This document shows, piece after piece, positions 1 through 64,000 of a DNA stretch of 64,000 bases. Under the pieces are notes generated by a model that worked only from the letters and a program-made list of their open reading frames with translations, made no database searches and was not told the origin of the DNA. Source of the stretch: Streptomyces sp. NBC_01591 (GTDB taxonomy: Bacteria; Actinomycetota; Actinomycetes; Streptomycetales; Streptomycetaceae); contig NZ_CP109327.1 of NCBI RefSeq assembly GCF_035918155.1, positions 1,674,001 through 1,738,000 of the forward strand. Direction: 5' to 3'. Position 1 is the stretch's first letter, and each line of letters begins with the position of its first letter. A program made the translations under genes and the position numbers.

Positions 1-372
1 GGCCTGTTCGGCGGCGGCCTCGGTGTCGGTGTCGCTGCCGATGGGCAGGGTGGCCTCGGCGAGCGTGGCGCCGAGGAGGTCGGCGACGACCACGGCGACG
101 CTGCCGGTGCGTACGTCGAGGGCGGCGAGATGGGCGCGGTCGGCGGCGATCCCGTAGAGCCGGGCGTTGGGACCGCGGCGCTCGGCGCCGGCCTCGCCGA
201 CGACGCGGATCAGGCCGGCTCCCTGCAGCCGTTCGACGAGGTCGGCGACGGTGGGGCGGGAGAGGCCGGTCAGGGTCTTCAGCTGCGTGGCCGTCAGCGG
301 GCCGTCCTGCTGGAGCAGTCGCAGGGCGAGCCGGTCGTTGATGGCCCGTGCGGTGCTCGGTGATGCGGGCAT
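1..372 (-). CDS. ROK-family transcriptional regulator, N-terminal part (runs off the left edge)
   Basis: The first 124 residues of a repressor of the ROK (NagC/XylR-type) family are present; the sugar-binding ROK domain is mostly outside the window. Residues about 8-60 form a winged helix with the motif TATQLKTLTGLSRPTVADLV, followed by RRGPNARLYGI, the usual linker into the ROK domain. The ATG at 372 is the only sensible start. The gene diverges from an MFS transporter, and a perfect 7-7-7 palindrome lies between them, so it probably controls both itself and the transporter. The ligand, most likely a sugar or sugar phosphate, cannot be read from this fragment. Confidence 0.85.
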   Translation of the reverse strand, partial: MPASPSTARAINDRLALRLLQQDGPLTATQLKTLTGLSRPTVADLVERLQGAGLIRVVGEAGAERRGPNARLYGIAADRAHLAALDVRTGSVAVVVADLLGATLAEATLPIGSDTDTEAAAEQA

Positions 373-422
373 GCCGGGATCCTTCCAGATCGCTGGCGCA
401 CTGGATGCACAGGCGCACTATT

Positions 423-443
423 TATCAGGCAGGGTTCCTGATA
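423..443. promoter_or_regulatory. Palindromic operator between the ROK regulator and the MFS gene
   Basis: TATCAGG, 7 bp, CCTGATA is a perfect inverted repeat in the 145-bp divergent intergenic region. It lies about 50 bp upstream of the regulator start and 75 bp upstream of the transporter start. Position and symmetry fit the binding site of the ROK dimer; this is inference. Confidence 0.6.
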
Positions 444-517
444 CTTTACGCCCGCACCGTGGAGACGGGCGCCGGGAGCGCCGGCAACAGAGAATTCCCA
501 AGGGAGGGCACGGCAGC

Positions 518-1750
518 ATGACAACGGATTCCACAGACACGGTCTTCGGCATGGAGCAGGTGAGGCGGGCCAGGTTCGCCGTCGCCGCGGTCTTCACCGT
601 GCACGGCGCGGTGACCGGCAGCTTCGCCACCCGGGTGCCCTGGATCCAGGACCACGCCGGGGTCAGCGCCGGTCAGCTCGGCCTCGCCCTCGCCTTCCCG
701 GCGATCGGCGCCTCGCTCGCCATGCCGCTGGCCGGCGCGATCAGCCATCGCTTCGGCGCCAGGACCGCGCTGCGCGGACTGCTCGCCCTGTGGACGCTGG
801 CGCTGATCCTGCCCGCGATGGCACCCAACCTGCTGACGCTGTGCGCCGCGCTCTTCATGTACGGGGCGTCGGCCGGCATGTCGGACGTGGCGATGAACGC
901 CCTCGGCGTCGAGGTGGAGAACCGCCTCGACAAGTCGATCATGTCCGGGTTGCACGGGATGTGGAGCGTGGGCGCCCTGATCGGTTCGGCGGCGGGCACG
1001 GTGGCCGCGCATCTGGGCGCCGACGCCCGGCTGCACCACACTCTGGCCGCCCTCGTGCTCACCGTGCTCGGCCTGATCGCCTGCCAGGGCGTGCTGGACC
1101 TGCACAGCCAGCCGGACGAGGAGCCGCCGCCGCGGTTCGCCCTGCCGCCGAAGTCGGCGCTGATCATCGGCGCGGTGGGCTTCTGCGCGGTGTTCGCCGA
1201 GGGGGCCAGCCTGGACTGGTCCGCGGTCTACCTCCGGGACATCATGGACACCTCCGCCGGGCTCGCCGCGGCCTCCACCACGGCGTTCGCGCTGACCATG
1301 GCGGTCGCCCGGATCGCCGGTGACAAGGTCGTCGACCGCTTCGGCGCGGTCAGGACCGTACGGGTCGGCGGTGTCCTCGCGACGGTCGGCGGGGTGCTCG
1401 TGGTCGCTTCGCCGAACGCGCCGCTCGCGATGTGCGGCTTCGGCCTCCTGGGCCTCGGTGTGGCGGTGGTCGTCCCGCTCGCCTTCGCGGCGGCCGGGCG
1501 CAGCGGACCGAACCCGAGCCAGGCGATCGCGGGCGTCGCCACGATCACGTACACCTCGGGGCTGATCGCCCCGTCCGCGATCGGCTCGCTGGCCGAGGCG
1601 ACGTCGCTGGTCGTGTCGTTCGGCCTGGTGACGGTGCTCGCGTTCGGTCTGGTGCTGGGGGCCGGGGTGCTGCGGGCGGGCGACCGCAAGGCGGTGTCGT
1701 CCTCGGACGCCGGTGCCCCGAGCACGGCGGCCGCCGAGCCGCGCCCCTGA
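518..1750 (+). CDS. MFS transporter (YbjJ-like)
   Basis: A 410-residue major facilitator protein with about 12 hydrophobic segments, a size typical of the family. The region around residues 65-75 (AISHRFGARTALRG) matches the cytoplasmic loop 2-3 signature, and DKVVDRFGAVRTVRVGG is its repeat in the second half. The ATG at 518 follows the strong Shine-Dalgarno AGGGAGGG at 501-508; the reading frame stays open upstream, but there it has no transmembrane character. It diverges from a ROK regulator, which suggests a regulated sugar or metabolite transporter. The substrate and direction of transport are unknown. Confidence 0.85.
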   Translation: MTTDSTDTVFGMEQVRRARFAVAAVFTVHGAVTGSFATRVPWIQDHAGVSAGQLGLALAFPAIGASLAMPLAGAISHRFGARTALRGLLALWTLALILPAMAPNLLTLCAALFMYGASAGMSDVAMNALGVEVENRLDKSIMSGLHGMWSVGALIGSAAGTVAAHLGADARLHHTLAALVLTVLGLIACQGVLDLHSQPDEEPPPRFALPPKSALIIGAVGFCAVFAEGASLDWSAVYLRDIMDTSAGLAAASTTAFALTMAVARIAGDKVVDRFGAVRTVRVGGVLATVGGVLVVASPNAPLAMCGFGLLGLGVAVVVPLAFAAAGRSGPNPSQAIAGVATITYTSGLIAPSAIGSLAEATSLVVSFGLVTVLAFGLVLGAGVLRAGDRKAVSSSDAGAPSTAAAEPRP

Positions 1751-1932
1751 GCCCTCGGGACGGCGGGCGGCCGGTGCCGCTCCCCTCCGCCACCCGCATC
1801 GGCCGTGGTCAGGAGGGCCCGGCCCGGCCACGAACACACCACGGTCCGGCATTACCATGGCGCTGATCATTTCTGCGGCAGCGACGTGCCCGGCGAGGCG
1901 CTCGGCTCCGCACCTACACACAGGGAGCGACC

Positions 1933-3324
1933 ATGGGCCTCGGCGTGCGCTGGACCTTGCACGGCGACGGGAAGACCCCCGCGCCGGGGGCCGTGGTCCG
2001 GCCGGACGAACGGCTCTCCTGGCCCCGTACGTTCGGACTGGGCGCCCAGCACGTGGTCGCGATGTTCGGTGCGTCGTTCGTCGCTCCGGTACTCATGGGC
2101 CTGGACCCGAACCTGGCGATCATGATGTCGGGTGTCGCGACGGCCATCTTCCTGCTGGCCACGCGCGGCCAGGTGCCCAGCTACCTCGGCTGTTCGCTCT
2201 CCTTCGTCGGGGTCGCGGCGACGATCCGGGCGACCGGCGGCAGCAGCGCCGTGGTCACCGGCGCGGTCTTCGTCGTCGGCGTGGTGCTCTTCCTCGCCGG
2301 TCTCGCGGTGCAGCGGTTCGGTGCCCGGATCATCCACGCGGCCATGCCGCCGGTCGTCACCGGTGCCGTCGTCATGCTGATCGGCTTCAACCTGGCTCCG
2401 GTGACCGCGTCGACGTACTGGCCACAGGACCAGTGGACGGCCCTGCTGGTGATGCTGTTCACCGGGTTGGCCGTAGTGTGCCTGCGCGGATTCTTCTCGC
2501 GCATCGCGATCTTCCTCGGCCTGGTCTTCGGGTACGCGCTGTCCTGGGTCCTCGACCGGGTCTTCGGCAAGATCCACTCCCCGGCCGGCGGTGCCGAGGC
2601 CGTGGACCACTGGCGGCTCGACCTGTCGGGTGTCGCCAAGGCCGACTGGATCGGACTGCCCTCCTTCCACGCGCCGAGCTTCGAGTGGTCGGCGATCCTG
2701 GTCGCCCTGCCGGTGGTCATCGCGCTGATCGCCGAGAACGCCGGCCATGTGAAGGCCGTCGGTGAGATGACCGGCTCCTCGCTGGACGACAAGCTGGGCA
2801 CCGCGATCGCCGCCGACGGCGCCGCGTCGATGCTGTCGACCGCGGTGGGCGGTCCGCCGAACACCACGTACTCGGAGAACATCGGCGTCATGGCCGCGAC
2901 CCGGGTCTACTCCACCGCCGCGTACTGGGCCGCCGCCTGCTTCGCCCTGCTCTTCGGCCTCTGCCCCAAGTTCGGCGCGGTCGTCGCCGCCATCCCCGGC
3001 GGTGTGCTCGGCGGCATCACCGTCATCCTCTACGGCATGATCGGCCTCCTCGGTGCCCAGATCTGGCTGAACGCCAAGGTCGATCTGCGCAACCCGCTGA
3101 ATCTGGTGCCGGCCGCCGCGGGCATCATCATCGGCGTCGGCGGCGTCAGCCTGAAGATCACCGACAACTTCGAACTGAGCGGGATCGCGCTGGGCACCAT
3201 CGTGGTGATCACCGGCTACCACGTGCTGCGCGCCTTCGCCCCGGCACACCTCAAGACCCAGGAGCCCCTGCTGGACTCGGGCACGTCGGCGTACGACGAG
3301 CAGACGTCGAAGAACGAGGCGTAG
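1933..3324 (+). CDS. Nucleobase:cation symporter-2 family permease (uracil/xanthine type)
   Basis: A 463-residue membrane permease of the NCS2 (UraA/PbuX) family. Hydrophobic segments run through the whole length. The conserved stretches are LGAQHVVAMFGASFVAPVL near the N-terminus, ENAGHVKAVGEMTG (the nucleobase-binding Glu helix) near residue 275, and GGPPNTTYSENIGVMAATRV near residue 300, the family signature. It should import uracil or another oxopurine/pyrimidine by proton symport. The ATG at 1933 follows AGGGAGCGACC. It stands alone, 180 bp after the MFS gene. UraA-like sequence favours uracil, but xanthine cannot be excluded. Confidence 0.9.
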   Translation: MGLGVRWTLHGDGKTPAPGAVVRPDERLSWPRTFGLGAQHVVAMFGASFVAPVLMGLDPNLAIMMSGVATAIFLLATRGQVPSYLGCSLSFVGVAATIRATGGSSAVVTGAVFVVGVVLFLAGLAVQRFGARIIHAAMPPVVTGAVVMLIGFNLAPVTASTYWPQDQWTALLVMLFTGLAVVCLRGFFSRIAIFLGLVFGYALSWVLDRVFGKIHSPAGGAEAVDHWRLDLSGVAKADWIGLPSFHAPSFEWSAILVALPVVIALIAENAGHVKAVGEMTGSSLDDKLGTAIAADGAASMLSTAVGGPPNTTYSENIGVMAATRVYSTAAYWAAACFALLFGLCPKFGAVVAAIPGGVLGGITVILYGMIGLLGAQIWLNAKVDLRNPLNLVPAAAGIIIGVGGVSLKITDNFELSGIALGTIVVITGYHVLRAFAPAHLKTQEPLLDSGTSAYDEQTSKNEA

Positions 3325-3708
3325 GGCCTCTCGTACCGGAACGGGGCGCGGCACAACGCGCACATCGGCCACGATCTGCCGCTCGCCGCCGTGGACACCT
3401 GCCGCACGCTCGGCTGCGCCCCGCCCGATCTGGAGGAGGAGTTCGAGCAGGTGGGCGATCTCCTGGTGATGCTGGAGGAGCGGATCCGCGAGGATCTGAT
3501 GCCCGGCCCCGACCTGCTGGAACTCGCGGACCCGCTCACCCATCTGCTCGGCTCGTGGAGTCTGGAACGGGCCCGTGAGGCGGCCTGGTCGGCGGCGCTG
3601 GTGCTGTGGCGGCTGCGTGATGTGCCACTGCTGGCCGAGGAGTTCCGCCGGCGGCTGGACGCGGGGGCCGGCCCGGTGGGGCGCTGTCTGCTCACCCCTT
3701 GCCGCTGA
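3325..3708 (+). pseudogene. C-terminal remnant of a DUF5995-like protein
   Basis: The frame opens directly after the permease stop and encodes about 127 residues with no convincing start. A GTG at 3391 lacks a Shine-Dalgarno, and conserved-looking sequence (YRNGARHNAHIGHDLPLAAV) lies before it. The rest (DLEEEFEQVGDLLVMLEERI, ADPLTHLLGSWSLERAREAAW) is amphipathic and helical, and from memory resembles the C-terminal half of DUF5995 proteins. The N-terminal half is missing and the upstream gene abuts it, so I read this as a deletion remnant, not a short intact gene. The family assignment is from recall. Confidence 0.5.
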
Positions 3709-3758
3709 CGGTGCGCCGCATCAGGGGGCCGGTCCGACGGTCTTCCTCCTGAAGTGCG

Positions 3759-4691
3759 CTAGAAGCAGTCGCCGTACCAGTGGACCGCGCCGGGTGCCGT
3801 GACCGTGGCGCGCACGGCTTCCGCGGTGGCGTGCAGCGGGCGTGCCATACCCACGTGCTCCGCCACCTGCCGGGCGCCCGCCAGCAGGACCGGCAGCGCG
3901 GCGCGGACCCCGGGGCCGTCGGGGAGCCGGACCCGGGCCCGGCCCATGCCCGCCGCCCGGCCCCGTTCGCCGACGGCGGCGAACAGCTCGCCCAGGCACT
4001 CGGGGGCGCCCGCGAATTCGCGTACCTCCACGCACTCCCCTTCGTGCTGGGCCACCATCCAGCCGACGAGCGCCCCCGACCCGGGGTCCTCGGCCACGAG
4101 CGACCGGTCGGGGGGGCCGTACCAGGCGGGCACGCGCACCGCCCAGTCCTCCGGCGCCCGCAACGAGCTGAGCGGCCGGTCCGCGTTGTACGCGTGGTGC
4201 AGCGCGGCCACCTCCGCGGCGTCCTGCGCGGTGGCCTCACGGATCCGGAACTCCCCGGCAGCGGGCGAGGGCGCGAGCGTCCCCTCGGTGTACGTGCCGG
4301 CGAACTCCTGCCATCCCGAGCCCCGGTAGACGCCCGGTGTCCCGGTGAACAGCAGCGACCAGGCGCACTGTTCGGCCGTCATGGTGCGCTCCGCCGCCAC
4401 CAGCAGCCGCCGCACCAGCCCCTGGCCCCGGGCCTCGGGTCGGGTGGCGACGCTGCCGATGCCGCCGACCCGCTGCGGGGTGCCGGCCGCGTCGCGGATC
4501 AGCCTCGGTACGTAGACGACGACCGCGTCGATCCCGTCCCCCGCGGCGTTCTGCGCGATGAAGGTGTGCCGGTGGCGGTCCGGGTCGAGGGCGTGCAGGG
4601 CGGCGATCTGCGGGGCGTCGAAGCACCGCTGCCACAGGGCGGCCAGGGCCGGGTCGTCGGCCGCCGTCGCGGTCCGGATGACGGCTGTCAC
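3759..4691 (-). CDS. GNAT-family N-acetyltransferase
   Basis: A 310-residue acetyltransferase. The acetyl-CoA motif is visible near residues 85-105 as IGSVATRPEARGQGLVRRLL (V-x-P-x-x-R-x-x-G-x-G/A), preceded by a short N-terminal GNAT region. The longer C-terminal half resembles Eis-like two-domain GNATs but is shorter than their roughly 400 residues. The GTG start at 4691 overlaps the stop of the upstream beta-helix gene by four bases (GTGA), so it is translationally coupled as the last gene of the minus-strand arm. The substrate is unknown. Confidence 0.85.
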   Translation of the reverse strand: MTAVIRTATAADDPALAALWQRCFDAPQIAALHALDPDRHRHTFIAQNAAGDGIDAVVVYVPRLIRDAAGTPQRVGGIGSVATRPEARGQGLVRRLLVAAERTMTAEQCAWSLLFTGTPGVYRGSGWQEFAGTYTEGTLAPSPAAGEFRIREATAQDAAEVAALHHAYNADRPLSSLRAPEDWAVRVPAWYGPPDRSLVAEDPGSGALVGWMVAQHEGECVEVREFAGAPECLGELFAAVGERGRAAGMGRARVRLPDGPGVRAALPVLLAGARQVAEHVGMARPLHATAEAVRATVTAPGAVHWYGDCF

Positions 4692-6847
4692 AGGGTCAGG
4701 TTCCCGTCCGTGCGCACCTTGTCGCCGTTCGCGGGCATGGCGCTGCGCTTCGTTCCGTCCTCCACGCACGAGGTGTGCAGGACGGAGTCCAGGGCGTCGG
4801 GGGCGAGGTGGAGCGTGCCGCCGGTGAAGCGGCTTCCGGTGGCCGCGTAGTGGTTGGTGCCCTCGGCGACGCGGACATGGGCGGTGTCCGGTCCGGAGGC
4901 GGCGCTGCTGAGTCCGGTGATGTCCCAGGTGACCTTCCCGGCGCCGGCCGCACGGCCGAGCAGCGCCTTGGCCTTGTTGCTTCCGGTGAGGCGGGCGCCG
5001 CCGGTGACGGTGATCCGCTGGTCGCGCACGGCGCTGAGCTCGATGCCGGTGTTGTCGTAACTGCCGCCGTCGATCCGCAGATCCGCCGAGCCGACCGAGA
5101 GCGGGGCCGCGTTCTCGGCGCCGGTGACGGTGCAGTCGGTGAAGTGGACGGGCCCTGCCCCACGCAGGATCGCGCCGTCGACGCCCTTGAACGTGCAGCG
5201 TACGAAGTGCACGGGCGCGGTGACCGGGGTCTGGACGAGGACGGCACCGGCGGGCGGCTCGAAGGAGCAGTCGCTGATGGTGGTCGGCCGGGTGGAGCGG
5301 GCGGAGCGCTGGGCGACGGCGAAGGTCTTCGCCGTGCAGCCGCGCACCTGGGCGCCGTCGGCGTTGACGGTGAGGGTGCCGGCCTGGTCGAAGGTGGGGC
5401 GCGCGATCACCGTGATGTCTTCGAGGGTCAGATCGGTGATCTTGGTATTGGCGGTGAACCAGGAGCAGACATGTCTGCGTACGGTGATCCGCTTGGCGGA
5501 AATCCCCCACTGGGCCCCGGAGTTGGCGATGTCCATCAGCCCGGAGTTGCCGTCGAAGAGCAGGTCGTGCTCGTACTGCCCGTGCGTCGTGAAGGGGTTC
5601 CCGCCCGCGTCGTCACCGTCGCCGTGGCAGTTCACCACGGTGCAGTAGGCGGAGGCGGTGAGGTCGTTGAGGTGGCGTACGTTGCTGGTCGTACAGTCCG
5701 CGACCCGTCCGTACAGGCAGTAGATCTGCTGGGTGAGATAGCCCGCGCCCCCGTACTCGACGGTGGGCGGGTTCTTCAGCGAGCACTCCTCGGTACGGAA
5801 GCGGGTGCACCAGCGGCGCATGATGACCGGCCAGAAGGACCCGGTGGCGTGGATCCCGGAGACGTCGCAGCCCACGGCGTACTCGAAGCTGACGGGGTGG
5901 GATCCGGTGTACTCGTCGGGGCCGGCGCCCTCGAAGACCATGTTGCGGATGTGGGTGTTGTGGACCGGTTCGATGCGGGTCCAGGTGAGCTTGCGGCCCG
6001 CGGCGAGTTCCCAGCCGTTGAGGTAGCCGATCCGGATGTGTCCCGCGTCGACGATCTCGGTGATCTCGACCAGCTTCTGCAGTTCACGTTCGTCACCGCC
6101 GCCGCCCGCGACCGGGTCGACCTGCACGGCCCACCACTGACCGACCTCGAACGCCTTGGCGTCGGGGACCGGGAAGGTGTCGGTGAGCTCGATGACCTTG
6201 CCGGAGAGCGCATGTCTGACGGTGGTGTCGGTGACGGTGCCGCGGAAGGAGAGGACGGCGCCGAAGGGGTTGTCGTGGGTGTTCTTCTCGATGCCTTCGG
6301 TGCGTATGCGGTGGCCGCCGAAGTCGAGTTCGATGTTCGAGCGGTTCCAGAGGTGGCGTTTGGTGAACAGGAGGTCGGTGTGGGCCTCGATGCGGTGGAC
6401 GCTCTTGTCGGCGATCATCGCGTCGAGGGCGGCGTCGGCGGGGGTCTTCGCGTCGAAGTGGCCGAAGGTGCGGAAGTCGAGGGTGCCGGTGTGGAGCTGG
6501 TGCCAGCGGCCGGTGCCGTTCTTGGCGGGGGCGATGACGGTGCCGCCGTTGTGGGCGGCTTCGGACTTCTTGTCCCAGCGCACGGTCATGGCGCCGCCGT
6601 CGCCGGGGGCGTGGTAGCCGGCGGTCAGGACCTGGGTGCCGTCGTCGAGGGGCTTGGTGTTCAGCGCGCGCAGTGCGGCGACCGTGTCGACGCGGAGCAC
6701 GTCGCCCGTGTGCGAGGGCGCGGCCTGTGCCTGGCCGGCGGCCACGGCCGAACCGGCCATGACCAGACCGGCCAGACCCGAAGCCCGCAGCAGATTCCGG
6801 CGGGACGAAACGGAGGATGGAGCGGGGGACGAAGCATTGACGGACAT
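4688..6847 (-). CDS. Tat-exported right-handed beta-helix protein, copy A
   Basis: A 719-residue secreted protein. Residues about 16-45 carry a twin-arginine signal (SSRRNLLRASGLAGLVMAG) ending near AQAAPS. The body shows short strand repeats typical of pectate-lyase-like parallel beta-helices (HIRNMVFEG, CDVSGIHATG, CSLKNPPTVEYGG, DCTTSNVRHLN, DCSFEPP). The start at 6847 has GAGGAG upstream. It is probably a polysaccharide lyase, hydrolase or binding protein acting outside the cell, but no catalytic residues can be assigned. A paralogue sits at 12751-14901 on the other strand. Codons for about residues 13-210 match it almost base for base, while the rest is only about 60-65% identical by eye. 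Confidence 0.85.
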   Translation of the reverse strand: MSVNASSPAPSSVSSRRNLLRASGLAGLVMAGSAVAAGQAQAAPSHTGDVLRVDTVAALRALNTKPLDDGTQVLTAGYHAPGDGGAMTVRWDKKSEAAHNGGTVIAPAKNGTGRWHQLHTGTLDFRTFGHFDAKTPADAALDAMIADKSVHRIEAHTDLLFTKRHLWNRSNIELDFGGHRIRTEGIEKNTHDNPFGAVLSFRGTVTDTTVRHALSGKVIELTDTFPVPDAKAFEVGQWWAVQVDPVAGGGGDERELQKLVEITEIVDAGHIRIGYLNGWELAAGRKLTWTRIEPVHNTHIRNMVFEGAGPDEYTGSHPVSFEYAVGCDVSGIHATGSFWPVIMRRWCTRFRTEECSLKNPPTVEYGGAGYLTQQIYCLYGRVADCTTSNVRHLNDLTASAYCTVVNCHGDGDDAGGNPFTTHGQYEHDLLFDGNSGLMDIANSGAQWGISAKRITVRRHVCSWFTANTKITDLTLEDITVIARPTFDQAGTLTVNADGAQVRGCTAKTFAVAQRSARSTRPTTISDCSFEPPAGAVLVQTPVTAPVHFVRCTFKGVDGAILRGAGPVHFTDCTVTGAENAAPLSVGSADLRIDGGSYDNTGIELSAVRDQRITVTGGARLTGSNKAKALLGRAAGAGKVTWDITGLSSAASGPDTAHVRVAEGTNHYAATGSRFTGGTLHLAPDALDSVLHTSCVEDGTKRSAMPANGDKVRTDGNLTL
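6218..6809 (-). repeat. 592-bp inverted repeat, left copy (5' part of beta-helix gene A)
   Basis: The reverse complement of this stretch matches 12780-13371. Reading both copies against each other I found one mismatch, an A-to-G in the Thr/Ala codon after GGCGCCATG. Identity stops abruptly at both ends, in the codons before the twin-arginine motif and in the ACCGTC codons. Confidence 0.9.
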
Positions 6848-6911
6848 GACGGAGGCGCTCCTCGCGTTGTCGATGCGTGCTCGGTGGGAACCGACTGCCG
6901 GTCGGTCGCGG

Positions 6912-7751
6912 TCAGATCGTGTTGCGGTACGGCGGCATGAAGCGCATACGCGGCATCTGGTCGGCCAGCACTCCCCCGTCGACGACGATGCGCGCCCCGG
7001 TGAGATACGCCCCGGCGTCCGAGGCGAGCAGCAGCAGCGCACCGACGCATTCGTCGGGCTGCGCGTACCTGCCGAGCGGGATGCGCTCGCGGTACGCGGA
7101 TTCGAAGGCCCCCCGGTCGAAGGGGAACTCGCCGTCGATCGGGGTCTCGACCATGCCGGGAGCAAGGGTGTTGGCGGTGATGCCGTGCGGGGCGAGTTCG
7201 ACCGCCAGGGTCTCGGTGAGCAGTTGGGCGGCGGCCTTGGAGGCGTTGTAGTGGGCCAGGCCGGCCTCCGCCACCAGTGCGTTCTTCGAGGTGATGGTGA
7301 TGATGCGGCCCGCGACCGCGTCCGCCGTCATGTGCTCGGCGATGCGCTGGCTGAGGAAGAAGACGGCGTCGACATTGACCCGCATGATGTGCGACCAGCT
7401 CGCGGGGGTGATCTCGTTGAAGCGTTCCAGCGCCGCCGTGCCCGCGTTGTTGACCAGGATGTGCAGCGGACCGGCCTCGGCGCGTACGGCGTCGACGAAG
7501 CCGGGCAGCGCGTCGATGTCCGCGAGATCCTGTCCGTACGTCCGGCAGTTGCGGCCGAGTGCCTCGATCGCCGCAGCGGTCTCGGCGACGCCCTCGGCAC
7601 CGGGCAGGTCGACCAGGACCAGATCGGCGCCCGCCTCGGCGAGGCCGACGGCGAAGGACCGGCCGAGGCCCCGGGCGGCCCCGGTCACGACCGCGGTGCG
7701 GCCGGTCAGATCGAAGCGGTCGGTTCCGCGGGGCGGGACGGCTGCGGTCAT
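6912..7751 (-). CDS. SDR-family NAD(P)-dependent oxidoreductase (sugar-acid type)
   Basis: A 279-residue classical short-chain dehydrogenase. TGAARGLG at 23-30 binds the cofactor, D48 in VLVDLP suggests NAD preference, NNAG is at 101-104, and Y168/K172 form the YxxxK active site; the length is typical. The ATG at 7751 has GGAGGA upstream; the open frame continues further 5' but is repeat-rich and not protein-like. It lies between an amidohydrolase and a beta-helix protein on the same strand. By context it probably oxidises a 2-keto-3-deoxy sugar acid or a related hydroxy acid, as in non-phosphorylative fucose/rhamnose routes; the substrate is inference. Confidence 0.9.
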   Translation of the reverse strand: MTAAVPPRGTDRFDLTGRTAVVTGAARGLGRSFAVGLAEAGADLVLVDLPGAEGVAETAAAIEALGRNCRTYGQDLADIDALPGFVDAVRAEAGPLHILVNNAGTAALERFNEITPASWSHIMRVNVDAVFFLSQRIAEHMTADAVAGRIITITSKNALVAEAGLAHYNASKAAAQLLTETLAVELAPHGITANTLAPGMVETPIDGEFPFDRGAFESAYRERIPLGRYAQPDECVGALLLLASDAGAYLTGARIVVDGGVLADQMPRMRFMPPYRNTI

Positions 7752-7767
7752 GGCGGGGGTTCCTCCA

Positions 7768-7868
7768 GGCGGAGAGGTACGGAAAGGCGGAGAGGTACGG
7801 AGGCGGAGGGGGTGGGGTGGGTCGGGTCCGGTCCTGATCGCCGGAGAGGTCCGGTCCTGATCGCCGGA
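7768..7868. repeat. Two short direct repeats between the SDR and amidohydrolase genes
   Basis: GGCGGAGAGGTACGGA occurs at 7768-7783 and 7786-7801 (period 18). GTCCGGTCCTGATCGCCGGA occurs at 7826-7845 and 7849-7868 (period 23). They fill much of the otherwise gene-free stretch 7752-7990. No terminator or promoter is obvious there. Confidence 0.8.
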
Positions 7869-7990
7869 AGGGTCCGGGCCGCCGCGCAGGGACACATGGG
7901 TGGTGGCGCGGCGGCCCGGCTGCCGGTCGGTACCGGGGGACAGGGGGATGACCCCGGCGCCGTACCGGCAGGTTCGGGGGAACGGCCGGG

Positions 7991-8836
7991 TCAGCCGTTC
8001 AGGCCCAGCAGGTCCAGCGACGGGCGGTGGATGATCTCCTCCACCGCGTCCACGTCGAGCGGCGGCAGTCCGGGGATGCCGGGGATACGGGCGATCTCCC
8101 GCAGTCCCTTCACCGAGTCGTCGACCGTCGTGAACGGGTAGTCGCTGCCGAACATCAGCTTGTGGAAGACCCCGTAGTCCTGGACCAGCCGGAGGCTGTG
8201 CCAGAGCTGGAAGGGCCGGTAGTGCAGGGCGCTGATGTCCGCGTACACATGCGGGTGCTTACGGATGACCGCGATGCACTCGCCCTCGAAGGGGTGGCCG
8301 AGGTGGGCGAGGACCATCCGCAGTTCGGGATGACGGATGGCGACGGCGTCCAGGTGGCGGGGCATCGCCCACTCCAGCGGTGCGCTCGACACGAAGGTGG
8401 TGCCGGTGTGCACGAGGAGCGGGAGTCCGTGCCGTTCGGCGTACGTGTACAGCTCGTCGTACTCCTCGGCGGCCGGATCGAAGCCCGCGTACATCGGCAT
8501 CAGCTTGATGCCGCGCAGGCCCAGTTCCTGGTGGCCGTAGCGGAGTTCTTCCTGCCAGCCGGGCTGGGTCGGGTCCAGGGACAGGTAGCCGATCAGCCGG
8601 TCGGGGTGCTGTCCGGCGTACGAGGCGACGGCGGCGTCGTCGACCCAGAGGCCGCTGCGCCGCGCCTTGCCGCCGACGACGATCGTGCGGGTGCCCTCGG
8701 GTGCGGTGGCGGCGTACTCCTCCCACTTCACCGTGAGGTCGACCTCGCCCGCGTGGGCGCGGGCGGAGTCGGACTTGAACGGGTCGGTGAAGTCGTGGCT
8801 GTGCCGGAAGAGGTGCGAGTGGACGTCGACGATCAT
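7991..8836 (-). CDS. Amidohydrolase family 2 protein (metal-dependent hydrolase, possible lactonase)
   Basis: A 281-residue TIM-barrel amidohydrolase of the pfam04909 type. Metal ligands appear as DVHSH (H6, H8), LVHTG near 140, LAHLGHP near 180, and the terminal Asp in FGSDYPF. Members act as sugar lactonases (for example L-fuconolactonase) or decarboxylases. The neighbouring acid-sugar dehydratase and SDR favour lactone hydrolysis feeding the dehydratase, but that is inference. The ATG at 8836 overlaps the dehydratase stop by four bases (ATGA), so the two are translationally coupled. Confidence 0.85.
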   Translation of the reverse strand: MIVDVHSHLFRHSHDFTDPFKSDSARAHAGEVDLTVKWEEYAATAPEGTRTIVVGGKARRSGLWVDDAAVASYAGQHPDRLIGYLSLDPTQPGWQEELRYGHQELGLRGIKLMPMYAGFDPAAEEYDELYTYAERHGLPLLVHTGTTFVSSAPLEWAMPRHLDAVAIRHPELRMVLAHLGHPFEGECIAVIRKHPHVYADISALHYRPFQLWHSLRLVQDYGVFHKLMFGSDYPFTTVDDSVKGLREIARIPGIPGLPPLDVDAVEEIIHRPSLDLLGLNG

Positions 8837-10020
8837 GTCCGGTTCCGCTTCTCCCAGCCGTCCGCGAACATGTTCCAGAAGCGGTGGCTGGGCGGGTGTT
8901 CCTCGAAGACCTCGTCGACGAGCTCGACGCCGAGACCCGGTGCGGTCGGCAGGCCGATGCGGCCGTCGACGACCGGGAGGGTGCCCTTGAGCGCGTCGAA
9001 GACGTAGTCCTCGAGGAGTCCGTCGAAGGTTTCGAGGATCTTGAAGTTGGGGATTCCGAGCGTCGCGTGCACCGAGACGGTGGTGCAGAGCGGCGAGTTC
9101 GAGTTGTGCGGGGCCACGAGCATGCCATGGGTATCGGCGATCGCGGCGAGTTTCCTGACCTCGGTGAAACCGCCGGCCATGGAGAGGTCGGGCTGGATGA
9201 TGTCGACCGCGTTGGTGGCGAAGAGCTGCTTGTACTCGTAGCGGTTGTGGAAGTGCTCGCCGCCGGAGATCGGGAACGCCGCGCGCTGGCGCAGTTCCGC
9301 GTAGCGCTCGATGTGGGTCCACGGCATCGGCTCCTCGAACCAGCCGATGTCGAAGGGTTCCAGCTCCCGCACCAGCCGGGCCGCGGTCGGCATGGCGAAC
9401 CGGGCGTGGCCCTCGATGAAGAGGTCGACGTCCGGTCCGATGGCCTCGCGGACGGCGGCCACGAGGTCGACGGAGCGGCGCAGTTCGGCGCGCTCCAGCT
9501 CGTGCAGGCCGGGGCCGAACGGGTCGAACTTGAGGGCGGTGAAGCCCTTCGCCACGGTCTCCTTCGCCTTGGCCGCGAAGGTCTCGGGCTCGCGCTCGCC
9601 GGTGTACCAGCCGTTGGCGTACACGCGTACGTCGTCCCGGCAGGCGCCACCGGTCAGCCGGTAGGCGGGGACGCCGAGCGCCTTGCCCATCAGGTCGTAC
9701 ATGGCCTGGTCGAGGCCGGACAGGGCGATGCCGCCCATGTCGCCGCCGCGCAGGAAGTCGCCCTGGTAGACGCGGAGCCAGAGCTCCTCGATGTCGAAGG
9801 GGTCGGCGCCGATGAGGTGGCGCTGTGCCAGTGCCTCGGTGAGTGCGCAGACCTCGCGGACCCGGTAGGGGTGGGTGATCTCGCCGATGCCGGACAGGCC
9901 CTCGTCGGTGTGGACCCGGACGTAGCCGAAGTCGCGCCAGGAGGTGCCGAGCATCAGTGTCTCGACGCGGGTGATCCGGCCTGCGGGGCCCGCCGGGCGG
10001 GTGCGGTTGACGGTGAGCAT
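8833..10020 (-). CDS. Enolase-superfamily acid-sugar dehydratase (galactonate/mannonate dehydratase-like)
   Basis: A 395-residue protein with the MR/MLE two-domain fold. Candidate residues are K164 and D166 (LKFDPFG), E203-x-H205 (FIEGHARF), E229 (WFEEP), E255 (SGGEHF) and H305 (VAPHNSNSP). The acid-x-His pair plus the late His is the pattern of D-galactonate and D-mannonate dehydratases, which remove water from aldonic acids to give 2-keto-3-deoxy acids. The start at 10020 shares one base with the aminotransferase stop. With the lactonase-like, SDR, DapA-like and FAH proteins it suggests a non-phosphorylative sugar-acid pathway. The exact sugar is unknown. Confidence 0.9.
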   Translation of the reverse strand: MLTVNRTRPAGPAGRITRVETLMLGTSWRDFGYVRVHTDEGLSGIGEITHPYRVREVCALTEALAQRHLIGADPFDIEELWLRVYQGDFLRGGDMGGIALSGLDQAMYDLMGKALGVPAYRLTGGACRDDVRVYANGWYTGEREPETFAAKAKETVAKGFTALKFDPFGPGLHELERAELRRSVDLVAAVREAIGPDVDLFIEGHARFAMPTAARLVRELEPFDIGWFEEPMPWTHIERYAELRQRAAFPISGGEHFHNRYEYKQLFATNAVDIIQPDLSMAGGFTEVRKLAAIADTHGMLVAPHNSNSPLCTTVSVHATLGIPNFKILETFDGLLEDYVFDALKGTLPVVDGRIGLPTAPGLGVELVDEVFEEHPPSHRFWNMFADGWEKRNRT

Positions 10021-11390
10021 CAGCGGGTCGCCCCGCCCATGGTGGAGGTGTTCTCCAGGTCGTCGGCGCCGCCGTCGGCGAGCACGGCCTTGACCGCGGC
10101 CTCGGTGCCCTCGATGAGACGGTCCACGTCGGCGTCGGTGTGGGCGTAGCTGATGTGGCTGCGCTTGAGGTTGAGCGGCAGCTCGAACAGGCCGTGGTCG
10201 AGGAGCTTGCGGCGGTAGCCGACGAACAGCGAGGCGTCGTTGTTCAGCAGGTCCGCGTAGGTGCGGGGGGCCTCGCCCGGCATGAAGTAGCTGACGAAGA
10301 CGGAGCCGTAGCCGGTGACGACTGCGGGGACGCCGAGGCGCTCGTACAGCCCGGTCAGTTCGGTGCGGACGCGCTCGCCGAGCCGGAAGACGTGCTCGTG
10401 GACCGGCTCCTCGCGCAGCTTGCGCAGGGTGGCGAGGGCGGCGGCGACGACGGACGGGTGGCCGTTGTACGTGCCGGCGAAGAAGGCGGGGGCGCCGGGG
10501 CGGGTGGAGAAGAGGTCCATCAGGTCGGCGCGGCCGCCGATCGCGCCGACGGGGGCGCCGTTGGCGATCGCCTTGCCGAGGGTGGTGAGGTCGGGCGTGA
10601 CGCCGGAGATCTTCTGCCAGCCGCCGATGTCGTGGCGGAAGCCGGTGATGACCTCGTCGAAGATCAGGATGCTGCCGGCCTTCGTGGTCTCCTCGCGCAG
10701 CGTGGTGAGGAACTCCTGGTACGGCAGGAGCGCGCCGACGTTGTGCGGGACGGGCTCGACGATGACGGCGGCGATGTCGGAGCCGTGCTCGGCGAAGGTG
10801 CGGCGGACGGCCTCGCTGTCGTTGAACGGCAGGACGAGGGTGGCTTCGAGGACCTCGGGGAGGATGCCGGTGGAGATGGGGTCGTGGCCGCCGACCTTCT
10901 CGGGCGCGGAGATGACGTTGAGGCTGACGGCGTCGTGCCAGCCGTGGTAGCAGCCCTGGAACTTGACGACCAGGCGGCGGCCGGTGGCGGCGCGGGAAAC
11001 GCGCAGCGCGTGGAACGTGGCCTCGCTGCCGGTGCTGGTGAGCAGCACCTTCTCGATGGAGGGGATCAGCTCGGTGAGCTGTTCGGCGAGGAGGACCTCG
11101 CCCTCGGTGACACCGACGCCCATGTGGCCGAGGGTGGCGCCGGCCTCCGCGGTGGCGCGGGCCACGTCGGGGTCGTTGTGGCCGAGCAGGGGCGGGCCGA
11201 ACGCCGAGTGGAAGTCGGTGTACTCGCGTCCGTCGGCGGTACGGAACCGTGCGCCGTCCGTCCCCGTGACAACCAGGTCGGTCAGTCCGGGAACGCTGCG
11301 CTGACCGCTGTTCACGCCGCCGGGTACGACCTGGCGGGCGCGCTCGGCGAGTCGGGCTCCGGATTCGTTGCCCACCGGGCCTGAACTCAT
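10020..11390 (-). CDS. Class III PLP-dependent aminotransferase (glutamate-1-semialdehyde aminomutase-like)
   Basis: A 456-residue fold-type I enzyme. D245 in IFDEVITGFR contacts the PLP pyridine nitrogen and K273 in LTTLGKAIANG is the Schiff-base lysine; GSEATFHALR near 121-130 is the phosphate-binding region. It resembles HemL but is not the haem enzyme by context. It leads the minus-strand catabolic arm and directly precedes the dehydratase. AAGGAG lies nine bases before the ATG at 11390. A palindromic operator about 150 bp upstream suggests control by the adjacent IclR regulator. It may transfer amino groups on an amino-sugar acid or keto acid; the substrate is unknown. Confidence 0.88.
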   Translation of the reverse strand: MSSGPVGNESGARLAERARQVVPGGVNSGQRSVPGLTDLVVTGTDGARFRTADGREYTDFHSAFGPPLLGHNDPDVARATAEAGATLGHMGVGVTEGEVLLAEQLTELIPSIEKVLLTSTGSEATFHALRVSRAATGRRLVVKFQGCYHGWHDAVSLNVISAPEKVGGHDPISTGILPEVLEATLVLPFNDSEAVRRTFAEHGSDIAAVIVEPVPHNVGALLPYQEFLTTLREETTKAGSILIFDEVITGFRHDIGGWQKISGVTPDLTTLGKAIANGAPVGAIGGRADLMDLFSTRPGAPAFFAGTYNGHPSVVAAALATLRKLREEPVHEHVFRLGERVRTELTGLYERLGVPAVVTGYGSVFVSYFMPGEAPRTYADLLNNDASLFVGYRRKLLDHGLFELPLNLKRSHISYAHTDADVDRLIEGTEAAVKAVLADGGADDLENTSTMGGATR

Positions 11391-11536
11391 AATCGCTTGC
11401 TCCTTGCGTCGAGAGTCGTCGGTCTTCGCAGGCCCTGCCCGGCCCGTGAATCCCTGGCGCCATCCGCCCGGCAGTCGCCGCAGGAATGAGGATGATCCGT
11501 GGTGCTTGAGGTGGTGCGTTTCGCTTTTTCTGAACG

Positions 11537-11557
11537 CTGTTCTGTAGAGCAGAACAG
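11537..11557. promoter_or_regulatory. IclR operator 1 (CTGTTC-N9-GAACAG)
   Basis: A palindrome with 8-bp arms (CTGTTCTG / CAGAACAG) in the divergent region between the aminotransferase and iclR genes. The core CTGTTC-N9-GAACAG recurs with identical spacing at 11675-11695. It is probably the IclR-family dimer site controlling the minus-strand arm. Confidence 0.7.
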
Positions 11558-11674
11558 TGCCTGGATATTACGTGCGGCTCCAGGGCCGGTCAAGACCTTT
11601 CCGAACCCAGGAAGGCCCGATTCCGCGCTTTCTTCACAGAGAAAGCGCGTTCGGGCCTCCCCCGAGGCACTACG

Positions 11675-11695
11675 CTGTTCTGCTATGACGAACAG
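11675..11695. promoter_or_regulatory. IclR operator 2, overlapping the iclR start codon
   Basis: CTGTTC, 9 bp, GAACAG, with the ATG of the regulator inside the 9-bp spacer. Same sequence and spacing as the upstream palindrome, implying autoregulation by occupancy of the translation start region. The close upstream position also suggests a leaderless or very short-leader transcript. Confidence 0.65.
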
Positions 11696-12542
11696 TGCTG
11701 CCCCAGAAGAACCGAAGTACTGGGTCAAGAGCGTGGCCAGGGCAGCGGACATCCTCGAGGCGCTCGCCGCCCCCGCACAGGGGAACGGCCTGAGCGTCAC
11801 GGAGGTCGGCCAGGCCTGCTCCATCTCCAAGAGCGCCGCCTTCGGCATGCTCCAGACCCTGCGTGCCTACGGCCTCGTCTCGGACGACGGCGAGGGCATG
11901 AACCGCCGCTACCGGCTCGGCATGAGCCTGGCCAGGCTCGGCGACCGGGCGCGCTCCCAGGTGTCCCTGCGCGGGGTCGCCCACCCGGTCCTGCGCGAGC
12001 TGACCCGGGCCACCGGAATGGCGTCCAGGCTCGCCGTGCCCGAGGACGGCCATGCAGTCGTCGTGGACCAGGTCGAGCTCGACCAGCGCGTCCGGCTCGA
12101 TCTGCGGATGGGGCAGCGCGAGCTGCCGCACTGCACAGGCCTGGGCAAGGCGCTGCTCTCCGCCGTGCCGCCGAGCGAGGCGGCCGCGGTCGTCGAGCGG
12201 TTCGGGCTGCCCCGGCGCACCTCCCGCACGATCACCGACCCGGCGACCTTCCTGTCGCATCTGCGCGACATAGCCCGGGTCGGCTACGCCCTGGACGACG
12301 AGGAGGACGCCGAGGGCATCATCTGCATCGGCGCGCCGGTCTTCGACGACCGTTCGGTGTGCGCCGGGGCCGTCTCCATCACCGGCCTCAAGCTCGGCCT
12401 GCCGGCCTGGCGCTACCAGGAACTGGGCGGCCAGGTACGGGACGCGGCCCGCCGGATCAGCGTCTCGCTCGGCTGGGTCGACGACTCGGACGGCACCACT
12501 TCCGACACCGACACGTCGCATTCCGACGAATTCGGGTCTTGA
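11685..12542 (+). CDS. IclR-family transcriptional regulator of the sugar-acid locus
   Basis: A 285-residue regulator with an N-terminal winged helix (about residues 12-75: SVARAADILEAL, LSVTEVGQACSISKSAAFGMLQ) and a C-terminal effector domain (DLRMGQRELPHCTGLGKALL, GIICIGAPVFDDRSVCAGAVSITG). The ATG at 11685 was chosen because homology begins there and the longer frame is not protein-like. It diverges from the catabolic operon and precedes the second beta-helix gene on its own strand. Two identical palindromes flank its promoter, one over its start codon. The effector is likely a pathway intermediate; it could activate or repress. Confidence 0.9.
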   Translation: MTNSAAPEEPKYWVKSVARAADILEALAAPAQGNGLSVTEVGQACSISKSAAFGMLQTLRAYGLVSDDGEGMNRRYRLGMSLARLGDRARSQVSLRGVAHPVLRELTRATGMASRLAVPEDGHAVVVDQVELDQRVRLDLRMGQRELPHCTGLGKALLSAVPPSEAAAVVERFGLPRRTSRTITDPATFLSHLRDIARVGYALDDEEDAEGIICIGAPVFDDRSVCAGAVSITGLKLGLPAWRYQELGGQVRDAARRISVSLGWVDDSDGTTSDTDTSHSDEFGS

Positions 12543-12750
12543 CCAAACGGCGTAACCCGCCGTAGGTTCCCTGCCAACCGCGGTGACACTCCATGGTCAC
12601 CGGCGTTTTACCCTTTCCGGCCTGGTTCCGGCGCCTGCCCATCGCGCTGTGAACATCCGACGGCCGGACCCTTTTCAGCCATCCGCCTCATGGCAGTCCC
12701 CCGCAGGAACGCTCCCTCACTTATCGCACTTCTCGGAAGGCGAAGTCCGC

Positions 12751-14901
12751 ATGAGCGTTCCGCACCACCACACCTCCGCTTCGTCCCGCCGGAATCTGCT
12801 GCGGGCTTCGGGTCTGGCCGGTCTGGTCATGGCCGGTTCGGCCGTGGCCGCCGGCCAGGCACAGGCCGCGCCCTCGCACACGGGCGACGTGCTCCGCGTC
12901 GACACGGTCGCCGCACTGCGCGCGCTGAACACCAAGCCCCTCGACGACGGCACCCAGGTCCTGACCGCCGGCTACCACGCCCCCGGCGACGGCGGCGCCA
13001 TGGCCGTGCGCTGGGACAAGAAGTCCGAAGCCGCCCACAACGGCGGCACCGTCATCGCCCCCGCCAAGAACGGCACCGGCCGCTGGCACCAGCTCCACAC
13101 CGGCACCCTCGACTTCCGCACCTTCGGCCACTTCGACGCGAAGACCCCCGCCGACGCCGCCCTCGACGCGATGATCGCCGACAAGAGCGTCCACCGCATC
13201 GAGGCCCACACCGACCTCCTGTTCACCAAACGCCACCTCTGGAACCGCTCGAACATCGAACTCGACTTCGGCGGCCACCGCATACGCACCGAAGGCATCG
13301 AGAAGAACACCCACGACAACCCCTTCGGCGCCGTCCTCTCCTTCCGCGGCACCGTCACCGACACCACCGTCGAGCACACCCTGAGCACGGCGATGCCGGA
13401 CCTCTCGGACCTCTTCGAGGTCGGCGACTCCTCGAAGTTCGCCGTCGGCCAGTGGTGGGCCGTGGAGATCAACGCCCTGGCGGGCAAGTACGAGAAGGAG
13501 ATCCAGCGTCTCGTCCAGGTCACCGATGTCGTCGACTCGACGCACATCCGGGTCAACTACCAGATCGGCTGGGACCTGGCCGCGGGCCGCAAGCTGAGCT
13601 GGACCCGCATCGAGCCCGTCGACCGCGCCCACGTCCGCAACATGGTCTTCGAGGGCTGGGGCGAGGACGAGATGACCGGCTCGCACCCGGTCGCGTACGA
13701 GTACGCGGTGCGCTGCGACGTCTCCGGGATCGAGGCCATCGGCACCTTCTGGCCCGTGGTGATGCGCCGCTGGTGCACGTACTACCGCACCGAGCAGTGC
13801 TCGCTGACCAACCCGAAGTCCGTCACCTACGGCGGCGCGGGCTACCTCACCCAGCAGATCTACTGCCTGTACGGGCACGTGGAGGACTGTCACACCTCCA
13901 ACGCCCGTCATCTCAACGACTTCACGGCCTCCGCCTACTGCTACGTCACCAACTGCCACGGCGACGGTGACGACGAGGGCCCGTTCGTCACGCACGGCCA
14001 GTTCGAGCACGACCTCGTCTACACCGGCAACTCCGGCCTGATGACCTTCGCCAACTCCGGTGCCGCCTGGGGCGGCAGGGCCAAGCGGATCACCGTACGC
14101 CGGCACGCCTGCTCCTGGTTCGTCGCCCGGGTCAAGATCACCGATCTGACCCTGGAAGACGTCCTGGTCATCGGCAAGAAGTCGCTGGCCGGCTCCGGAA
14201 TGCTCTGGGTCAACGCCGACGGTGTGCAGATGCGCGGCTGTACGGCCACGGGTCCGCTGATCGTCTCCCGGGCCTCGGACCTCTCCGCCCGCCCCAATGT
14301 GATCGCCGACTCCTCGTTCGCGTTCGCGGCGGGCGCGGAGATCACCCAGGCCAATGTCACCGCCCCGCTCACCCTTCAGCGCTCCACTCTGAAGGGCGTC
14401 GACGGCGCGGTGTTCAACGGCACGGGCCCGCTCACCCTGGACCAGTGCACGCTGACCGGTTCCAAGGACACCGCCCCGGTCTCGCTCGCGCACGCCGACA
14501 TCACCGTGCTGGGCGGCGAACTCCGCGACACCGGGCTGAAGTTGACCTCGGCGAAGGACCAGCGGCTGCGCGTCGACGGCACACGTCTGAACGGCACCAA
14601 CAAGGACGGCGCCCTGCTCGCCCGTACCGGCTCCGGACGGACCGTCGACTGGCAGCTCACCGGCCTCGACTCGACCGCGCCCAAGGGCACCGCCCATGTG
14701 CTGGTCACCGAGGGCCCCAACCGCTACCGGGCCACCGGCTCCACCTTCACCGGCGGCCGGCTCGAACTGCGGCCCGCGGCGTTCGGCGGCACCTCCAGCC
14801 ATCTGCTGCACACCGGCTGCGTCGAGGACGGCACCGAGCGCACCGCGCTGCCGGACGAGGGCGACCGTGTCGCCCACACCGCGGCCACGCTGCGGTTCTG
14901 A
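12751..14901 (+). CDS. Tat-exported right-handed beta-helix protein, copy B
   Basis: A 716-residue paralogue of the protein at 4688-6847, with the same twin-arginine signal (SSRRNLLRASG) and the same chain of short beta-helix strands (HVRNMVFEGWG, CDVSGIEAIG, GGAGYLTQQIYCLYG). Sequence after about residue 207 differs substantially from copy A, so the two probably act on different linkages or substrates. The ATG at 12751 follows GGAAGG. It heads the plus-strand arm that continues into the oxidoreductase and ABC importer. Function outside the cell on a polysaccharide is inferred from export signal, fold and context; no active site can be named. Confidence 0.85.
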   Translation: MSVPHHHTSASSRRNLLRASGLAGLVMAGSAVAAGQAQAAPSHTGDVLRVDTVAALRALNTKPLDDGTQVLTAGYHAPGDGGAMAVRWDKKSEAAHNGGTVIAPAKNGTGRWHQLHTGTLDFRTFGHFDAKTPADAALDAMIADKSVHRIEAHTDLLFTKRHLWNRSNIELDFGGHRIRTEGIEKNTHDNPFGAVLSFRGTVTDTTVEHTLSTAMPDLSDLFEVGDSSKFAVGQWWAVEINALAGKYEKEIQRLVQVTDVVDSTHIRVNYQIGWDLAAGRKLSWTRIEPVDRAHVRNMVFEGWGEDEMTGSHPVAYEYAVRCDVSGIEAIGTFWPVVMRRWCTYYRTEQCSLTNPKSVTYGGAGYLTQQIYCLYGHVEDCHTSNARHLNDFTASAYCYVTNCHGDGDDEGPFVTHGQFEHDLVYTGNSGLMTFANSGAAWGGRAKRITVRRHACSWFVARVKITDLTLEDVLVIGKKSLAGSGMLWVNADGVQMRGCTATGPLIVSRASDLSARPNVIADSSFAFAAGAEITQANVTAPLTLQRSTLKGVDGAVFNGTGPLTLDQCTLTGSKDTAPVSLAHADITVLGGELRDTGLKLTSAKDQRLRVDGTRLNGTNKDGALLARTGSGRTVDWQLTGLDSTAPKGTAHVLVTEGPNRYRATGSTFTGGRLELRPAAFGGTSSHLLHTGCVEDGTERTALPDEGDRVAHTAATLRF
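12780..13371 (+). repeat. 592-bp inverted repeat, right copy (5' part of beta-helix gene B)
   Basis: Matches the reverse complement of 6218-6809 with one mismatch by my reading. The inner edges of the two copies are 5,970 bp apart and enclose the SDR, amidohydrolase, dehydratase, aminotransferase and iclR genes. Confidence 0.9.
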
Positions 14902-14905
14902 CCGT

Positions 14906-15003
14906 GGGGCCTCTCGTTTGGATCAGGCCGGGCTCGCGGGGTCCGGCACGCACGCTCGCCGCGTTGTCCTCCCTGATCCGGCCTGATCCGAACGAAAGAC
15001 CCC
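14906..15003. terminator. 98-bp imperfect palindrome after beta-helix gene B
   Basis: The outer arms are 26 nt: GGGGCCTCTCGTTTGGATCA... at the left and ...TGATCCGAACGAAAGACCCC at 14978-15003, pairing with three mismatches around a 45-nt loop. It fills most of the gap to the next gene. It could terminate or stabilise transcripts; it also has the look of a repeated intergenic element. Confidence 0.65.
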
Positions 15004-15028
15004 AACCCATCGAGTACCAGGGATTCCC

Positions 15029-16285
15029 GTGTCCACGCATACCCCGATCACCGGCCGGCCCGTACGGGTCGCGCTCGTCGGCGCCGGCAACCGCGGTCTG
15101 ACGTACGCCGAGTGGATCAAGGCGCACCCCGAGCGCGCTGAGCTCGTCGCCGTCGCCGATCCGCGCCCCGCGGCGCGGGCCGCCGCCGGCGCACCCGTCG
15201 AGTTCGACGACTGGCGGCCGCTGGTCGAGAACCGCATCGCCGACGCCGTCGTCGTCGCCACCCAGGACCGCTTCCATGTGGAGCCGGTGCTGGCGCTGGC
15301 CGAGGCCGGTTACGCGATCCTCGCCGAGAAGCCCCTCGCCCCGACCGAGGAGGAGACCCGGCGGATCGTCGAAGGTGTGGAGCGGTCCGGGGTCCTGTTC
15401 GCGGTGTGCCACGTCATGCGGTACACCCCGTACACCGACCTGGTGAAGGAGGTCGTGGACTCCGGCGTGCTCGGGCAGCTGGTCTCCCTCGACCATCTGG
15501 AGCCGGTCGGCTGGTGGCACTACGCCCACAGCTATGTGCGCGGGCCGTGGCGCAGCGAGAAGGACTCCTCCCCGATGCTGCTCGCCAAGTCCTGCCACGA
15601 CCTGGACTGGATCACGTACGTGATGGGCGGCCGGATCGAGCAGGTCTCGAGCTTCGGCGGGCTGAAGCACTTCCGGCCGGAGAACGCCCCGGCCGGCTCC
15701 GCCGAGCGCTGCCTCGACTGTGCGGTCGAGTCCGGCTGCCCGTACAGCGCGCTGAAGCTGTACATGCCGACGCTGCGCGAGAAGGGCGCGGTCTGGCCGG
15801 TCACCCATGTCACCGAGGCGACCGACGAGGCCGGTCTCGTGCAGGCGCTGCGCGAGGGCCCGTACGGCGTCTGCGCGTACCGCAGCGACAACGACGTGGT
15901 CGACCACCAGGTCCTCGCGATGCAGCTGACGGACGGGGTGACCGCAACCTTCCAGATGGTGGCGTTCACCGAGCAGACGCACCGCCAGACCCGGATCTTC
16001 GGCTCGCACGGCTGGCTGATCGGCGACGGCGAGCGGGTCACGGTGCAGGACTTCCGTACCGGCGAGACCACCGTCCATGAACTCGGCGCCTCCGGTTCGA
16101 ACGCGGCCGACGGGCACGGTGGCGGGGACGCTGCACTCGTCGAGGCGTTCGTCACCGCCGTCGCCACGGGTGACGCCGGGGCGGTCCGCTCCGGTCCCGC
16201 CACCTCGCTCGGCAGTCATCTCGCGGCGTTCGCCGCCGAACGTGCCCGGCACACCGGCACCGTCCAGACGGTCCCGGCGCAGTGA
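15029..16285 (+). CDS. Gfo/Idh/MocA-family oxidoreductase
   Basis: A 418-residue NAD(P)-dependent sugar dehydrogenase family member. The N-terminal Rossmann motif is VALVGAGNRG (about 14-23), and AEKPLAPT near residue 108 is the conserved E-K-P. An unusual Cys cluster (ERCLDCAVESGCPYSA, about residues 227-242) sits in the C-terminal domain and could bind a metal or form disulfides. The GTG start at 15029 was chosen because the Rossmann motif follows at the normal distance. It lies between beta-helix protein B and the ABC importer and probably oxidises or epimerises the imported sugar. Confidence 0.88.
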   Translation: MSTHTPITGRPVRVALVGAGNRGLTYAEWIKAHPERAELVAVADPRPAARAAAGAPVEFDDWRPLVENRIADAVVVATQDRFHVEPVLALAEAGYAILAEKPLAPTEEETRRIVEGVERSGVLFAVCHVMRYTPYTDLVKEVVDSGVLGQLVSLDHLEPVGWWHYAHSYVRGPWRSEKDSSPMLLAKSCHDLDWITYVMGGRIEQVSSFGGLKHFRPENAPAGSAERCLDCAVESGCPYSALKLYMPTLREKGAVWPVTHVTEATDEAGLVQALREGPYGVCAYRSDNDVVDHQVLAMQLTDGVTATFQMVAFTEQTHRQTRIFGSHGWLIGDGERVTVQDFRTGETTVHELGASGSNAADGHGGGDAALVEAFVTAVATGDAGAVRSGPATSLGSHLAAFAAERARHTGTVQTVPAQ

Positions 16286-16326
16286 CTCCTTCCCGCCCCA
16301 CCCTCACGTCCTCGGAGGACCACCTC

Positions 16327-17583
16327 ATGTCCCGTCTCCTCACCCGTCGTTCCAGAGTCCGCGCCGTAGCCGCCCCCGTGGTGGCGACCGCGCTCGCCGC
16401 CGGAGTGCTGGCCGGCTGTTCCGGCAGCGGCAGCGACGACAACACCGTCACCATGTGGACCTACCCGGTCATCTTCGACGAGGCCAAGAACAAGGCGTAC
16501 TGGGACGGCCTGGTCAAGGCGTTCGAGAAGGAGCACTCGGGCGTCAAGGTGAAGGTGGAGACCTTCCCGTGGGCCAACCGCGACACCGCGCTGGCCACCG
16601 CGATCGCCTCCGGCAAGGGCCCGGACGCGGTCTACCTGATCCCGGACCAGCTGCCGAAGTACGCCAAGAACATCGTCCCGGCCGACGACTACATGCCGGC
16701 CGACGCCAAGTCGGACTACACGGACTTCGCGCTGAAGTCCGTCACGGTCGACGGCAAGGCCCTCGGCACCCCGATCCTGACCAGCGCCAACCCGCTGATC
16801 TGCGACAAGCGGGTGTTTGCCGCGATCGGCGAGAAGACCTACCCGACGAGCTGGGCGGACCTGGAGGCGCTGGCCCCGAAGCTGAAGGAGAAGGGCTACT
16901 ACGCCACCAGCTACAGCGGTGACACCCAGCAGACCCTGAACATGACCTTCTACCCGCTGCTGTGGCAGGCCGGCGGCGACGTCTTCTCCGAGGACGGCAA
17001 GAACGTCACCTTCAACGACGCGGCCGGCGTCAAGGCGCTGACGTACCTGAAGAAGCTCGTCGACGGCGGTTACACCGACAAGGACCTGGTCACCACCACG
17101 CCCAAGCTGGAGCAGACCCCGACCGCCAAGGGCAAGGTGGCCTGCACCTGGCAGAACACCCCGGCGGACGTCGAGCCGTTCTGGGGCAAGGAGAACATCG
17201 TCGTCCAGCCGCCGCTCAAGGACGCGAAGTCGGTCGGCTACGGCACGGTCGGCGCGCTGTCGATGCTGAAGGGCGCCGACAAGAAGAACACCGGTGACTG
17301 GCTGAACTTCGTCGCCGAGTCGAAGAACGCGGCCGGTCTGCAGAAGGGTGCGGGCTACTTCCCGGCCCGCAAGTCCGGCGGCGACCTGTACCCCGGCGAC
17401 GCCCTTCAGACGGCGGTCGGCGCCACGCTGCCGAGCATGACCGTGGGCCCGCTGCAGGACAAGGCCCGTGAGGTCCAGGGCGTGCTCGCGCCCGAGATCC
17501 AGGCGGCGCTGCTGGGCAAGAAGAGCCCGCAGGAGGCGCTGAACGCCGCGCAGAAGGCCGCGCAGGCGATGCTCGGCCGCTGA
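16327..17583 (+). CDS. Sugar ABC transporter substrate-binding lipoprotein
   Basis: A 418-residue extracellular solute-binding protein family 1 member. The signal peptide ends in the lipobox VLAGC with C31 as the lipidated residue, anchoring it to the outer face of the membrane. The body has the family-1 features (TVTMWTYPV, FEKEHSGVKVKVETFPW). The ATG at 16327 follows GGAGGA; an earlier in-frame ATG at 16282 would add an unusual 15-residue extension. It supplies the two permeases downstream. The bound sugar is presumably an oligosaccharide released by the beta-helix proteins (inference). Confidence 0.92.
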   Translation: MSRLLTRRSRVRAVAAPVVATALAAGVLAGCSGSGSDDNTVTMWTYPVIFDEAKNKAYWDGLVKAFEKEHSGVKVKVETFPWANRDTALATAIASGKGPDAVYLIPDQLPKYAKNIVPADDYMPADAKSDYTDFALKSVTVDGKALGTPILTSANPLICDKRVFAAIGEKTYPTSWADLEALAPKLKEKGYYATSYSGDTQQTLNMTFYPLLWQAGGDVFSEDGKNVTFNDAAGVKALTYLKKLVDGGYTDKDLVTTTPKLEQTPTAKGKVACTWQNTPADVEPFWGKENIVVQPPLKDAKSVGYGTVGALSMLKGADKKNTGDWLNFVAESKNAAGLQKGAGYFPARKSGGDLYPGDALQTAVGATLPSMTVGPLQDKAREVQGVLAPEIQAALLGKKSPQEALNAAQKAAQAMLGR

Positions 17584-17589
17584 CCGGGC

Positions 17590-17627
17590 GCGGTACCGGG
17601 TCCGGCCGCACCCGGACCCGGTACCGC
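17590..17627 (+). promoter_or_regulatory. Hairpin between the binding-protein and permease genes
   Basis: A perfect 16-bp stem (GCGGTACCGGGTCCGG / CCGGACCCGGTACCGC) with a 6-nt loop, six bases after the lipoprotein stop. There is no T-run, so it is more likely an mRNA-stabilising or partial attenuation hairpin that keeps binding-protein expression above that of the permeases. Confidence 0.75.
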
Positions 17628-17691
17628 TCCTCCCCGGGGGCATTCCCCCCCAAAAAACCCCGCAATTCCCCCGTACCGCAAGGAGATCCCC

Positions 17692-18597
17692 GTGGCAGTC
17701 GTCGCGGAACCAACCCGCCGGGGCCGTCGCAGCGGGCCGCAGGCGCGCCGCGAGGCCCGGATCGGCCTGCTCTTCGTCCTTCCGTGTTTCCTGCTCTTCC
17801 TGGCGTTCCGGTTCGGTCCGGGCATCGCCGGGGTGCTGATGAGCTTCACCGACTACTCCCTCACGGGCGGCGGCAGCTTCATCGGGCTGGACAACTTCAC
17901 CCGCCTGTGGGACGACCCGCTGTTCTGGCAGGCGCTGAAGGTCACGGTCCTCTACACCGTGCTCGCGGTGCCGGGCACGCTCATCGCCTCGGTGTCCCTG
18001 GCGCTGATCACCCGCCGCGCGTTCCGCGGCGCCAAGTTCTTCCGTTCGGTGTTCTTCCTGCCGGTCGTCACCTCGCTGGTGCTGGCCGCCACCGTCTTCG
18101 TCTGGATCTTCTCGACCGGCGGACCGTGGTCCACCCTGATGAGCTGGTTCGGGATGTCCGAGGGCTCCTGGCTCTCCGACGACGTGCTGGTGCTGCCCGC
18201 GCTCGCGATCGTCGGCGTCTGGTCCCGCTTCGGGTACGGGATGCTCATCCTGCTGGCCCGGATGCAGGACATCCCCCGTGAGCTGGAGGAGGCTGCGCTC
18301 ACCGACGGCGCCGGCCCCTGGCAGCGGTTCCGGTACATCGTGCTGCCGCAGCTCAAGCCCGCCCTGTTCTTCCTCGCCGTGATCGAGACGACGGCGTCGT
18401 TCCAGGTCTTCGACGCGGTCTACACGATGACCGGCGGCGGCCCCGCCAACGCCAGCTACACGCTCGTCTTCCAGCTCTACGACGCGGGCTTCAAGTACTT
18501 CGACCTGGGTTACGCCTCCGCCATCGGCGTCGCGCTCTTCGCGCTGACCGTGGTGGTCGCGGTGATCCAGCGGCTCGTGATCGGGAAGGACCAGTGA
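17692..18597 (+). CDS. Sugar ABC transporter permease 1 (MalF/UgpA type)
   Basis: A 301-residue inner-membrane permease with about six transmembrane helices. The ATPase-contacting EAA loop reads ELEEAALTDGAGPWQRFRYI near residues 199-218, close to the consensus EAAxxDGAxxxxxFxxIxxP. The GTG start at 17692 follows AAGGAG. Its stop lies just before the start of the second permease. No ATP-binding subunit is encoded in this cluster; Streptomyces sugar importers commonly use the shared ATPase MsiK, which I presume here. Confidence 0.92.
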   Translation: MAVVAEPTRRGRRSGPQARREARIGLLFVLPCFLLFLAFRFGPGIAGVLMSFTDYSLTGGGSFIGLDNFTRLWDDPLFWQALKVTVLYTVLAVPGTLIASVSLALITRRAFRGAKFFRSVFFLPVVTSLVLAATVFVWIFSTGGPWSTLMSWFGMSEGSWLSDDVLVLPALAIVGVWSRFGYGMLILLARMQDIPRELEEAALTDGAGPWQRFRYIVLPQLKPALFFLAVIETTASFQVFDAVYTMTGGGPANASYTLVFQLYDAGFKYFDLGYASAIGVALFALTVVVAVIQRLVIGKDQ

Positions 18598-18599
18598 CC

Positions 18600-19547
18600 A
18601 TGACCGCAGCACCCGCCCAGACCGAGACCCCGCCCGCGGCCAAGACCCCCGCGGCCCCCGACCGCGCCGCACGCCGCGCCGAACGCAAGCTGCGCAAGCT
18701 CTCGGAGCAGGACACCGTCCCGCACGGCATGCGGCCCACCCGGGCCGGCCGGATCGGCCGCGCCGCGCTGCTGACAGTGGCAGCGATCGTGACGATCTTC
18801 CCGTTCTACGCGATGGTCGTACTCTCCCTGAAGCCGTCCGCGGCGGTCGAGTTCCCCGGCAGTCTGCTGCCGTGGCCGCTGACCGGCGAGGCGTACGACA
18901 CCGTCATGAACGCCCAGGACGTGCCGCGCTGGCTGTTCAACACGCTGATCTACTCGGTCGTCTCGGTCGTCGGCGTGCTGCTGCTCGCCTCGCTCGCCGG
19001 GTACGCCTTCGCCAAGAAGCGCTTCCCGGGCCGGGAGACGATGTTCTGGTCGTTCCTGTCGATGGTGATGGTCCCGTACCACGTCACGATGATCCCGACC
19101 TTCGCGATGATCGCGAAGCTGGGCGGCGTGGACACCTACTGGGGACTGATCGTGCCGACCCTGGCCAACGCCCAGGCGGTGTTCCTGATGCGGCAGTTCA
19201 TCCAGGGGCTGCCGGACGAACTCTTCGAGGCGGCCCGGCTCGACGGCTGCAACGAGTGGCAGATCTTCTACCGGATCGTGCTGCCGCTGCTGAAGCCGAT
19301 CCTGGCCACGCTCGGCGTCTTCGTCTTCCTGTGGCACTGGAACGACTTCCTGTGGCCGCTGGTCATCGGCCAGTCCACCGACATGCGCACCCTCACCGTC
19401 GGCATCGCCTCGCTCCAGCAGCAGAACGTGCCGCTCAATGTGGTGCTCTCCGGCTCCGTCATCGCGTTCGTGCCCATCTTCGCCGCGTACATGGTGGGCC
19501 AGCGCTACTTCACCGAGGGCGTCACCGCGTCCGGAATCAAGGGATAG
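18600..19547 (+). CDS. Sugar ABC transporter permease 2 (MalG/UgpE type)
   Basis: A 315-residue permease with six predicted membrane helices and the EAA loop LFEAARLDGCNEWQIFYRIV near residues 208-227. I prefer the ATG at 18600, nine bases after GGAAGGA. An in-frame GTG at 18594 overlapping the previous stop (GTGA) is only three bases from that Shine-Dalgarno. The N-terminus is long, charged and Ala/Pro-rich before the first helix. It pairs with the upstream permease to form the channel of the importer. Confidence 0.92.
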   Translation: MTAAPAQTETPPAAKTPAAPDRAARRAERKLRKLSEQDTVPHGMRPTRAGRIGRAALLTVAAIVTIFPFYAMVVLSLKPSAAVEFPGSLLPWPLTGEAYDTVMNAQDVPRWLFNTLIYSVVSVVGVLLLASLAGYAFAKKRFPGRETMFWSFLSMVMVPYHVTMIPTFAMIAKLGGVDTYWGLIVPTLANAQAVFLMRQFIQGLPDELFEAARLDGCNEWQIFYRIVLPLLKPILATLGVFVFLWHWNDFLWPLVIGQSTDMRTLTVGIASLQQQNVPLNVVLSGSVIAFVPIFAAYMVGQRYFTEGVTASGIKG

Positions 19548-19553
19548 CTACGA

Positions 19554-20582
19554 ATGTTCACCGATGAGGCCGCGCTCGAAGAGCGGCTCGCCACCCCCTC
19601 CCCCGCGCTCGTCGCCGATCTCGGCCGCCTCGAAGGCGATCTGCTGGTGCTCGGCGCCGGCGGCAAGATGGGCCCCAGCCTGTGCCGGCTCGCCCGCCGG
19701 GCGCTGGACGCCGCGGGCCGCCAGGACGTGACCGTGTACGCGGTCTCCCGCTGGTCCGACAAGTCCGCCGCCGACGAGCTGGAGGCCGCCGGGGTCTCCA
19801 CCGTGGCCTTCGACCTGATGGACCCGGACGCCGATCTGGCCGAGCTGCCGGACGCCGGGAACGTCGTCTTCATGGTCGGCGCCAAGTTCGGCTCCGCCGG
19901 AGCCCCTTCGCACGCCTGGGCGGTGAACGCCGCGATGCCGGACCGGGTGGCGCGCCGCTGGTCGGGGGCGCGGATCGCCGCGTTCTCCACCGGCAACGTC
20001 TACCCGCTGGTGCCGGTCTCCTCCGGCGGCTGCACCGAGAGCGACCCGGTCGGTCCGGTCGGCGAGTACGCCATGTCGTGCCTGGGCCGGGAGCGGATCT
20101 TCGGCCACGCGGCGCTGACCCGTGGCACCAGGGTCGCCAACATCCGCCTCAACTACGCGGTCGACCTGCGCTACGGCGTCCTCGCCGACATCGCCTACCG
20201 CGTACAGGCCGGCGAACCCGTCGATGTGACGACCGGTCACGCCAATGTGGTGTGGCAGGGGTACGCCAACGAGGTCGCCCTGCGCTCGCTGCTGCACGCC
20301 ACCGACGGCGAGGCGTTCACCCTCAACCTCACCGGCCCCGAGACCGCTTCGGTGCGCCGCATCGCCCAGTGGTTCGGCGAGGAGCTCGGCAAGGAGCCGG
20401 TCCTCGCCGGCGAGGAGGCGCCCACCGCGCTGCTCTCCGACGCGAGCCGCTGCCACGCGCTGTTCGGCTACCCGGATGTCGCCCTGCGCACCCTCGTCGA
20501 GTGGCAGGCCGACTGGCTGCGCCGCGGGCTGCCGCTCTCCGGCAAGCCCACCAAGTTCCAGGTCCGTGACGGAAGGTTCTGA
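19554..20582 (+). CDS. NAD(P)-binding epimerase/dehydratase-like protein
   Basis: A 342-residue protein of the extended-SDR type. A Rossmann motif LLVLGAGGKMG lies near residues 30-40. The canonical YxxxK is not intact: the expected region reads GPVGEYAMSCLGRERIFG, with Cys/Leu/Gly where Lys is usual, so catalysis as a classical epimerase is uncertain. It starts six bases after the permease stop and is clearly in the same operon, within the sugar-acid pathway. It could act on the imported sugar or on a nucleotide sugar; the substrate is unknown. Confidence 0.8.
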   Translation: MFTDEAALEERLATPSPALVADLGRLEGDLLVLGAGGKMGPSLCRLARRALDAAGRQDVTVYAVSRWSDKSAADELEAAGVSTVAFDLMDPDADLAELPDAGNVVFMVGAKFGSAGAPSHAWAVNAAMPDRVARRWSGARIAAFSTGNVYPLVPVSSGGCTESDPVGPVGEYAMSCLGRERIFGHAALTRGTRVANIRLNYAVDLRYGVLADIAYRVQAGEPVDVTTGHANVVWQGYANEVALRSLLHATDGEAFTLNLTGPETASVRRIAQWFGEELGKEPVLAGEEAPTALLSDASRCHALFGYPDVALRTLVEWQADWLRRGLPLSGKPTKFQVRDGRF

Positions 20583-20590
20583 TCCACCCC

Positions 20591-21646
20591 ATGTCCACTC
20601 CCTCCCTCGTGTCGACCCCCGCTCTGGACGCGCTCGCCCACGGTGCCGTGATCCCCGCGCACCCGCTCGCCCTGCACGACGACGGCTCCTTCGACGAGCG
20701 CCGACAGCGTGCGCTGACCCGCTACTACCTCGCCTCGGGCGCGGGCGGTGTCGCCGTCGCCGTGCACACCACCCAGTTCGAGATCCGTGAACCGGAGGTC
20801 GGTCTGTTCCGGCCGGTCCTGGAACTCGCCGCCGAGACGATCGACGCCGAGGCCGGCCGTCCGTTCATCAAGGTCGCCGGTGCCTGCGGCTACACGGCGC
20901 AGGCCGTCTCGGAGGCCGAGACCGCCGCCGAACTCGGCTATGACGCGGTGCTGCTCAGCCCCGCTGTGCCCGGCGCGGACGAGAAGGGCCTGCTGGAGCG
21001 GGCGCGGGCGGTCGGCGAGGTGCTGCCGGTGATCGGCTTCTACCTCCAGGAGGCGGTCGGCGGACGCTACCTGTCGCCGCACTTCTGGTCCTCGTTCACC
21101 GATCTGCCGAACACGGCCGCGGTGAAGATCGCCCCGTTCGACCGCTACCGCACCGCGGATGTCGTACGGGCCGTGGCCGCCGCCGACCGGGCCGACGAGG
21201 TGGCGCTGTACACCGGCAACGACGACGACATCATCGGTGATCTGCTCACCCCGTACGAGACTGCGGGCGGCACGCCCCGCTGGTTCGCGGGCGGGCTCCT
21301 CGGCCAGTGGGCCGTGTGGACCGGCTCCGCGGTGACGCTCCTCGACGACGTCAGGAAGGCCCGCGGCGGGGACCACGAGGCGATGGTGCGCTGCCTGGCC
21401 CGCCGCCCGGAGCTGACCGATGCCAACAGCGCGGTCTTCGATGTGCGCGGCGCGTTCCGCGGCTGCATCGCCGGGGTCCACGAAGTGCTGCACCGCCAGG
21501 GCCTGTTGGCGAACATCCGGTGCCTGGACCCGGCCGAGACGCTCTCTCCGGGACAGGCCGAGGAGATCAGCCGGGTGGCCGCGGCCTACCCTTGGCTGAC
21601 CGATGACGCCTTCATTGCGGAGCACCTCGATGCTTGGCTCTCCTGA
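20591..21646 (+). CDS. Dihydrodipicolinate synthase (DapA)-family lyase
   Basis: A 351-residue class I aldolase-like TIM barrel. The Schiff-base lysine is in TAAVKIAPFDRY (about residue 179) and the catalytic Tyr position is in PVIGFYLQE (about 154). In catabolic loci DapA homologues cleave 2-keto-3-deoxy sugar acids to pyruvate and an aldehyde, or dehydrate keto-deoxy acids. That fits the galactonate-dehydratase-like protein encoded on the other arm. It is nine bases downstream of the epimerase gene and overlaps the next gene by 17 bases. The lysine-biosynthesis role is unlikely in this context. Confidence 0.85.
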   Translation: MSTPSLVSTPALDALAHGAVIPAHPLALHDDGSFDERRQRALTRYYLASGAGGVAVAVHTTQFEIREPEVGLFRPVLELAAETIDAEAGRPFIKVAGACGYTAQAVSEAETAAELGYDAVLLSPAVPGADEKGLLERARAVGEVLPVIGFYLQEAVGGRYLSPHFWSSFTDLPNTAAVKIAPFDRYRTADVVRAVAAADRADEVALYTGNDDDIIGDLLTPYETAGGTPRWFAGGLLGQWAVWTGSAVTLLDDVRKARGGDHEAMVRCLARRPELTDANSAVFDVRGAFRGCIAGVHEVLHRQGLLANIRCLDPAETLSPGQAEEISRVAAAYPWLTDDAFIAEHLDAWLS

Positions 21647-22652
21647 TCCTGCCGACCGCTCCCGGGTGGTCGTCGCCGTACCGCCGGGCCTGCGGGCCCA
21701 GTTCTTCACCACCGAGGTGTGGCGGGAGCTGGAGCGGGCGGCCGAACTCAGCGTCGTCGACGACCACTCCGACCGGGCGGCGGTCGCGGCCGCGCTGCCC
21801 GGCGCCCGCGCGCTGATCACCTCGTGGCGGGCGCCCAAGGTGGACGCCGGGCTCCTCGAATCGGCCGACCGGCTGGAGCTGGTGGCGCACACCGGTTCGG
21901 CGGTCGCGCCCTATGTCACCGAGGAGGTGTTCCGGCGGGGCATCCTGGTCACCCAGGCCGGTGACGAGATGGCCCGCCCGGTCGCCGAGGTGGCCCTCGC
22001 GTTCACGCTCTCGCTGCTCCACCGCATCCAGCGCTTCGACCACGCCCTGCGCGGCGGGCTGGAGTGGGCGGCGGCGAGCGCGGCCCCGCCGCGCCACGAG
22101 ATCCACGGCAGCGACATCGGCGTGATCGGTGCCTCCCGCACCGGGCGTGCCTACATCGCCCTGGTGCGGGCGATGGGGGCGCGGGTGAGCGTCACCGACC
22201 CGTACCTGTCCGACGCGGACGCCGAGGCACTCGGCGTGGAGTCCGTACCCCTGGAGACGCTGCTTTCGCGCAGCAGGATCGTGGCCGTGCACGCACCGGT
22301 CACCGAGGAGACCCACCGGATGATCGGCGCCGAGCAGCTGGCGCTGATGCCGGACGGGGCGGGTCTGGTGAACACCGCCAGGTCGTGGCTGGTCGACGAG
22401 GACGCGCTCCTCGCCGAGCTGGCCTCGGGCCGGCTGGACGCGGCGATCGATGTCTTCGACGCCGAGCCGCTGCCCACGGACCACCCGTTCCGTGCCCTGC
22501 CGAACGTGCTGCTCACCCCGCACCAGGCGGCGGGCAGCGTCGAGTGCCGGCAGCGGCTGGGCACCAGCGCCGTCAACGAGGTGCTGCGACTGCTCGCCGG
22601 GCGACCCCCGGTCCACGCCGTCACCGTCGACGCACTCGCCCGCCTGCGTTAA
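21630..22652 (+). CDS. D-isomer-specific 2-hydroxyacid dehydrogenase
   Basis: A 340-residue NAD-dependent dehydrogenase. The cofactor motif is degenerate, [13 protein letters not shown] (about 160-172) instead of GxGxxG. NTARSWLVDEDAL supplies the Arg, DVFDAEPLP the acid and TPHQAAGS the catalytic His of the family. The ATG at 21630 has GGAG seven bases upstream and gives a 17-bp overlap with the lyase gene. An upstream in-frame ATG at 21603 lies deep inside that gene. It likely reduces or oxidises a 2-keto/2-hydroxy acid in the pathway. Confidence 0.88.
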   Translation: MLGSPDPADRSRVVVAVPPGLRAQFFTTEVWRELERAAELSVVDDHSDRAAVAAALPGARALITSWRAPKVDAGLLESADRLELVAHTGSAVAPYVTEEVFRRGILVTQAGDEMARPVAEVALAFTLSLLHRIQRFDHALRGGLEWAAASAAPPRHEIHGSDIGVIGASRTGRAYIALVRAMGARVSVTDPYLSDADAEALGVESVPLETLLSRSRIVAVHAPVTEETHRMIGAEQLALMPDGAGLVNTARSWLVDEDALLAELASGRLDAAIDVFDAEPLPTDHPFRALPNVLLTPHQAAGSVECRQRLGTSAVNEVLRLLAGRPPVHAVTVDALARLR

Positions 22653-22698
22653 GGGCCCAGAGCCCCCAACCCCCGTACCGTTCAGGAGATTTCACTTC

Positions 22699-23547
22699 AT
22701 GCGACTGATGCGCATCGGCGAGCCGGGCCACGAGCGCCCGGTCCTCGTCTGCCCCGAGGGCCGTCACTACGACCTGTCCGGCATCACCGACGACATCGAC
22801 GGCGCGTTCCTCGCCGCGCTCGCCGACGACCCGCACCTGGTGCCCGCCGAGCCGGTTCTCCCGGAGATCGACATCACCGGTCAGCGGATCGGCGCTCCCG
22901 TGGCCCGGCCCTCCGCGCTGCTCTGCATCGGCCAGAACTACGCGGCCCATGCGGCGGAGTCGGGGGCCGAGCCGCCCGAGCAGCCGATCCTCTTCTACAA
23001 GTCGCCGAACACCGTCGTCGGCCCGTACGACGACGTGCTCATCCCGCGCGGTTCGAAGAAGACGGACTGGGAGGTGGAGCTGGCCGTCGTCATCGGCCGC
23101 CGCGCCTCCTACCTGGACTCCCCCGCCGACGCCGCCGCGCACATCGCGGGCTACGCCGTCAGCAACGACGTCTCCGAACGGGCCTTCCAGCTGGAGGAGT
23201 CGGGCGGGCAGTGGTCCAAGGGCAAGAGCTGCGCGACGTTCAACCCGCTGGGCCCCGTGCTGGTGACGGCCGACGAGGTCGGTGACCCGCAGCAGCTGCG
23301 GCTGCGCAGCTACGTCAACGGCGAGCCGCGACAGGACTCCAGCACCGCGGACATGATCTTCAGCGTGGCGCACCTGGTGCACCACCTGTCGCAGTACCTG
23401 GTGCTGGAGCCCGGCGACATCGTCAACACCGGTACCCCGCAGGGCGTGGCGCTGTCCGGCCGCTTCCCCTACCTGGGCCCGGACGATGTGATGGAGGTCG
23501 AGATCTCGGGCCTCGGCCGGCAGCGCAGCGTCTGCCGGCCCGCGTAA
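22699..23547 (+). CDS. Fumarylacetoacetate hydrolase (FAH)-family protein, diketo-deoxy sugar-acid hydrolase-like
   Basis: A 282-residue FAH-fold protein. CIGQNYAAHAAE (about 76-87) carries the conserved His, DWEVELAVVIG gives metal ligands E126 and E128, and SNDVSER the Asp. Relatives hydrolyse 2,4-diketo-3-deoxy-fuconate or -rhamnonate to pyruvate and lactate after an SDR step, and this locus also contains a suitable SDR. The ATG at 22699 follows AGGAG. It is the last gene of the plus-strand arm, convergent with the davB-like gene six bases beyond its stop. Confidence 0.88.
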   Translation: MRLMRIGEPGHERPVLVCPEGRHYDLSGITDDIDGAFLAALADDPHLVPAEPVLPEIDITGQRIGAPVARPSALLCIGQNYAAHAAESGAEPPEQPILFYKSPNTVVGPYDDVLIPRGSKKTDWEVELAVVIGRRASYLDSPADAAAHIAGYAVSNDVSERAFQLEESGGQWSKGKSCATFNPLGPVLVTADEVGDPQQLRLRSYVNGEPRQDSSTADMIFSVAHLVHHLSQYLVLEPGDIVNTGTPQGVALSGRFPYLGPDDVMEVEISGLGRQRSVCRPA

Positions 23548-23553
23548 CGAGGC

Positions 23554-25245
23554 TCAGTCCTCAGGGAGTTCGACCGGGGCGATGTCGTCGAAGACGTCGC
23601 CCGGGCCGGGGTTCGTCGCATCGGTCGCGCCGCCGAACCGGGTCATCACGCCCCAGACTGCGTTGAGCGCGGTCTGTACGGCGCCCTCGGCCCATCCGGC
23701 CGTCCAGGAGATGTCGTCGCCCGCGAGGAACAGACCCCGGCGGTCCGCGGGCAGCCGGTCCTGCATGAAGTGGGTGAACAGCCGCCGCTGGTAGCGGTAG
23801 TGGCCCGGCAGGTTGGCCTTGAACGCGCCCATGAACCACGGCTCGTTCTCCCAGGAGACCGTCACCGGGTTGCCGATGATGTGCTTCCTGATGTCGACGT
23901 CCGGGTAGATCTCGCCGAGCGACTTGAGCATGACGTCCATGCGCTCGTTCGGGGAGAGCGGCAGCCACTTCAGGCTGTCGTCGCACCAGGTGTACGAGAG
24001 GCAGATGACGGCGGGCTTGTCGGGGCCGTCGTCCAGGAGGTACGTCCCCCGGGTCATCCGGTCGGTGAGCGTCATCGACATGGTGTCCCGCCCCGTCGTC
24101 TCGTCCTGGTCCAGCCAGAACGGCCGGTCGACGGGGACGAAGAGCTTGGACGACTCCATGTAGTGGGTGCGCTCCATCGCCGTCCAGTGGTCGATCGGGA
24201 AGAGCGCGTCGTCGCAGTCGATCTTCGAGAGCAGCAGCCAGGACTGCCCGGTGAAGATCGCGGCCGGGTAGGTACGGATGTCGCCGGTGGCGTCGGTGAC
24301 GGTGATCCGGTTGCCGGCGGTGCGGTTCAGCCGGGTCACGGCGGGGCGCGGCTCGCCACCGTGCAGCGAGGACAGCGACGTACCGAGCGGCCAGTGGACG
24401 ATCTTGGCGGGTTCGCGGTCCCAGAGCCGCAGCGGGAGCTGCTGGCTGCCGCCGACGATACCCCGGTGGTGGTCGTCCGCCTCGGTGTAGACGACGCGGA
24501 GGATCTCCAGGATGGAGTTGGGGAAGTCGGTGTCCCAGCCGCCGGTCCCGAAGCCGACCTGGCCGAAGATCTCCCGGTGGCGGAACGACTTGAAGGCGTC
24601 GGAGTCGCAGAGGAATCCGTAGAAGGTCTGGTTGTCGAGCTTCTGGACGAGCTTCGCCCAGATCTCCCGGATGCGCGGCACATCGCGCTCGCGCATCGCG
24701 CGGTTCATGTCGGAGAAGTCCGCGCCCTCCTCCAGGCAGCGGTTCCAGGCGTCCATCACATCGCGGTAGACCTGCGGCAGGTCGTCGATGGTCCGCGCGT
24801 AGTGCGACTCGCCCTTGAGGTCGACGACGGTCGACGGGGTGGCCGGGGAGAGCGGGTTGGGGAAGGGCCTCGTCTCCAGGCCGACCAGGTCGATGTAGTG
24901 CTGGAGCGCGGTGGAGGACGGCGGGAACCGCATCGCGCCCATCTCGGCGGTGAGTTCCGGGTCGCAGCCGTCGAATCCGACGGTGCGCAGCCGGCCGCCG
25001 ATCTCGTCCGCCTCGTAGACGACGGGCTTGAGCCCCATCTTCATCAGCTCGTACGCGGCGACGATGCCGGAGAGTCCGCCACCGATGACCGCGACCTCCG
25101 CGCCGTGCTCGGTCGCGGGTATCTGCCCGATGCCGGCGGGGTGCGCCAGGAAGTCGTCGTACGCGTAGGGGAAGTCCGGCCCGAACATGGTGATCGGCTC
25201 GGTGGCCTCGGTGTGCTGGACGGCGTTGGGCACCGTGGACGTCAT
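23554..25245 (-). CDS. davB: Flavin amine oxidase, lysine 2-monooxygenase (DavB)-like
   Basis: A 563-residue FAD enzyme. The dinucleotide motif VIGGGLSGIVAAYELMKMG (about 53-71) and VVYEADEIGGRL are clear, and AGWAEGAVQTALNA near the C-terminus is the second FAD contact. The N-terminal ITMFGPDFPYAYDDFLAHP and the overall length match, from memory, Pseudomonas lysine 2-monooxygenase, which converts L-lysine to 5-aminovaleramide. A nitrilase-fold amidase, the expected next enzyme, is encoded 48 bases upstream on the same strand. A tryptophan or phenylalanine 2-monooxygenase is the main alternative. The ATG at 25245 follows AAGGAG. Confidence 0.8.
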   Translation of the reverse strand: MTSTVPNAVQHTEATEPITMFGPDFPYAYDDFLAHPAGIGQIPATEHGAEVAVIGGGLSGIVAAYELMKMGLKPVVYEADEIGGRLRTVGFDGCDPELTAEMGAMRFPPSSTALQHYIDLVGLETRPFPNPLSPATPSTVVDLKGESHYARTIDDLPQVYRDVMDAWNRCLEEGADFSDMNRAMRERDVPRIREIWAKLVQKLDNQTFYGFLCDSDAFKSFRHREIFGQVGFGTGGWDTDFPNSILEILRVVYTEADDHHRGIVGGSQQLPLRLWDREPAKIVHWPLGTSLSSLHGGEPRPAVTRLNRTAGNRITVTDATGDIRTYPAAIFTGQSWLLLSKIDCDDALFPIDHWTAMERTHYMESSKLFVPVDRPFWLDQDETTGRDTMSMTLTDRMTRGTYLLDDGPDKPAVICLSYTWCDDSLKWLPLSPNERMDVMLKSLGEIYPDVDIRKHIIGNPVTVSWENEPWFMGAFKANLPGHYRYQRRLFTHFMQDRLPADRRGLFLAGDDISWTAGWAEGAVQTALNAVWGVMTRFGGATDATNPGPGDVFDDIAPVELPED

Positions 25246-25293
25246 GGGGTACGGACTCCTTGCGCGAATGAAGGTGGAACGGGTGGGGCGGGC

Positions 25294-26091
25294 TCAGACG
25301 AGGGAGCCGTACAGGCCGGGCCGGCGGTCGTGCAGATAGGGGTTGGCGGCGCGCGAGGCGCTCAGCAGCGAGGGGTCCACCTCGCCGACGACCAGTTCCT
25401 TGCCGCGTCCGGCGCGGCTGCGGACGGCGCCGTCGGGACCGGCCAGGCAGCTCAGCCCGACGAACTCGAACTCGCCCTCCGGACCGGTCCTGTTGACGTA
25501 CGCCACGTACATCTGGTTCTCGAAGGCACGGACCGGCACGAGGGACTCGGCGACGAACTGGAAGGGGTGCATCTGTGCGGTGGGCACCAGGAGCAGATCG
25601 GTGCCCGCGAGGGCGTGGGCGCGGACGTTCTCCGGGAACTCGACGTCGTAACAGATCATGATCCCGATGCGTACGCCGTCCAGTTCGGCCTGGACCACGG
25701 TCTGCTCGCCCGGGGTGAACCACTCGTGCTCGAAGGAGCCGAAGAGATGGGTCTTGCGGTAGTTGGCGAGCGGTGTCCCGTCCGGGCCGATGAGCTGTGC
25801 GGCGTTGAAGACGCGCTCGCCCGCGCGCTCCGGGTAGCCGTAGAGGACGGCGAGCCCGTGCCGTGCGGCGATCTCGCCGACGGCCAGGGCGGACGGCCCG
25901 TCGGCCGGCTCGGCCAGCCGGGGCACATCGGCCCCGATCGCGTACCCGGTCAGGAACAGCTCGGGGCAGACCAGCAGCCGCGCCCCGGCGTCCGCCGCCC
26001 GCCGCGCCGCGCCGTGGAGCACCTCGATGTTCTCTGCCACATGCCCGGGTCGTCCGGAGTTCTGGAGCAGGGCGGTGCGCAACGGCGGCAT
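25294..26091 (-). CDS. davA: Carbon-nitrogen hydrolase, 5-aminovaleramidase (DavA)-like
   Basis: A 265-residue nitrilase-superfamily amidase with a complete catalytic triad: E44 (CPELFLTGY), K113 (YRKTHLF) and C147 (MICYDVEFPE). The length equals that of DavA-type 5-aminovaleramide amidases. Directly upstream of the DavB-like oxidase and co-directional, it would hydrolyse the amide that enzyme produces, giving 5-aminovalerate from lysine. An indole- or phenyl-acetamide substrate would be the alternative if the oxidase prefers aromatic amino acids. The gene is preceded by phased direct repeats that may bind the neighbouring Lrp regulator. Confidence 0.8.
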   Translation of the reverse strand: MPPLRTALLQNSGRPGHVAENIEVLHGAARRAADAGARLLVCPELFLTGYAIGADVPRLAEPADGPSALAVGEIAARHGLAVLYGYPERAGERVFNAAQLIGPDGTPLANYRKTHLFGSFEHEWFTPGEQTVVQAELDGVRIGIMICYDVEFPENVRAHALAGTDLLLVPTAQMHPFQFVAESLVPVRAFENQMYVAYVNRTGPEGEFEFVGLSCLAGPDGAVRSRAGRGKELVVGEVDPSLLSASRAANPYLHDRRPGLYGSLV

Positions 26092-26165
26092 GGCTGACCT
26101 CGGGCGGTGCGGGGTGGGCGGGGACGTATCGAAGGTACGGTCCGCCGCTCACGCCGGACAAGGCT

Positions 26166-26231
26166 CGACCGTTGCGCGTACACCGTCGATCCATTGCGTG
26201 CCAAAGGTCGCCGGCGGCGATTCATTGCGTG
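26166..26231. promoter_or_regulatory. Phased direct repeats upstream of the amidase gene (candidate Lrp/AsnC site)
   Basis: CGACCGTTGCGCG at 26166, CGATCCATTGCGTG at 26187 and CGATTCATTGCGTG at 26218. Start-to-start distances are 21 and 31 bp, close to two and three DNA turns, so the repeats face the same side of the helix. They lie in the 198-bp gap between the Lrp gene and the amidase. Lrp-type octamers often bind such arrays; the assignment is inference. Confidence 0.5.
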
Positions 26232-26289
26232 GGACGTCTTCGCAGGTCAAAAGGGTGACCTGGGTCTCACGCGGTCCGGCGCCCGGGAC

Positions 26290-26745
26290 CTACTCCGGCA
26301 CGCCCGAGGAGTACCGCCGCAGCAACGGCGACAGCACCAGCACGGACTTCGTCCGCTCCACGTACGGCTCGCCCGCGATCCGCTCCAGGACCTGCTCGAA
26401 GTGGCGCATGTCCGCGGCGAAGACCTGCACGATCGCGTCGGCCTCCCCGGTCACCGTGGACGCCGAGGCGATCTCCGGATAGCGCGCGAGCCCGTGCTTG
26501 ATCGCCTCCGGAGAGGTGTTGCGGCTGCAGTAGATCTCGATGAACCCCTCGGTCTCCCACCCCAGCGCCGCCGGGTCCACCCGGACCGTGAAGCCGGTGA
26601 TGGCGCCCTCGGCGCGCAGCCGGTCCACGCGGCGTTTCACGGCGGGCGCGGACAGGCCGATCATGGCGCCGATGTCCGCATAGGAGCGCCGGGCGTCTTC
26701 GGCGAGGGCGTGGACGATGCGTTCGTCGAGGTCGTTCAGGCGCAC
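26290..26745 (-). CDS. Lrp/AsnC-family transcriptional regulator
   Basis: A 151-residue regulator. The N-terminal helix-turn-helix is RLNDLDERIVHALAEDARRS followed by DIGAMIGLSAPAVKRRVDRL; the C-terminal RAM ligand-binding domain begins near FIEIYCSRNT. The GTG at 26745 fits the family N-terminus; an upstream start at 26814 would add 23 unrelated residues. No strong Shine-Dalgarno is visible. It lies between the aldehyde dehydrogenase and the DavA/DavB pair, all on one strand, so an amino-acid-responsive regulator of that catabolic set (perhaps lysine) is likely. Confidence 0.88.
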   Translation of the reverse strand: MRLNDLDERIVHALAEDARRSYADIGAMIGLSAPAVKRRVDRLRAEGAITGFTVRVDPAALGWETEGFIEIYCSRNTSPEAIKHGLARYPEIASASTVTGEADAIVQVFAADMRHFEQVLERIAGEPYVERTKSVLVLSPLLRRYSSGVPE

Positions 26746-26855
26746 TTCGGGCGGTTCACTTCTCTGCGATGGCCGGAGTCGGGGGCGGCACGGGCCGCCC
26801 CCGAAGTAGACCACGGCGCGCCCGCCCGGACGCGCTCACCGCGGTGCGTGACCGG

Positions 26856-28313
26856 TCAGAACGGGAATCGCGAGCGGCCGTGCTGCACCGAGATCCACTT
26901 CTGGGTGGTGAAGGCCTCGACCATCGAGTCGCCGTTCAGCCGGCCGAGGCCGGAGCTCTTCTCGCCGCCGAAGGGGACGATCGGCTCGTCGTGGACCGTG
27001 CCGTCGTTGATGTGGATCATGCCGGTGTGGATGCGCTGCCCGATCCGTACACCGCGCTCGATGTCGCCGGTGTGCACCGCCCCGCTGAGGCCGTACGGGG
27101 TGTCGTTGGCGATCCGTACCGCCTCGTCCTCGCCGTCGAACGGAATGAGGAGCGCGACCGGCCCGAAGATCTCCTGGGACAGGACGGGGGAATCGGCGGC
27201 CAGCCCGGTCAGCACGGACGGGCTCACCAGGTTGCCGTCGGCCGTGCCGTGCAGCAGGGCCGTCGCACCGGCCGCCACGGTCTGGTCGACGAGCGAGGAA
27301 ATTGCCTCGGCCTGCGAGGAGTTGATCAGCGGGCCGATCACGGTCTCCGGGTCGGCCGGGTCGCCGACGGGCAGCGAGGCGACCTTGGCGACGAACTTCT
27401 CGGTGAACTCCTTCTCCACTGCCCGGTCGACCAGGATCCGGTTGGCGGCCATGCAGACCTGGCCCTGGTGCACGTACCGGCTGAAGACGGCCGCGTCCAC
27501 GGCGTAGTCCAGATCGGCGTCGTCGAGGACGATCAGCGCGCTGTTGCCGCCGAGTTCGAGCACGGCGCGCTTGAGGTTCGCCGCGCACACCGTGGCGACG
27601 TGCCGCCCCACCTTGTCCGAGCCGGTGAAGGAGATGACCTGCGGTACGGGGTGCTCCAGCAGGGCGTCACCGATCTCGGCGATGTCGGTGACCACGACGT
27701 TCAGCAGACCGGCCGGCAGCCCGGCCTCCTCGAACACCTTCGCCACCAGCGTGCCGCCGCAGACCGGGGTGTTCTGGTGCGGCTTGAGCACCACCGCGTT
27801 GCCGAGCGCCAGGGCGGGGGCGACCGACTTCAGCGACAGCAGGAACGGGAAGTTGAAGGGGCTGATCACGCCCACGACGCCGACGGGCACCCGGTAGACG
27901 CGGTTCTCCTTGCCCTCGGTCGGCGAGGGCAGTATCTGCCCGGTGGGCCGCAGCGCGAGCTGGACCGACTCCCGCAGGAACTCCTTGGCGAGATGCAGCT
28001 CGAAGGCCGCCTTCAGCCGGGTGCCGCCCAGTTCCGCGACGATCGCGTCGCCGATCTCGGACTCGCGCTCCTCGACGATGCGCAGCGCCCGCTCCAGCAC
28101 CATCCGCCGGGCGTACGGGTTGGTCTCGCCCCAGGCGCGCTGGGCGTCCTGCGCGGACCGGTACGCCTGGTCCACCTCGTCGGCCGTGGCGACCGTGATC
28201 GAGGCGAGCTTCTCACCGTTGTACGGATTGAAGTCGATGATGTCCCAGGACCCCTTGCCCGGCCTCCACTCTCCGTCGATGTACTGATGGGCCAGGTCGG
28301 TGAAGAAGGACAT
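26856..28313 (-). CDS. Aldehyde dehydrogenase (benzaldehyde/vanillin dehydrogenase-like)
   Basis: A 485-residue NAD(P)-dependent aldehyde dehydrogenase. The catalytic Cys is C287 (GQVCMAANRI), the general base E253 (LELGGNSAL), the oxyanion Asn N154 (SPFNFP) and the cofactor motif FTGSDKVGRHV. The Q-V-C-M context resembles benzaldehyde/vanillin dehydrogenases. In this position it could instead oxidise the semialdehyde formed from 5-aminovalerate. I chose the ATG at 28313, six bases after AAGGGA, over one five codons upstream. It is first in the minus-strand group with Lrp and the monooxygenase-amidase pair. Confidence 0.88.
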   Translation of the reverse strand: MSFFTDLAHQYIDGEWRPGKGSWDIIDFNPYNGEKLASITVATADEVDQAYRSAQDAQRAWGETNPYARRMVLERALRIVEERESEIGDAIVAELGGTRLKAAFELHLAKEFLRESVQLALRPTGQILPSPTEGKENRVYRVPVGVVGVISPFNFPFLLSLKSVAPALALGNAVVLKPHQNTPVCGGTLVAKVFEEAGLPAGLLNVVVTDIAEIGDALLEHPVPQVISFTGSDKVGRHVATVCAANLKRAVLELGGNSALIVLDDADLDYAVDAAVFSRYVHQGQVCMAANRILVDRAVEKEFTEKFVAKVASLPVGDPADPETVIGPLINSSQAEAISSLVDQTVAAGATALLHGTADGNLVSPSVLTGLAADSPVLSQEIFGPVALLIPFDGEDEAVRIANDTPYGLSGAVHTGDIERGVRIGQRIHTGMIHINDGTVHDEPIVPFGGEKSSGLGRLNGDSMVEAFTTQKWISVQHGRSRFPF

Positions 28314-28460
28314 GAGATCCCTTACCACAGAGGAACGGAGAGCTGATTGAGCTTCATGTTACTTAGACCGATGGGGTTGAAGCGGATCGCTGCGCCGGCC
28401 GAGGGCCGGAACCGGACATCTCTGCCGCCCGGCGAAGACATCCGGCGAGGCACCCGGAAA

Positions 28461-28505
28461 CGCCGGTGCCCCTCCGGGCTCGAACGGCCTGGAGGGGCAC
28501 CGGCG
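28461..28505 (-). terminator. Strong hairpin terminator after guaB1
   Basis: 19-bp arms (28461-28479 and 28487-28505) with a single wobble position and a 7-nt loop, 17 bases past the guaB1 stop. There is no long T-run, as usual in Streptomyces. It separates guaB1 from the aldehyde dehydrogenase; nothing else is evident in 28314-28521. Confidence 0.85.
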
Positions 28506-28521
28506 TTGCCGTGCTTCGGGA

Positions 28522-30295
<1,774 letters not shown>

Positions 30296-31318
30296 GTGGA
30301 GAGCGAACTGCCGGACATCTACTGCCCGTTCCCCCAGCGCACCAACCCGCACGTCGGGCACACCAGAGTCCACCTCGACGAATGGACCCGCAACACCGGT
30401 CTGGTGCATCGCGATTCGGCCAAGGACCGCTTCGCGCAGGCGGACTTCGGTTCGTTCGTCGGCATGGTGCACCCGACCGCCGACAGCAAGAATCTCGACC
30501 TCGTCGCGGACTGGTTCGTATGGCTGTTTCTCGTCGACGACCAGCTCGACGACGGCCATCTGGGCCGCAGCCCGGAGCGAGTACGCGACGTGGTCGAGCT
30601 GATGCGGACCGTCATCGAGAGCGACGACCCGGGCACCCTGCCGGACGGCCCGCTCCCGGCCGCCGTGGTCGCCCTGGCCGATCTGTGGGAGCGGACCACG
30701 CCGACCGCGGCCCCGCACTGGCGCACCCGGTTCGGCTGGCACCTCACCACGTATCTCACGACAGCCACCACGTGGGAGGCCGGGAACCGGGCGGCCGGCG
30801 TGGTGCCGTCCGAGGAAACGTACATCGCAAAGCGGCGCCACACCGGCGCGATACATGTCTGCATGGACCTGATAGAGATCGTGGCCGGGATCGAGGCTCC
30901 CGAGTCGATCCACAACGACTCCCGGTTCATGGCCGCGCTGGAAGCCTCGTGCAATGTCGTGTGCTGGGCCAACGACGTGTACTCGTACGAGAAGGAGCAG
31001 GTGCTCGGCGAGATCCACAATCTCGTCCATCTGGTCCGGCACCATCGCGGCTACGGCCGGCGGCAGGCGCTCGAACACGTCTGCGCGGAGATCGCGACGG
31101 AGACGGAGCGCTTCCTCACCGCCGAGGCCGAGCTGCTGGCGGCGTACCCGCAGCTGTCCTGGATGCTCACCCCGTACCTGGACGGGATGCGGAGCTGGAT
31201 GCGCGGCAACCTCGACTGGTCGAGGCAGACCCCGCGCTACAACCCGGCCGATGTGAGCCAGTACGAGGAGCCGGAGGAGTACCTGGAGGCGACGGTCCTG
31301 GGCGTGGTCCGGGACTGA
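30296..31318 (+). CDS. Class I terpene synthase (sesquiterpene cyclase-like)
   Basis: A 340-residue bacterial class I terpene cyclase. The aspartate-rich motif is FLVDDQLDD (D81, D82, D85, D86) and the second metal motif NDVYSYEKE (N226, S230, E234, with K233); a late RY pair (PRYNPADV) completes the signature. It ionises a prenyl diphosphate, most likely farnesyl diphosphate, and cyclises it; length and single domain fit a mono- or sesquiterpene cyclase. The product cannot be predicted. No P450, prenyltransferase or methyltransferase gene lies beside it, so it seems to act alone. The GTG start at 30296 gives the usual PFPQRTNPH N-terminus. Confidence 0.92.
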   Translation: MESELPDIYCPFPQRTNPHVGHTRVHLDEWTRNTGLVHRDSAKDRFAQADFGSFVGMVHPTADSKNLDLVADWFVWLFLVDDQLDDGHLGRSPERVRDVVELMRTVIESDDPGTLPDGPLPAAVVALADLWERTTPTAAPHWRTRFGWHLTTYLTTATTWEAGNRAAGVVPSEETYIAKRRHTGAIHVCMDLIEIVAGIEAPESIHNDSRFMAALEASCNVVCWANDVYSYEKEQVLGEIHNLVHLVRHHRGYGRRQALEHVCAEIATETERFLTAEAELLAAYPQLSWMLTPYLDGMRSWMRGNLDWSRQTPRYNPADVSQYEEPEEYLEATVLGVVRD

Positions 31319-31320
31319 GC

Positions 31321-31372
31321 CACCGAGCCGGAACCCGCCCGGGCCGCGCACGCGCCGTCCGGGCGGTTCGGT
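31321..31372. terminator. Imperfect bidirectional hairpin between terpene synthase and SorC-type regulator
   Basis: CACCGA...CCGCCCGG on the left pairs with CCGGGCGGTTCGGTG on the right, with a bulge. It lies between convergent genes, where a shared terminator is expected. Confidence 0.55.
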
Positions 31373-31415
31373 GGCCGCCACCCGCGGGGGCGGCGACCAC
31401 CGCCCCCGGCACCGC

Positions 31416-32441
31416 TCAGTCGCCGTCCGGGTCGGCCCGCTCCAGGGCCGGCCGCTGCGGTGCCGCCGACTCCGTCAGCAGGTAGTCGGCCGCCGCCGTG
31501 TCCGTCACCAGGCTGGTGACGAGCCCGGACCTCAGCACCGCCCCGATCGCCGCGGCCTTGCGCTGACCGCCCGCGATCGCCACCACCTCGGGGATCCGGC
31601 GCAGCCGGTCGGCCTCGACCGTGATGCACCGCTCCCCCAGATCCCGGCCGACCCGCCGCCCCTCGGTGTCGAAGAGGTGCGCCGACATCTCCGCCGCGAC
31701 GCCGAGCGACGCGTAGTGCGCCCGCTCCTCGTCGGTGAGCATGTCGTGGACGGTCGAGATGCCCGGCTCCCAGGATCCGATGGAGACCGCCGCGACCGTC
31801 ACCTTGTCGAAGTAGTCGAAGGCGCGGGCGATACCGGTCTGGTGGCGCAGCGCGGCAGCCGTGGCCGGGTCGGGCAGCAGCATCGGCGCGTAGATGGGGT
31901 GGGCCTCGCCGCCGGACACCTGGGCGGCCCGCCGGACCGCCTCGACGGAGCCGCGCTCGGCCGTCCCCGCGTCGTACACCCCGGTGAGCTGCACGACCGT
32001 GCACGGCGGCAGCCGGTCGAGCGCCGCCGCCATGTGGATGGTGGACCGGCCCCAGGCCAGCCCGAGCACATCACCCTCGTTCACCAGTTCGCCGAGAAGA
32101 TCGGCCGCGACCTCGCCCAGGTTCTCCGGGTCCGGTGCGTCATCCTGCTCCTCGGCCGGGGATTCGACGACGACCGCGTGGCGCAGCCCGTAGCGGGCCC
32201 GGAGCGCGTCGGAACGCTCGGCGTCCAGTTCGGCGGGGACGCGGATCTCGATCCGTACGAGGTCGCGCTCAAGAGCCGTCTCCAGGACCCGGGCCACCTT
32301 GAAGCGGCTGACGCCGAACTCCTCCGCGATCTGGATCTTCGACTTTCCCTCGAGGTAGAAGCGGCGGGCCATGGCCGCCGCCTGCACCAGCTCCGCGGGC
32401 CCCATCCGCAGGGCGGACCGGCCCGCCGACATTGCAGACAC
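31416..32441 (-). CDS. SorC/DeoR-family sugar-binding transcriptional regulator
   Basis: About 341 residues. The N-terminal helix-turn-helix is KSKIQIAEEFGVSRFKVARV; the rest is the SorC effector domain (GDVLGLAWGRSTIHMAAAL, VVQLTGVYDAG, VAIAGGQRKAAAIGAVL) that binds a phosphorylated sugar. I prefer the GTG at 32441 because GAGGAG lies six bases upstream; a GTG at 32465 would add eight residues but has a weaker site. It is upstream of, and separate from, rpe on the same strand direction. Such regulators often control central carbon or pentose genes; its target here is unknown. Confidence 0.88.
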   Translation of the reverse strand: MSAMSAGRSALRMGPAELVQAAAMARRFYLEGKSKIQIAEEFGVSRFKVARVLETALERDLVRIEIRVPAELDAERSDALRARYGLRHAVVVESPAEEQDDAPDPENLGEVAADLLGELVNEGDVLGLAWGRSTIHMAAALDRLPPCTVVQLTGVYDAGTAERGSVEAVRRAAQVSGGEAHPIYAPMLLPDPATAAALRHQTGIARAFDYFDKVTVAAVSIGSWEPGISTVHDMLTDEERAHYASLGVAAEMSAHLFDTEGRRVGRDLGERCITVEADRLRRIPEVVAIAGGQRKAAAIGAVLRSGLVTSLVTDTAAADYLLTESAAPQRPALERADPDGD

Positions 32442-32583
32442 CGCGATCTCCTCACTGCTGTTCACACTCTCGATACGCCGTTCATCCTGTCAGATCCGGC
32501 GTTCCTTGATCGGTCCCGTCGGACCGAGTTCATCTGCCCTTGGCCGGGCCGACCCGCAATCGGAGCGGTAGTCGGTTCCGGTG

Positions 32584-33267
32584 TCAGTGGCCGCATGCCC
32601 AGGCCGCCGAGGCGGTGGCCCCGTCCGCCTGGGCGCGCAGGGCCCGCACCGCTTCGGCCGGGTCCGTCGCCCCGTACACCGCCGAACCCGCGACGAAGAC
32701 ATCCGCGCCGGCCTCGGCGCACCGCTCGATGGTGGACGCGGAGACGCCGCCGTCGACCTGGAGCCAGAGTTCGAGGCCGTGCTTGGAGATCAGCTCACGG
32801 GTGCGGCGGATCTTCGGCAGCATGATGTCCAGGAAGGCCTGGCCGCCGAAGCCCGGCTCCACCGTCATGATCAGCAGCATGTCGAGCTCGGGGAGCAGGT
32901 CCTCGTACGGCTCGATGGGCGTCGCGGGCTTGAGCGCCATGGAGGCACGGGCGCCCTTGGCCCGGATCTCCCGCGCCAGCCGTACGGGGGCCGCCGCGGC
33001 CTCCACGTGGAAGGTGACGGAACCGGCGCCGGCCTCGACGTACTGGGGAGCCCAGCGGTCCGGGTCCTCGATCATCAGGTGGCAGTCCAGCGGGGTGTCC
33101 GTGGCCCGGCTGAGCGATTCGACGATCGGCACGCCGAGGGTCAGATTGGGCACAAAGTGGTTGTCCATCACATCGACGTGGAGCCAGTCGGCACCTTCGA
33201 CTGCCTTCGCCTCCTCGGCGAGACGGGCGAAGTCGGCGGACAGGATGCTGGGGTTGATCTGGGCCAT
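32584..33267 (-). CDS. rpe: Ribulose-phosphate 3-epimerase
   Basis: A 227-residue TIM-barrel enzyme interconverting ribulose 5-phosphate and xylulose 5-phosphate in the cytosolic pentose phosphate pathway. All signatures are present: [10 protein letters not shown] at the N-terminus, [16 protein letters not shown] (catalytic Asp and metal His), [20 protein letters not shown] and QVDGGVS (second catalytic Asp). The length is typical. The ATG at 33267 is the only start that gives the conserved N-terminus; the frame stays open upstream without homology. Confidence 0.96.
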
Positions 33268-33770
33268 GTCCCAAGCCTGCCATGTTCCGCGCCACTTCCC
33301 CGCCCCGGTGCGGGCCAAAGCCTCACGGGATCATTACAGTTCGCGCGATCCAGGAGTTCCGGCCGTGCGATTAGTGCGTTTCGGCCCCCGTCGGGCGCTT
33401 CGGGGCCCACCGTTCCGTGTCCCGAAGGGAGCGAAGGCCGATCCTGGTCAGCTGGTCCGGGTGCGGCGGGCACGCAGGAAGCGCCCCAGTTCTTCACCGC
33501 CGGTGTGCTGCTCGGGTGCCATGGGACCAGTGTCGCCCGTGCCGGCGGCGGTGGTGTCCGCGAGGGGGCCCTGTCACACCCCCGCCTGCCGCTCCCCGGA
33601 ACGACCCGGCCTGCCCGAATGGCGCGCGGGGCGGCACGGTGGATGACTGAAGAAGGACAGCGAGAGAGCGCGATGAAGTACATCGAGCTGCGTGACCTGG
33701 AGATGTCCGTCCATCACCCCCCGCGGTCGCCCTCCGGCCGGCCGGCCTGCCCCACCCAGAAGGAAGTCCC
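33268..33770. other. 503-bp region with gene remnants only
   Basis: Between rpe and the aldo/keto reductase I find no intact gene. It holds a 24-codon start of an XRE-type regulator (minus strand) and a 38-codon plus-strand frame beginning [12 protein letters not shown]. Both look like stubs of a divergent gene pair, suggesting a deletion scar. Confidence 0.5.
33448..33522 (-). pseudogene. N-terminal stub of an XRE/MmyB-like regulator
   Basis: A 24-codon frame, MAPEQHTGGEELGRFLRARR..., then a TGA. ELGRFLRARR is the typical beginning of the helix-turn-helix in Streptomyces MmyB-like XRE regulators, which normally run to about 280 residues and are often divergent from a reductase gene. No continuation is visible in any frame downstream, so it is probably a truncated relic. 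Confidence 0.45.
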
Positions 33771-33789
33771 ATGCAGAACGTCACCCTGA
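33673..33789 (+). pseudogene. Short frame resembling an aldo/keto reductase N-terminus
   Basis: 38 codons starting [16 protein letters not shown]; the first dozen residues resemble the beginning of AKR-type oxidoreductases, after which similarity is lost. GAAGGACAGCGAGAGAG precedes the ATG. It overlaps the start of the intact reductase by 19 bases in another frame, so it could also serve as a translated leader. The assignment is weak. Confidence 0.3.
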
Positions 33790-34622
33790 ACAACGGCGTC
33801 GAGATGCCGCTCCTCGGTTTCGGCGTGTACCAGATCCCGCCGGAGCAGACCGAGCAGGCGGTCTCCGAAGCCCTCGCCGTCGGCTACCGCCTGCTCGACA
33901 CCGCGGCCGCCTACAACAACGAGGAGGCCGTCGGCCGTGCCATCAAGAACAGCGGCATCCCGCGTGAGGAGCTGTTCGTCACGACCAAGCTGTGGGTCCA
34001 GGACGCGCCCGCGCAGGAGAACACCGGGCGGGCCTTCGAGAGGTCGCTGGACAGGCTCGGCCTGGACCAACTCGATCTGTACCTGATGCACCAGCCGTAC
34101 GGCGATGTGTACGGCCAGTGGCGGGCCATGGAGGACCTCCACCGTGAGGGCCGCGTCAAGGCGATCGGTGTCGCCAACTTCCACCCCGACCGGCTCGTCG
34201 ACCTCGTCGTCAACAACGACATCACGCCCGCGGTCAATCAGATCGAGACCCACCCGTTCTTCCAGCGCGCCGCCGACCAGGCGCTCATGCGCGAGCACGG
34301 CGTCCAGATCCAGTCCTGGGGCGGCTTCGCCGAAGGCAGGAACGACCTGTTCACCAACCCGCTCCTGGCCGGGATCGGCAAGGAGTACGGCAAGTCCGTC
34401 GCGCAGGTCGTGCTCCGCTGGCTCGTCCAGCGCGGCGTCGTCGCGATCCCCAAGTCCGTCCGACCCGAGCGCATGGCGGAGAACATCGACGTCTTCGGCT
34501 TCGAGCTCACCGACGAGCAGATGGCATCCATCGCCACCCTGGACACCGGAGCGACGCTGTTCTTCGACCACCGCGACCCGGAGATGGTCAACTGGCTCGG
34601 CAAGCGACGGCTGGACGCCTGA
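33771..34622 (+). CDS. Aldo/keto reductase (2,5-diketo-gluconate reductase-like)
   Basis: A 283-residue NADPH-dependent reductase with a TIM barrel. The catalytic tetrad is visible: Asp and Tyr in [16 protein letters not shown], Lys in VTTKLWVQ and His in YLMHQP. The cofactor motif [19 protein letters not shown] near the C-terminus fits the AKR5 group. AAGGAAG precedes the ATG at 33771. It is convergent with rsmB; the substrate is unknown and probably broad. Confidence 0.92.
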
Positions 34623-34667
34623 CCCCGCTGACGGAAACAGGGCCGGGCGGGACGTCGCGGATACGCC

Positions 34668-36101
34668 TCAGGCGGTACGCCGCAGCAGTGCCAGGTACAT
34701 CGCGTCCGTGCCGTGCAGATGCGGCCACAGCTGGACGTCGGGGCCGTCGCCCAGCGCGGGCACGCCCGGCATCAGCGGGCGGGCGTCCACCCACTCGGCC
34801 TCGACGGGCTGACCGCCACGTCCCTTGAGCACGTCGTCGACGACGACCCGGGTCTCCGCGAGGTGCGGCGAGCAGGTCGCGTAGCCGACGACGCCTCCGA
34901 CCCGCACCGCCTTCAACGCCTCGCGCAGCAGGCCGCGTTGGAGCGGCGCGAAGTTCTCCAGGTCCTCCTTGCGGCGACGCCAGCGCGCCTCCGGGCGGCG
35001 GCGCAGGGCGCCGAGGCCCGAGCACGGCACGTCCATGAGGACCCGGTCGAAGCTGCCGGGCTGCCAGGGCGGTCGGGTGCCGTCGGCGGTGATCACCTGG
35101 TACGGGCCGGGGTTGCCGGCCAGCGCGCGCTCGACGAGACGGGCCCGGTGCGGCTGCTTCTCGGCAGCGAGCAGGGCGGCGCCCCGTTCGGCGGCGAGCG
35201 CGGCGAGCAGGGCGGCCTTGCCGCCGGGTCCCGCGCAGCCGTCGAGCCAACGGCTGTCGCTGCCCTCCACCGGTGCGTTGGCGAGGGCGGCGGCCACCAG
35301 CTGGCTGCCCTCGTCCTGGACCCCGGCCCGGCCCTCCTGGACGGCGGTCAGCGCGCCGGGCTCGCCGCCCTCCGCCATCCGTACGGCGTACGGCGACCAG
35401 CGGCCCGGCAGGCCGTTCTCGTCGCCGAGGGCGGTGAGCAGCTCATCGGTGGTGGAGCGGCCGGGGCGGGCGACCAGGGTGACCTCGGGCCGCTCGTTGT
35501 CCGCTTCGAGCAGGTCCTCGATCCCGGCGCGGCCGCCGCCCAGCGCGTCCCACAAGGCGGAGACGACCCATCGCGGATGCGAGTGCACGACCGCGAGGTG
35601 GTCCTCGGCGTCCTCCTCGTACGACGGGGCCACCCGGGCCACCCAGCCGTCGAGGTCGTCCGCGGAGACCTTGCGCAGCACGGCATTGACGAACTTGGCC
35701 CGCCCCTCGCCGAGCACCACCCGGGCCAGCTCCACGCTGGCGGAGACCGCCGCGTGGGTGGGGATCCGGGTGGCGAGCAGCTGGTGCACGCCCATGTCGA
35801 TCACGTCCAGGACCGGCGGGTCGACCTCGCGCAGCGGCCGGTCGATGCAGGCCGCGACGATCGCGTCGTACGTGCCCTGGCGGCGCAGCGTGCCGTAGAC
35901 CAGCTCGGTCGCCAGCGCCGCGTCCCGGTTGTCGAAGTCGCCCTTGGCGCGTGCCTTCTTCAGCAGCGGGGGCAGGACGAGGTTGGCGTACGCGTCCCGT
36001 TCGTCGACGGCCCTGAGGGCTTCGAAGGCGAGGAACCGGACGGGGTCCTTCTTGGGGCGGCGATGCGGCTTGGCGGGACGGCGACGCTGCTGGTCGTTCA
36101 C
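34668..36101 (-). CDS. rsmB: 16S rRNA (cytosine-967 C5)-methyltransferase RsmB
   Basis: A 477-residue RsmB/Sun protein. The N-terminal NusB-like RNA-binding domain covers about residues 20-160 (VRFLAFEALRAVDERDAYANL). The C-terminal methyltransferase has the SAM motif LDGCAGPGGKAALLAAL and the two catalytic cysteines in DVPCSGLGALRRRPE and ATCSPHL. It modifies 16S rRNA during ribosome assembly. The GTG at 36101 follows GGAG and precedes a basic tail (NDQQRRRPAKPHRRPKK). It is downstream of fmt on the same strand, 73 bases apart, the usual arrangement. Confidence 0.95.
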   Translation of the reverse strand: MNDQQRRRPAKPHRRPKKDPVRFLAFEALRAVDERDAYANLVLPPLLKKARAKGDFDNRDAALATELVYGTLRRQGTYDAIVAACIDRPLREVDPPVLDVIDMGVHQLLATRIPTHAAVSASVELARVVLGEGRAKFVNAVLRKVSADDLDGWVARVAPSYEEDAEDHLAVVHSHPRWVVSALWDALGGGRAGIEDLLEADNERPEVTLVARPGRSTTDELLTALGDENGLPGRWSPYAVRMAEGGEPGALTAVQEGRAGVQDEGSQLVAAALANAPVEGSDSRWLDGCAGPGGKAALLAALAAERGAALLAAEKQPHRARLVERALAGNPGPYQVITADGTRPPWQPGSFDRVLMDVPCSGLGALRRRPEARWRRRKEDLENFAPLQRGLLREALKAVRVGGVVGYATCSPHLAETRVVVDDVLKGRGGQPVEAEWVDARPLMPGVPALGDGPDVQLWPHLHGTDAMYLALLRRTA

Positions 36102-36174
36102 GTGAAAGGTGCTCCGCTGATGGTGAGAGGACGAACTCTCCCAGCCTACGTCGCCGCCCCGGCCCCGGCGGGCC

Positions 36175-37107
36175 TCAGCTCCCCAGCAGCTCGCCATGGG
36201 CGATCCGCACCCCGCGTGCCCAGTCCGCGGCCCGCATCGGCTTCTTGCCCTGGGGCTGGACCCAGAGCAGCTCGACCGCGTGCGATCCGGTGCCCACGTA
36301 CACATTGTTCTTGGCCGCCGACAGCTCGCCGGGCGCCAGATCGGCACGGTCCAGCACGGGCACGGCCTGGATCAGCTTCAGCCGTTCCCCCCGGAACAGC
36401 GTCCACGCGCCGGGCGCGGGCGTGCAGCCGCGCACCACGCGGTCGACCCGCAGGGCGGGCGCGGACCACTGCACCTGGGCGTCCTCGACGGTGATCTTCG
36501 GTGCGAGGGTGACGCCCTCCGCCGGCTGCGGCACGGCGTGCAGCGTGCCGTCCTCGATGCCGTCCATCGTCGCAACGAGCAGCCCCGCGCCGGCGAACGC
36601 CAGCCGGGTGAGCAGGTCACCGCTGGTGTCGGTGGGACGCACCTCCTCGGTGAGGACGCCGTACACCGGGCCGGAGTCGAGCCCCTCCTCGATCAGGAAG
36701 GTCGACGCGCCGGTCACCTCGTCCCCGGCCATGATCGAGTGCTGCACGGGGGCCGCGCCGCGCCAGGCGGGCAGCAGCGAGAAGTGGAGGTTGACCCAGC
36801 CCCGGGCGGGGACGGCGAGCGTCTCCTTGGGGAGCAGCGCCCCGTAGGCGACGACCGGGCAGCAGTCCGGGGCGATCTCCCGCAGCCGGGCGAGGAAGTC
36901 CTCGTCGCGCGGCCGGGCGGGCTTGAGCACCTCGATGCCGGCCTCCTCGGCGCGCTCGGCGACGGGGCTGGCGACCAGGCGGCGGCCCCGCCCGGCGGGG
37001 GCGTCGGGCCGGGTCACGACGGCGGCCACCTCGTGCCGGTCGGAGGCGATCAGGGCGTCCAGGGCGGGTACGGCTACCTCGGGGGTGCCTGCGAAGACGA
37101 GCTTCAT
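36175..37107 (-). CDS. fmt: Methionyl-tRNA formyltransferase
   Basis: A 310-residue enzyme that formylates initiator Met-tRNA using 10-formyl-tetrahydrofolate. The catalytic Asn-His pair is in [11 protein letters not shown] and the Asp in [24 protein letters not shown] is the folate-site signature. The C-terminal OB-like tRNA-binding domain follows from about residue 205. The ATG at 37107 begins [16 protein letters not shown], the family N-terminus. Confidence 0.96.
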
Positions 37108-37237
37108 GGGTGGCTGACTGCCTCTCGGGCCGGAACGTGCGGTGACGAGCAACGCACAAGTCTATGGGCCCGGCGGCCGGGGGGCGTACGCATGACTGCG
37201 CGCCCCTTTGAAGGGCGCACGCGCCCCTGAAGCGTGA

Positions 37238-37885
<648 letters not shown>

Positions 37886-37897
37886 CCACCCCGCCAC

Positions 37898-37928
37898 TGC
37901 CCCGCCACGCCCGAGGCACGGCGGGGCA
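37898..37928. terminator. Hairpin between the HTH gene and priA
   Basis: TGCCCCGCC and GGCGGGGCA form a perfect 9-bp stem with a 13-nt loop, 13 bases after the HTH-gene stop and within the convergent gap, so it can serve both directions. Confidence 0.7.
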
Positions 37929-38006
37929 GCCGCATGACCGCTCCGGGGCTCCCGTCCGTCGAAACGGCCCTGGTCACCCCGCGCGCGGCGCCCATGGTCC
38001 GCCGTG

Positions 38007-40151
38007 TCACCCGATGTCCGGCGGATCCACCCTGATCCGGACCTGCTCACCGCTCCCCCGGGACATCCGCGCCGCCTGCGCGGCCTTCAACGCGGCCGCC
38101 AGCGCCGCCCCGCTGCCCGGAGGCACCCGGAGCAGCGCCCGCTCCCAGGACTCCCCCTGCGGTGCGTCCCCGGGTCTGCGGGGCCTGCCCGGTCCGGTGA
38201 CCGGCACCGGTACGGGGCCCAGCACCTCGGCCTCCGGCGGCAGTTCGGCCGCCGCCAGGAACGCGGCCAGCGCCTCCGGCGTGCCGGTCACCGAGGCCAT
38301 CCGGGACACCGGGGGGAAGCCGAGCTCGGCCCGCTCCGCCAGCTCGCGGCGGGCGTGTCCGACCGGGTCCCAGCGCACCAGGGCCTGCACGGGCCGCAGC
38401 GTCGGCTCGGCGACGACCACCACCGTGCCGCCCTCCGGCTGCCCGCGCACCAGCGAGGCCGCGGCCGTCCAGCGGCGCAGCGCCTCCTCGCCCGCCCGCA
38501 GGTCGGGGCGCCCGACCATCGCCCAGCCGTCCAGCAGCAGCGCGGCCGCGTAGCCGCCCTCGGCCACCGGCTCGGCGCCCGGGGTGCTGACGACCAGTGC
38601 GGGCACGTCCGGCACCGAGTCGAGGATGTGGTCGCGGCCGGACGTCCGCACCGGCACGGCCGGGAACGCCCGGCCGAGCTCCTCGGCCGTCCGGCGGGCG
38701 CCGACGATCTGTGCCCGCAGCCGGTTCCCGCCGCAGGCGACGCAGTGCCAGGCGGTCTCGGCCCGCCCGCACCAGGCGCAATCGAGATCCCGCTGATCCG
38801 GCGCCTCCAGTGGCCCCGCACAGTGCCGGCACCGAGCGGGCTCGCGGCAGCGCTCACAGGCCAGCCGCGGCGCGTATCCGCGGCGTGGCACCTGGACCAG
38901 GACGGGGCCGCTGCGCAGCCCGTCCCGTACCGTCTGCCAGGCCAGGCTGGGCAGCCGCGCGGCCCTCGCGGCACCGTCCCGTGCCAGCTCCCCGTCGCCG
39001 ACCGTACGCACCAGGGGCGCCGCGATCCGCAGCTGCTCCCGGTCCGCGCGCAGCGGCAGCGCCCAGCCGCTCTCCACCAGCTGGGCGGCCTCCACCGTGC
39101 AGTTCGTACCGCCGAGCAGGAACGCGCAGCGGCCGTGCGCGGCCCGCAGTTCGAGCACCTCGCGGACGTGCGGGAAGGGGGCGTTGTCGTCGCTGTGGCT
39201 GGAGTCCCCGTCGTCCCAGACGGCGACCAGGCCGAGGTCGGCGACCGGTGCGAACATCGCCGCTCTCGTCCCGACGACCGCCCGCGCCGAGCCGCGCCGC
39301 ACGGCGAGCCACTCCCGGTACCGCTTCTCCGGTCCGGAGTCGGCGGTCAACAACGCGTGGCGCCCCGGGCCGAGCAGCTCGGTGAGCGCGGCGTCCACCC
39401 GCCCCGCGGTCCGGCCGTCGGGGACGACGACGAGGGCGCCGCGCCCGGAGGCGAGGGTCGCGGCCATGGCCCTGGCGATCTCCTCGGGCCAGTGGGGTCC
39501 GGGCAGCGCGGTCCAGACGGCCCGGGGCGCACCGCCCTCGGCCAGTGCCCGCAGGAACGCCGGCCCCTGTGCGTACCGCTCCCAGCTCCCCGCCGACGGT
39601 GCGGGCGGCGGTGGCAGGGGCTCGGGCGAGGGTCTGGACTCGGCCCTGCCGTTCCGGGGCGGCACGGCGAGCTGCAGCACATCGGCGAGGCTGCCCGCGT
39701 AGCGGTCGGCGACGGCCCGCGAGAGCGCAAGCAGCTCCGGTCCCAGCACCGGCTCGGGCGATACGACATAGGCGAGCGCCGCGAGGGCACCCGTGTAGTC
39801 CGATTCGGCGAGCCGCTCGACGAGGAAGCCGTCGATCAGCCCGCCCCCTTCGCGCCGGCCACCGCGCACATTGCGCCCCCCGGCCCCGAAGCGGACCCGC
39901 ACCCGCACTCCGGGCTGGGCGTCGGCGTCGAGCTCCTCGGGCACCGCGTAGTCGAAGTACTGGTCGAGATGGAGCACGCCCTTGTTGACGAGCACTCGGG
40001 CGACGGGCAGCTCCTTGGCGAGCGCGGCGCCGCGCCAGGTCCGCGGCTTGGCCCGCGGCACCTTGGCCTTCCGCACCGTCTCCCGAATCAGCGCAAGCTG
40101 CTCCGGGGCCCCGTCGCCGGGATCCGCGGATCGCTCGTTCTCGCTGCTCAC
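38007..40151 (-). CDS. priA: Primosomal protein N' (PriA), actinobacterial form lacking helicase motifs
   Basis: A 714-residue PriA homologue for restart of stalled replication forks. The N-terminal DNA-binding domain (ARVLVNKGVLHLDQYFDYAVP) and the eight-Cys zinc region (CERC...CRHC...CAWC...CVAC, about residues 480-530) are intact. The helicase core is degenerate: the Walker A position reads VVVPDGRTAG, and the DEEH box is VWDDGDSSH. Like mycobacterial PriA it probably lacks ATPase/helicase activity and works as a loading platform. The GTG at 40151 fits the family N-terminus. It is last in the minus-strand run from coaBC-metK. Confidence 0.92.
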   Translation of the reverse strand: MSSENERSADPGDGAPEQLALIRETVRKAKVPRAKPRTWRGAALAKELPVARVLVNKGVLHLDQYFDYAVPEELDADAQPGVRVRVRFGAGGRNVRGGRREGGGLIDGFLVERLAESDYTGALAALAYVVSPEPVLGPELLALSRAVADRYAGSLADVLQLAVPPRNGRAESRPSPEPLPPPPAPSAGSWERYAQGPAFLRALAEGGAPRAVWTALPGPHWPEEIARAMAATLASGRGALVVVPDGRTAGRVDAALTELLGPGRHALLTADSGPEKRYREWLAVRRGSARAVVGTRAAMFAPVADLGLVAVWDDGDSSHSDDNAPFPHVREVLELRAAHGRCAFLLGGTNCTVEAAQLVESGWALPLRADREQLRIAAPLVRTVGDGELARDGAARAARLPSLAWQTVRDGLRSGPVLVQVPRRGYAPRLACERCREPARCRHCAGPLEAPDQRDLDCAWCGRAETAWHCVACGGNRLRAQIVGARRTAEELGRAFPAVPVRTSGRDHILDSVPDVPALVVSTPGAEPVAEGGYAAALLLDGWAMVGRPDLRAGEEALRRWTAAASLVRGQPEGGTVVVVAEPTLRPVQALVRWDPVGHARRELAERAELGFPPVSRMASVTGTPEALAAFLAAAELPPEAEVLGPVPVPVTGPGRPRRPGDAPQGESWERALLRVPPGSGAALAAALKAAQAARMSRGSGEQVRIRVDPPDIG

Positions 40152-40214
40152 AGCCAAATTCTTACCAGACAGCACTGACAGCGGCCCCGTGGAGGCGGTA
40201 CGGGAGGCCGGACG

Positions 40215-40256
40215 CGCCGGGGCCCGGACACCTCGTGCGGTGTCCGGGCCCCGGCG
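40215..40256 (-). terminator. Hairpin terminator between metK and priA
   Basis: A perfect 18-bp stem (40215-40232 with 40239-40256) and loop TCGTGC, 23 bases after the metK stop. It implies that priA has its own promoter or depends on read-through. Confidence 0.85.
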
Positions 40257-40278
40257 TACAGACGAAGAAGCGGCAGTC

Positions 40279-41487
<1,209 letters not shown>

Positions 41488-41729
41488 ATCGCTCCCTGGG
41501 GTTGCAGCGGCTGCTGGCTGATCATTTGGCGGACGGCCGGGAGCTGCGCCCGGCGTAGTCCGGCCCCAGTTTATCGGTCGCTTTCGTTCGGCGGACAACA
41601 TGTCTCGCCCTTTGGGAGATCTGTGACCTGCGGCACGGCCCGCCGACGCGGGCCGATCGCCCTCGGACAATGCCATTTATGCCCATATTTCAAGGATTTC
41701 GGCCCGGCCGCGGGCGTGACACACGAATT

Positions 41730-42932
41730 TCATCCGAGCCGCGACGACACGAGATCCCAGACCGTGTCGGCGAGCGCCTCCTTGGGCCCGTACGGCACCT
41801 GGGTCTCGGCGCCGTCGGCCGCGAGCACCACCGCTTCGTTCTCCTCCGAGCCGAATGTCCGGCGCTCTCCCACCTCGTTGACGACGAGGAGATCGCAGCC
41901 CTTTCGGCGGAGTTTCTCCCGGCCGTTGGCGAGGACGTTGTCGGTCTCGGCGGCGAAACCGACGACGATCTGCTCCGGCCGGGCGCGTTCGCCGGCCACC
42001 TCGGCGAGGATGTCGGGGTTACGGACGAGCGTGATGGGCGCGGGCTCCTGGCCGTCCTTCTTCTTGATCTTCCCCGGGGCGTACTCGGCGGGACGGAAGT
42101 CGGCGACCGCCGCCGCCATCACGACCACGTCGGCGTCCGCGGCGGCCTTCAGCACGGCCTCGCGGAGCTGCACGGCGGTCCCCGCGTGCAGGACGTCGGC
42201 GCCGGCCGGGTCGGGCAGGCCGGTGTTGGCCTCGACGAGGGTGACCCGGGCGCCGCGGGCGACCGCGGTACGGGCCAGGGCGTAGCCCTGCTTGCCGGAG
42301 GAGCGGTTGCCGAGGTAGCGCACCGGGTCGAGCGGTTCGCGCGTACCGCCCGCGCTGATGACCACATGGCGGCCGGCCAGGTCGGGTTCGACGGGCCCGC
42401 GGGCCAGCACCCGGCGGCAGACCTCGAAGATCTCCCCGGGGTCGGGCAGCCGGCCCTTGCCGGTGTCGACGCCGGTGAGCCGGCCGACCGCGGGCTCGAT
42501 GACGACGGCGCCCCGGCGGCGCAGCGTGGCGACGTTCTCCTGGGTGGCGGGGTGCTCCCACATCTCGGTGTGCATGGCGGGCGCGAAGACGACCGGACAG
42601 CGGGCCGTGAGGAGCGTGTTGGTCAGCAGGTCGTCGGCGAGACCGTGGGCCGCCTTCGCGAGCATGTCGGCGGTGGCGGGGGCTACGACCACCAGATCGG
42701 CGCCCTGGCCGATCCTGACGTGCGGCACCTCGTGGACGTCGTTCCAGACCTCGGTGGAGACCGGGTGGCCGGAGAGCGCGGACCAGGTGGCCGCCCCCAC
42801 GAAGTGGAGCGACGACTCGGTCGGTACGACGCGCACGTCATGACCGGACTCGGTCAGCCGACGCAGCAGTTCGCACGCCTTGTACGCGGCGATGCCCCCG
42901 CTGACCCCCAGAACGACTTTCGGCTTGTCCAC
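41730..42932 (-). CDS. coaBC: Bifunctional phosphopantothenoylcysteine decarboxylase / phosphopantothenate-cysteine ligase
   Basis: A 400-residue fusion enzyme for two steps of coenzyme A synthesis. The N-terminal flavoprotein (CoaC) shows LGVSGGIAAYKACEL, the active-site His in HFVGAATWSALSG and PAMHTEMW, the actinobacterial version of PxMNxxMW. The C-terminal CoaB part has ISAGGTREPLDPVRYLGNRS and KIKKKDG. The GTG at 42932 has GGGGAG six bases upstream. It lies between rpoZ and metK, the usual Streptomyces order. Confidence 0.96.
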   Translation of the reverse strand: MDKPKVVLGVSGGIAAYKACELLRRLTESGHDVRVVPTESSLHFVGAATWSALSGHPVSTEVWNDVHEVPHVRIGQGADLVVVAPATADMLAKAAHGLADDLLTNTLLTARCPVVFAPAMHTEMWEHPATQENVATLRRRGAVVIEPAVGRLTGVDTGKGRLPDPGEIFEVCRRVLARGPVEPDLAGRHVVISAGGTREPLDPVRYLGNRSSGKQGYALARTAVARGARVTLVEANTGLPDPAGADVLHAGTAVQLREAVLKAAADADVVVMAAAVADFRPAEYAPGKIKKKDGQEPAPITLVRNPDILAEVAGERARPEQIVVGFAAETDNVLANGREKLRRKGCDLLVVNEVGERRTFGSEENEAVVLAADGAETQVPYGPKEALADTVWDLVSSRLG

Positions 42933-43008
42933 TGCGTCTCCCCGCACTCGGATACGAACACCCCCATGCTGCCTCACCGCACCCGGTCCGACGCTGTCGC
43001 CCCGGACA

Positions 43009-43048
43009 CACCTCAGGCCCGGCAGCCGTGGCCGCCGGGCCTGAGGTG
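43009..43048 (-). terminator. Hairpin terminator after rpoZ
   Basis: CACCTCAGGCCCGGC and GCCGGGCCTGAGGTG form a perfect 15-bp stem with a 10-nt loop, 17 bases past the rpoZ stop. coaBC begins 77 bases further on. Confidence 0.85.
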
Positions 43049-43064
43049 AAGATGCAATTCCTGC

Positions 43065-43337
43065 TTACTGCGCGGGGCCCTCGATGGGCTCGGAGGTGAG
43101 CAGGCCCGCGTTGATCTCGCGGAGCGCGATCGAGAGCGGCTTCTCGTGCACGTGGGTGTCGACGAGCGGACCGACGTACTCCAGGAGACCCTCGCCGAGC
43201 TGCGAGTAGTACGCGTTGATCTGGCGCGCACGCTTGGCGGCGTAGATCACGAGGCTGTACTTCGAGTCGGTGGCCTCGAGGAGCTCATCAATCGGCGGGT
43301 TGATGATGCCCTCGGGCGTGGTGATGGAAGAGGACAC
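43065..43337 (-). CDS. rpoZ: RNA polymerase omega subunit
   Basis: A 90-residue subunit that aids assembly and stability of RNA polymerase. The conserved core is [26 protein letters not shown], whose Lys-Arg-Ala-Arg contacts the beta-prime subunit. The GTG at 43337 has GGAAGG eight bases upstream; relatives start [14 protein letters not shown]. It lies 80 bases after gmk, as is usual. Confidence 0.96.
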
Positions 43338-43417
43338 TCTCTGCCTTCCGAAGGGGGTAAAGATCAAAGAAATCTTTGACGGTGCGGAGTTCCGCGGTGG
43401 CGTGCGTACCGACTTCG

Positions 43418-44035
43418 TCAGTCGCTGTCGGCACGGTGGCCGGAAGCCTCCAGCATCAAGGCTAGCAGCTCACGGGCCACGTCCTCGACGGAGGTGTTGA
43501 CCAGCGTCGTGTCGAACTCGGACTCGGCGGCCAGTTCGATCTTGGCGGCGGCAAGCCGGCGATCGATCACCTCGGGCGCCTCGGTCCCGCGGCCGGTGAG
43601 CCGGCGGACCAGTTCCTCCCAGCTCGGCGGGGCCAGGAAGACCAGCTGTGCGTCCGACATCGACTGCCGGACCAGCCGGGCACCCTGGAGATCGATCTCC
43701 AGCAGCACCGGCTCGCCCGCCTCCAGGCGGTCGAGCACGGCGCGGCGGGGCGTGCCGTAGCGGTTGCCCGCGAACTCGGCCCACTCCAGCAGCTCGCCGT
43801 TGGCGATCAGCTTGTCGAACTCCTCGTTGTCCACGAAGAAGTAGTGAACACCGTTGCGCTCGCCGGGGCGCGGCTTGCGGGTCGTCGCCGACACCGAGAG
43901 CCAGACCTCGGGGTGAACCTTGCGCATATGAGCGACGACCGTGCTCTTGCCGACCCCGGAGGGGCCGGAGAGCACGGTCAGCCGCGGACGTACGTCCGGG
44001 GGTACGGGGGACGTCCCCCGGGATGTTGCAGCCAT
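43418..44035 (-). CDS. gmk: Guanylate kinase
   Basis: A 205-residue kinase converting GMP to GDP. The P-loop [13 protein letters not shown] (about 21-33) and the GMP-binding segment [22 protein letters not shown] are intact. The ATG at 44035 gives a short Ser/Pro/Arg tail before the P-loop, typical in the genus. It lies directly downstream of sIHF and upstream of rpoZ. Confidence 0.96.
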
Positions 44036-44073
44036 GGAGCGATTATCCAGGTTCTCAGGAGTGCCTGAGAACC

Positions 44074-44397
44074 TCAGGCGGGGCTGCCGCCGAACTCACG
44101 CTCCAGGGATGCGATCTGGTTGGAGCCGAGACCCCGGACCCGGCGGCTCTCGGAGATGCCGAGCCGCTCCATGATCTGCTTGGCGCGGACCTTGCCCACG
44201 CCCGGCAGGGACTCCAGAAGGGCGGAGACCTTCATCTTACCGATGACGTCGTTCTCCTGGCCCTGCTTGATGACCTCGTGGAGGGAGGCGCCGGAGTGCT
44301 TGAGTCGATTCTTGACCTCGGCCCGCTCCCGGCGAGCCGCGGCGGCCTTTTCGAGCGCGGCTGCGCGCTGTTCAGGGGTAAGGGGCGGAAGAGCCAC
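44074..44397 (-). CDS. sihF: Streptomyces integration host factor (sIHF)
   Basis: A 107-residue nucleoid-associated protein that bends DNA and affects sporulation and antibiotic production. [20 protein letters not shown] at the N-terminus, then [24 protein letters not shown] helix-hairpin sequence ([18 protein letters not shown]) contacting the DNA backbone, followed by [13 protein letters not shown]. The GTG at 44397 gives exactly the length known for S. coelicolor sIHF. It is upstream of gmk in the conserved order. Confidence 0.95.
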
Positions 44398-44641
44398 GCC
44401 TACGTCACCTCGGATGTCGATCTGTCGGATACGGACCGGTGAGGAAGCTGAACGCTCCACACCAGGTGAGCGACGGACAACTTGTGTACGTCGGCTCTCG
44501 ACGGAGACTAGCGGCCAAGGCCGCCGGAGTCAGCGAGAACCAGCGAAAAGTCCTGGTCAGCCTTGGCCGACCGGGACATTTCCGGCATAACAACCGAGTT
44601 TTTTGGTCAGGAAAGAGTCAACGCCCTGTTACGTGGCATGG

Positions 44642-45477
44642 TCAGCTATCCGCCACGGCTGCCCGGATCTCGTCCGTGAGCCGTTCGGCGGCCTCGCGCA
44701 GCCCTGCCACATCCGGCCCCTGGCTCAGCACGCCGCGGCTCACGCTGGGCACCACATTGCCCACCGAGGCGCCGAACACGCCGGGCAGATCCGCGGGCGT
44801 CGCACCCTGCGCGCCGATCCCGGGAGCGAGCAGCGGGCCGTTGATCGCCAGGTTCACCCCCGCGTCCCCGAGCGTGGCTCCGACCACCGCGCCGACGGAG
44901 CCGAGCGGGGTCATCCCCTCGTTCTCGGCGGCCATGTGGTCGAGCATGAGCTGGGCCAGCGAGCGGCCGTCGGCGGCGGTGGCACGCTGCACCTCGGCGC
45001 CCTCCGGGTTGGAGGTGAGAGCGAGCACGAAGACACCCGCGCCGGAGAGGACCGCCGCGTCGAGCGCCGGGCGCAGCGAGCCGAAGCCGAGGTACGGCGA
45101 GACGGTGACCGCGTCCGAGAACAGCGGCGAGTCCTTCTCCAGGTAGGTCGCCGCGTAGGCGCCCATGGTGGAGCCGATGTCGCCGCGCTTGGCGTCCATC
45201 AGCACGAGCGCGCCGGCCGCCCGCGCCTCCTCGACCGCCTTCTCCAGGACGGCGATGCCGCGCGAGCCGAAGCGCTCGAAGAACGCGGACTGCGGCTTGA
45301 GCACGGCGACCCGGTCCGCCAGTGCCTCGACGACGGTGCGCGTGAAGCGTTCGAGCCCGGTGACGTCGTCGTTCAGGCCCCAGGCGGTGAGCAGCGAGGC
45401 GTGCGGGTCGATGCCGACGCACAGCGGCCCGCGGGTGTCCATGGCGCGGCGCAGGCGCGCGCCGAACGGTTCGGGGC

Positions 45478-45481
<4 letters not shown>
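44642..45481 (-). CDS. pyrF: Orotidine 5'-phosphate decarboxylase
   Basis: A 279-residue enzyme of the actinobacterial type-2 OMP decarboxylase group, forming UMP in the last pathway step. The active-site signature is LMDAKRGDIGSTM (D-x-K-R-x-D). CVGIDPHASLLTAWGL marks the N-terminus. The ATG at 45481 overlaps the pyrD stop (ATGA), so it is coupled as the last gene of the pyr operon. Confidence 0.96.
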
Positions 45482-46587
<1,106 letters not shown>

Positions 46588-46607
46588 CGGGAGTGTCCTC
46601 ACAGAGA

Positions 46608-46633
46608 GGGGGACACCGTTTCCGGTGTCCCCC
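46608..46633 (-). terminator. Intra-operon hairpin between carB and pyrD
   Basis: GGGGGACACC and GGTGTCCCCC form a perfect 10-bp stem with a 6-nt loop, about 10 bases after the carB stop and 20 before pyrD. No T-run follows. It may be a partial terminator or processing/stability element within the operon. Confidence 0.65.
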
Positions 46634-46643
46634 TGCCGTTCTG

Positions 46644-49944
<3,301 letters not shown>

Positions 49945-49952
<8 letters not shown>

Positions 49953-51087
49953 GCTGGCCCTCCATCAGGGAAACGAAGCGGTCGAAGAGGTACGCGGCGT
50001 CGTGCGGGCCCGCGGCTGCTTCGGGGTGGTACTGGACGCTGAAAGCCGGCTGGTCGAGAAGCTGGAGCCCCTCGACGACCTGGTCGTTCAGGCAGACGTG
50101 GGAGACCTCGGCGCGGCCGAACTCGGTGTCGGACACCTTGTCGAGCGGGGCGTCGACGGCGAAGCCGTGGTTGTGCGCGGTGACCTCGACCTTGCCGGTC
50201 GTACGGTCCTGCACGGGCTGGTTGATGCCGCGGTGGCCGTACTTCAGCTTGTAGGTGCCGAAGCCGAGGGAGCGGCCCAGGATCTGGTTGCCGAAGCAGA
50301 TACCGAAGAGCGGGGTCTTCCGCTCCAGGACGCCTCGCATGACGGAGACCGGGTGGTCGGCGGTGGCCGGGTCGCCGGGGCCGTTGGAGAAGAAGACGCC
50401 GTCCGGCTGCACCGCGTACACGTCTTCCAGGGTGGCGGTGGCGGGCAGCACGTGCACCTCGATGCCGCGCTCGGCCATCCGGTGCGGGGTCATGCCCTTG
50501 ATGCCGAGGTCGATCGCGGCGACGGTGAACTTCTTGGTGCCGATCGCGGGGACGACGTACGTCTCCTTGGTGGCGACTTCGGCGGAGAGGTCGGCGCCCA
50601 CCATCTCGGGGGCCTGCTGGACGCGGGCCAGCAGCGTGGTCTCGTCGGCGACGGCGTCACCGGAGAAGATGCCGACGCGCATGGCGCCGCGCTCGCGCAG
50701 GTGGCGGGTGAGCGCGCGGGTGTCGATGCCGCTGATGCCGACGACGCCCTGGCGCTCCAGTTCCTCGTCGAGCGAGCGCTGCGAGCGCCAGTTGGAGGGC
50801 ACCCGGGCGGGGTCGCGGACGACGTAGCCGGAGACCCAGATCCGTCCGGACTCGGGGTCCTCGTCGTTCACACCGGTGTTCCCGACGTGCGGGGCGGTCA
50901 TCACGACGACCTGGCGGTGGTACGAGGGGTCGGTCAGCGTCTCCTGGTAGCCGGTCATGCCGGTGGAGAAAACCGCCTCGCCGAAGGTCTCCCCCACGGC
51001 CCCGTAGGCGCGGCCGCGGAAGGCGCGGCCGTCCTCCAGGACGAGTACGGCGGGAGCTTTGGCGGCTCCCCGGGTGGAGATCGTCAT
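49945..51087 (-). CDS. carA: Carbamoyl-phosphate synthase small subunit (glutaminase)
   Basis: A 380-residue class I glutamine amidotransferase subunit that feeds ammonia to CarB. The nucleophile is in [16 protein letters not shown]; the triad is completed by His/Glu in [13 protein letters not shown]. The N-terminal domain begins [18 protein letters not shown]. The ATG at 51087 overlaps the stop of the PH-like gene (ATGA). Confidence 0.97.
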
Positions 51088-51662
51088 CGTGCGGTGCCTT
51101 CCGTAGTTCTGGTGAGTTGGTCGATGGCCTCGACCCAGGCCGGGTGCTCGGCCGAGCGGTCGGAGCGGAAGCCGGAGTCGATCAGCTTGTCGCCGTGCGC
51201 CCAGGTGATGATCAGCAGGCCGCCCTCGGGGAGGACCTTGCCGGCGATGCCCTTGTCGAGCCGGGCCTCACGCAGTGCGGCGGCCGGCACGAAGAAGTCG
51301 GCCGCGCCGGGGCGTACGACGTCGAGGCCCTGATCGGTCAGGGTGAGCTCGACGCGGCTGCGGGTGCCGAGGCCGTGGGCGACGATCCGGTCGAGCCACT
51401 GCCCGGCGGTGGTCGAGGCGTGGTACCGGCCGGTCAGCGTGAGCAGCTTCTCGCCGTCCGCGAACCCTTCGGGGGTGGAGCCGAGCTCCGGCAGGCCGGA
51501 CTGGAGGCTGCCCCGCCACTTCCATCCCTGGCGCATCAGCCAGTAGACGAAGGCGATGAGCACGATCAGTCCGATGACCCAGCTGATCCGGGCCGACCAG
51601 TCGGTCACCTCGGCCGACTTCCGGTCGGCGGCGAGCTGGTACAGAGGGGTGAGTGATGTCAC
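51084..51662 (-). CDS. PH-like-domain membrane protein inside the pyr operon
   Basis: A 192-residue protein with one transmembrane segment ([16 protein letters not shown], about residues 28-43) and a cytoplasmic C-terminal region of PH-like (YdbT/transporter) character: [40 protein letters not shown]. The GTG at 51662 overlaps the pyrC stop and the gene's own stop overlaps carA, so it is fully embedded and coupled in the UMP operon. Its role is unknown; conservation of the position in streptomycetes suggests a link to membrane-associated pyrimidine synthesis, which is inference. Confidence 0.88.
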
Positions 51663-52945
51663 GCGAGCTTCCCGTCGACGACCGTTGCACGGCCCCGCAG
51701 GAAGGTGTGAGTGACTCGGCCCGGCAGCTCGCGCCCCTCGTAGGGAGTGTTGCGGCTGCGGGAGGCGAAGCCCGCGGGGTCCACGACACCACGGTAAGCC
51801 GGATCGACCAGGGTGAGGTTGGCGGGTTCACCGGCCGAGACGGGCCGGCCGTGTCCGTCGAGCCGTCCGATCGCGGCCGGGCGGAACGACATCCGGTCGG
51901 CGACACCCGCCCAGTCGATCAGGCCGGTGTCGACCATCGTCTGCTGGACCACGGAGAGCGCGGTCTCCAGGCCCACCATGCCCATGGCGGCGGCGGCCCA
52001 CTCGCAGTCCTTGTCCTCGTGCGGGTGCGGGGCGTGGTCGGTGGCGACGCAGTCGATGGTGCCGTCGGCGAGCGCCTCGCGCAGGGCCATGACGTCGGCC
52101 TCGGTGCGCAGCGGCGGGTTCACCTTGTAGACCGGGTTGTAGGACCGCACGAGCTCGTCGGTGAGGAGCAGGTGGTGCGGGGTGACCTCGGCGGTGACGT
52201 TCCAGCCCTTGGACTTGGCCCAGCGGACGATCTCGACGGAGCCGGCGGTCGACAGGTGGCAGATGTGCACCCGGGAGCCGACGTGGGCGGCGAGCAGGAC
52301 GTCGCGGGCGATGATCGACTCCTCGGCGACGGCGGGCCAGCCGCCGAGACCGAGTTCGGCGGAGACTACGCCCTCGTTCATCTGGGCGCCCTCGGTGAGG
52401 CGGGGCTCCTGGGCGTGCTGGGCGACGACGCCGTCGAAGGCCTTCACGTACTCCAGCGCGCGGCGCATGATCACCGCGTCGTCGACGCACTTGCCGTCGT
52501 CGGAGAAGACCTTCACTCCGGCGGCCGAGTCGTGCATGGCGCCGAGCTCGGCGAGCTTCTTGCCCTCCAGGCCGACGGTGACGGCGCCGATCGGCTGCAC
52601 GTCGCAGTAGCCGGACTCCTTGCCGAGCCGCCAGACCTGCTCGACGACACCGGCGGTGTCGGCCACCGGGAAGGTGTTGGCCATGGCGTGCACGGCGGTG
52701 AAGCCGCCGACGGCAGCGGCCTTCGTCCCGGTGAGGACGGTCTCGGAGTCCTCGCGGCCGGGCTCGCGCAGGTGGGTGTGGAGGTCGACCAGGCCGGGCA
52801 GCAGGATCTGGCCCCCGGCCTCGACGACGGTCGCGTCACCGGCCTCGATGCCCGTGCCGACCTCTGCGATGGTCTCGCCGTCGATCAGGACGTCCTGGGG
52901 TTCGCCGCCGAGGACCTTCGCGCCGCGGATAAGGATCTTGCTCAT
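51659..52945 (-). CDS. pyrC: Dihydroorotase, class I
   Basis: A 428-residue amidohydrolase that cyclises carbamoyl-aspartate. The zinc motif is DLHTHLREPG (H-x-H), with further ligands in VAQHAQEP, VHICHLST and the catalytic Asp in CVATDHAPH. The presence of the carbamylated-lysine-type class I signature and the length fit Gram-positive PyrC. The ATG at 52945 is three bases from the pyrB stop. It overlaps the PH-like gene at its 3' end. Confidence 0.97.
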   Translation of the reverse strand: MSKILIRGAKVLGGEPQDVLIDGETIAEVGTGIEAGDATVVEAGGQILLPGLVDLHTHLREPGREDSETVLTGTKAAAVGGFTAVHAMANTFPVADTAGVVEQVWRLGKESGYCDVQPIGAVTVGLEGKKLAELGAMHDSAAGVKVFSDDGKCVDDAVIMRRALEYVKAFDGVVAQHAQEPRLTEGAQMNEGVVSAELGLGGWPAVAEESIIARDVLLAAHVGSRVHICHLSTAGSVEIVRWAKSKGWNVTAEVTPHHLLLTDELVRSYNPVYKVNPPLRTEADVMALREALADGTIDCVATDHAPHPHEDKDCEWAAAAMGMVGLETALSVVQQTMVDTGLIDWAGVADRMSFRPAAIGRLDGHGRPVSAGEPANLTLVDPAYRGVVDPAGFASRSRNTPYEGRELPGRVTHTFLRGRATVVDGKLA

Positions 52946-52947
52946 GA

Positions 52948-53934
52948 CTACTTGTTCTCCTCGGTACGGGACGGGGTGGCCGGGGCGGCGGATTCGTACC
53001 CGCCCAGCAGCAGGTACAGGACGGCCATGCGGATCGAGACGCCGTTGGCGACCTGCTCGACGACCGTGCAGCGGTCGGAGTCGGCGACCTCGGCGGTGAT
53101 CTCCATGCCGCGTACCATCGGGCCGGGGTGCATGACGATGGCCTGCTCGGGCATCCGCGCCATGCGGTCGGCGTCCAGGCCGTAGCGGCGGGAGTACTCG
53201 CGCTCGGTCGGGAAGTACGCGGCGTTCATCCGTTCACGCTGCACACGCAGCATCATCACCGCGTCGGACTTCGGCAGCACCTCGTCGAGGCTGTAGCTGA
53301 TGTCGCAGGGCCACTGCTCGACGCCGACCGGGACGAGGGTCGGCGGGGCCACCAGGGTGACGTGGGCGCCGAGCGTGGTCAGCAGGTGGACGTTGGAGCG
53401 GGCCACCCGGCTGTGCAGGATGTCGCCGACGATGGTGATCCGGCGGCCTTCGAGGTCCCGGCCGAGACCGCTGTCGGCCCCGACCAGGCGGCGGCGCATC
53501 GTGAAGGCGTCCAGGAGAGCCTGGGTGGGGTGCTCGTGGGTGCCGTCACCGGCGTTGACGACGGCGCCGTCGATCCAGCCGGAGGTGGCGAGGCGGTACG
53601 GGGCCCCGGAGGCGCCGTGCCGGATGACGACGGCGTCGGCGCCCATCGCCTCCAGGGTCAGTGCGGTGTCCTTGAGCGACTCGCCCTTGGAGACGGACGA
53701 GCCCTTCGCGGAGAAGTTGATGACGTCGGCGGACAGGCGCTTGGCGGCGGCCTCGAAGGAGATGCGGGTACGCGTCGAGTCCTCGAAGAAGAGGTTGACG
53801 ACGGTACGGCCGCGCAGGGTCGGGAGCTTCTTGATCGGCCGGTCCGCGACCCTGGCCATCTCCTCGGCGGTGTCGAGGATCAGGACGGCGTCGTCGCGGG
53901 TGAGATCGGCGGCCGAGATGAGGTGGCGCTTCAT
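52948..53934 (-). CDS. pyrB: Aspartate carbamoyltransferase catalytic subunit
   Basis: A 328-residue transferase joining carbamoyl phosphate and aspartate. [15 protein letters not shown] is the carbamoyl-phosphate loop, with [10 protein letters not shown] and HPTQALLD following. The ATG at 53934 ([11 protein letters not shown]) lies nine bases after GGAG; an upstream ATG at 53970 would add 12 residues. No regulatory pyrI gene is present. It follows pyrR by 92 bases. Confidence 0.96.
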
Positions 53935-54026
53935 CTGGGTGTTCTCCGGGTGGCTGGAGGGTTCAGGCATGCGGGCGTGCGGAAGCAGCCGGACGGGCTC
54001 GTGCTGGCCGTACGGGTGTGGTGCGG

Positions 54027-54658
<632 letters not shown>

Positions 54659-54742
54659 GTCGAAATTGCGTCATCCACGATACCAGGGCTTGCACCGGCC
54701 CCTGCTCACACCCCCGGGAGGTGGCGGTCCGGACCATTCGGC

Positions 54743-54772
54743 TTGACGCATCCAAGTAACGCTGCGTAACCT
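54743..54772 (+). promoter_or_regulatory. bldD promoter
   Basis: TTGACG at 54743-54748 and TAACCT at 54767-54772 with an 18-bp spacer form a plausible housekeeping promoter about 60 bp before bldD. A perfect BldD box overlaps the spacer and -10. Confidence 0.6.
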
Positions 54773-54785
54773 CACAGTGAGTTAC
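54756..54785 (+). promoter_or_regulatory. Two adjacent BldD boxes (autoregulation)
   Basis: GTAACGCTGCGTAAC (54756-54770) matches all fixed positions of the published BldD consensus nTnACnC(A/T)GnGTnAn; CTCACAGTGAGTTAC (54771-54785) matches with one deviation. They abut and overlap the -10 region, as expected for BldD repressing its own gene. Confidence 0.8.
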
Positions 54786-54832
54786 CAGCAACGCGGCGGA
54801 GCCGCGAAATGTCCCAGCGTCCGGGGAGCCTT

Positions 54833-55333
54833 ATGTCCAGCGAATACGCAAAACAGCTCGGGGCCAAACTCCGTGCCATCCGCACCCAGCAGGGTCTCTC
54901 CCTCCATGGCGTGGAGGAGAAGTCCCAGGGCCGCTGGAAGGCCGTCGTGGTCGGTTCGTACGAGCGCGGCGACCGTGCCGTGACCGTGCAGCGCCTCGCT
55001 GAGCTCGCGGACTTCTACGGGGTCCCGGTGCAGGAGCTCCTGCCCGGTACGACGCCCGGCGGTGCCGCCGAGCCGCCGCCGAAGCTCGTCCTGGACCTGG
55101 AGCGTCTCGCCCACGTCCCGCCGGAGAAGGCCGGTCCGCTGCAGCGCTACGCGGCGACGATCCAGAGCCAGCGCGGTGATTACAACGGCAAGGTGCTCTC
55201 GATCCGCCAGGACGACCTGCGCACACTGGCCGTGATCTACGACCAGTCGCCGTCCGTGCTCACGGAGCAGCTGATCAGCTGGGGCGTGCTGGACGCGGAC
55301 GCGCGTCGCGCCGTGGCCCACGAAGAGGGCTGA
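54833..55333 (+). CDS. bldD: BldD, c-di-GMP-dependent developmental master regulator
   Basis: A 166-residue repressor of sporulation genes during vegetative growth. The N-terminal XRE helix-turn-helix spans about residues 8-65 (LRAIRTQQGLSLHGVEEKS, VVVGSYERGDRAVTVQRLAE). The C-terminal domain carries RGD (114-116) and RQDD (125-128), the RGD-X8-RQDD signature that binds tetrameric c-di-GMP and drives dimerisation. The ATG at 54833 with GGGGAG upstream gives the known BldD N-terminus MSSEYAKQLG. It diverges from pyrR. Confidence 0.98.
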   Translation: MSSEYAKQLGAKLRAIRTQQGLSLHGVEEKSQGRWKAVVVGSYERGDRAVTVQRLAELADFYGVPVQELLPGTTPGGAAEPPPKLVLDLERLAHVPPEKAGPLQRYAATIQSQRGDYNGKVLSIRQDDLRTLAVIYDQSPSVLTEQLISWGVLDADARRAVAHEEG

Positions 55334-55355
55334 CGCCCCTCTGAAGAAACGTGCC

Positions 55356-55408
55356 GCCGTGTCGGTGCGGGTTCACCCCTTCGGGTGCCCGCTCCGGCAC
55401 GGCTTTTT
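55356..55408 (+). terminator. bldD terminator
   Basis: A GC-rich stem (GCCGTGTCGGTGCGGG... pairing with ...CCCGCTCCGGCACGGC) with an apical CCCCTTCGGG hairpin and a TTTTT tract, about 20 bases after the bldD stop. One of the few T-tailed terminators in this window. Confidence 0.9.
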
Positions 55409-55486
55409 CGTGCGTGACGGCTCGTGCGTTTGTCGTGCGTGACGGCTCATGCACGACGATCCCCGCGCGACGGTCCGACACACGCC

Positions 55487-55520
55487 GAAGGGCCCACGGT
55501 CACCCGACCGTGGGCCCTTC
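55487..55520 (-). terminator. Terminator after nusB
   Basis: GAAGGGCCCACGGTC and GACCGTGGGCCCTTC form a perfect 15-bp stem with a 4-nt loop, about 20 bases past the nusB stop and in the convergent gap with bldD. Confidence 0.85.
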
Positions 55521-55541
55521 GTTGGCTGAACGCCGCCGGAG

Positions 55542-55973
55542 CTACTGCTCCCGGCGGAGGTTCGGCTTGAGGTCCTTGAAGCGGGCCAGCAGCCCGTTCA
55601 CGAAGGACGGGGAGTCGTCGGTGGAGAACTCCTTGGCGAGCTGGACCGCCTCGTCGATCACCACCGCGTCCGGGGTGCCGTCCACCCAGATCAGCTCGTA
55701 GGCACCGAGCCGCAGGATGTTCCGGTCGACGACCGGCATGCGGTCGATCTCCCAGTCCACCGCGTAGGTCACGATGAGGTCGTCGATCCGGTCCGCGTAC
55801 TGCGCGTACCCCTCGACGAGCTCCATCGTGTACTCGGTGACCGGCGGCTGACGGCTGTCGGTCCGCGAGTGCCGCACCCAGTCCGCGAGGACCGTCTGCA
55901 CGGACTCACCGCGCTGGTCGGCCTCGAAAAGGATCTGGAAGGCACGCTTGCGGGCCGTGTTCCGAGCAGCCAC
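55542..55973 (-). CDS. nusB: Transcription antitermination factor NusB
   Basis: A 143-residue all-helical protein that with NusE binds boxA RNA in rRNA operons. MAARNTARKRAFQILFEADQ and the C-terminal VINEAVELAK-like segment (VVIDEAVQLAKEFSTDDSP, SFVNGLLARF) are diagnostic. The start is three bases after the efp stop, so the two are cotranscribed. Confidence 0.96.
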   Translation of the reverse strand: MAARNTARKRAFQILFEADQRGESVQTVLADWVRHSRTDSRQPPVTEYTMELVEGYAQYADRIDDLIVTYAVDWEIDRMPVVDRNILRLGAYELIWVDGTPDAVVIDEAVQLAKEFSTDDSPSFVNGLLARFKDLKPNLRREQ

Positions 55974-55975
55974 GG

Positions 55976-56542
55976 TTAGCTGTTCACCCGGCCGAGGTAG
56001 TCGCCCGTGCGAGTGTCGACCTTGATCTTCTCACCGGTGGTGATGAAGAGCGGGACGCCGATCTCGTAGTCGGTCTCCAGCGTGGCGGGCTTGGTGCCAC
56101 CGGTGGAGCGGTCGCCCTGGACGCCCGGGTCGGTGTGCTTGACGGTCAGCTCGACGGCGGCGGGCAGCTCGACGTAGAGCACCTCGCCCTCGTGCTGGGC
56201 GACGGAGGCGGTGAAGCCCTCGATCAGGAAGTTGGCGGCGCTGCCGACGGCCTTGCGGTCGACCATGAGCTGGTCGTAGGTGTCCATGTCCATGAAGACG
56301 AAGTACTCGCCGTCCATGTACGAGAACTGCATGTCGCGACGGTCGATGGTGGCCGTTTCGACCTTCACGCCGGCGTTGAACGTCTTGTCGACGACCTTGC
56401 CGGAGAGCACGTTCTTGAGCTTGGTGCGCACGAAGGCCGGGCCCTTGCCGGGCTTGACGTGCTGGAACTCGACGACGGACCAGAGCTGGCCTCCGTCGAG
56501 CTTGAGCACCAGGCCGTTCTTGAGGTCGTTCGTGGAAGCCAC
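55976..56542 (-). CDS. efp: Elongation factor P
   Basis: A 188-residue three-domain tRNA-shaped factor that relieves ribosome stalling at polyproline. The tip loop is [10 protein letters not shown], with the Lys used unmodified in actinobacteria. GDYLGRVNS forms the C-terminus. The ATG at 56542 is 50 bases after the peptidase gene. Cotranscribed with nusB. Confidence 0.97.
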
Positions 56543-56592
56543 GGTTGCGGAATCTCCTGGACTGAAGCTGGTGGAACGACCGAGGATGCGCG

Positions 56593-57699
56593 CTAGAGCG
56601 CGAGCAGCTCCTTGGTCGTAATGGTGAGTAGCTCGGGTCCGCCGTCCGCCTCGGGGCGCACGACGAGCGTGTCATCGATCCGGACCCCGCCCCGGCCCGG
56701 GAGGTGGACCCCCGGTTCGACGGTGACCGGCACACAAGCGTCCAGTTTACCCATGGCCGCAGGTGCCAACTGCGGGTCCTCGTCGATTTCGAGTCCCACC
56801 CCGTGCCCGGTCCAGGGTGCCAGGCCCCCGCCGTGCCCCGCGGAGTCCAGGAGATACCGGGCCGCGCGGTCCACGTCGCGGTAGGCGGCGCCGGGGACGA
56901 GGGCCTCGCGCCCGGCCCGCTGAGCGGCGAAGACGAGGTCGTAGAGCTCGATCTGCCAGTCGGCCGGCGTGGTCCCGATGACGAACGTGCGGCCGATCTC
57001 GCAACGGTAGCCGCGATAGTTCGCGCCCAGGCAGACGGAGAGGAAATCTCCCTCCTCCACCCGGCGGTCCGAGGGGCGGTGGCGGCCCTGGCCGGAGTTC
57101 GGGCCGGTGGCGACGGAGGTGGCGAAGGCGGGGCCGTCGGCGCCGTGGTCCACCAGGCGGCGCTCCAGCTCCAGGGCGAGGTGCCGTTCGGTGCGGCCCA
57201 CCAGGATGGATTCGAGGAGTTCGCCCAGGGCCTGGTCGGTGATCTCGGCGGCGATCCGCAGGCAGGCGATCTCCTCCTCGTCCTTGACCACCCGCAGCTG
57301 TTCGACGGTGGCACCGAGATCGGCCAGCCTGAGCCGCGGGGCGACCGAGCCCATGGCCCGGTGGCGGGAGACCGTCAGATGGTGCTCCTCGACGGCCAGG
57401 GACTCCGCGCCCGAGGAGCCGGCCAGATCGGCGGCCGCGACCACCGGATCGCCGTCGGAGGCCGGCAGCAGGGAAACCCGCAGCTGATCGTCGGTGCGCC
57501 CGTCGGCGGGATCGCCGCTCGGGGCGCGGGGGGAGAGCAGGACGTCCCCGCCGGGCCCGAGCAGCAGCACGGCGCCCGGGGGCGCCCCGCCCGCGAGATA
57601 GCGGACGTTGGCGGGGCGGGAGACCAGAGCGGCCGCGGATCCGACGGCGGCGCACCGGTCGCGAAGCAGCCCGCGGCGGACGGCGTACACCTCTGACAT
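56593..57699 (-). CDS. M24-family (pepQ/Xaa-Pro-type) peptidase-like protein with altered metal ligands
   Basis: A 368-residue pita-bread-fold protein: N-terminal creatinase-like domain (1-135) and C-terminal M24 domain. Ligands H299 (WTGHGVG) and E328 (VTVEPG) are kept. The first Asp of D-x-G-A is C223 ([10 protein letters not shown]), the second Asp is E234 (CEIGRT), and the last Glu is D342 (RIDDT). A normal dimetal aminopeptidase site is therefore doubtful. It may be a non-peptidase relative or use one metal. Located upstream of efp as is usual in the genus, 50 bases apart. Confidence 0.85.
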
Positions 57700-57803
57700 G
57701 TCACGAGCCTACGAGTGGTGGCCCGGGCCTGCTCGGTCAGCGCATCCGACCGGGGGGCGACCGCCGGCCGGATCGCCGGGCCGGGCGCCCGCCAGGTGAT
57801 GGT

Positions 57804-58619
57804 TCACCAGGTCGGCGGGCTGGCTATGGAGCGGGCGAGTATGTCGTCCAGGACGCGGGCGGTGGTCTCCACGTCGTACGTCGAGTTGTCGATGATCGGC
57901 AGCCCGGAGCCGTACCAGCCGGCCATCCTGCCGTGGATCCTGGCGACCTCCTCGTCCGAGAGGCGGCGGTTGCCGCTGCGGGCGGCGTTGCGCTCCAGCA
58001 CGATCTCCAGGCCGGGCAGCAGGACGACGGGCAGGAGTCCGGGGCCGACATGGCGCTTCCAGCCGCCGAGGCCGACGACCGGCCGGTCGGGGAAGACGGC
58101 GTCGTCGAGGATGCAGGAGATGCCGTTGGCGAGGAAGTTACGGGCGGCGAAGCCGCAGGTGCGACGGGCCAGGCGGTACTGGGCCTCGGAGTGGTCGTTC
58201 CACCCGGCCTGCGGGTCGGCGAAACCGGAGCAGACCCATTCACGGACGTCGTCGAGGCTGACGTGGGCGGTGGGCACCCGGCGGCGGCTGGCCCAGAGCT
58301 TGGCCACGGTGGTCTTGCCGGCGCCCGCGGGGCCGATCAGGAGGACGGCGAGGGTCGCGCTGCCCGTGCCGGGCTCGGCGGGTGGTGCGGGCAGCGGGAC
58401 GGGGCCGCCGGGCGGCAGCTGGACGTGTCCCGTGGTCTCCCTGGCGGGAGGACCCGGGGCATGGTGCGGGGCCGGCCCGCTCCACCCACTGGTCGTGGGA
58501 GGGGTGGTGGGCGGCGGCGGCCCCGGCGGACCGGGGTGCTGGGCCTGGTGCATCCAGCCGACAGGTCCGCTTCCGGGGCCTTGGGGCGGCGGCAGCGGGG
58601 CCCCCACTGCGTGCTGCAT
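57804..58619 (-). CDS. P-loop ATPase/kinase-like protein with proline-rich N-terminus
   Basis: A 271-residue protein. Residues 1-85 are Pro/Gly/His-rich and probably disordered (repeated PPxP stretches). From residue 88 a P-loop fold begins: LAVLLIGPAGAGKTTVAKLW (Walker A), HVSLDDVREWVCS, CILDDAVFPDRP (Walker B-like), then LVLERN-type kinase sequence (EIVLERNAARSGNRRLSDEE). It resembles AAA_33/zeta-toxin-like small-molecule kinases. The substrate is unknown. It lies between the M24 gene and aroQ. Confidence 0.8.
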   Translation of the reverse strand: MQHAVGAPLPPPQGPGSGPVGWMHQAQHPGPPGPPPPTTPPTTSGWSGPAPHHAPGPPARETTGHVQLPPGGPVPLPAPPAEPGTGSATLAVLLIGPAGAGKTTVAKLWASRRRVPTAHVSLDDVREWVCSGFADPQAGWNDHSEAQYRLARRTCGFAARNFLANGISCILDDAVFPDRPVVGLGGWKRHVGPGLLPVVLLPGLEIVLERNAARSGNRRLSDEEVARIHGRMAGWYGSGLPIIDNSTYDVETTARVLDDILARSIASPPTW

Positions 58620-58745
58620 CCGGTGCCACTCCGTCTCGTACAGGCAACTGGCGCTGGTGGAACGGCAACCGTACCGTCCCCGGCCGCCGCAGAGACAACG
58701 GTCGGGGACGCGCCACAGTGCCCGGTCGGCCGGGAATCCGGTCGG

Positions 58746-62980
<4,235 letters not shown>

Positions 62981-62994
<14 letters not shown>

Positions 62995-64000
62995 GCTGTT
63001 CCTTGAATTTGTCGTTGAGCTTCTCGTGCTCGGCGGCCGTCTTGGTGAAATCGGTCTTCTTGCCGTCGAGCGAGATGAAGAACATCCACCCGTCGCTGGT
63101 GGGGCTGAGCGTGGCTCGCAGGGCTTCGTCGCCCGGATTGCTGATCGGACCCGGCGGAAGTCCCGCATGGTAATAGGTGTTGTAAGGATCCGGGTTGCTC
63201 AGGATCTCACCCGAACCGATCTTGATCTTGCTCTGGTTCTTGAGGTAATTGAATGCGGAGTCGAATTGAAGCTTGCGGTTCGTGGCCACGTTGTCCGCCT
63301 TCAAGCGGTTGTAGGCGACTTCGGCCATCTTGCGGAAGTCGTCATGCGTGAGGCCTTCCGCCTGGACCAGGCTGGCGACGGTGAGCACCTCCCACGGGCC
63401 GTCCAGCTTGTACTTCTTGGCGGTTCCTTCGAGGTCGAGCTTTTCGTACTCCTCGTTGGACCGCGAGACCATCTTCTTGAGGAGCGACTCCGGCTTGGTT
63501 TCCTTGGTGACCGGGTAGGCGGCCGGGAAAAGGAAGCCTTCCAACGGGTCCTTGATGTCCTTGTTCTTGCTCGCCCAGTCGGGCAGACCGAGCTCGGACG
63601 CGTCGGACTTGGCGATGTCCTTGGTCGTGCCCTTCTTGAGGCCCAGCTTCTTGTCGACCATCTCGTAGACGGCGACATTGCGGAAACCCTCGGGAATCAC
63701 CAGAAGATTCTGGCTGTTCGGGTCGACCATCATCTTCACGGCCTCGGCCGCAGACATCTTCTCGCGGAGCAGATAGACGCCCGCCTGGATCGAATTCCCC
63801 TTGGGGTTCTCGTTCTGCGCGGAGACGAACGCGTCGACGCTCTTGACGACACCCTTCTCCTTCAGGATGTTGCCGATGGCGTAGCCGAGGGCGCCCTTCT
63901 CGATCTCGACCTCGACCTCGCCGGTGCCCTTGCCGGCGTAGTCGGGCGCCGCGCCGAACTTGTCCTTCCAGTACGAGTAACCGAAGTAGCCCACCCCGCC
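62981..64000 (-). CDS. mltG: Endolytic transglycosylase MltG (N-terminus outside the window)
   Basis: The last 340 or so residues of a YceG/MltG-family membrane-anchored enzyme that cleaves nascent glycan strands outside the cytoplasmic membrane. Visible are the LysM-like subdomain (LLVIPEGFRNVAVYEMV), LEGFLFPAAYPV, the catalytic region VLTVASLVQAEG, LQFDSAFNYL and NTYYHAGLPPGPISNPG. Any ATG inside the window would remove the membrane anchor, so the true start lies beyond 64000. It is upstream of aroE with a 14-base overlap. Confidence 0.95.

Follow-up and report, generated by a model that had tools for sequence, protein, structure and literature searches.

How can two neighboring paralogous genes remain nearly identical over one third of their length and stay clearly distinct over the remainder, and does the inverted repeat that they form act as a switch? 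This question is raised by a window of 64,000 nucleotides from the genome of Streptomyces sp. NBC_01591, which contains the oppositely oriented genes A and B. Gene A (4688..6847, minus strand) lies behind an SDR oxidoreductase gene and encodes a 719-aa protein that the open reading frame, an AlphaFold2 model and structure matches identify as a tailspike-like right-handed beta-helix protein with a Tat-type signal. Gene B (12751..14901, plus strand) lies behind an IclR-family regulator gene and encodes a 716-aa paralogue, recognized from its open reading frame, from the shared block and from a C-terminal part 60% identical to that of A, close to the 60-65% that a preliminary description had estimated by eye. 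That description had also reported reverse-complementary 592-bp blocks with one mismatch, and alignment of 6218-6809 with the reverse complement of 12780-13371 gives exactly 1 mismatch in 592 bases (window positions 6586 and 13003).

Ungapped extension with a repeat finder lengthened the arms to 599 nt with a spacing of 5956 nt. Together with the alignment and the tract-end analysis below, this defines a homogenized block in A (6218..6816, minus strand, from the Tat motif to codon 210) and its inverted counterpart in B (12773..13371, plus strand). The edges are sharp: on either side, identity declines from near 100% to some 45-60% over a distance of one or two bins of 50-75 bases. The block forms the 5' third of both genes, from the Tat motif SSRRNLL through FRGTVTDTTV. 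Each gene keeps its own start codon and some 10-13 initial codons ahead of the block. The earlier proposal that inversion would exchange signal-peptide codons needs correction, as most of the Tat signal is within the block. Beyond the block, protein comparison, trees and dN delimit the diverged C parts of A (4691..6217, minus strand) and B (13372..14898, plus strand). Searches of the genome found two copies of the block only (DNA search at E <= 0.001; 163-aa protein search at E <= 0.01). A diversity-generating retroelement was considered and rejected, as no third block copy was found at these thresholds and all RVT_1 matches lie outside the window.

Both proteins appear to belong to a known structural class. 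The AlphaFold2 monomer model of A (pLDDT 86.8) matches K1 capsule lyase, tailspikes and other beta-helix enzymes, and it has both the region before the helix and the right-handed beta-helix fold that mark the tailspike-like class; by modeled fold, A and B are tailspike-like beta-helix enzymes. The neck-like domain followed by a beta-helix is common to phage tailspike depolymerases, K1 lyase and Pantoea WceF, the last of which also carries a Tat signal as A and B do, although the identity in these structure matches is only about 10-14%. Unlike the phage tailspike systems, the A/B locus looks like one for uptake and catabolism, with trimer and activity being predicted properties. Neither protein matched Pfam or NCBIfam at 1e-3, and PF27114 was found for this family solely as a precomputed label. 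Public records name the family 'peptidase C14'; fold and neighbors indicate polysaccharide-active beta-helix enzymes instead.

To place the pair in a wider context, we examined overlapping samples of genus, family and class genomes, each of which includes the window's own genome; the C part of A was present in 14 of 392, 20 of 394 and 7 of 394 genomes, respectively. A scan of named genomes confirmed 158 relatives, from which the best 80 of 158, in 72 loci, were used. We hand-picked 53 pieces carrying both genes (the window and 52 loci), and removal of L109 for its Ns left 52 including the window; genomes with A and B on separate contigs and L086, where A is cut short, were left unpaired. The exact run in L047 consists of Ns and was excluded. 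For the count by orientation, 26 duplicate loci were set aside. In the window's family A and B are inverted, with A at the far end of the catabolic genes. Outside it the two genes stand in tandem behind IclR (Micromonospora, Nonomuraea, Microbispora, Microtetraspora and others; L062, L067, L070, L073, L123 and others). Since the order of A and B differs between inverted and tandem loci, a relocation must have occurred.

An unbiased count of conversion comes from comparing identity within and between genomes over all 52 loci. In 19 of 52 loci, three of them narrowly (L074, L089 and L105, at 73-77% identity), the blocks of A and B resembled each other more than either resembled its counterpart at another locus; for the C part this held in 0 of 52. 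Among the 33 loci where the block did not behave in this way, some apparently have an earlier or incomplete conversion in common with near relatives, and others show none. L131, L132 and the Cellulosimicrobium loci combine high block identity with near relatives in the set, and the loci without conversion include Microbacterium, L034, L054 and L127-L130. Trees gave a similar result. In the tree of the block, A pairs with the B of its own genome in 20 of 52 loci (with support of 0.65 for L074 and no printed value for L125), and in the C tree such sister pairs occur in 0 of 52, an A clade being split from a B clade. Since the C tree separates A from B and the block tree pairs them, the gene pair is old and its block has been overwritten many times. 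The preliminary description, which spoke of recent conversion or ongoing recombination, was right and understated the case, as the process recurs in many lineages.

The extent of conversion differs among loci and is not universal across lineages. Among the 21 inverted loci, the blocks of A and B reach an identity of 88.5% or more in 15, reach 97.0% or more in 8 and stay below 75% in 6, which include L034 and L054, also from Streptomyces; among the 21 tandem loci the corresponding counts are 2, 0 and 7. Block identity is 57-64% in ten Microbacterium loci; identity between the C parts is 60-75% in the aligned loci. Direct tandem pairs are converted too, with block identities of 94% in Microtetraspora L062, 95% in Microbispora L123 and 88% in Actinoallomurus L073. 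For codon-level analysis we used 13 Streptomyces loci that had been selected for visible conversion, leaving out L034 and L054. In this set, third codon positions of the block have a mean identity of 96% within a genome versus 78% between loci. Judged from these sequences, every tip of the 13-locus group has undergone at least one overwriting of the block. In the converted loci the paralogues are thus closer within a genome than orthologues are between species, synonymous sites included, and the unconverted C part and constant neighbors place the duplication before the species split, which is the pattern of concerted evolution. We therefore consider it highly probable (about 0.92) that A and B are an old exported pair whose 5' third is recurrently overwritten by gene conversion, mostly without crossover, while the C parts stay distinct.

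Purifying selection on protein and codons could in principle keep the blocks identical without recombination, and parts of the block are indeed codon-identical between species. We regard this explanation as having a nearly negligible probability, because in protein comparisons between species the block ranks with the least conserved parts and yet is near identical within many genomes. Among 11 Streptomyces loci (NG86), block dN is 0.139 for A and 0.147 for B, compared with 0.025-0.031 for the core and 0.016-0.067 for seven neighboring genes; the tail of A, at 0.137, is about as high as the block. The preliminary description had allowed that constraint extending to synonymous sites might account for the identity, and the contrast at third positions given above argues against it. 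Synonymous constraint, suggested by runs of invariant codons, was also rejected because the block does not stand out in dS, its value of 0.255 falling inside the range of 0.19-0.355 spanned by the seven neighbors. The last 30 block codons (6218-6307, codons 181-210 of A) have a dS of 0.07-0.09, below that range. Diversifying selection, hinted at by NG86 dN/dS of about 0.55-0.65 in the block versus 0.08 in the core, was likewise dropped: a home-made codon-frequency model (13 loci, FastTree topology, one scale factor for branch lengths) gave 0.063 versus 0.017 with no gain from M1a to M2a, and the site test supported no positive selection in the block of these 13 loci. Shuffling within the block across species was dropped as well, since the PHI test was not significant (p 0.14). 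Our claim is limited to weaker constraint on the block, and a tolerant domain in which conversion is harmless is the simplest account.

Independent recent duplication, or an assembly collapse that re-used one arm, would also yield near-identical arms. Drafts do break here, with 12 of the 72 loci from the best 80 of 158 relatives beginning mid-gene at a contig end, and assembly error could mimic block identity in single genomes. Such an origin is nevertheless extremely unlikely as a general explanation, given that the C parts form two old clades over 52 loci and that the arms carry a few lineage-specific differences (none in L125) on contigs of 2.7-9.7 Mb.

The preliminary description had further proposed an invertible segment, in which frequent recombination between the facing repeats would invert the intervening 6 kb and exchange the promoters of A and B. 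The geometry is suitable, as the arms face each other, are near-identical and are 6 kb apart, and inversion by homologous recombination needs no site-specific recombinase. The gene content between the arms is as first described, comprising the SDR gene (6912..7895), an amidohydrolase gene (PF04909; 7994..8902), an MR_MLE-type sugar-acid dehydratase gene (8836..9993) and a class III aminotransferase gene (10020..11390), all on the minus strand, and the IclR regulator gene (11499..12542, plus strand), as assigned by domain and neighbor annotation. However, the junctions in assembled genomes argue against frequent flipping: the C part of A adjoins SDR in 27 loci and that of B adjoins IclR in 31, whereas B adjoins SDR in 0. 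Eleven loci with A beside IclR have the tandem order of other genera and are not flips. Uninformative for this count were 38 A and 16 B copies with no such neighbor within 2.3 kb (contig end or another gene). Both junctions are spanned in 23 loci, among which L109 has Ns in the block and L034 a run of Ns somewhere in the locus. No flipped locus was found among the informative ones, and gene order was constant. Within the window there was no match to resolvase or tyrosine recombinase (PF00239 and PF00589, the two families searched), all matches lying elsewhere in the genome. Conversion in direct tandem pairs and the different settings of the two genes also weigh against the proposal. The leader of B is conserved, with 143 of 256 columns of its alignment unchanged in 11 Streptomyces loci, and upstream of A conservation is largely confined to the end of SDR and the start region (90 of 362 columns in an alignment of Streptomyces loci). 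A flip would exchange these leader settings, which is a possible reason for the lack of flipped forms.

Experimental systems provide a quantitative expectation. In the available part of PMC8262849, 5 of 59 selected recombination events (8%) between inverted copies or cassettes in Salmonella were inversions, so that conversion without inversion is usual there. The same partial source gives inversion in up to a quarter of recombinants for inverted tuf genes, and an excerpt of PMC5485169 gives almost half for tuf at one position. With one conversion in each of 13 lineages, simple arithmetic puts the probability of seeing no inversion at 0.34 for a rate of 8%, 0.02 for 25% and 0.0001 for almost half. 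These values reject an equal mix of orientations. Occasional inversion may occur and be rare or counter-selected; an expression switch by frequent inversion, for which the locus offers no support, is very unlikely.

The ends of the converted tracts provide insight into how recurrent conversion might operate. The 15 inverted loci whose blocks are at least 88.5% identical all have the 3' edge of the high-identity segment at codons 207-214; the 5' start of the segment lies at codon 14-20 in 10 of 15 and at 50-76 in 5 of 15. The segment of L116 contains 64 mismatches or gaps. Tandem loci with a clear tract end earlier, for example at codons 187-188 in L062, L073, L084 and L123. At codons 211-240 and 241-270, A and B are strongly diverged (dN about 0.5), which suggests a sequence barrier to conversion. 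Selection that keeps the catalytic parts different would have the same effect, and either of the two may predominate.

On the favored reading, the split between A and B, both coding for exported beta-helix proteins, predates the divergence of the actinobacterial lineages sampled. The 5' third, comprising the Tat signal, the neck-like domain and the first beta strands, has been copied repeatedly from one gene onto the other through ectopic homologous recombination, in most cases without crossover and probably by a RecA-type non-crossover mechanism. Tracts halt at the strongly diverged stretch from codon 211, where an insertion begins and beyond which the C parts differ, and the barrier and selection on the catalytic parts would together exclude conversion from the C part.

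Conversion might also be favored because A and B need matching neck domains, as in mixed trimers or with a common partner. The block evolves fast between species and is nevertheless matched in many genomes, and in the available part of PMC7949094 the related enzyme WceF is trimeric and its versions lacking N-terminal domains are insoluble or aggregate. The CEACAM paired receptors provide a comparable pattern in the accessible portion of PMC5112662, with conversion limited to the N domain of oppositely oriented paralogues and the rest different, as in A and B. However, CEACAM proteins are vertebrate receptors under diversifying selection, whereas no positive selection was detected here. Several lineages also retain both genes with unmatched blocks, and a neutral account suffices. 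We therefore consider a requirement for matched domains possible but doubtful. If it were true, conversion would update the fast-changing neck domains of both enzymes at once, as a bacterial counterpart of the vertebrate paired receptors.

As recurrent conversion, the A/B block is a segment-limited case of a known process. Recurrent prokaryotic concerted evolution (tuf, psbA/psbD, fla and others) likewise involves paralogues in fixed places that are closer within a genome in many lineages, and PMC6053082, in the part available, terms long-lasting cases in bacteria rare. A and B differ from those genes in that just one third is homogenized and the remainder forms two old clades. No gene of the A/B type is named among the 26 concerted-evolution genes in the running text of that source, tables aside, and topic searches of the literature returned no paper that we recognized as describing this locus. 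In Helicobacter pylori, babA and babB undergo segmental exchange and differ in the remainder. That exchange is tied to antigenic variation of an adhesin, whereas A and B are an enzyme-like exported pair of soil bacteria in which the N part only is involved. In each converted lineage one segment is homogenized up to nearly the same codons and the remainder keeps two old identities. Because converted and unconverted lineages coexist, as do inverted and direct arrangements, the factors that initiate, end and maintain conversion can be studied. Phylogenies based on the 5' portion of genes like these may mislead and should be treated with caution.

Conversion also offers an explanation for draft contig breaks and for 'partial' database entries at these genes. 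The 12 loci that start inside a gene (L040, L044, L046, L048, L050, L051, L052, L057, L063, L066, L071 and L088) do so at query residue 82-215, and three further loci of the 72 start at residues 12-54, also at a contig end. Among the matches listed, 11 of 120 homologues are named 'partial'.

From the families of its genes, the locus likely serves extracellular polysaccharide breakdown followed by uptake and catabolism. The leader of B (12679..12750, plus strand; alignment of 11 Streptomyces loci) and a similar motif ahead of iclR (11460-11487), a gapped variant spotted by eye, form a candidate IclR operator. The leader pattern occurs once within the window; genome-wide, with up to 3 mismatches, it gave 19 sites versus 18 for a backward control, and no regulon is indicated. 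No Rfam match reached the gathering score between 4000 and 18000. A 23-bp tandem repeat is present at 7825-7870, at the 5' end of the SDR reading frame, and an imperfect inverted repeat with 27-nt arms at 14905-15004, between gene B and a Gfo/Idh gene, is possibly a terminator.
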